NCBI GenBank assembly: GCA_008933995.1
Contig: WARS01000012.1
Span: 1,612,001-1,676,000, forward strand
Length of the DNA: 64,000 nucleotides
Direction: 5' to 3'
From: Datnioides undecimradiatus
Lineage: Eukaryota; Chordata; Actinopteri; Lobotiformes; Datnioididae
The notes beneath the pieces are model-generated. The model worked only from the letters and a program-made list of their open reading frames with translations, was not told where the DNA came from and made no database searches. Positions 1-64,000 of this stretch are shown piece after piece. Position 1 is the stretch's first letter. Each line of letters starts with the position of its first letter. Both the position numbers and the translations under genes were made by a program.

Positions 1-2280
1 GCTAGTCAGACAGATGGTGTAAAAAAAAACAAAAAACATCTGTCCTGAAAAACCTTTGCAGCACAAACAGCAGCTCCACCACACATGGATGCACATGTGA
101 CATGTTCAGAGAGATTTAGTTAATCAGTCAGAGTTTGACCTTAAGAGCAGCAGATCACCAAGCCCGTAGCCAGAAATGTAGAAATACTGAGGTCGTGAGT
201 TCCCCAGCACATCCTCAGCTCACGAAGAAGGTTGAAATGCTTACATACCTGTGATCATCTCATGCTTAGCTCACTAATGCTACACTAATGTGACAGAGAA
301 TATCACTTTCTGAAACATCAGTGACATTCAAAGCTTTGGACGTCATCAATCAAGTGGTCTTTGTGGTTTGATGCAACAAAGTATTGTAGGGCTGATCAAA
401 GCTTTTTTTTTAATAAAGTGTGCTTATTTCACTTTTTTATTTCCCATTTTATGTAATTCAACTGTACAATTATACGGTATTTTCTTTGTTTCACTTCACC
501 TATTTAATGGCCTTACAAGCCCTCTGTACACTATTAGGAATATAACTCAGGTGCTGAAACAAAGAAATAATAAAAAATAATAAACCCCTTGATTTGATTT
601 GGAGGTTAAAATGAGACTCGTGTTCAGCGTCCTGAGGTTTTAAAACCACTAAATAGAAACCTAGAGACAACACTTAGGACATGAATGAATGATACCTACA
701 GTCTTAAGGATAATATTGTGATTTAAAATGCAAAAACAGTACATTATAACATAAAGGGCACAGTACATATCAGGTTTGACATTAAGAGAGTTACAGATTT
801 TGGTAGTAACCGTACAATATAAACGTTAATAGCAGCTGGATTAGATTTCTGCTTTTTTTAAAAGGAGGATTATGGTTGAAGAGCACTTTATCATCAAACT
901 GATGATCTGATTAAGTGGCACAAGATCTGCTACTGAGCGACAACTTGGGAAAGAAAAACATGAGCAGGGGCTGGGAACTGACCTCTATTATTTAGGTTTT
1001 TACCCAGTAAAGGTTAAAAAATTAAAGCACAGAGGTTATCTCCCAAGTTAATGATCAGCTTCAGCACAATCAGAACAGTGACTGATTTTTATGTTTAATA
1101 ACGGTTTAGTAATCACAATGAGTCTGTTTTCTCACCCCTATGTAAAAGACATTCTGGGTCAAAGGTCGCAGCTACCTATCAGTGAAGAAAAGCAAAGGTC
1201 AGATTAAAACCTGCATCATACATTACACATTACAGTGCATAGGTCAGCTTCGATGACGTCGGGGGAATGAAGCTCATCACATGACAAAAACAAAGATCTT
1301 ACATAACACTGCATGCGTCTGTTCGTAAACCATATTAACCTCCTTCACCAGCTTTGACTGATACTTTGACTTTAACAGAAAAGGACTCAAAAATATGAAA
1401 GATGAGTTTTTTCTTTATGTCACTTTTAAGAAGTTGTTTAGAGTATAATCTGGATTATATGATACTTCTGTCATCCTTCTTCCTGGTCTCATTTATTAAA
1501 CCATGCTCATATCAGACTATCTGAACTCCTGCAGACACCAACAAGTTACTAAAGTGATCAAGCATTATCTGTGTAGTAACATAAATTTATACATATGTGT
1601 ATAAAATATAATGTATCTCTGATATAAGACTGTAATATAAAATATATTTATCTAATGGTTGCTGCAGTGCCAAGCCTGTCTCATTAGTGAAATTGGGCAG
1701 TTATTTCCTGCAGTGTGTTAATCCTCCTGTTAATGTATTAATGTTGCCTTTCCTGCATCAAATCATCCAGTGAACACACAGGAAACACCCCTCCAATGTC
1801 ACAGTAATCTTCCTAACCTAAGGGCTGATGTACAGCTAGAAGAAAAAGGGATCATCCAAAGCTTTTAACTCTAACACATCATGAACAACTTATTTAATTA
1901 ATATTATTGCAACATTGTTGTTTGGTTATTATTATGCTGACTTCAGATAAGAGATAGACAAGTGTTAACTTTATTCAGCTTCTTAATAAAAAATATAAAT
2001 AATTATTGGCTGTCGTAGTGATTATAACATTAGATAATCTAATAAGACCTATTTAAATCTAAAGTGTCACCACAATATTTATTTTAAGGGAAGATAAAAA
2101 CAGGTTTATTTCCATATTGAAGAGTTTCCCAGATAGTTTTATTGCATTTTGTAGCACCATTAAACATGATTTAGATTGGTTCACAGAGATTAATTGATAT
2201 TAATTTGTTGTTGTCTAGCATCAGGGACAGGTGGTTCCAGTCCTGTGTTTTGAATGTGGGTGGGGCCTGTTCCCATGTTT
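1..2280. other. AT-rich upstream intergenic sequence, no gene seen
   Basis: No frame shows a recognisable protein or splice-bounded exon. The stretch is AT-rich with short A runs and scattered AATAAA hexamers (for example near 415 and 565), which could be chance or the 3' end of a gene outside the window. A CRE-like TGACGTCG lies at 1254-1261. In human the neighbour on this side of SLC18A3 is ERCC6, but I see none of its exons here. Confidence 0.5.
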
Positions 2281-2329
2281 CACAGGCTGATCGTGGATCA
2301 CACCTTTGTTATTATTTGCAAGTCTTTAC

Positions 2330-2342
2330 TGCCCTCTACTGG
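2330..2342 (-). promoter_or_regulatory. CTCF-like core motif
   Basis: On the minus strand this reads CCAGTAGAGGGCA, which fits the CTCF core consensus (CCASYAGRKGGCR) at all 13 positions as I recall it. It lies about 1.7 kb upstream of the slc18a3 start codon and could mark a chromatin boundary at the left edge of the cholinergic locus. Occupancy is not shown by sequence, and such cores also occur inside dispersed repeats. Confidence 0.45.
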
Positions 2343-2660
2343 AAAATATTGGTAAATTTAGGTAAGAAATTAAAATAATAAGTAAGCCCTTTAGGAATCT
2401 GAAAATTAAAAAAAAATAAATAATTGGGAACCATGAAAAAGCAAATTAATCCAAAATAAGAGCATAAAAAACAGTTATCTGAAACTACCAGAAATGTATT
2501 TATTCGCAATTTAAAATTGTTGGTAATAGCATCAGGTTTGAATGATAATTAATAATAATTTAACTTCCTGTGATAAAGAAAACCACAGAGCTGAGTGAAT
2601 GGGATGATTTTTCATGGCTGCTGTGCGCACTTGTACCTTTTCACCACAAGGTGTCGCCGG

Positions 2661-2691
2661 CGCGCTGTGGGTCAGGTTCCTCCACAGCGCG
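2661..2691. repeat. Perfect 10-bp GC-rich inverted repeat
   Basis: CGCGCTGTGG at 2661-2670 is matched by its exact reverse complement CCACAGCGCG at 2682-2691, leaving an 11-base loop. It sits in a locally GC-rich patch about 1.4 kb upstream of slc18a3. It could form a hairpin in RNA or be a paired protein-binding site. It has no T-run and is not a bacterial-type terminator. Confidence 0.6.
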
Positions 2692-2881
2692 ACCGCCAGA
2701 CGGTCTGACGCGATCCAGCCTCAGCATGAAAAAAGCTGCGCGCAACAGTTTTTATGTTGAAACACGGTGTTGTTGAGATCTTCTGGAGGCTGCATTTAAT
2801 TGGTTTTACTTCTGTCCAAAAAGTGAACGAGTGAATGAGTGTGGGTGTGTTTGCAGATGTGTGCGCGTGCGTGTGTTGATC

Positions 2882-2910
2882 GGAGCTGTCCGCAGCCTCG
2901 CGGTGCTGAA
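2882..2910 (-). promoter_or_regulatory. Split RE1 (REST/NRSF) element with expanded spacing
   Basis: Read on the minus strand, the half-site TTCAGCACC (2910-2902, 9 of 9 with the RE1 left half) is followed by a 10-base spacer and then GGACAGCTCC (2891-2882, 9 of 10 with the right half). A canonical RE1 has a 2-base gap, so the halves here are 8 bases further apart. REST binding to half-sites with expanded spacing is established for mammals. The position upstream of slc18a3 resembles the mammalian cholinergic RE1. Binding here is inferred. Confidence 0.6.
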
Positions 2911-3826
2911 ATCTCTTCGGCTCGCGCGGCTGCGGGTCGGTCATCAGCTTTATCGTCTTACACGGTGTTTTCAGGAAATTCTACTTTTTAGAAACTAACA
3001 TTGTAGAGAAGAATTGTTTCCTTAGGCAGCTGGTGGATGTAGTGACCTAAGTGCGTTTATAAGCTTAAACCTCGGGTCAATAATACTTTTAAAAACATAT
3101 CTATTTATAGCGAAAGATTTCCATTTGTTTTAAATATGTGGTATTTCAAGTCTTTAGATAAACATATAGGCCGAGTACATGTACCCACCTGCTAAAGTTT
3201 GCTATATGTGTTTGGTATTAATATCTTAACTGAGAATCATATTTTATTTGATTTTCATTAATTTATTACTGCAGATGTATCAGCTGTGCACGTGCGTACA
3301 TGTTTATGAATTCATACAGGGACAAAGAGGAATGATACCAAAGTCAAGAGTCACACGCTGGACATTAAGAAGAAGAAAGACTTTTTTTTTCTTCCAGGCT
3401 CCTGTAAAGGGTTCGTGATGTGGTGCTCACCGGCTCTTATTGGTTGAAGTGATTGCTGCCATGGCTGGAAATTAACATAAAAGAGGCGAGTGGCGAAGGG
3501 ATCCACTTGGGGGCAAGCTGGTGATGCGTCATAGCTCTTGGTGAAAAGGGGAAGACAAAAAAAAAAGGACTAAAATAGCGCCGAAGCTCCGGGTTAATGT
3601 GCACCAATGGCCACGAAGTCACTCGTGGTCTCAGAGCTGAGCGCAAAAGTGCCACAGGTGATAGGAGGTATGGACACAGTGATGAGAGAGCTCGAGCTCC
3701 TGAGGTGTTGCAAATAAGTGACCAAAAAATCTCTCCTAAACTAACTTTGCAATGTAAGATTAGCGGCCGAAACCTCTGCACGGTGCAGAAACTCTACGAT
3801 TTCACCACGTCACTTCTCGGGAGATC

Positions 3827-3898
3827 ATGAAACAGCATCGGATGTGGCTGAGGCGAGGACAAGTTGAGGAAGCTGAGGAAAGCCATCTTCACCGATGA
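3827..3898 (+). other. Upstream ORF in presumed slc18a3 5' leader
   Basis: An ATG at 3827 opens a 23-codon frame that stops about 190 bases before the slc18a3 start. A second short frame starts at 3982 and stops after six codons. If the transcript start is upstream of these, they could lower translation of the transporter. The transcription start is not visible in the sequence, so this remains conditional. Confidence 0.35.
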
Positions 3899-4085
3899 GG
3901 CAGCCAAGTTCCTCTTCGCCTCTCCCTTTACGCACAGGCGAGGTGAGGACGGGGAGCATCACATCAATGTAGAGAAAACACCAATGAGTCATCCGAGGTG
4001 TTAAAAGATCGGCAGCAGACGGGAGAAGCACAACGACGTCTATTTTTTAATCTGAAATCATTATTTTTAAAAACAAAAGCACACC

Positions 4086-5654
4086 ATGGATGGAGAAGGA
4101 GGATCGTCCGGGCTGGTCAAATCAGCCGCCGTAAAACTATCCGAGATGGGAGAAAGAACCAAGCAGTTGGGCACCGCGATAAAGGATCCTCACCAGCAAA
4201 GACGGATCATATTAGTGATTGTTTGCGTGGCTCTCCTGCTGGACAATATGCTCTACATGGTAATCGTGCCAATTATTCCAGACTATCTTGCTGAGCTGGA
4301 GAGTGAGCAGTCAGAGCACGTCCACGTAGTGATGCACCCCAACACTTCAGCCAACAGCACAAGCCAAGACAAAAGCATCAAGGACAATTTAGACGTCCAG
4401 ATAGGAGTACTTTTTGCATCTAAAGCCATCCTGCAGCTCTTAGTTAACCCGCTGTCGGGAACTTTCATAGACCGGGTTGGATATGACATCCCACTTTTAA
4501 TTGGACTGACTGTTATGTTCGTGTCCACCTGCATATTTGCATTCGGGGAGAACTATGCGACGCTCTTTGCGGCCAGAAGTTTGCAGGGTCTGGGCTCTGC
4601 TTTCGCGGACACCTCTGGAATCGCGATGATAGCCGACAAATACACGGAGGAGTCAGAGAGGAGCAAGGCGCTGGGCATCGCGCTGGCGTTTATCTCGTTC
4701 GGGAGTCTGGTGGCGCCTCCCTTCGGGGGAGTCCTGTACGAGTTCGCGGGTAAGAGGGTGCCCTTCATCGTGCTCGCCTGCATTTGCCTGGCGGACGGCT
4801 TTCTGCTGTTGACGGTGATCAAGCCGTTCTCCAACAGGACTAGAGAGAACATGCCAGTCGGCACCCCCATATACAGACTCATGATTGACCCTTACATAGC
4901 TGTGGTGGCCGGGGCGCTGACAGTGTGCAACATCCCTCTGGCCTTTCTAGAGCCCACCATAGCCAACTGGATGGAGACCACCATGCACTCCTCTCAGTGG
5001 GAGATGGGGCTCACCTGGCTCCCAGCCTTCTTCCCTCATGTCCTCGGCGTGTACATAACAGTCAAATTGGCAGCGAAGAATCCAAATTTGCAGTGGTTCT
5101 ACGGAGCTTTGGGTATGGTTATCATAGGAGCGAGCTCCTGCACAGTCCCCGCATGCAAAACTTTTGCCCAGCTCATCGCCCCGCTGTGCGGCATTTGTTT
5201 TGGCATCGCTCTGGTCGACACCGCTCTGCTGCCGACGCTTGCGTTTTTAGTTGACGTGCGTCATGTTTCCGTGTATGGTAGTGTTTACGCTATAGCAGAT
5301 ATTTCCTACTCTGTTGCATACGCTATGGGCCCTATAGTTGCCGGTCAAATAGTTCACACGCTCGGTTTTGTTCAACTTAATCTGGGTATGGGCCTCGTTA
5401 ATGTGCTTTACGCGCCAGCCTTGCTGCTGCTGCGCAACGTGTGCCAAATGAAACCGTCCTACTCAGAGAGAGATAACCTGTTAGAGGAGGCTCCGCAGGG
5501 GCTGTACGATACTATAAAGATGGAGGAGAGGAGAGCTAAAAAGAAGGGCTACAGTTCGGCAGGGAATTGCCTGCCAGTAGATGAAAATGGGTTTGACCCC
5601 TTTAAAGCACAGCGGTCCTTGTCAGAAGAGTCGTCCGGTCCGGAGTACACTTAG
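4086..5654 (+). CDS. slc18a3: Vesicular acetylcholine transporter (VAChT), single exon
   Basis: This 522-residue protein of the major facilitator superfamily (SLC18 family) exchanges vesicular protons for cytosolic acetylcholine in cholinergic nerve terminals. Family-typical features are visible: a cytosolic N-terminus of about 40 residues, a first membrane segment with the conserved Asp near residue 53 ([16 protein letters not shown]), a luminal loop with N-glycosylation sequons near residues 86 and 90, about twelve hydrophobic segments, and a C-terminal tail with the SERDNLL dileucine-type sorting motif (Leu 465-466). The start ATG lies in a good Kozak context (caccATGG). The frame has no intron, as in other animals, and the gene sits just upstream of chat on the same strand, the conserved cholinergic locus. 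The leader probably comes from an unlocated shared exon. Teleosts often keep two copies (a and b); I cannot tell which this is. Confidence 0.97.
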
Positions 5655-6480
5655 ACTGGCAACACTCTGACCGCCCCCCGCCCCTGACACTTTCCCCTGG
5701 AGGTATTAGGAGATGAGGCAGGAAGCTTATAGTCCAAGGTTTAAACTTTTATGTAGGTACCGATGTGCAATATAAACACCCAATCACCAAAATCATGATT
5801 GTGTGACACGTTTTTTCCAAAGTTTCTTCTTTTGTTTCTTATTTGACTGTGATCTCATTGTGTCGAATAAGTCTACGTGGCGTTTGTCATGGACGTGTAA
5901 CTGGAGTTTTGTGAGAGCTCTATCAGCTACTGTTGAATCTGTGTGTATCAATGAGTATTGTAAAAAGCTATAAATAGATTAATGTGCGTACAAGAGTATA
6001 CGGGACCAACTATAAGCAGCACATTTCCCCCCCTCTACACAAAAATAGCCTATATTTTTAGTCTGAGGAAACTTTTTTTACTTGCACATCAAAAGGCCTG
6101 ATTTTCTTTTTTTTTTTCTTTTTTTTTGTTCTTGTTGAAAATTTCGTGAATTTACATTTTGTAACAAGTGGGCCTGTTCGTTATTTATTTTTATCTTAAA
6201 TGGGTTTTTTTGTTGTTGTCTGAACTTAAATGTATCATATTAAATGGATTTTGTACATATGTGGATATATGCACAATGTAAATTGTTAAAACATACGTGG
6301 ACCTCTACAAAATGTGTGTGTGTGTGTGTGCGTGTGCGTGTATGTGTGTGCGCGCGCGCGTATGTATGAAACATTTTGTCAAGACGTAGCTAATGAAGTC
6401 AGTCTCCTTAGGATGAACAAATATGTATTCATTTATCAACTGTGGTTTTAATAAATCTCTGTTTGAATCCGTGTGACGGT
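5655..6480 (+). other. slc18a3: slc18a3 3' UTR with poly(A) signal
   Basis: Sequence after the stop codon becomes AT-rich, with a T-rich block around 6100-6130. A canonical AATAAA at 6450-6455 is the best candidate poly(A) signal, implying a 3' UTR of about 0.8 kb. Further AATAAA-like hexamers lie near 6510 and 6675. Confidence 0.6.
6313..6362. repeat. (TG)n/(CG)n microsatellite
   Basis: About 50 bases of alternating purine-pyrimidine sequence (TG with interspersed CG, ending in a run of CG) lie within the presumed slc18a3 3' UTR. Such tracts are length-polymorphic and can adopt Z-DNA. A shorter (AC)n tract lies at about 6792-6807. Confidence 0.85.
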
Positions 6481-7017
6481 GGTGATTTTATTCTTATTTC
6501 GAGCCACGAACGAATAAAAATGAAAGAACTGTTGAGCCCGTTGTGTTGGAAATGTGACGAAGTTTGACTCAACGTTCAAACTGTAGGAAAACAGCACGTT
6601 TGAAAAAGAAGAATCTAAGTTTATTTTGTGCGAAGGACAGAAAAAATACGAAACATCCTGTAATTAATGAAAAATAATAAAGTTTAATTCGGACTTCTGC
6701 CTCCCACTTGTTACACCTGTTCTCTCACTGTGCAGAACCAAGCACACAGACGGGGCAGAGAGAGCGCGCATTAGCCTCAATATAAAAACAACCACACACA
6801 CACACAAATGTAAATAAACGCATCCAAATGCGCAAAAGTTCCGAAAATTAGCTGCAAATCATTTCCCACACAAGCGCATCCCGCATGACAAAGTCTGCAG
6901 AAAACCCGGGACTTAAATCTGAGCAGTAAACGCACTGTCACAACTGTCATCCCTGTCGACCCGCCGGACCTTCACAGGACCCATGAATGACACACACCAG
7001 AAACAGACTCTCCCTCT

Positions 7018-7360
7018 TTTTATATATAATAAAATTATTATCGGATGTGGGCAAAGGGGGGTGGAGAAGGTGGGGGGGCGAAGCAAGCTGTTAGATAATA
7101 TGTTCCGCGAATAGATTTCGATGGGAGGAGTTTCATGCCTCAAGGGGGTAGGTAGACGCAAACACCTTCAGCATCTTTTCCACGGCGCGCTTTAATGTGG
7201 ACTCACAGCCTTATGGCGAGGCGAGGGGACCGGGGAGCAGTCCAGCGCCTACCCGGAGCCTTAAACTAATATGGGATTTCACAGCGTGGACATGGGAGGC
7301 AGCGTGAACTTCCACACACTTCTTTGACCTCTTGAGTATTGCACCGATCAGGTAAGGTAA
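7018..7360 (+). promoter_or_regulatory. Candidate chat-specific promoter and noncoding exon
   Basis: A TATATATAATAAAA stretch near 7021 is followed about 330 bases later by a good splice donor (CAG|GTAAGG, GT at 7352). The intervening sequence has no open frame that continues into chat. In mammals chat has several noncoding first exons and promoters downstream of the VAChT frame. An acceptor at 7982-7983 could join such an exon to the first coding exon. This is inference from motifs only. Confidence 0.35.
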
Positions 7361-7903
7361 CTTCTTTCTTTTCCATTTAACAAAATGAGGGGTTTTGTGT
7401 TTTATTAAGAACTTACTATCTGTTGCATGAGCCTCTTTGACGATTATGCTTCTTAAAAACTAATTTAAGTGACATAAAGTCTATTTTGCTGCATTGAAAA
7501 GTTAATACTTTTACATTTTTTCAATTATATCTCCAATGTTATGAATTTTTTGGCTGCAGGATAAGACAACAATTAATTAAAATGCCTTTAAAGAGTAAAA
7601 CTGCACTGAAACCACGCCCTAAAGTATAAATTGTTTCCCTTTGGCGGCTAATATGTTCATTTGTTTTAGGGAGAATTAAGCTGTTAGGGCTGAAATTGAG
7701 ATGAAATGACTTTTTAGGATGCATATGTCTTTGCAGTGGTGAGCGATGAGGCGCAGCTGGAATTCAAGGACATGCCGCAAATTGCATTAGGCTGCAAAAT
7801 GATGAAGGATGGAAGCCTGTTGGTTCACTTTCAGACAGCGAAACGTAGCACCATTGCTCAGGAGGCCTAATTATATTTACTTTTTTTATTTATTGTTATG
7901 TTT

Positions 7904-7923
7904 CTGCTCTCTCTCTCTCTCTC
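7904..7923. repeat. (CT)n tract before first chat coding exon
   Basis: A short run of CT dinucleotides lies about 60 bases before the candidate splice acceptor at 7982-7983. It may contribute to the pyrimidine-rich region of that acceptor, and may be length-polymorphic. Confidence 0.7.
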
Positions 7924-8016
7924 AAATGTCTCCACATGCTCCATGAAGGCTGCACTCGGACCGTGTCTAAACGGTTTCCACAGTATTTTCCCTTGACTGG
8001 GAGCGCAAATGCAAAG

Positions 8017-11000
8017 ATGCCAATCGTGGAGAAACAGTCGACCGGAGACCGAGACAGCCAAGTATGAAAACGTTTTCTTTTCACCAATCCATACTCGCCT
8101 TTTTACTAATGCAGCGCGCGGTCGCTGCCCTCGGTTCTGAAGTTGGCAACGTGAATTTCAGCACCACGGACAGCGGCGACGTCACTTACGGTGACTGACC
8201 GCTAGGGGCGAAAGTGACAAACAGGCCTTTCATCTGCCACAGGTGTAAAAACGCAACTCCAGACACGGTCACGTTGGTTAAATGTAACTAAGTACGTTTA
8301 CTCAAGTATCGCACTTCAATGTGTTCAACTTGTTTCTGAGCATTTCTGTTCTATACACATTTAATCTTGTAGTCCACCATCTCAGGAGGAAAACATTAGA
8401 CACATGCAGAGGAGTCGAAAAGTACAACAGCTCTAGTTACTTGTTACTTTTCAGATTACATACTGAAAAATGTAATCTAATTTTTTTTCCTGACAATCTG
8501 AAGGATTACGTCTTTCTCTGTGTTTTGAGAAAATTCTTCACAAGTTAAATTAACTACTTAAATGCTGTTAGTTAATTAGTACTTGTCACTCTGTTACTCT
8601 CCACTTCAGAGAGTGCATTTTGCCACTTTAAGTACAAGTTTAAACAAAGGACTTTCACGTGCAGAGGAGCGTTTTCACTCAGCGCTTCTTCCATCAACAC
8701 ATATATTACTTGTATTTTTTTCTCTGCAGTCTTTTTAATGAAGATTGAGCCACTGGAGCATTATACTATAATGGAGTTTGCATTTTATTTACTGTGGATT
8801 GATCAGCTCCTAACTGAATTAGTTTGTTTTTCCAGACCAACATATTACATAATTCAGCACAGTCCCCATTTCCAGGAATCCATTGCTAGACAACTTATTA
8901 TATAAATGCACTGCACTGGTCAATATTAACATCTCGGGTTAATAACAGTGCCATTATGCAAATGATCAAAACATCAGACAGAAAAGATAATTAACTTACA
9001 TTTTCCATCCTTAAAAAAAAGTGTTTTCAGGTCCCAAGAGGCTGTGGGACTTGGAAACACTCCAAGCATTTAAGATCAATTATTAACTTGGGTTCTAATA
9101 ATAAAAGCATAAGGAAAAGTGAACCCTTGATGAATCGTGAGACAGACACAGAAATGCTGAACAGCTGCTGTCCTTTCATTGCCCGTTATGAGTGTTAATG
9201 CTGATCTGTTGTTTTTATGACATCAGGTGCTGCCAAAGGTCCCCGTGCCACCGCTGAAACAAACCCTCGACACGTACTTGAAGTGCGTCCAACACCTGAT
9301 CACGGAGGAGCAGTTTCGGAAAACAAAGGCCATCGTGGAGAAGTTCGGGGCTCCGGGAGGCGTCGGAGAGGTTCTCCAGAAGAAACTTTTAGAGAGGAGG
9401 GATAAGACGGCCAACTGGGTAAACTCTGAGACCGGCAAGATGAGAAGGAGCGTGAACAGGAAAAATAGATATTTTGGTTTTTATCAAGTTTTAAGAGAGA
9501 GTTTCTCCTTTGACTCCCTGATTTGGAAACCTCAACAAAGTCATTATGAAATCAATAATGAATCCTCTTCAGTCAATATTCCTCTTGCATCTTTAATTAT
9601 GATTTAATCCTATTTAATGATTTTGACCTTTTACAACACTGTGTTTGTGCTCAGCCTCAGCTTCTTTGCTTTTTGTAATGATAAGGTATCGAACTTCTGC
9701 ATCTGATCTATTTAGGCTGAAAATAAGAATGAAAGTCGCCTCAGAGTTTGTCTCCAGGTTGATAAAATTCCTAAAATAACATCCACCCCATTCATAAAAG
9801 AGCTGAAAAATCACCAGGCGATGAAGATTTACTTCAATCTCTCCTCCTGCATCTGTGCGATCGGTCAGTCCACAACTCATCCAGCTCAGCGAAATCTATC
9901 ACGCTCCCACTCGCACGCCGACGCTCTCCCACTCTCCTTTTCATCTGGCAGTGATGCACTGTAATGGTTTTCTTACTCCACTGCACGCAGGTCTTACCTC
10001 TGAAAGTAATAACTTGAGTCCAAAGCGCTTCAAGAAGCCACATTTCTCAAAAAGCGTCCCCTGTGTTGTTGTTTAGGTCTATGACTACTGGCTGGAGGAC
10101 ATGTACTTGAACAACAGGTTGGCCTTGCCGGTCAACTCCAGTCCTGTCATGGTGTTTCCCAAGCAGACGTTCAGAGATCATAAAGATGCCCTCAGGTACG
10201 TGCTGGACTGGTAGTGCTCAGCTTTACCCCATCACCTTCGTTAGACCCTGTTGAAGTGACAGAAGCTGCTGCATATACTAAGACACGCAGCTGCAGGCAA
10301 CACGTGAAACAATATGATAAAATATGCATCTGTAACAGAAGATTCACTTTTTCCCTTGATCAAACTTAATACAAGAAAATATTACTTTTCTAATTTCAGA
10401 TGTAAAAGTCAGATTTTGGTTTGAGTCACTCACCTGGAGAGAGATTACAATGAATGAATGAATGAGATTACAATGAATGAATGACAATTATTTTGAATCA
10501 ATTCATTTCATAATTATTTCCTCAATAAACCAATCTGTCCAAAAAATGTCAGGATGTAGTAAAACTTCCCCACCACAGCTCCCCAGAGTCAAAGATGACG
10601 CCCTGATGCTTGTTTGATTTGACCCAAAGTCCGTAACTCAAAGACACTGAGTTCACTTTCACATGAGACAAAGAAAAGATGTGAATGTTCACATCTTCAG
10701 ATTTTACTTTTTTAAAAACTGACTTAAAGAAGATCTGATTGGCTAATCATCTATCATCTAAATGACTATCAAAGTCATTTTAAGATGAAGAAATGTAGGA
10801 AACCTGAGCAGAATAACTGCAACACAGTGAGTCCCAGAATGCACTGAGCATCGAAGACTGTGGGCTGTGAAGAAGAAGTCTTCATCCACCAAACAGTGAA
10901 GGTTTAGTTTTTGCAACAGCATCACTGACAGCAGACAGTATATCACTCTGCCGAGCAGCTGCTGAGGGGCTTTATGCTCCTCTCAGCAGGCACAGATTAA

Positions 11001-14000
11001 GATCTGAATTACAAGACATGGAGAAAATCACTGGCATCATCTCTGCCTGTCATTAAATGAGCCGTGCTCCACCAGACATTACACCGGTCCATGCAGCTCT
11101 CTAATTTAACATGAGCTTTTGTCAGCTCCTGCTGCACTAACTAAATACTTCCAGAGCACCCCCACCCACACCCCTGAGCTGGTAATCCACTGACACAGAC
11201 ACTCATTAGATTGGGAGTGACAGGACCAAGCTCTCCGCAGAGACTGCTAGTCGGGCCTCATTTAGGGGTGTGGTGTGCTGCGGCCGCCTCCTTTGTATTG
11301 ATCTGGCTTTGGACGTAATAACACTGAGACAAATGACGCACAACATAGGACCTGACAGCGCTCTGTGTTTTCCCTGCTTGCCCACACCGCCCACTCGCAC
11401 ATACACACTGTCTCTCTCACTAACACAGATAAACACACATAGCTCGCCCACTGTATCCGAGTAATTTACCATAATACGATTACTGTTAGAGATGAGAGTA
11501 TATCTAATTATAATGTTTGCTGTGTGCGTGCTTGTGTCTTTAATGCAAACTCTGCAATCTGTTTTTAATTTAAAACTCTCATCCTTTTCAGATTTGCTGC
11601 TCGTCTCATCAGAGGAGTGTTGGAGTATAAGGCTCTTATTGATGCGTAAGTTTAACTCTTAATGGATTACCCATCCCCCAAACAAAGTATAAGCACCTCT
11701 GAGGTAGCGTGACGTGGTTAATAATGTCTCCCAGGCGAGCTTTGCCAGTGGACTACGCTCGAGGCCAGCTAGCTGGGACCCCTCTGTGCATGGAGCAGTA
11801 CTACCGTCTCTTCACCTCCTACCGCTACCCGGGGCTAAAGACAGACACACTAAAGGTCCAGACGAATACAGCTTCCTCAGTGCCGGAGCACATCATCGTG
11901 GCGTGCAAGAGCCAGGTCAGGCCGCTGGCCTCTGAGGAGGCTTTTCACACTCCATCACACACCTGACTGAAGACAACTTCCTGTCCATTTGAGAGAAAAT
12001 CATAGTAAATGTTATTATGATGTGTTCAGTCTATCAGCAGATGCTGAAGAATGGAAGTTAGTCAGAACATCACATTAAAACATTTGACTTTTTGTTTATT
12101 TGAATATCTTGTTCCTACCACCAGAGTCGTGTGGACTTATCAGTGCATGCAACAATACTGGCCTCTAGTGCAGATCAACGAGTCCTCCATCTGATTTCAA
12201 ATAAGATATAAAAAACTAAAATGACCATCTAAACTGTAGATGTGCTGCTTGATTAAAGTGGGTGTGAAAAAGGCAAAATCATCCATGAATGTTTAATTGA
12301 ACCTTATTCTTTTCCAATAACAAGCAGTAGGAAAATTCAAGGACATTTATCTTAAATTACAAACATGTCTCATAGGGTATGAGCTCAGTCAATCACAAAA
12401 GAGTGAACTGATGTAATTCTTACATTATACAAAGTAAAATCACTCATTATGCAGAATGGCCACTTTCAAAATACTGTACATTATTGAATTATAATTATTA
12501 ATGTATTAAAACTGTGCAAAACTTTAACGTTGCAGCAAGAGAATATATTTGTCATTATATACTGTGGGTAGCCTGTGAATTTCACCTTGGGGATGATCTT
12601 ATCTTCGAAATTTGCATCCTTAATGTAACAGGGAAGAGGAAGACAGTAGCAGAAAAAACTTAAAGTACAAATACCTCCGAGTTGTCCTTGAGTAAATGTA
12701 CTCAGTTACTCTTCATCACTGAGAGAGAGCAGATGTCTTCAATGATTCCCAGCCAGATGCTCCAGGCCCTGGGATTTTTAATAATATTTATAAATTATGA
12801 TGTAAGTTAATTTTTCAGTCACTGTTTAACAAGCTTCAGTACCTCAGACTTAAACAAGAGCAACATCTCTCATCTGAACATGGTTTCTATTCTTACTTAC
12901 ACAAAAGGTTTTTCTTTTTTGTGTTTCTCAACCGTGCATTTTTTTTTTTAATGAGGTTTTACTCCATTATGTACACGTTTTGTTGTTTGAACGTGTGTGA
13001 GTTTGTTTCTTTAAGACCACACCGGTGCTCTCCTGTTATCCGCTTTACCAGCCTACAATCTGTAGTTTGTCCCAAGTCCTCTGCACAGATTCCCGCTGCC
13101 AGCATCATAAAAAGGTCTGCAGCTACTATTTTGATTACATTTAGCAAAACAAATTGGGCCTTTGAATTACCACGACAAAGGGCACGGCAGGAGGCTTCAC
13201 CTGGAAATGGCTCTGGGAGCTATCACTCTGTGGCACATAAGGGTCCGTCCCTATGGAGATACAGGCAGTTAACTAAATTACTGCTGATTGAATCTGCCAC
13301 TTTGAGAGCTTCCTTGAGTCGCATGTTTAACTGATTGCAACAGAGGAGCCATATTTAAGAGAGCAACTGGCCACATTGGGTTCCTGACGTTACTGCTAGA
13401 GTCTTATTTATCTCAGCTGTGCGAATAAGATTTTATATGAAGCTCAACACGCAGAGAGGGACACAACTTCACGATGCAGTGGAATAGTTAAGAAACACAT
13501 GGTTTCTGTAATCTGTTTTTCTCACTAGTTTTTCGTGTTGGATGTAGTCGCAAACAGCAAGCAGCTCAACGAGACGGAGATCTTATCCCAGCTGGAGAAA
13601 ATCGTGAAAATGGCAGCAAACGCTGAGGAGAGACTCCCTCCTGTTGGTATCCTGACATCTGACGGGAGAACAGAATGGGCCCAGGCCAGAGATGTGCTAA
13701 TTAAAGGTGTCGGCATAGACATCTCTCTAGACTGTATCACACTCAGAGGTTTAAAAAAACATTTTTCAGACAAATAGATCTCATCAGCTTCCTCTGATTA
13801 TATGCAGATCAAACCAACAGGGACTCTCTGGCCCTGGTCGAGAGCTGCGTGTGCTTGGTGTGTCTGGATGAGCCCAGTGGCCTGGAGCCCAGGGACACAA
13901 CCAGAGCCCTGCTGATGCTGCACGGTGGCGGCCGTGAAAAGAATGGGGCAAACCGCTGGTATGACAAGTCAATGCAGGTAGGACTCTGTTCAGGCCACTT

Positions 14001-17000
14001 AAAATCCTGCATGGATGCAGGGTTTTGTCTTTTTTAGCTAATCTGCCATCTCTCAGTTTGTTGTAGGAATGGACGGGGTATGCGGAGTGGTGTGCGAGCA
14101 TTCGCCCTTTGAAGGAATAGTTCTGGTGCAGTGCTCTGAATACGTGATGAAGTACATGTAAGTCAGTCACTGAATACTGTGGCCTCAGTGACACCTGCCG
14201 AAGCCATCAGTGACAGAAGTGCTGTTGTTGTCGTGAACAGAAACGGGAGTCCTTCTAAGATGGCGAGAGCGTCCAGCGTCAGAGAGCTTCCCCCTCCGAG
14301 AAGGCTGCTCTGGAAATGTAACGCACACACCCAGGGGCTCTTAACAGCATCTGGAGACAGACTGCAGAGGCAAGAGCAACAAAAACAAACTAACACAAAA
14401 CTACATCTGCAAATAAGTGTGTAGATAGACACCAGGTCTCATTTGTGCCTCCTTCCTGCAGGCTGGTGAATAATCTTGACATGGATGTTTTCAAGTTTAA
14501 CGTTTACGGGAAAGACTTCATCAAAAAGCAGAAGATGAGTCCGGATGCGTTCATACAAGTTGCATTACAACTTGCATTTTACAAGTAAAGTTCAGTTATG
14601 ATCTATAGCTTCAAACTGTATGAGATATGTCCAACTACGGACTTTCAAACATGCTAAAATTGTCTTGAACCTGTCAGATGCAGTGGGAGGCTCGTGTCCA
14701 CGTATGAGAGTGCGTCCATTCGGCGATTCCAAGAAGGTCGGGTTGATAACATCCGCTCTGCCACCCCTGAGGCCCTGGCCTTCGTGATGTCCATGACAGA
14801 TGAGAGAGCCACTTTCACCGTGAGTCATTTTTCTCACTTTGACCCCCAATTACTGACTGACTCCCACATTACTGTTCATCACAGCCGCTTAAATGAAACA
14901 GGTGCGAGCAGCCGCCTCGACACGCCAAACCCAGTCTGCCCATTTAAACAGACGATCTCCCTGCAGATTAAATGGGCCTATGAAAGATGAATTTACTGCC
15001 TGTACCGTTCTCTGTTTGTGCAGTGTGAAAACTGCCCCGTGTTCAGTTTTCCTCAACATAACTTCTCACTTTTTTAACAGGATTCAGAAAAAATGAAACG
15101 ACTGAGGGATGCAATTAATGCCCAGACAAGTTACACAATTGCAGTAAGTATTGCAATGAGTATATAAGTAGTGGTTGTAGTTGTAGTAGTAGTATTTGTG
15201 CTTTTATTAGAATTGATAGTGTTATTACTATTAATATACATGTGGCAGCCAGAATGTGCAACCTTCACGACTAAACATGATGTTAAAGTGTTGCTCAGTG
15301 TCCTCCATCATCTCTTGGAGACTTAAAGGACTTGGTCAACATTTCGGGAAAATTCAATTAGTCATTTTATTGATGAAAGTTAGATGGAGAGATACATACC
15401 AGTCTTGTGTTGTAAATCTGAAGCCCATGACAGTTAGCTTAGCACAAAGACTGGAAGCAGAGGGAAACAGCTAGCCTACCAGGGTCTCCAACATTCATTA
15501 CTGACGCGTTGGATGTTGTTAGTTAAGTCTGGGACTGAACTCAAGGGTTCAAACACCTAGTTGTGGTTTTGTGAACTACTTCTTTGCCAGCGCAGTGACC
15601 AGGTGGTCTTGTCTTTGACAAGCGACTTGAGGGATTCAGCAAGCTGCACTGCACCTGGTCAAGAAATAGACTCGTAACCCCCAATACAGCCACAACCTGT
15701 GCTTTTTACATTTCGTTTTCTCTACGGACACAAATGTGTGTGTATGAAATGGTGTCCGAACACACTCGGTAAACAAAACTCAAAAACTGGGCAGTGCCCA
15801 TCAAACAGAGATCAAGACTCTGTATCTGTATTGTCTGTTTCTTACCTCAAATGCTTTTAAGACATATTTAATCCTAATTGACAAAAATTCATTACTACTA
15901 AGAAAATATGTGTGTGTATATATTTCAGGCTATTACAGGAATGGCAATAGACAATCATCTCCTCGGGCTTCTGAGGATCTCAAAGGAGCTCAACATGGAG
16001 AGGCCAGAGATCTTCTGTGACCAGACATATCTGGCCAGCAACCAGTTCATCCTCTCTACCAGTCAGGTGACATGTGATCCCATTTTTATTTTACATGCCA
16101 TGCAAAACCCTGAGTCATGAAGTTCATGTTTTGTTACGTTTGTCCTGGTGAAACGTTAATGAAACAGAGGGTTGAACTGGAACATAGTAGTGTCATTTGG
16201 TGAAGGTAGAAAGTACAGATGAGACATCTAGTGAGCTGAAACACCTTCAGTCACTGCAACGAAAATACACATGCATACATACCAGAATAGTGAAGATCCA
16301 GTGTCCACAAACAATACAGTTGTGGTTTCCTGGATGCTACTCTGCACAGTACAAGTATAAATAGCTGAGGGGGAGGTGATTTAAGAAGTGCTGCGTAACT
16401 TTACTGCATCCCTCTTCGCAGGAACTGAGACTGAAAAAAGTGCAATTGCAACACAACAAAACTTCACAAAATGCACAGGACTAATTAAAAGTGCTGGTGT
16501 TTGGGATCCTCACCGTGAGCCCTGTGCTTCCTGTTTCTTTCTTTTTAATTGGAGACCCTGCCAGACTCATCTACTGCCCCAAGTACAGAGTTTATTCACT
16601 TAGAGCTTTCCAGACAGCACCGAAAAGAATAATTATTTATTTATACAAAATACTTAAAGCAGTCACATACAAAACTCTATAGTAAGTGTAAACTATGCAA
16701 AAAAATACACCTTTTTGGTCATTTATCTAAAAAAATGCCAACTATTTGCTGCAATCAGTGTGTCAAATGTGTAGATTCGGTTCTTCTTCTGTTTAATCAT
16801 GTGTGCACTCTGATTAATTTTACTCAAAAACTACACATATTGTTCTCTTTACTGGTCCAGTTCAGACTCTATGCTCTTGTTTCCAGGTCCCTACCACAGT
16901 GGAAATGTTCTGTTGCTACGGCCCGGTGGTGCCCAACGGCTACGGCGCCTGCTACAACCCGCAGTCCGACCACATCATCTTCTGTGTGTCCAGTTTCTGG

Positions 17001-17153
17001 GAGAACACAGAGACGAGTTCGGCTGTTTTCGTCAAAGCCCTGAATGAGGGCCTGCTGGAAATCAGGGACCTGTGCAATAGAAGCAGCGCGGCGGCCACCA
17101 AAGCGGCTGACAGCAGCCAGGGAGCCGGCCAGCCGCATAAATCAGGGAAGTAA
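8017..17153 (+). CDS. chat: Choline acetyltransferase, 14 coding exons
   Basis: The enzyme makes acetylcholine from choline and acetyl-CoA in the cytosol of cholinergic neurons. Coding exons: 8017-8061, 9227-9418, 10077-10195, 11592-11645, 11735-11915, 13529-13706, 13808-13977, 14057-14157, 14241-14369, 14462-14584, 14678-14819, 15081-15143, 15929-16066, 16887-17153. They join in frame to 633 residues, against about 630 for the common mammalian form. The first exon encodes [15 protein letters not shown], recalling the mammalian MPILEK start. The catalytic His is at about residue 328 in the family motif CEHSPFEG. Other conserved blocks are [42 protein letters not shown] and [17 protein letters not shown]. 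Intron 9 starts with GC rather than GT. The C-terminal tail after about residue 610 is divergent. Expression is probably restrained outside neurons by the RE1 in intron 1. Confidence 0.97.
8157..8177 (+). promoter_or_regulatory. Near-perfect RE1/NRSE (REST binding site)
   Basis: The half-site TTCAGCACC is followed by the canonical 2-base gap and GGACAGCGGC, so 20 of 21 bases match the RE1 consensus as I recall it. It lies 95 bases past the donor of the first chat coding exon, inside intron 1 and about 2.5 kb downstream of the slc18a3 stop. REST silences neuronal genes in non-neuronal cells, and the cholinergic locus is a known REST target in mammals, where the described site lies upstream of VAChT. 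A CRE-like GACGTCAC follows at 8179-8186. Confidence 0.85.
8276..8480 (-). repeat. Dispersed repeat relic, family A, in chat intron 1
   Basis: The block begins with a run like AATGTAACTAAGTACGTTTACTCAAGTA, here cut into its parts ACTAAGTACGTTTACTC and nearby AGTTACTTGTTACTTTTCAG. This is the reverse complement of sequence at the end of the copy at 12440-12722 (GAGTAAATGTACTCAGTTAC). I recognise it as a repeat common in percomorph fish genomes, but I cannot give a family name. It starts about 100 bases after the RE1. Confidence 0.6.
12440..12722 (+). repeat. Dispersed repeat relic, family A, in chat intron 5
   Basis: The copy runs from a CATTATGCAGAATGGCC segment to a terminal GAGTAAATGTACTCAGTTAC near 12691-12713, followed by TCATCACTG. 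It lies between the exons ending at 11915 and starting at 13529 and is degraded, with no coding capacity. It is probably a non-autonomous DNA element or similar; that class is my inference. Confidence 0.6.
14370..14461 (+). other. GC-AG intron in chat
   Basis: The exon ends CTGCAGAG and the intron starts GCAAGA at 14370. The next exon begins at 14462 after CTGCAG. The joined codons read [15 protein letters not shown], matching the mammalian LQR-IVKNLD block with no gap. No in-frame GT donor gives that join. GC-AG introns are a minor but normal class spliced by the U2 spliceosome. Confidence 0.8.
15320..15490 (-). repeat. Dispersed repeat relic, family C, in chat intron 12
   Basis: Contains phrases such as TTAGCTTAGCACAAAGACTGG and ACATTTCGGGAAAA, which in reverse complement match a very common percomorph interspersed repeat as I remember it. 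No open frame of interest. Family name unknown to me. Confidence 0.5.
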
Positions 17154-18985
17154 AAGCCATACAGTGAGAGCACGCCCACTCAGCTGCTCCACCCAACACT
17201 CTTAGACTTTAGCTATAGACTCAGTAGTTGAGAGGCCTTGGTGTGTCTTTGTTGTCTGTGCAATAGTGTTCCTGTACCAACAAAATGCAAAGCCTTAAAG
17301 TTCACACATACTATGTAAATATTAAAAAATGTGAATGAAAACATTTTTTATTATTTGGATGTGAGTATACATTAGAATGATTTCGGGTTCGACCGCCCTG
17401 CTTGACTCAGTAGACTGACACGAACTGGTCTGCTGCCTTTTAGGAAACTGAAGCCATGCCTGCTTTGTAGCACTGACGTGATCCTGCCAACATGTTCCAC
17501 TTTGTGTGCATTTGGATCAGTTACATTACGAGCTCCATTTCAACGTGCTGAAGTTGTTTACTCTTGTACTGTTTTAGCAGTAAATGTGAACGTTTTCTTT
17601 ATTCCACTGACGCCGTAAGGTTGCCAAAGAGGTTGTGTGTACGTGACGTCTGTCTCATGAGGCACTTTAATATATTTATTATATAAAGATATGTACTGTA
17701 AACATAGAGGACTGGTTATGAATAATGTGTGTAGGAGGTGAATATATGTAATATGGTTTCAGTGGCACATTTGAAATCGTCTAGTTGTACCGTTTGTTTG
17801 TGTACTATATTATAGCAATAGTTACTACATCTAGAGTGTACTGAGCAGTGCTACATCATAAGCAGAATACAGTCCAGTGGTGACTGAGGCAGACCACTGT
17901 GTTCATGTGTAAATAAGTGCTTTTTATTTGCACTTAGAGGTAGAATAAGGGTAGGTAGTATTGTTATACTGTGGGTACTCTGTGCAATAACACTTTAGCA
18001 AGTGCAGTGAGGGTGTGTGTGCAATTTATCAAATCAAATCATTAGATGCATGGAGCTTATGTGATATTAAACCAACTATAGTTGCTATTTTTGATAATCA
18101 GAGATATCAGATAGTATTGGTAACCCTAGAATGAATTGTGGCAATCTTCATCTTGCATGCACGTCCATTCAAAGTGTACTGTCACTCCTCTCCAGTTGTG
18201 TATTTGTATGTTTCACTATGTGCTGGTTCACGTTACAGCCCATCACATCAGTTGTCTTGAACTGTGAAAATGTGATAGTGTTTGTCGTCCAGCGTCCAAC
18301 ACACGACACGTCATCAGCCAAAGTGAATGTGAACCACGTAGATCAAGAAGAGGTGACACAGATGCATGTTTATTCTGACATACTAACTGTATTTTTATAT
18401 GTTCACATGAAAAGCTAATATAATGACATATAGTGATAAAATACTGATACACAGATGTGACAAAATGCCTTAAAATAAAGTGATGCAAACTGTTTTTTCA
18501 TAATTCATGCCAGATGTAAGAGTCTATAAATGTTTAATGCTCTGATGTTAATTCGATCTGTTTTTACTTGGTGCTCGCTGTCTAATTGGAGTGTTTCATG
18601 TAAAAGAATGTAATATATGTCATTTGTTATTCAGTGGGGTTTCCCTGTGAGTGAATCCGGCTGCTATATCTGTTGTACCGCAGCGTAGTATTAATGTGGC
18701 CTGATCAATCAATGTTACGCTCATCCATGGTGACATCATTGTGAATGGTAATTAATGTGCAACACGCCATCGTCAGGGAGGATATAGTGTTTAATTGAGT
18801 CGTTCAATATTAAATGAATGTTTAGTGAAAACTAATATGTTTATCGTTATGGAAAAGAAAACACGAGGCTGATTTATTTCATGAGCCACAAAGATATTTT
18901 GTTGAAAGACATTGTTGCCAATTTTAAATGTAATAAAAGTCGTATGATAAAAACTTTATTCTGTTCCAGAAATAAAATTAACCTG
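17154..18985 (+). other. chat: chat 3' UTR, candidate poly(A) signals
   Basis: Sequence downstream of the chat stop is AT-rich with several AATAAA hexamers at 18474-18479, 18932-18937 and 18971-18976. The last two could end a 3' UTR of about 1.8 kb. The exact cleavage site cannot be read from sequence. Confidence 0.5.
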
Positions 18986-19383
18986 AAGCTGTAACTTATA
19001 ATGTGTGTTTTCTGTCCATTTTCACTCAATATACAATGTCATATTGGTTTGGTGGCACTGTGCAGTATAATGGGGTAGAAAAAATTATGCAGGGTGCAGT
19101 AAAAAAGTCAAATGTTGTGTTGTTTATTAGTGTTTTTATTTGTTTTTATTATTGTTGTAATTTGTTTGATTTGTGCACATTGGGAATTTTTATGTCTAAT
19201 TAACTCAGTTGCTGTTTTAGTGTAACTGTACTAATATGCACTGGAGACTTTGGATGTTTTTTAAGTTTATTACTTCAGTTGCTTGTTTTAGTATAATATA
19301 TGTTATTGGCAGTGGGCCGATTGTACTTTGAGTTTAAAAGTAATTAAGCTTCTAGTTTTACATTCACCAATTATTTATGTAGC

Positions 19384-19740
19384 ATTGGTGGAAGGAGCAC
19401 TGAGTTGTTGTTTTCAAATTAAGTAAAAAGTATGAATATGCTCTAAAAATACTTGACACTCTCAAAATAATGCTGCATATTTAAAATGATGCTTAACGTA
19501 AAATACAGATGTATTATCAGCAAAATGTGCTTCGCGTATCAAAAGTACAAGTACTTAATAAGCAGACTGGATACTTTATATACAACAGATGCATTGCAAC
19601 TGCGTATTACATATTATTCTAATCCGAAATATTGTTTTTAGTTAATGTAAGTTAATGTATACTTTGTCTCTGTGTCACTCACCTGTCTAACATAGAAAAC
19701 ATGATGTAACTGTAAACTAAAGCTACTGATGTTTTTATCT
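19384..19740 (+). repeat. Dispersed repeat relic, family A, downstream of chat
   Basis: Starts with GCATTGGTGGAAGGAGCACTGAG and contains ATTATCAGCAAAATGTGCTT, phrases typical of the same family as the copies at 8276-8480 and 12440-12722. The right end is uncertain. It is degraded and carries no coding frame. Confidence 0.55.
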
Positions 19741-22700
19741 GTAATGCTTGCTACACTGCGCTAAAACAGTTTGTTACTGTGGCAAAGTCAAGTCATACAA
19801 ACTTACTCACTTTAATTTTAAATGTAATGCTAAGCTAACTTAGCTGTGAGGTAGACCCTCACTATGCTCAGCCTCAAGCACAACTGTAATTGGTGAACAA
19901 CTGGACCCATTTGCACTGGGTTGTCTGTTTGCAGCGTGGCCACTTCACGAAACACACAGTCCCAACAGATGGCCTCGTTTTACTGGCGTCTGATAAGGTC
20001 TTCGGGGAGAGACCCAAATTTAATTCTCCATTGGTTAAACCGCTGAACCAGGTCGACCAAGTGCCCGAAAAACATTAAACATTTAGTCAAGCCTCCATGA
20101 ACGGGTCCAATTAAATTTGGAATATAAACTGGGGAGAAGACAAATCACGCAAACCCATATGGATTAAACCAACAGTTCACTGTGTTAGTGGTAACAAGCA
20201 CTAAACTGCCCAGCTCCATGTTACTGCAATATCACCACTAAGTGGTAGGTTAAGTTAAATTTGCATACACTTGATTTTTATTAAAGCACATGATTAGACA
20301 CTAAACTGCAATACTTGAGCAAAGGAAGAAAGACGAGCCTGGTATGAAAGCACGACATCATATACTCGCCGTGAAGCGTGCAGCAGAACCAATTCTATTT
20401 CATGCAGTTTGCAGGGGCAGCAAGCAAAAGGGAACATCCTGCCCCCCTCAAGTCACATCCTCCAGCTCCTTCTGGAGGGGTTCAAGGCCTTCTCAGCCCA
20501 ATGTTGATACGTAATGGATCCTGTGTGTCCTGGGTCTACCCTCCAAACAACCACATCAAAGCATCTATCAGCATTTCAGGAGACCCTCAATGGGGCAGTA
20601 ACTCGCTCCCAACTCCGCAACAGTAAAGATGAGTGAGTTTAGAGACCGAAACACTGCAGAGAGGTCGATAATGCCCAAAGACAAGCTGTTGCAAGACATT
20701 TAACATGGCAGCAGCTATTTTGTTTCTTCTTGAAATACGACGTCCACGTTACGAAAAAATATACCATTAGTGTGTCTTTATATGTTTCATGTTGTATTGC
20801 ATCATTGCAAAAGCTGAGTTGAACCATTTTGCTTGACAACCCAGCACTGTTTGCTGTTGTGGCATACCCTGTGCTAACTAACTAAAAGCAAACACAGGTG
20901 CTAATAGTCCTGTTAAGTGAACACCTTGACTCATGGTGAATGTGATAAAGGTAATAAATATCTTAGGTTTCATAAAGCTTTTTGTTTAATTCTATTTATC
21001 CAAGGTGAATTTATCTACTGAAGACCACAGTGGAGAAAACATGTCACACTGCTGTGCAAGCGGCCTCACCTTTCTCATGCCGGCTGCCGCGTATTTATTG
21101 ACAGAACATTAAGCTGGGTCATCTGGAGCCAGTGCTGCCAGCGACCAGCGCTTTCACTGTGCGAGGAGCAGCTCGTGACAAGCCTTGGCGTTGAGATCAA
21201 TGGCGGAAGCCCACCTGGAGATGGATGATGGGAGTACATTACCACTAATAAGTGTCTGCCACGCTGCAGACGGAGACAGAGCCTCACCTGCTGGCTGCTA
21301 TCGACTGAGAGGAGAGCGGAGGGGAGCAGGGCTGTCCATACAGATTCCTCCTCCCTGCTTAGAGGGTCTGCCAGAGTCCAGGAGAAAGGCAAAGCCGCAG
21401 AGGTTGTGTTTCTACCTCAGCTGAGAATGACAAAAGCCGGAGTCAGAACGAGATCCACTACAGTTGAGAAATGATTAGCTGCATCAATGCTGATCATTTT
21501 TCACCCAGAAGTGGAATTTAATTCTTAAAATCATTAGGAAAATATCTTTAAACAATGACAATAGTTTAAAAAACAGTATGTATGAGACATAAGCTTGTAA
21601 AAACTCCCTGCTCTTAGAACTGATCAGTGGATGTGCTTCAAAATCAACGTCAGTTGTCACAAATCATGTCACATGCTCTAATCACTAATCGCCGTCTAGT
21701 CGTAATGAGCCTCCATAATTGAAAATGTGCACGTGCGCAAATCAAAAATACCAACTACAATCTGACTCCCTTCGACAGCCAATTAGAAACACGCTGAACC
21801 TGCCATCGTTAATACATCAGGTATTTCAGAAGCCACAAGCATCATCCTTAAAAATGAAACCGAGCCTGACATTTTCCCTCCAAAAAGGGAACAGGAGAGA
21901 AAATGTCCCATTGTCTTGTGTTTCAAATATTGACATTTAAGAGGAGATTCAAAGATAGCACCGCTGCCATTCTTACAATCTTTCAATTAAGGCTGAGTCT
22001 TTATTATAGCTGTCTCTTTTCACTCACAAAGGAATTCTGATAATGGCCATTCTGGCATTTATGAGGAAACTGCTCCCAGGGCAGAAGCTACATTTACACA
22101 CCATCTTGGAGCCTAATTGGGCAAGAAGTGAAGGCCCATTAAAAAATACTGCACAATACAGTATATGCCAGGAGCTGAAACAAAGTACTTTCATAGAGCT
22201 TGTCCCATTTAAGTTAGATGCAGATAAAAGCACACAGACTGCAATGACAGAATCATGCATTTTAGCATGATATGGTGACTGAGCTGCTTCTGTTACGGCT
22301 TCTTAAACAGCAGAGGAGTCAGAATCGGGAGGTATTTGAAGAGTTTGTTTGTACATTAAGAACTGCAGTATAATATTATCATAGGCATTGCAATTATCAT
22401 CAACTGAAAATATTGAAATGACTGCAGTCGCAATCACACGTTGTTGCGTATCACTACAGCAGAATAGCCAACTTCAAGCACTTCACTTCAGTGACTGTCA
22501 ACAGTTTCCTCAGCTGTTTTGATATCTCATAATGAGGCTCTGCTGGGTGACAGCATGACATCTATTCATCTCAAGGTAGACTGCTTCTAATTTCTTTTCC
22601 TATTTACTTCGTTTTCAGGCAGGTACTTGCTCCCTCACGGTTTTCTAAACAATAATCCATCCCCAGGCTGCATATCAGCTGTAACACAAGCTACGCTACT

Positions 22701-25700
22701 GTAAACGTAGTAGCTAAACAGTGTTGGCAACATATGATTCATTTTGTGATTGGAAGATCAATAACCAATTTGAAGATGACCTGGTGGAGAGGATCCAGAT
22801 TGCAGGGCTGTGCTTCGATGTGCGGCGTAAATCTCGGGTGGTGGATGCGCGTCTAGGCCTGCCACGGCTCCTGCTCGGGGGGAATGATTTATGCCTCGGT
22901 CCTGCAACGTGTCCTGTAGCGGTTGGGCTCTCAACGAATGGCCGGAGCTAATTTGAGTGGCCTCAGTGAAAGAGGTTGCTGAGTGAATAGTGGGAGTGGT
23001 AAGCCAAAGGGTCAGGGTGTTACAGTTAGTGTAAGTGCAGAAAAGCATGATTGGTGTGGAGGACAGAAATCTTAAAAGTCAATAATCATTAGCTTTATCA
23101 TCACAATCATTTTCATTAGCACACTGCTCAGTTCGCAGAGGTTTAAATGCATCGCCTTCTTTCCAGCACACACATGCACTCACTAGATATGAGCAGAGAT
23201 AAACAAAGAGAAAAGGAGGGACAGAGTGAGAGTTCATGACTGGATGTGAGCTGAGGAAGTAAATGGTTGTGCCAGGCCATCATCTTAAGACCGAAGTCAA
23301 TCATCCACAAAAGCACTGCGAAGAGACAATCGCTTAAACGCTCTGCTCACATCGGAGTAACAACCGTTCGTCCGCCTGCGCGGCCTCCCAGTTCAGCGCT
23401 GAAGCAGCTCTGTGAGCCGGTTGCATAAGTGCCAAATATGAATGGATCCAAGGCGACAGGAAGGAGAAAAGTTAGATGGAAGGAACTGATTAGGAGCGCT
23501 GCACTCTCCTCACAAACCCCATCTCAGCAATGCAGAGAAATTTGTGAACCGGCCATGAGTTCTGAAGGATATCTCGTAAGGCTTGTCAGGGGAAAACAAC
23601 CACCAGACAGCTAATAGCTATACTGTCATGAAGGCAAATAGAAAGGCATGAGTTTGCATGCATGTTGGCTTTGTGGCTCTTTTCACGTGAGACACATACT
23701 TTGCAAAAAGGCTATTCCCTCACTCCCTACGTTCCCTGACAGATTGGTCCTGCTGCCAGGCCAGATGTGATGGAGGGATTGTTGGTGTTGGGAAAAAGGG
23801 GTTGACTGAGGAGAAAATGAGTAAATAAAAAAAAAAAAGGTGTGCTTCATTAAGTGCTCCGCTCCCAAGTGGCCATCTGTCCCAGCAGCATTGTCCCTGT
23901 GGAGCAGAGTTGTGTGGGGTGGAGAGGAGATGATCAGAGGCCTGCAGTAGGGAGCAGCAGAAGCAGCAGCAGCATCCACGAGCCCACAGCTGCCAGTGGC
24001 TCCATCACTCTCACGACTCCAGTAACTAAACCACACGCCATGGAGCTGCGCCCGCTTCCTGACTCCGCCAATTACAGTGACCCATTAAGAAGAGCGAACG
24101 CAACTTCAACAGATGGGAGAACAGAGGTGTGTTCATTCGCTTGTTTGGGGAAAGAAGGGACAAATAATACAGAGGCTGATGAGTTTTCCTGGAAGTGACT
24201 TTTTAAACTTTACATAATGGATCATTCTCATTTTCAGGTGACATTTATATTTTTATCTATAAGTCTATCTACAAGTATCCCAATGGCTATGTAACCTTTT
24301 TCAATAAAAGCAATCTTTTTCCATGTTTGACTTCACAACACAGACCGTATATTTTATGCACCATATGTTTTTTTTTTATGTATATCGTCCAAACAAAAAA
24401 TGTGAGGGTCTAATTCTTCAGCAAAAATCAGACTGGGTGTTGTGAATCAAGTCTTTAATTTCATGCAGCATGGAGACAAGACAGCCATGTTCTGTTAATG
24501 TTGTCTGAAGAGTTTTCTAAACTGTGGTGCTCTTTATATCTGTGGTACTGGTATTTCCATAAATACCATTTATCTCTAATAAAAGAAAACAACTCTAAAC
24601 TGAATAGCACTACTAAGGTTATTGTTGTTGATATTGTGCTGTTAATAGTGCAACTATACATGAGAGTTAAGGGGCATCATCTTTTCAGCACATCCACTAC
24701 TTCACTTCATCAGAAATAACCAGACAGCAACATTAAACTATCAGAGGTGAATAAACAGTTTCTGTGACTGTCCTGCTCCTGAAGCAAACAGCAATGTTGA
24801 AATACAAACAACACCACAGGGAACACACACATCAACAAACATATTACGCTGCACGGTTCACAGGGGAGCTTCCTCTGAAATAAACTTAATCCAAGCACTA
24901 AGAGACGTTATGAGAAATATGATAGGAGGCATTAGGAGCTTAATGGGCCACACAGCTGTGAAGTTACACTGTATGGCCCCTCTCACAGGTTTGGCTCCTG
25001 CACTTCCTGTGCGCTCCTTGAGCTCATTTGTGTTTATTTACTTATAAGGTGGGGGTTGAGGGCTGTGAAGGTAGATGAAGGAGGAGCGGGAAGAAGCCGA
25101 GCGGGAGCTGTAAAGTAATGGTTCCACCTTTAATGAGCGGCTGGGGACCGCAATATGCGGTGACTGAGAGGGTCCCTCTCTGCTGAGTCTCTGTCACAGT
25201 GGAAAGGCTCGTCCTAAATCTCGCTCTTATTGCTACGTGCAGCGCGACAGTATGTCACTCCAGAGACAGAACTTCAGGTTTTTATGGGTGCTTGGGTAAT
25301 TGAACAGCAGGAGGGGAAAAGGGTTTAATGCACTTATCCATAAAGAAAGTGTATCTAAGCTAAATGGCTGGTGAATTGATATTGGTACTCTCTCTCTACT
25401 CCCACTCTCTTGCCTTTCACTCATAGCGGTTTGTCAATGAGATGTGTTTGCGAACCAGCAGTGTTTGGCACTGGAGCGATGGTGTCATCTGAGCTACACG
25501 TGTCCTGGTGCAAATAAGCCCGTCGGTTTAGCCTCTGGTTCATATGTAACAGAGGACAGGACTGAAGAATGGTGGCGGTGCCGCTTTACGGCCCCTCAAA
25601 CCACACTTGTCAGATAAACTGTCCCATGAGACAGCTCCAATGGGCACGACAAATAGGCTTTGTCTCCATAGTTTACAATTACCCAACGCAGAGACAGACT

Positions 25701-28700
25701 ATATAGCATCTGCAGTCACCGAAAGTGACTCAGAGAAAAATCAGCTGACAGGCTGACTGTTGCTTTTGCCAGTGCAAAGATAAACATTAGGGCTTAGAAT
25801 AAAACAACCACAAAGTCAGGGTTTTACCTCTACAGTCAAACAAAACACTAACAGGTGTAAAAAGCAGCAAAATCATAGAAATTGTGATGAGAGATGCCAA
25901 CGATTTGCTACAAATGGAAATACTGTTATTTTGCATAACTATTCTTATATTATTGTTGCATTTTCATTAAATGCATGAAAAAAAATCTAAACAGTATCCC
26001 AAAAAACAAAGCTAGAACTCAAAATACACATTTTTACATAGGCCCTGGCACTAAATCACCTCTTCTTTTGAAATATATCCTCTTAATCCCAAATGAAGTG
26101 CTTGATCATGAGATGTTAAGCAGAGTGCAAAGATAAAAGAATCTAACTAAGCACTTCTCGTCTCAATTAGAAGTCCATAAAATCCCCCTGAGTTATGATC
26201 CTTGCAATCACTTTAGCATGTCTCATTTATGTTTTGATTAAAAAAGGATGTCTCTGTAAGCACTGGAGGGTTTTCGCAGATGAAATCCAATTAACATTCA
26301 GTAAAAAGGCCCAGCAGGGATTCACTTTCTAACCAGGAAATCCTCAACCCCCTGCGCAGCCTCGCTGGCGAATCAGTTGTGCTTTCAAAACACCGTAATT
26401 ACAGTTTTGTTACAGAGAAACAGACGCATGGTTTGGCTTAATTAATATGTGAATAACAGTAAAGGAAGCACAAACAGGACTCATTTGTTTGTGTCTTTCT
26501 GTTACACTCCACATGTAACCTGTCCAGCTTCTGGGAATGGGAGCTGCTGCCACCCTAACAGCGACAGCTCCATAACTGGCGCACGTCACCAGCCTCGAGG
26601 TCCACTTCTGCCAACGCTATGCTGAGAAGCACTAGAGGCACATGCGGACAGCTCCCTCCTCTCTACGGAGTCAACCTGAGACACGTGACAGGCCTTCGCC
26701 CCGAGCCACGGTGGTTTGCTCCCAATGGTCCACTGTCACACAAGTCCCACATTCATGCAGCCAACAACATATCAAGCACTTTGAGATGTTCAGAAAAGTT
26801 CTAGTTCAGGTTCCTCAAGTGTTGACAACAAAATTATAGGACTGCAGTTAATGATTACTTTATTTTTATTTAACAGTCCGGTAACTGAAATGATTTCTTG
26901 GCTGGAGCAACAGTACAAAACCCCAAAATGCAGTCAATTTACACTGATAAAAAGCAGAAGCATTTAAGGAAGTTGGAACCAATTTTGTATTTCTAAATTA
27001 CAATCAATCCATCATGAAAACAACAACTTCCAGACACCTGACTTATCAATTAAATGACCAATCATTTCAGCGCAACATCCACAAAAGTAATATACGCTCA
27101 AACTTATTTTCTTGACTTTGTTTTTCTCCCAGTTGATGTCTGTTGCCATGTGTTGGAACTTAATAATATCACGAAAATGATCAAGGCAAACAGCCAGCTA
27201 AACGTCTCCTTTGAAATGTGTGCGAAGCATCTGTCTCCGGCACCTTTGAAACCCAGAAAGACACATCTGTCTGATGTGCTAACGTGCCCAAAGTAACCGG
27301 AGATCAACATATAAGCACACAGCTATACATCTCATTTTAACGGGCAGCACTCTGCAAATGATGGTGTCATTTAAAACATGTCTGGAGGAAAAATATGTGT
27401 GTTTCGTATTCCCTTAATAAGCTTCCAGTTGCACTGCGAAATCACTGCCAGGGAACAGAATATATTTTTCTCTTTTTGAAATGATGATTGGTCTTCTGTG
27501 GACACGGAGCAGATGGTGTTATCTACCTCATGGGTGGAGGGAGCAACAAGTGTGCAATTAAAGGCCTGAAGAGATGCCTTCAAGTTCAAAACAGATAAAC
27601 TCTGCTGGTAAACCAAGTCGGCCGTATACTGCAAAATTAAAAGTTCATACCTGGTGCATTTAAAGTTAAATTTGACACCTGGAATGCTAACGTATGGTAA
27701 ACCAAAATCAGCAAGCACACGTGAAAGCTAATGAACAGTTCATGCATTTTTAAGTAGTCAGCAATTTATGGACTGTCCCTAAATAAACAGTGTTTGCATA
27801 GGATACACATTTAATCATCTGCCCACAGTTGCACATCCAGCTGTTTTTCACACTAAACGTGCTGGGGTTGTGATTTTAATGAAGAAAAAACATAATCTGA
27901 CACTAAAATGAGTTTAAGTGAGAAAAGACATTGCACAACCAGTAAGTAGTAAGCAACTCCCCCCCCCCCCCATTATATCTTTCAAGGGCTTCTTCTGCAA
28001 CGGCCTTGCTCCATCTTTCATTCAAGCTGAGTCAGTATCAATCACATGACACTCCAATGATAGATAGGCAATCTAATAACACTAGGAGCAAAAATAACTT
28101 CACTCACTCAATCCTTGACCTTACGGAGCACGCAGTCAGTTTGGTTAAAAGCTACAGCTATCACATAAAAATGGATTTTTTTTCTTTTGGATCAATTGCA
28201 GTGGAAACATCTGAACTAAAATGGCCCCAGAAAGCTGTCACTAATAAATAATTGCCGTTGCATTGGATTTATACACCGCCTCCGCCTCCTCCAAAGCAAG
28301 CCCATATTTAAGAGAGGTTTTGACTGCAGGCTATTTAGACCGAGCAAAAGACAATGCAAGCAGGTTTTTTCGGTGCAGTGGAGGAACTGCCGTCAGACGA
28401 GGAACCATCTCAGCATGTGTGGAGCCGGAGGAGAGGCACAATTACCATCAAACGATGGCGGGCTGGGACACTGCTGAGGCGCCACACAGGACACAGAGGA
28501 AGTGGTGAAACATTTAGGTCACGCCGAGTTCAAACATGCTCGCAGACACGGCAGTGAGAGCTGAGGATGTTTACAGACGCAGCAAGATTTGTTAACTGTG
28601 ATGGCACAAAATTGATTTAGCAGGGGAGCAGTGTTTAAAGAACATGAGCATGACAAGGCAAAGAACCTGTCTGAAAAGGAGTATTAGAAAACCTAATGTC

Positions 28701-30184
28701 ATCCTTCATTGCAGTTTTTAGGATTTGCTTTTATTAATAATGTGCTTATCAGTGAGGACCCTGCCACAGTTCTACCAGACAATCAGAGTTTGGTTTTGTG
28801 CGCTTGCTAAAGTTTGCTTCAATCCACTCTGAAGCTGCTGCAAGCAAGCTACTGTAAAGAGATGCACCGGTGTTGCCAAAATAAATAAACAGAACAATAA
28901 ATACAACAGTTCTTAATAAATCCCTTTGAAAACTGAAATGCACAGATGAATTAAACAGGTTAAATTAGACCTTTAACTACCTCAAACTCTTTGATAACTC
29001 GAGTTACGTTTTAATTTTAAGCAGGTGGTCTCTGTGATACTGTGGCCATGCTCTGAAGGTTTCTTGTGATAAATTCAATGAAGCTCAGAAACACATAATA
29101 AAGAGGCAAATGAATGAATAATGTCAGTAGGGGGTGCACTAATCTTTTTCCCTATGTTACTATAAATTGGTGAACCGAATCTAACTTCTGAACTTTTTTT
29201 GCATCTTTGGATGGTAGATTTGATGACTTTGCTCGTCAACCAAGCACCAATAGAGTGTAAAATGGTAATAATTCATGACTTACGTTCCAAGATTAGAATT
29301 AATTGCAAATAAGCCGCATCCCACAAGCACTCCAGTGCCCCAGGTGTACTGTATGCGCAGCATCCATCTTTTTTTCATACAATGAGATTCTTAGGAATCT
29401 CAGGAAGGACAAAGTATGAATAATTAGCAAAAGGGAGCTCATGACAACGAATCCTATTTTTGTCTTATATCTTCAGCCCAAACAAATATAAGCCACAGCT
29501 CCCAGGGTTTCAGCACACATATCAATATTCAGCTGATAATGCCTTTAATCTGTGGCCAAGAGAACCTCGTGTAACTCCTCTAAACACTACAGGGAATTTC
29601 CTCTAATGATCAAACATGATAAGGAAATATGAAGTAAATAGCTTCTAATGAATTAAAATAGGCCTCCCCATTTATAATGCAGCACCCTACATTATCAGAG
29701 CTGACCATCTTGAATGGAGCAAAAAGTGGAGATATATGGCAGTATGGTCCCAGCTTCAAAGGGAATCTGATGATGAACTGGTTACATTTTATTTATTCTC
29801 TGGGGTCCATTGATGATTAAAACAACAGAGTAAAGAAAATGTGGTTTTACTGTGGTGCTGCATCTGTACGATCTGTATGAGCTCACTATATCTGTTCAGG
29901 ACTGCTCGATTCCCTGACAGTCAAACTCAGAATTTGCCATTTAACAAAACCAACCCAGATTTCTCTTTGTAAAGTCAGGCTGCAGCCTTTATCATTTTAG
30001 CAAATGTTATTCATATATAGCTTGTGTCACCAGTAACGGAGTGAAATTAAAGGTTTTACTCATCACTGGAGCACTAAGCCAGGGATACCGTGTTACACAC
30101 ACACATTAGCAGTAACTGAACAGCTAGCAAGTGTCACATTATTGAGAAAACAAGATACAGCCATGCTACCAGTTCTGTGTAGTT

Positions 30185-30665
30185 GCAGCTACTATGCTAA
30201 CGTGCTAAAGCTAGCATGTTGATGTTTAGCAGGTATGTTTACCATCTTCAGTTTGCATGTTAGCATACTAGCATTTGCCAAGTATACCTTAACACTAAGT
30301 GCAGCTTAGGATAACAACAATGCCATCAGTTTGGAAGGAATTTGGTGATAATAATGGACACAATGAAATTTTGGCCTGATAATGGTGGGTTTTTGGAAGC
30401 GGGAGGGTTTTATAGTTCTTCCTGAGGAGGGAATGTACATCTGCGCCAAATCTAAACACAAGCCAGCCAGTGGTTTTTAAGATATATGTGGCAACATCAT
30501 AGTGACATCAGATGTCAGTCCACCAAGTAGATGATGAGATATTTCACTGTATATGTGAAAGCTTTGACCTGCAGGTGGCGCTAGAAGAAAAGACAATGGC
30601 AATCGGTCTATTAATTAATATATTTCTGTCTGGAACAGCTGATTGACATTGCTATTCCACAAGCA
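30185..30665 (+). repeat. Dispersed repeat relic, family B
   Basis: Contains a series of GCTAGC/TGCTAA phrases (CTAACGTGCTAAAGCTAGC), then GAGATATTTCACTGTA and GGTGGCGCTAGAAGAAAAG, ending GACATTGCTATTCC. I recognise this order as a very frequent percomorph repeat. A fragment of the same family lies at 36426-36552. It carries the CTCF-like motif at 30568-30581. Confidence 0.6.
30568..30581 (+). promoter_or_regulatory. CTCF-like motif inside a repeat relic
   Basis: CCTGCAGGTGGCGC fits 13 of 14 positions of the CTCF core consensus as I recall it. It lies between the neuron-specific cholinergic genes and the broadly expressed parg, so a boundary role is plausible but not shown. Confidence 0.45.
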
Positions 30666-31857
30666 TGGATAGAAACACAAGTTATGCTTTAAAAAAATCA
30701 AGTAATTTCAGTGTAAATTAATACATAATTAAGTATTCACAGTGTACTTATTGTTCTAATTATCTTTATTTTGCAACTAAACCTCTGCACTGAACTTATT
30801 CATTTCAATTTACCACCCTTGTTCACCCTGAACTGCAGTGGAGTCGTGTTTTAAAAGACTTAACAGTATTTGTGACTTTATAACAGATGGTAGCCAAAAG
30901 GTCAGACACACATGGGGCTCATTGCAGAGGGATCAATCCAGTAGGATACCCCTGTGCGTCTGCGGTGGATCCCTTTGGGAGAGACGCCACCAAAGGCTTT
31001 TTTTGAACTCACCATGCTACAAAGAGAGACCCCCTACTTCAGGTCCTGATTCCATGAAGGCAGACAGCACCAAGCCAAGAGACGCCTACACTGCCTTCAT
31101 TCACTTACAGACTCCCAGGAGTCCATTCAGTGCTGCACACTGTGGGGACAAAGCCAATTTAACATTCAACTAAAAATAACTAGTCGATAAACTCCTATTG
31201 ACTGGGTAATCTGTACCTTGGCAGATAACAGCTCATTAGATGTATAAATGGACATTCGCACAACGAGAAAAAGTCACTACCTGTATCACCAAATCCTAAA
31301 TTACGTATCTAGAATCAAGAAAATGGGCTAAAAACATTCGATCAGTGAATCAAACATGTCTTTAAATATGCATCTTTGCTCAAAAATGCTGTTATATGTT
31401 TAGCAAAAACAACTTTCTGCATGTCTACAAACACCATAAAATATGAATGTGGCAGGTCTTCAAACCTGAATACATGGAGCCAAAGGTCAAAGGCAGCTTC
31501 TTCTTGATGCAAATGTAGTAGTGTTTCATTCAACAGAGAAATTGCCCAGGAGCCCCACTGCCCAACTCTCGCCTCTAACTGGATCTGCTATGATCTACTC
31601 TTTACTTAATGAGGTGTCATGTACAGTTTATATAAAAGGTATGACCTTATTAAACTGAGTGAAAGGGTGAAGCAATAGCAGGGGAAAGATAAATGGCAAG
31701 GCTGTGCGGAAACTCATTTTGCTCATGGGACAAGAAGCTCTCATTCTTCTTTGTTCAGAGCTGTATTACTGACATTTGTGGCTCCATTCAAATGGTGCTT
31801 CAGAATACAACATAGGCAATATAAAAAATTAGAATATTGCATTCACTTAAATCTGAT

Positions 31858-31863
31858 TTTATT
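31858..31863 (-). terminator. parg: Candidate parg poly(A) signal
   Basis: TTTATT on the plus strand gives AATAAA on the minus strand, about 780 bases beyond the parg stop. An ATTAAA variant lies much closer (near 32576-32581). Which one is used cannot be told from sequence. Confidence 0.3.
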
Positions 31864-32639
31864 TAGGAAAAACAAAATCTGGTACAAAAATGACTAACTT
31901 TTAATTCATTAGAAGGGCCTACAAATAACAGATTTACACTGAAATCAGCTGAAAACCAGAGAAAAGAGCAAATCTAATCATTTTAAGTGCATTTCTAATC
32001 ATTGGCATGTGCATTTCACACAGCAGAACACCCCCAAAAAATGTATTCATGGATTCATAATTGTAACCTGAATTTTGCTACAAATGCAGCATGTGAGAGA
32101 TCGTTTCCCAAAGAGCCAGACTGCTCTTTAAATCAAACCGCTTTCCTGAGACCGCTCTGAGCTTTCCAAACCCTGTTCTTGTTATTCTTTTCCTTTAACT
32201 TGATTTCTGACAGCCAATTCAATTAGGCTGCATATGTGTGGGTGTAAAAAAAAAAGGCAACATGACAAACTCAGAAGATGGATGGCAACCTTTGCTTCAC
32301 CATTAAAATCACGATTGCGTCGTATTGAAGCCCAGTCCACTGGCGTATTACCAGCGGTGGCAAAATGAACACAGCTCGGACTGCAGCGCCAGACAGGGTC
32401 ATAACTAATCACCCGCCGCTGTTTAGTTGTTCTTGAAAAGGATCTACATGCTAGATTTCCATTTTCAGCTGCCAGTGGTGGACGACCAGCTTTGGTATAT
32501 CCAAAACTGTTAACTGAAAATCTGTCTAGCAAAAAAATTAATTTGAAAAATAAAGCTAAAGGCCATCTGATGACGTTTTAATTGAGTAAGTGTTTCGTTT
32601 TCTGATGATAAGGTGCGGTGACTCATCGGCCACATGACC

Positions 32640-50704
<18,065 letters not shown>

Positions 50705-51834
50705 TCTACAAAAGGAGGAAACAACACATATGTCCATAACTTTGAGACAGAGGTGCATCTTAGCAGTTTAAAACGTAACAAAATACTGACTATATACTCA
50801 CAATACAACTTGAGCTGACACCACGAAGGAGGTGTTATTTGGTTTTGCCCAGGCTTGTTTCTTGGTCAGTCCTTTCTTCAATATGTGAGCAAATCTTAAA
50901 ATGTGATATGTAGCCATACATCTACTTAAACAAAGCGCATATCGGCTTTGGTTAATTATCCGTGTTGCCGATGTGACCAACACTGGGCATTAGATACCTG
51001 ATGCGGCAGGAAAACTTTACTAACTTTATTATTATTATTTTGTAATTGTTGTCCAAAGATTGACTGATAGATTAGGTCTAGGAACATTTGTCAGCAGCCG
51101 TAGTTTGTTAGCTAGCTTACATGCTAACTAGCTTTGAACTACATCGGGTTGTCAAAAAGAGAGCTTGTTTTTAAAAGAGCACCAGAAAGTAGGACAGGTA
51201 TTGCGTAGATCAAAAGCCTTCTCTTAGAACTAGCGTCAAAGTACACTATGATAACATTTCTAGGTTAATGTTACACCGGACAGTGATAAGTTATATTTTA
51301 TTGTCACTTAACACAGCAACAATTCAACGGTACCGCTGCAGAACGCCAAAAACACTTCCGCGCCGCGAGTGACGTAAGGACGACTAAAATAACGCGAGAT
51401 CTCCAGCGCTGTTCCCAAGGTCTATACGGGCAAAGGTTGTTTTTAGATAGTTATGTAGAAATTCTGGTTCAGTAATAATCGAAACCAAATTGTGCTTTGT
51501 TCTAGACGTACTGTGTGATATTAGCGGGTCAAATGAGGAACGAGTGAGAAGCTCATCCACCTTATACCGTTTTTAGCTAAACTGTCAGTTAACATTTACA
51601 TTACAAAACAGTCATTAGTAACGTATAACTGTCTGGAAAATGCTTTCAGGAATATATACTGCCTTGCCACTCCACCTTTGCACTTTGTTTTCTTTAGACG
51701 CCTTGCTCACCTGTAGTTAGCCACACCCATCATGACGACTCACCTGACCAGCGCTAACAAGCGATGCAAGACTCTTGAATTCAGCCACTTTACAGGCTTA
51801 ATGGGGACATAATCTAGACTCTTTAACGAGGATC
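50705..51834. promoter_or_regulatory. Shared upstream region of parg and the adam9-like gene
   Basis: The two start codons are 1.1 kb apart and point away from each other. The sequence contains a CpG-richer patch with an ETS-like CACTTCCG (51353-51360), a CRE-like TGACGTAA (51370-51377) and CGCGAGATCTC (from 51393), all common in TATA-less housekeeping promoters. An acceptor at 50706-50707 sits directly before the parg start codon, so parg has at least one upstream noncoding exon, probably ending in this interval. Confidence 0.5.
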
Positions 51835-54800
51835 ATGGTCAGAAAATACATCTCACTCGCTGTTTTACTTCTGTGTTACGTTTCTGGGATTCATAATGAA
51901 GGTGAGGCATTTTAGTTGAGCTTTTTTGATTAATACACGCTAACGCCGATGATTGAGAGGGGTTTATTTGCCTCCAGACTTCCTTGTGGAGTTTTTCTCT
52001 CTGTAAAATGATTTTAATGTGAATTAACTCACAGAAAAGAGGTCAACAGCCTCAATTCATTTTCCTTTGTTCGTGTAACCCTCTTCTTCCAGACGTTTTC
52101 AGTGGGCTTTCGTTAAAACTTTCCAAGTACTCCATTGTAAACCCTCAGGTGATTCACAGGCGGGCAAGGAGCATCAACAGACGGTCAGAAGAGGTAGGCT
52201 ACAAGTTACAATCCGGATTTTTTCTTTTCAATAGACATTTCAATATTACAGTACTATAAATGATATTTTCCTTTAATCATTTCAGAAATATGCAGAGGAC
52301 ACAATATCATTTGCCCTTAACATAAACAACATAAAGCACGTAATTCATCTACAAAAGAACAGGTATGCACTGAGTTACTGACATCATTATAGACCCTTGT
52401 TAATGCCTCAGATGAATTATCCCATGTGTTTTTTTCGCCTCTTCTCAGAGACTTTTTACACCCAAACTTTGTTCAGTTCTCACAAGATGCCATTGGTAAC
52501 CACAAGTCATCGTATCCAAAACCACATGTAAGTTGAAACTGGCTCCTTGAGTTTGGCTGTTTTGAAAATCAACCCTTGAACCTATTATAACATTTACCTT
52601 TTCCCAGGTGCATTGCTATTACCATGGAGAGGTGGAGGGATATGAGAATTCAGTGGTGGCGCTCAGCACATGCTCTGGCCTCAGGTTTGAACACCTCACT
52701 TGCTTTTCCCTGTTCCTCATAAGTGGTAAATGGACTCAGAGCTTGGCATCAATATTGACATTTGACTTCCAGTGGAAGTATATTATATTTATATGGGTAT
52801 GTCATTTTATAATATATTGTTTTCCAAATTAATGCCGCAAAGCAACAAAATCACCATATTTGAGTTTAATGCATTACACAATTCATTACAATGAATATCA
52901 CGTTGGCTGTTTTATGTGATTTTTGCACATCTTTGCCACATAGATAATTGATGGTAAATTATCATTGTGAGATATTTTGATTAAGGTGTGATATTGATTT
53001 TAGCTATATTAAATGTAGGCTCGCACATACAAGTGTCATCATCATCTCAGACATATTTAACCCACTTATTATGGGAGGTTTATTATTTATTAGATTGTTA
53101 TGAGTCAAACTTTGTAGCTTTGTTCCTCATTGAGTTCATTATGCAAGGCCACGATACGCCTCACCCAGGCTTTGGGACAGACTGAAAGCATTTTTCTATT
53201 GGTGAGTGTGCTCTGCACTACTTTTCAACAGGGGTGTGATCCTTCTGGGAAATGACACCTATGGACTCGAACCTGTGCCACAGTCTGCCACCAACGAGCA
53301 CCTGCTGTACCTACTGAAGGACACTCAATCAGAAAATGGGTCTGGCCCTGTTACGTGTGGGGTCGTCGGTAAGGCTGCATCATCCATGCAGAACCACGAG
53401 ACATTTGAGCCTGGCCAATCACTGACCTCTCTGCTGCGGGTAAGGATGATCCCATATGTTCACATTGACTTGTTTTTACAGAGGTTTTAAAATGAAAAAT
53501 GGCTTCATGTTTTAAATGGCTGTTTTACCTTCTTTACTCTTTGTTGTTTCAACAGAGGAAACGCAATTTACCTCAAACCAGTTATGTGGAGTTGGCACTG
53601 GTTGTGGATAATCTCAGGGTGAGTGTGATCATCTGTTTATGAATTAACTTATACATAAGGGAGAGTGTTTTGTCTTCAACAGGTTTGGGGGGGTTTTTTG
53701 TCCATGCTTAGTCTATGCTGTACCAGAGCCATTATGAAGTCTGGTATTACTGTCATGAAAATGCCTTACTTTGTTGTTTTGATTACGTTTTCAGTATAAT
53801 TTTAAGAAAAAAAATGAGACAGCAGTCCAAGAAGAAATGGTGGAAATGGCTAATCTGCTGGACGGGGTGAGATTTTAAACTGTCTGTAAAAGAATTTTTG
53901 GTTAGTTCTCATCAAGTCTAATGACGTTTTTGCGCCACGCTCTCTAATCTTCTGCTTTCATTTTCTGTCCTGTTCCAGTATTACAAGCCGCTGAACATCC
54001 GCGTGGTGCTCGTGGGCCTGGAGATTTTTAAGGATAGCAATCCCTTTAGTGTGGACGGCTCCGCAGGAGAGGTGCTGGGGAGATTTGTAAAGTGGAGGAA
54101 GACTTCTTTGTTGCCAAAGCTCAGAAATGACATTGGTCAGCTCATTGTGTAAGCAGTGTTTGTTTATTTACCATGATTTATTATATTCCAACAAATCAGA
54201 TACCCAGAAGCTTGATTTAATTTTGTTCTATAATGTAGAGTCAAAGTGACTAACTAGTAACTAATATCATGGTACACTTGTTTCTCAGTGGCCAGCCTAA
54301 GGCATACGATGGAGGTGTTTTGGGTATGGCCTTTGTGGGCACGGTCTGCTCCGTAGCAACCTCTGGAGGCATCAATGTGGTTAGTTCAACTCCTTTTTAA
54401 CTTCTAACACCAGCTGACAGCACGATGCTGATGATATTAGCTCTTGTACAATACTGATACTATCTGAAGTATTAATAGGAGGTTGAACCTCTTAAAAAAA
54501 TAATAAGTGCAGCTCATTCTCACATGCATTGTGTAACACAATAGTCCAGCAGGTTAGACAGCTTTAAGATCACTGCCAGCCCAGTTTAGTTTGAGTTATT
54601 GGATTCCTCACATTCCTTTCCACTCTGACGTATAAGGTTATTTTTTATTATCCTTTGAAATCACAAAATTCCACTTTTCCAGTGCCTTGAATGTAACATT
54701 TGTTCAAGAATCTTAAAGAAAAGGACAATTATTTTTTTAACATCCATGAGTGTCAGAAATTGGACAGTAGTAATTCTTTCCCCATCCTCATATAACTCAT

Positions 54801-57800
54801 ATACCCTTTTTAAAAATATGCTTTTTAATGCTAGACCTCTTGCTCCGATATGGTGATTCAACAAGTTAAAAAAAAAATGAATCAAGTGACTTAACAGTAC
54901 TCTTGCCTCAGTAGAAATACATCCGTAGCCAAAGTTATTTTTCATTACAATCATTCATTTATTTTAAATTCAGGATCATAAAGTAAGGTATATAAACTGT
55001 GGTGAATGTTAGCGCTGAATGTGTCAAGTGTGTTTTCACAGTTTAGCGACAACAGCCTGCCTTACATCTCCACTGTGGTGGCTCACGAGATGGGCCACAA
55101 CCTGGGCATGAATCACGACGATAACCGATGCAGTTGTAACGGCAGCTGCATCATGTCAGCCGGTGCTAGGTAACGTTTCCTCTGAAAATACTTCTTAACA
55201 GTAGTTGAAATCCTACAGTATGCACATAAGTACATAATATATTCCGGGCCTTTCACAACAGCAGTACAATTGATGTGAATTTGACAGTTCTGCAGTCAAA
55301 GATTGTTCTAATAATGTGAGGCCTGTTGAAATGGATTTTTCCATTAATGGTTTATTTTGTCATTCTGCAGTGGTTCCACCTCTTTCAGCACCTGCAGTGC
55401 AAAAGACTTTGAGAACCTGGTGATCCGTGGAGGAGGTGTGTGTCTGAGGAACCAGCCTATGGCATCAGCTGTGGTCAGTGTCACTGAATGTGGCAATGGC
55501 CGACTGGAAGAGGGAGAGCAGTGTGACTGTGGCAAACCAGAGGTAGAGTCAAAGCACCTGTCAGTTGAACCCCAACACAGACATATGTTGCTGTCAGCTC
55601 TACAGGCTGGAGTGCCCGCACATCATATAGAAACCTCATAAATCTTAGATTAAAAATATCCTGGTAGTGTTGCATTTTGTACTTCTTTGGTCTTTTCAGC
55701 GTGGTGGTTAGCATAGCCTTTCTGTTTCATTTCATGCAGGAATGCAACAATAAGTGCTGCGATGCTGCCACCTGCAAATTCACACGTGGGTCTGCCTGTG
55801 CTCAGGGGGGATGCTGCAACAACTGTCAGGTCAGCATGGCGGCATTATGTTGTTGAGTTGTGGCGCTAAATTTTACAATGGGGAAATCAAAAAGTAAGTA
55901 TTTTCACTCACACTTCTTTAGATCAAAGTCTCTGGAACACCATGCAGAGGGTCTGTCAACACGTGTGATCTTCCTGAATACTGTGATGGCAAGCGTGCGT
56001 TCTGTCCCAGTGACTTCTATGTCATGGATGGTCTGCCCTGTCAAGATGCATACTGCTATGAGGGCCGATGCCAGACATATGATTTTCAGTGCAAGCATCT
56101 CTTTGCACCAGGTACATTTAATAATACTTAATACAAAGACTTCCGCAGCTAATTGATCTTCTGAAATGTTTCTGTTGGTTTGTGTGACATCCTAACCATG
56201 GATAATCCAATCAATAATTCATTGGCTAGGTCTGGCAGGCGGTGATGGTCACCTTGCTAGATACTGGTTTACCTAATTTTAGATATTGTGTCTTTTTTTG
56301 GGCAGATCCTGCAAAAAAGGCAGACGATATCTGCTTTAAGTATGCTAACACAAGGGGAAACTTATTTGGAAACTGTGGTATCAACAGCCAGGGAGACTTC
56401 CTCAAATGTAGCGTGGAGTAAGTACTTCTTTTTTTTTTTTTTTTACCCAAGATCCAAGATCCTCTGTCTGGGTGAGGAACTTTGTATTATCACAGTTGTA
56501 GAATGCCTTCCAATTTAATATACATAGGGTGGTAATTTTAAACATTAAAAGATGTGGTGCAAGTTTATTTTGTTGGTTAAAGGATGGATAAACTTTTATT
56601 CCTCTGTCACTGAACTTATTAACAACTGTGGGAACTGACTGTTTCGTCCTGAACCTGCAGAGATTCCATGTGTGGAAAGGTGCAGTGCACCAACGTGGAC
56701 CTCAGCACCATCCCATCTGGTGCCCAAGTCAGCATCCAAATAGTTGAGGGGTCAACTTGCGTGAATGCTGACTTCAATCTTGGCACAGACGTGTTAGATC
56801 CTGCCTATGTTAATCCTGGCAGCCCTTGTGCAGAAGGAAAGGTAAGCAGATTATATCTATCTAACTATTTTAAGAAAAGAAGGACCATGACCACGTACTA
56901 ACATGATTCAACTTGTTCCAGGACAGTACTGTCATTGTTAAAGTGGAAATGATGACTCATGATGACTCTTTTTGATAGCATCTGTAAGTTATAAATAGGT
57001 TGTCTCTCGCAGACTTGCCTTGACTTTAAGTGCGTGAACGCCTCTGCTCTGCGGGGCGGCTTAGACTGTGATGCCCAGACCACCTGCAACAGCCGGGGGG
57101 TAAGACAGCATTTTTTAAAACTTCCACAGTTACCAGTTAATAATGACTAGCCTGACATTAATGGAATAATGGTTCTTTCAGGTATGTAATAACCAAAATC
57201 ACTGCCACTGTCAGAATGGATGGGCACCGCCCTACTGTGACAAGGCAGGGCGAGGTGGAAGTATAGACAGTGGTCCTGCTCAGATAGGTGGGTTTCTATT
57301 GATTTTTTTTTTTTTTACTCAAGGTAAGAGAGGTAGATCACATTTCAAAGACAATTCAAAATACTTACAGAAAAAAATACATTAAAGGTAAAACCATTTA
57401 CAATCAAAGTAGTTTAAAAAAGTATAGACAATTTTAAAGAAAGTGAAAATATAATATAGATAATATAATATAGAAATGGTAAGCTGTTTCAGTGCAGAAG
57501 AGTTTGCACACAGAAAGTTAAATGCTCTGTGCTATCTACAGTTCACCTAATGCCACACGCACAAGCACCATCTGGAAATCAAGAATGAAGTACGCTAAAG
57601 GCTCTGTAATGTAATACAAGTAGCCCTATACAAGGTCTTCATATTACTCATGAATTAATCATTCTGGCATCCACTGTCACGGTGGCGGTGGTTCTGCGTT
57701 TCATCTGTTGCTGCAGATGTAAATGTGTTTTACTCTCAAATCATTTTAATAAAACAGAAAAAAGTAAATTATTGCAACTGTAGTGTGACTGTTTAGTGTA

Positions 57801-58616
57801 ACCAAAACAGTTTAATATACTGAAATGTTTCTGTTTCACGCACTGTGTTTTCTACTTCAGACTACTCCCTCAGGGACGGCCTGTTGATCTTCTTTCTGTT
57901 GGTGGTTCCTGTTCTGGTCCTTGTTGTTCTGGTGCTGCTCTACATCTTCAGGAGGGACACCCTGGACCCGTGCCTTAAAGGAAGCCTCGCCACCCGTCTC
58001 AAGTAAATGTCAAGTCACATTAAGAATGTACAGATGGGTATTTTAATGGCAGCAGTTATAATGTTTTATATTTTCATGAAAAAGTTGAAAAGGTCGTTGC
58101 ATTCACAGGTCACGTAATACTCAAAATACAAATGGACAGTCAAACGGAAATGTTCAGACAAGTGCCACGACCCAGCTTCCAGCACAGGCTCCCCCTGAAC
58201 GGGTAAATATTTAGTTTCTTCTAACAATCATCACTGCAGGGAAGGCAGTTTGATGTTGACTTTGCAGTGGCAAAATCAATAAAAAAACAGGATTATTAAT
58301 ATTTGTTTTCTTGTAATTCCAGCCTCAGTATCCACCAGCTACCTCAGCCCCAATTTCTGGGTAAGAACCAGTTGAGCTTTTTTTTTTTATATTGCTTTTT
58401 CTATAGCGACGACAAATACATATGGAAATTAAAGTTCTTAATACACAAGTGAACTTGTGTACAACTGATTTGACTGAATTTCTATCTGTCAGTTTCAGGT
58501 ATGGGGAACTGGATTATTGGAACGCAGAAGTAAGCGCTACCCCTGCACAACCACCAGCTCCTGCGCAGGGCCCTGGAGTGCCCAGACCAATCCCGCCCAG
58601 GCGGCCATCAAAATGA
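51835..58616 (+). CDS. ADAM9-clade membrane metalloprotease, 22 exons
   Basis: Exons: 51835-51901, 52093-52193, 52286-52362, 52449-52527, 52608-52684, 53232-53439, 53556-53618, 53795-53866, 53979-54148, 54289-54379, 55042-55169, 55371-55542, 55740-55829, 55922-56111, 56306-56417, 56661-56841, 57013-57099, 57182-57287, 57861-58002, 58109-58202, 58323-58360, 58493-58616. They join to 822 residues. Order: signal peptide (1-20), prodomain with cysteine-switch Cys176 (VTCGVV), furin site RRKR (203-206), zinc protease with [11 protein letters not shown] (350-360) and Met-turn CIM (371-373), disintegrin and cysteine-rich regions, EGF-like module (657-674), membrane segment (about 698-720), and a proline-rich tail ending [10 protein letters not shown], an SH3-ligand type. 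The active site is intact, so it is probably an active sheddase. Closest to ADAM9 by recalled sequence; it could be the teleost adam9b copy. Confidence 0.92.
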
Positions 58617-59402
58617 TCCTTTTTTATTTCACTAAATATGTGTTATGTGTATAAAGTTTTTACAGCTCTACACTGAATGAACAGACAACACTGTGACAAT
58701 AGTAGACTCTAGCACTTTTTGAAGGTCAGTTGTATTGACTTAGTAGTGAATGAGGCTGGTCAACATGTAAATAATTGAAATATGTGTGTTTTATTAGATT
58801 TCTGTTTATTATTAAAAAAAACATGTGCACATTAAAAAAAACTTTCACGTTATGCTATTGAATAATTGTCAAAGTATTAAAAATCATTTTGTGAAGTTTA
58901 ATTCATTATTGTAATAAAAAAAGTATCAGACAATAGATTTCAAGCTTTATTCATATATATATATATTTTTAAACTATATCAACAGTTAACGTAATACAAT
59001 ACTGTAGTATCAGGGTTTGGACTTGTTTGTGTCACTCTTGGCATGTACTGATAATACTAGGCACAAACTGGGCATATGTATGTGTGTTTAGCTGTGGCTT
59101 TGCTTTATGCTTTGTCATTGAATTGTTCAAGGATCATGGGAGTTGCCCTGAGATGAGATGCTTTTCCTTGTTTTGACACCACTGGGCGTGCCACCGCTCT
59201 CCGCCAATAAATTATAAATTGCTTTAACGGCCATACAAGCTCCTAAGCCTAGAAACAACACAAAAGGCCCTGTATCTGACAGTCATCAAACCATTGTTGC
59301 CAAGTGGTTTCCCTGTGAGTCTTAAAAGTAATCAGAGGCTATTTATGAGTCCTCAGTCTCCGTCTGGTATGTCACCGGACTTTTGTTTTGAAAGGACAAA
59401 CG
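58617..59402 (+). other. adam9-like 3' UTR and intergenic sequence
   Basis: The best poly(A) signal is AATAAA at 58913-58918, about 300 bases after the stop. The rest up to the pstk promoter has a short TA repeat near 58955 and nothing I can annotate. Confidence 0.55.
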
Positions 59403-59452
59403 CCGGAAATTACGTGTTTTATTTACGTTTTGATGCAGCAGGCTGCGGAAGT
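59403..59452 (+). promoter_or_regulatory. pstk: pstk promoter with two ETS-type sites
   Basis: CCGGAAAT at 59403-59410 and GCGGAAGT at 59445-59452 fit the ETS/GABP core and sit 80-125 bases before the pstk start codon. No TATA box is seen at a fitting distance, as is usual for housekeeping genes. Confidence 0.5.
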
Positions 59453-59528
59453 TAGCTGTCACTTGCAACCATCCATGGATATAGCACATTGGTTAAACCC
59501 AGGGTTTAAAGCGTCTCTCTGGTAGCGC

Positions 59529-61318
59529 ATGGCGGCAGAGGCAGCGCCAGCTGTCGGCCGGGCTCCGGCCTGTCTGTGCGTCCTCTGCGGGCTTCCTGCT
59601 GCCGGGAAGTCGACGCTGGCCCTCCAGGTCCTCAGAACCGCTGCAGAGCGCGGATGGAGAGCCAGCGTAGTGCCGTATGACGACCTGATCCCCGAGGATG
59701 CTTTTCAAACCACAGTGGCGGATGATGGTGCCAAAGTGCAAGAAATGGTAATGACGTTTTAGCTATATTGGCAAATTTATATTGCAAGTCAATTTAAGTT
59801 TCTATTGTATGTGTCTATATTTATATCCACTGTACTATTGAAGCACGCGTCTTTATTTCTCTCTCTATAGCCCACTCAATGGAAGTTACACAGACAGGCA
59901 GTTTTGCAGTGCATTGAGCGGTTTTTGGAGAAATCTCAAGTTCAGGCCGAGCTACCGAGCAGCTGTCAGATCAACAAGGCTGCATGGGAACGGTGCATTC
60001 AGGCTCTGCTGCAGCCTGAAGCTCTGGATCGCTCTCAGGCTGAACGGCCACCACTTCTCTTCCTACTGGACGACAACTTCTACTATCCAAGCATGAGATA
60101 CGAAGTTCACCAACTTGCAAGAAAGTGTAAGCGCAGCGTAGGCCACAAACCTGTGGGTTAATGAAGAAGTTTTGCATGTTTAAGCTATTTAACAGTTGCC
60201 TGATTAGTGTTTCAAAACACTGTAAGCTTTGGTCATAAATCTTGAAAGATCTTTAAATCTTGAAATCTACTCTGAGGAATTATTGTTTCTGAGCAAATTT
60301 CAAGATTGGGATAAAACATGGAAAACCACTTTTTTTACACCTTTCAAATAGTAGACCTGGTTGTATTAATTAGTGTGTTTTTGTTTTTAGATTCCCTGGG
60401 GTTCTGCCAGGTGTATCTGCACTGTGACTTGGAGTCCTGCATCAGCAGAAACCAGCACAGGCCTGCACCCATTCCCACTGAGGTGATACTGGAGATGGTG
60501 AAGCGTTTGGAGTCTCCAAATCCACAGAAGAACCCATGGGAGACAAACAGCATTTCACTCACCACCACAGGCAATTTGTCCAAATTTGACATGTAAGAAT
60601 AAGTATTCAACGAAACTTATGTGCATTCAGTGAAGTGGAATATGAAGTATTAATGAAGTATTCACTTGTTTGTCTTCCTGTGTGGCTTCTCCTCAGCCAG
60701 AGGGTGATGGACTTGATCTCCTCTGCACTGAGCAACCCGCTGAGCCCAGTTGAGGACAACACTGAACAAATGGTATGTCACCATAGCCCCCATTAAATCT
60801 GTTTTTTATTAATATTATTATTTTTTTGTTTTTTTTCAAATTGTGCATTTTAATTATGCAATTGCAGAAGTGAGGAATTTATTTGTGTTATTGTCTCTTG
60901 TTGTTGCAGGAGGCCGACCGCCTGAAATGTGCCACCAGTGTTGTTCACCAGGCTGACCAGGCCTGTCGACGGCTCATCTCTGAGGCGATGAAGACTGCCA
61001 AAGGTCAGTCCTTAGCCTTATTAACACGGCACATTAACCTTTTGGTCAGTTTGTCATTTGCAGCCCCACCATACTGATTCTTTTGTCACCTTCACTTCAG
61101 AAAACCAGATACCTCCTGAGCACATGAGGTGTTTGTCTGCCCGGCTGAATGAATCCAAAGCAACATTCCTTCACACCCTGCGGAGACGGCTGCTTCAGGA
61201 AGCGCCTTTCGGTCAAGAGGAGGACATCGATGTAGAACGTGTGGTGAAAAGAGCCGTGGACGTTTTTGATCATGAGAGGACGGAAATCCTGTGGAAAATC
61301 AGGAATGAATATCAATGA
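59529..61318 (+). CDS. pstk: O-phosphoseryl-tRNA(Sec) kinase, 6 exons
   Basis: The kinase phosphorylates the serine on Ser-tRNA(Sec). The product is then converted to Sec-tRNA(Sec) by SepSecS, so the gene is needed for selenoprotein synthesis. Exons: 59529-59747, 59871-60126, 60391-60592, 60697-60772, 60910-61003, 61101-61318. They join in frame to 354 residues, against about 348 in human. The P-loop GLPAAGKST (21-29) binds ATP. LDDNFYYPSMRYEV (from residue 139) and the following ARKYSLGFCQ block match the mammalian protein almost exactly. The start ATG is the first in the leader and gives the usual short N-terminus before the P-loop. Confidence 0.96.
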
Positions 61319-61436
61319 CTTGAATTTAACAAAGGATAAATAATGAAATCAATTCAGACCTCCTTCATTTTTTAAACCCTTGTGGCCCAAAGTCCAGGAA
61401 AGAATATGTATGTGCATATAATTGTAACGAGTAAGC

Positions 61437-61442
61437 AATAAA
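61437..61442 (+). terminator. pstk: pstk poly(A) signal
   Basis: AATAAA lies about 120 bases after the pstk stop codon. It is 41 bases from the opposing ikzf5 signal, so the two transcripts end almost at the same place. Confidence 0.7.
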
Positions 61443-61483
61443 CTGAAAGAAATATTTTTATAAAAGCCAAACGTTCCTGAAAG

Positions 61484-61489
61484 TTTATT
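61484..61489 (-). terminator. ikzf5: ikzf5 poly(A) signal
   Basis: TTTATT on the plus strand is AATAAA on the minus strand. It would give ikzf5 a 3' UTR of about 1.35 kb. No nearer strong signal with fitting context was noted, but alternative ends are possible. Confidence 0.5.
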
Positions 61490-62835
61490 AAAACTCAACA
61501 TACAGTGATACACTAATGCTCATCTACATGGTCTCAGCTTGCTCACATTCTGCCCATAATAGGATAGTCTCATACAACCATGTTAGACAAAAGGCTGTAC
61601 TATCGACCAATCTTTACACAAACCGCTACAGTACGAAAACGATGTGGCTACAGTGAAATTCGATGAACAGCACCACAGAACTACTCACAACAGTGTATTT
61701 ATATTCATAGAAAAATGTTTTACAGGTATCAGTAACAAAAAAGAATGAAAAACAAATGTTGAAATCCATCTTAAATATTATTGTTTCATTTGTTTGTCAC
61801 CCTCTGCAGTCTATGGAGTGAGGTATAAATAAATATCATAATAAAACATCAAGCAGAGTTATGATGAGTCTCACTGGACAAAAACAGGTTTTAAACAGAA
61901 AATAAGCCAATTAGGCTGTCAGTCTGCAAACGTCACACTTCAGTTTCTCACAGTGGGTCAATGCGTCTAGTGGATTTGACTAAGAGGGAAACAGTGTATA
62001 TTCAGACTGACGATCAACAGTTGGTGGACTAAGTTACAGTTTCAACAGCCACACAATGAATACTGAGCAGATGAAGCTCATAACGTTCTCTGTTAAATAC
62101 TGTTAATGGGCTTTTTATTTGAAATGTCTCGTATGGAGAGCTGCCTGTGTAGTAGTGATTTACTAAATCCTGGTGACGACGCTGCCCCGCCTCCTCTCCA
62201 CGTTAGCAGATGGAGCATGAGCCAAAAAGAATCTAAGTACATGAACAAAGAAATTATCAGCACATTGGTGTATGTGTAAGTTATAATCAGATATTTGATG
62301 CTATAACAAGGAGTGCGACATCATGATTGACAGCTCATGTGACAGCTGAGTCGGTCGGGTGTATGGGCGGGCGCTCAATACGTCGTCTCCAATCCTTGAT
62401 CACTACTGCATGGACTCTGGGTCCAAATGACTTCATCGTATGATGGCAGTGCCCATATTCTCAATATTTTGGCTCCATTATTGTCCAGTGGGAGGAAGTG
62501 GAGATGTGTTGACCAGCTTTACATGCAGTCTGTGGACACGATGTCCTTACTAATACTGAGTGAATGAGTTGATCAGCTACAGAGCTGTAACATTGCAAGA
62601 TGATCTGGTTTTGTCCCCCTTCTGTATGAATCAATGCAAAACTGATATGAAAAGGCTCAACATTGGGAGCTGTGAAAGACCGTGGGAAGGTAACAATTTA
62701 GTGCAGTTAGAGAGTATAAAATAAGGAATAGTAAACTGTACATAACAAATCTGTGTCATGTTTAGATGCTGTACAAGCAATGGAAATTGAAAACACCAGG
62801 ATCTAAGACTCCTTATGCATCTGTGTTGCAACAAA
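61490..62835 (-). other. ikzf5: Probable ikzf5 3' UTR
   Basis: No protein-coding signal on either strand. The interval runs from the ikzf5 stop codon to the last AATAAA on the minus strand before pstk. A long 3' UTR is usual for transcription factor genes. Confidence 0.5.
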
Positions 62836-63758
62836 TCACTTTTTATGCTGTCCACGGGCAAAATGGCATGCAAAGTCGTATTTGTCCACGCACATATGAC
62901 CACAGATGTTGCACTGGAATGGATGTTCGTAGCCATGGCAGCCCATGTGAATGGTGTAGAGGATATTATCCAGAAACTGAACATCACAATGATGGCATTT
63001 ATGTAAGAGCTGTTGGTCCGGTGTGGCCAGGGCAGGGGCCGGTGTGCTGGGTTGGCTGTTGCCAACACTTGCAGTAAGAGTGTTGCTCTCAAAGCTGAGG
63101 CCGGGCACAGGACTGGATCTCCCTTGGCATGAGGTAGGAGACTCTTTAGGTGGTGAAGTCTGTACTCCATTTGAACACACCGCAATGTGTTCACTAGAGA
63201 CCTGCTGTATGAGGATGGGCTTCTCGTCTGTTAAAGACTCTCTGTCTGGGGATGCAGGGGTCTGAGAGTCAGGGTGAAGGTCGGCTAACTGACCGGCAAG
63301 TGTAGAGAGCTGGTCCAGTGGGTTATTAAAAGTCAAACCATTAGCACCTCTGTTGCGACTGTCATTCTCATCTACCTTGGGAAGGTTCTTGTACTCACTA
63401 CTGTTCAAATGGTGGTGGATCTTGTGAGACAAGTCATTCAGATAGTCCGACTTTGGCAATCCCATGGAGGGAGGGTTGAAGTTAATGAGCAGTCGCCTGC
63501 CATAGCCCAGCGAGCTCGTCCTCTTCTGCAGGGAGCTCAGCATTCTCTTGCTGGAGAAAGGAGAGCGGACAACCCTCGTGGGCAGGAGCTTGTGGCGACG
63601 GCGCCGGTGGTGCGACAGGTTGCTACGGTCGCTACAGCGGAAGGTGCAGAGGTCACACTTGTACGGCTTCTCCCCCGTGTGCGAGCGCATGTGGGCTTCC
63701 AAGTGGCGTTCGTATGCTGAAGCAAACGGGCACAGCTGGCAGCGGTGAGGCTTTTCTC
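62836..63758 (-). CDS. ikzf5: Ikaros family zinc finger 5 (Pegasus), last coding exon (partial gene)
   Basis: This exon encodes the last 306 residues or so of a C2H2 zinc-finger transcription repressor (the human protein has about 419). It starts in the linker GEKPHRC after an acceptor at 63759-63760. It holds two DNA-binding fingers (CQLC...HMRSH and CDLC...RRRRH), then LGYGRRLLINFNPPSM, NPLDQLSTLAGQL and GNSQPSTPAPAL as in the mammalian protein. At the end is the two-finger dimerisation module typical of the Ikaros family (CHHCDVQFLDNILYTIH and CNICGHMCVDKYDFACH). The stop follows RGQHKK. The upstream exons, with the start codon and the first finger, lie beyond the right edge. The gene is tail-to-tail with pstk, as in human 10q26. 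Confidence 0.95.
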
Positions 63759-64000
63759 CTGAGTGACAGTAACAAAGAAAACAAGTGCAGTCATAATATT
63801 GGTATTGCCATGCATGTTTTACTGTGAAAGAGTAAACAGTGTGTACAGAGTAGTATGTGTGCTGCACTGGTGAGAATACAAAGTGGAGCTATACATTATT
63901 CAAAATAGGGATAGCAAGAAGATCTTTCATCCTTGTCAGGTTGATGCAGGTCAACTTATAACTGTAAATCAAACTGGAACTGTAATTTTCATAAGATATT
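63759..64000 (-). other. ikzf5 intron, cut by the window edge
   Basis: Sequence upstream of the ikzf5 last exon with a normal acceptor (pyrimidine-rich, ending ACTCAG). No further exon is seen before the window ends. Confidence 0.6.

Follow-up and report, generated by a model that had tools for sequence, protein, structure and literature searches.

The window analysed here, a stretch of 64,000 nucleotides from the 581-Mb genome of Datnioides undecimradiatus, carries a cholinergic gene locus in which the gene for VAChT (slc18a3) is followed by chat (Table 1). The protein encoded by the predicted first chat exon begins with residues that resemble MPILEK of the rat enzyme. Two further open frames reside on the minus strand. 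One of them (49704-50546, 280 aa) is without a Pfam match and resembles the start of PARG, while the other (62836-63888) encodes C2H2 zinc fingers that appear Ikaros-like by eye, with both Pfam matches below the curated cut-off. Relatives of VAChT were also sought in collections of prokaryote (genome_contigs) and virus (viral_contigs) sequences, where 25 and 3 pattern matches, respectively, were obtained and none was confirmed, as expected for a vertebrate gene.

Table 1. Genes and REST-related sequence elements at the VAChT/chat locus. Positions are those of the window.
Feature	Position	Strand	Evidence and remarks
Split (non-canonical) RE1, TTCAGCACC-10-GGACAGCTCC	2882-2910	-	Upstream of VAChT; 18/19 over both halves
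VAChT (slc18a3) coding frame and stop	4086-5654 (open frame 4086-5651 plus stop)	+	PDB VAChT chains, E 1.3e-214; Pfam MFS_1
First chat coding exon (predicted), 15 residues	8017-8061	+	Translation; donor GTATGA directly after
chat intron 1 (predicted), 1,165 bases	8062-9226	+	Adjoining exons and GT/AG borders; contains the RE1 pair
Second RE1-like site, TTCAGAACCGAGGGCAGCGAC	8121-8141	-	16/19; inverted relative to 8157-8177
Canonical RE1/NRSE, TTCAGCACCACGGACAGCGGC	8157-8177	+	chat intron 1; 18/19 fixed consensus positions
CRE-like TGACGTC	8178-8184	-	Directly adjoins RE1; sole TGACGTC in 7001-9300, both strands
chat exon 2	9227-9418	+	PDB choline O-acetyltransferase, E 3.3e-28; Pfam PF00755

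The canonical site in chat intron 1 has the layout of its class, i.e. a 21-bp motif made up of two half-sites with a 2-bp spacer. The consensus used for scoring agrees with the 21-bp form given in PMC3529185. If the two free spacer positions are included as fits, the score becomes 20/21, just as stated by the initial annotation, which had described a near-perfect canonical RE1 at this place. Its location between VAChT and chat exon 2, 95 bases past the end of chat exon 1 (8061), had likewise been given correctly. Shuffles, shuffled motifs and a backwards control all place the site beyond chance, in the sequence as well as in the host genome. When the window was dinucleotide-shuffled 200 times, the top score was 16, reached in two shuffles, compared with 18 for the real site; 20,000 shuffles of the 401 bases from 7900 to 8300 yielded 16 once and 17 never, and 1,000 column-shuffled motifs run against the real window yielded 17 once and 18 never. 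Genome-wide, the strict pattern TTCAGCACCNNGGACAGNGNC has 146 matches, a number that may be inflated because twin contigs may be duplicated haplotypes in the assembly, and the reversed pattern has none. Such twins are seen at G000:C205:844347 and C207:844562 and at C215:1510386 and C218:1509158, where identical RE1 sites are found at nearly the same contig position.

The sole mismatch of TTCAGCACCACGGACAGCGGC is at position 20, which is loosely constrained in the host genome: among the 100 matches listed of the 146, this position is occupied by A in 39, C in 36, G in 17 and T in 8 cases. The same 100 matches include four copies of the exact 21-mer, counting the one in chat intron 1. A different kind of arrangement occurs at G000:C315:14455668-14455787, where three strict RE1 sites with the same orientation follow each other at distances of about 50 bases. 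The CRE-like motif next to the canonical RE1 might connect the locus to the control of cholinergic genes by cAMP or might be there by chance; any role is speculative.

The canonical RE1 does not stand alone. It is faced by an RE1-like site on the minus strand that is absent from the initial annotation. Only 15 bases separate the two sites, their TTCAG ends point towards each other and their centres are 36 bases apart. In shuffled windows, hits scoring at least 16 averaged 0.01 per window; 20,000 local shuffles contained one such score, and with 1,000 column-shuffled motifs a pair within 100 bases never arose. An inverted partner scoring at least 15 within 100 bases was found at none of 20 other strong RE1 sites (the first 20 of the 146, with 10 kb each), and a direct partner with a score of 15 was present at one of these 20 loci (L011). 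Seven split arrangements scoring at least 16 were found in five of the 20 loci (L010, L012, L014, L025 and L026). Their gaps amount to 3, 8, 13, 18 and 19 bases, never to 10, and their scores reach at most 17/19. At L012, L014, L025 and L026, the left half in the split matches is that of the canonical RE1 itself. At L010, the matches include a second, complete right half close to the RE1 of that locus. By eye, the likeness between the two intronic sites of the window fades beyond the motif. A hairpin formed by the inverted pair was considered and rejected, as the z-score is -0.25 and 78 of 200 shuffles fold equally well. Nor does an origin from a repeat find support within the window, where chat intron 1 and the segments 2700-3100 and 7100-7360 match themselves only.

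Upstream of VAChT, 1,175 bases before the ATG, both RE1 half-sites are present in the proper order and score 9/9 and 9/10, with a gap of 10 bases vs the canonical 2. When gaps from 0 to 20 were scanned in the window, none besides 2 and 10 gave more than 15/19, and the top score in 100 shuffles at gaps of 7-10 was 16, compared with 18 for the real split site. The 10 kb preceding the window (L009) contain neither a canonical match of 14 or higher nor a split match of 15 or higher at gaps of 7-10. The initial annotation had noted a weaker split site in this upstream position. Its presence is confirmed, and it is no remnant: the halves are near-perfect and recur identically in a paralogous locus.

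This second locus resides at G000:C337 in the same genome, with a VAChT gene of 81% identity and its own chat gene downstream, exon 2 of which is 68% identical. We analysed a 20-kb stretch (L034 and L035) that reaches past the last chat exon (match at 14628-14837 of the joined stretch). The split site of the paralogue (L034:3642-3670) has its half-sites in the same order, is situated on the same (minus) strand 917 bases before the VAChT start and has a gap of exactly 10. Its half-sites are identical to those in the window in 19 of 19 letters, including a common departure from the consensus. Around and between them the two loci have diverged: the spacer is identical in 4 of 10 positions and the 30-base flanks in 10 and 9 positions (19/60), and blastn (E up to 0.01) of the first 12 kb of the window against L034 yielded matches at coding exons only. 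Identical half-sites and an identical gap amid diverged flanks point at an element that resembles a binding site and has been kept since the duplication. The situation in the chat gene is different. At L034:7979-8436, the predicted first chat exon of the paralogue (MPVLDPEPPKDLGGGD) is followed by an intron 1 of some 410 bases, about one third of the length in the window (1,165 bases). RE1 scores in this short intron reach at most 10/19; in the entire 20 kb of the paralogue, a single canonical match of 13/19 is the highest. As judged from these two sequences, the intronic RE1 pair is a feature of one copy only, either by gain there or by loss in the other copy. Gain is modestly favoured because a legend in PMC4777549 gives a position upstream of both VAChT and ChAT for the RE1 in human. 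The proposal that REST control had been relocated into the intron is not supported, since the upstream split site is kept in both copies. What stands of the related idea of a duplicated RE1 is that this copy has an additional site.

The gap of the split site deserves attention. Human ChIP-nexus data revealed NRSE gaps of 2 or 7-9 bases (PMC8096226), and in a human reporter assay silencing was reported at gaps of 8 and 9 only (PMC9903721). The non-canonical, extended-spacer NRSEs described in these two reports are the closest class, but the gap is 10 in both Datnioides loci and thus lies outside either range, although the count depends on where the half-sites are bounded and papers may count differently. 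The conserved 10-base gap is the oddest point of the whole arrangement. Two examples argue that it is not unique: CELSR3 motifs with 11 bp between left and right half were bound in EMSA (PMC8096226), and NRSF from human and from fugu bound a mariner NRSE with a 10-bp gap, also in EMSA (PMC4777549). Deletion of the latter was without effect on the silencer concerned. An earlier ChIP-PET study gives gaps "expanded by 7-11" (PMC2573930). A tentative scenario, which we put forward at well below even chances, is that the split RE1 was held at 10 bases in both loci, a spacing without silencing activity in the human assay, so that REST in this fish, or this locus in native chromatin, would use a wider gap. 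One duplicate would then have gained the facing pair in intron 1, which could divide REST sensitivity between the loci.

The rat equivalent of the mammalian cholinergic RE1 is located upstream of VAChT, and L1CAM is a gene with an intronic RE1. For human, the legend cited above describes the same upstream location. The likeness of the Datnioides locus to this system, compared by position and not by letters, consists in a REST-type site upstream of VAChT in the same gene pair. It differs in the 10 bases that separate the halves of the upstream site and in the presence of an extra pair with a canonical member in chat intron 1. The second parallel concerns REST sites within genes, for which a title cited in PMC4055426 names an intronic RE1 in synaptophysin. 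Unlike in synaptophysin and L1CAM, two facing sites are combined here with one upstream. Intragenic REST peaks are common and make up 28% and 25% of the peaks in two human cell types (PMC4055426). None of the titles and abstract starts listed in literature searches dealt with the position of RE1 in fish chat/slc18a3.

The sequences of the three sites, their occurrence beyond chance and the pattern of conservation between the two loci are, with reasonable confidence, best explained by a REST-type silencer with two putative REST inputs, i.e. a split RE1 with a gap of 10 upstream of VAChT that is common to the duplicate, and a copy-specific facing RE1 pair in chat intron 1. REST would bind the RE1 sites in non-neuronal cells and progenitors and would recruit the corepressors CoREST, HDAC, Sin3A and G9a. 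As a consequence, chat and probably also the nested VAChT gene would be kept off, and the locus would open as REST drops in neurons. The intronic pair would most likely strengthen silencing of this copy and not substitute for the upstream site. REST would thereby probably silence chat, perhaps even the whole locus, outside neurons. This putative function is supported by several reports. An NRSE one base off TTCAGCACCACGGACAGCGGC biased zebrafish transgenes toward neural tissue when present in two tandem copies (PMC3529185). CHAT is listed as a known target that is REST-bound in at least 14 of 16 human cell types (PMC4055426), LPS increased REST at the CpG island of the rat Chat promoter about 10-fold (PMC9441808), and in EMSA two bound complexes, seen as two shifted bands, formed when NRSEs were spaced 9 bp apart (PMC8096226). 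Several points count against the explanation that we prefer: the partner site at 8121-8141 reaches just 16/19, the gap of 10 falls outside the reported 7-9 and 8-9, UAS reporters remained unrestricted despite NRSE copies in the very zebrafish study just mentioned (PMC3529185), and partners were checked at 20 of the 146 RE1 sites.

Three other readings of the intronic sites have to be weighed. It is quite conceivable, if not the version we would bet on, that the intronic RE1 was already there in the ancestor of vertebrates, or in that of both fish copies, and was lost from the paralogue, so that nothing new arose in the window. The short intron 1 of the paralogue (410 vs 1,165 bases) looks as if it had suffered a deletion, and our comparison covers a single paralogue. 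Against an ancestral intronic site speaks the upstream position of the human RE1 according to the legend in PMC4777549. A literature search on REST sites in introns of CHAT/SLC18A3, which listed a single paper, on neuronal reprogramming, points in the same direction; it is a weak argument as most subscription papers were outside the coverage of the search.

Alternatively, and in line with what the initial annotation had suggested, the intronic pair could provide chat with its own REST control, uncoupled from that of VAChT, as a case of subfunctionalisation after duplication. The pair indeed lies within the chat intron, downstream of VAChT and in one copy only. We nevertheless regard such separate control as rather improbable, given that REST acts over kilobases, that the pair is about 4 kb away from the VAChT start and that the upstream site is still present. 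Still less credit is due to the notion that the match in the intron arose by chance, or is put to little use, and that only the upstream split site matters. It is true that the split site is the element common to both loci, yet a match of 18/19 with a neighbour of 16/19 is far beyond what shuffles produce, and the genome-wide backwards control gave zero.

For the biology of the cholinergic locus, two aspects stand out. The conserved 10-base gap calls into question whether the 8-9 rule derived from human reporter data applies outside that assay. Moreover, with a split site alone at one locus and a split site plus an intronic pair at the other, the paired loci of this single genome constitute a natural experiment on whether duplicated neurotransmitter genes are silenced differently when extra REST sites are present.
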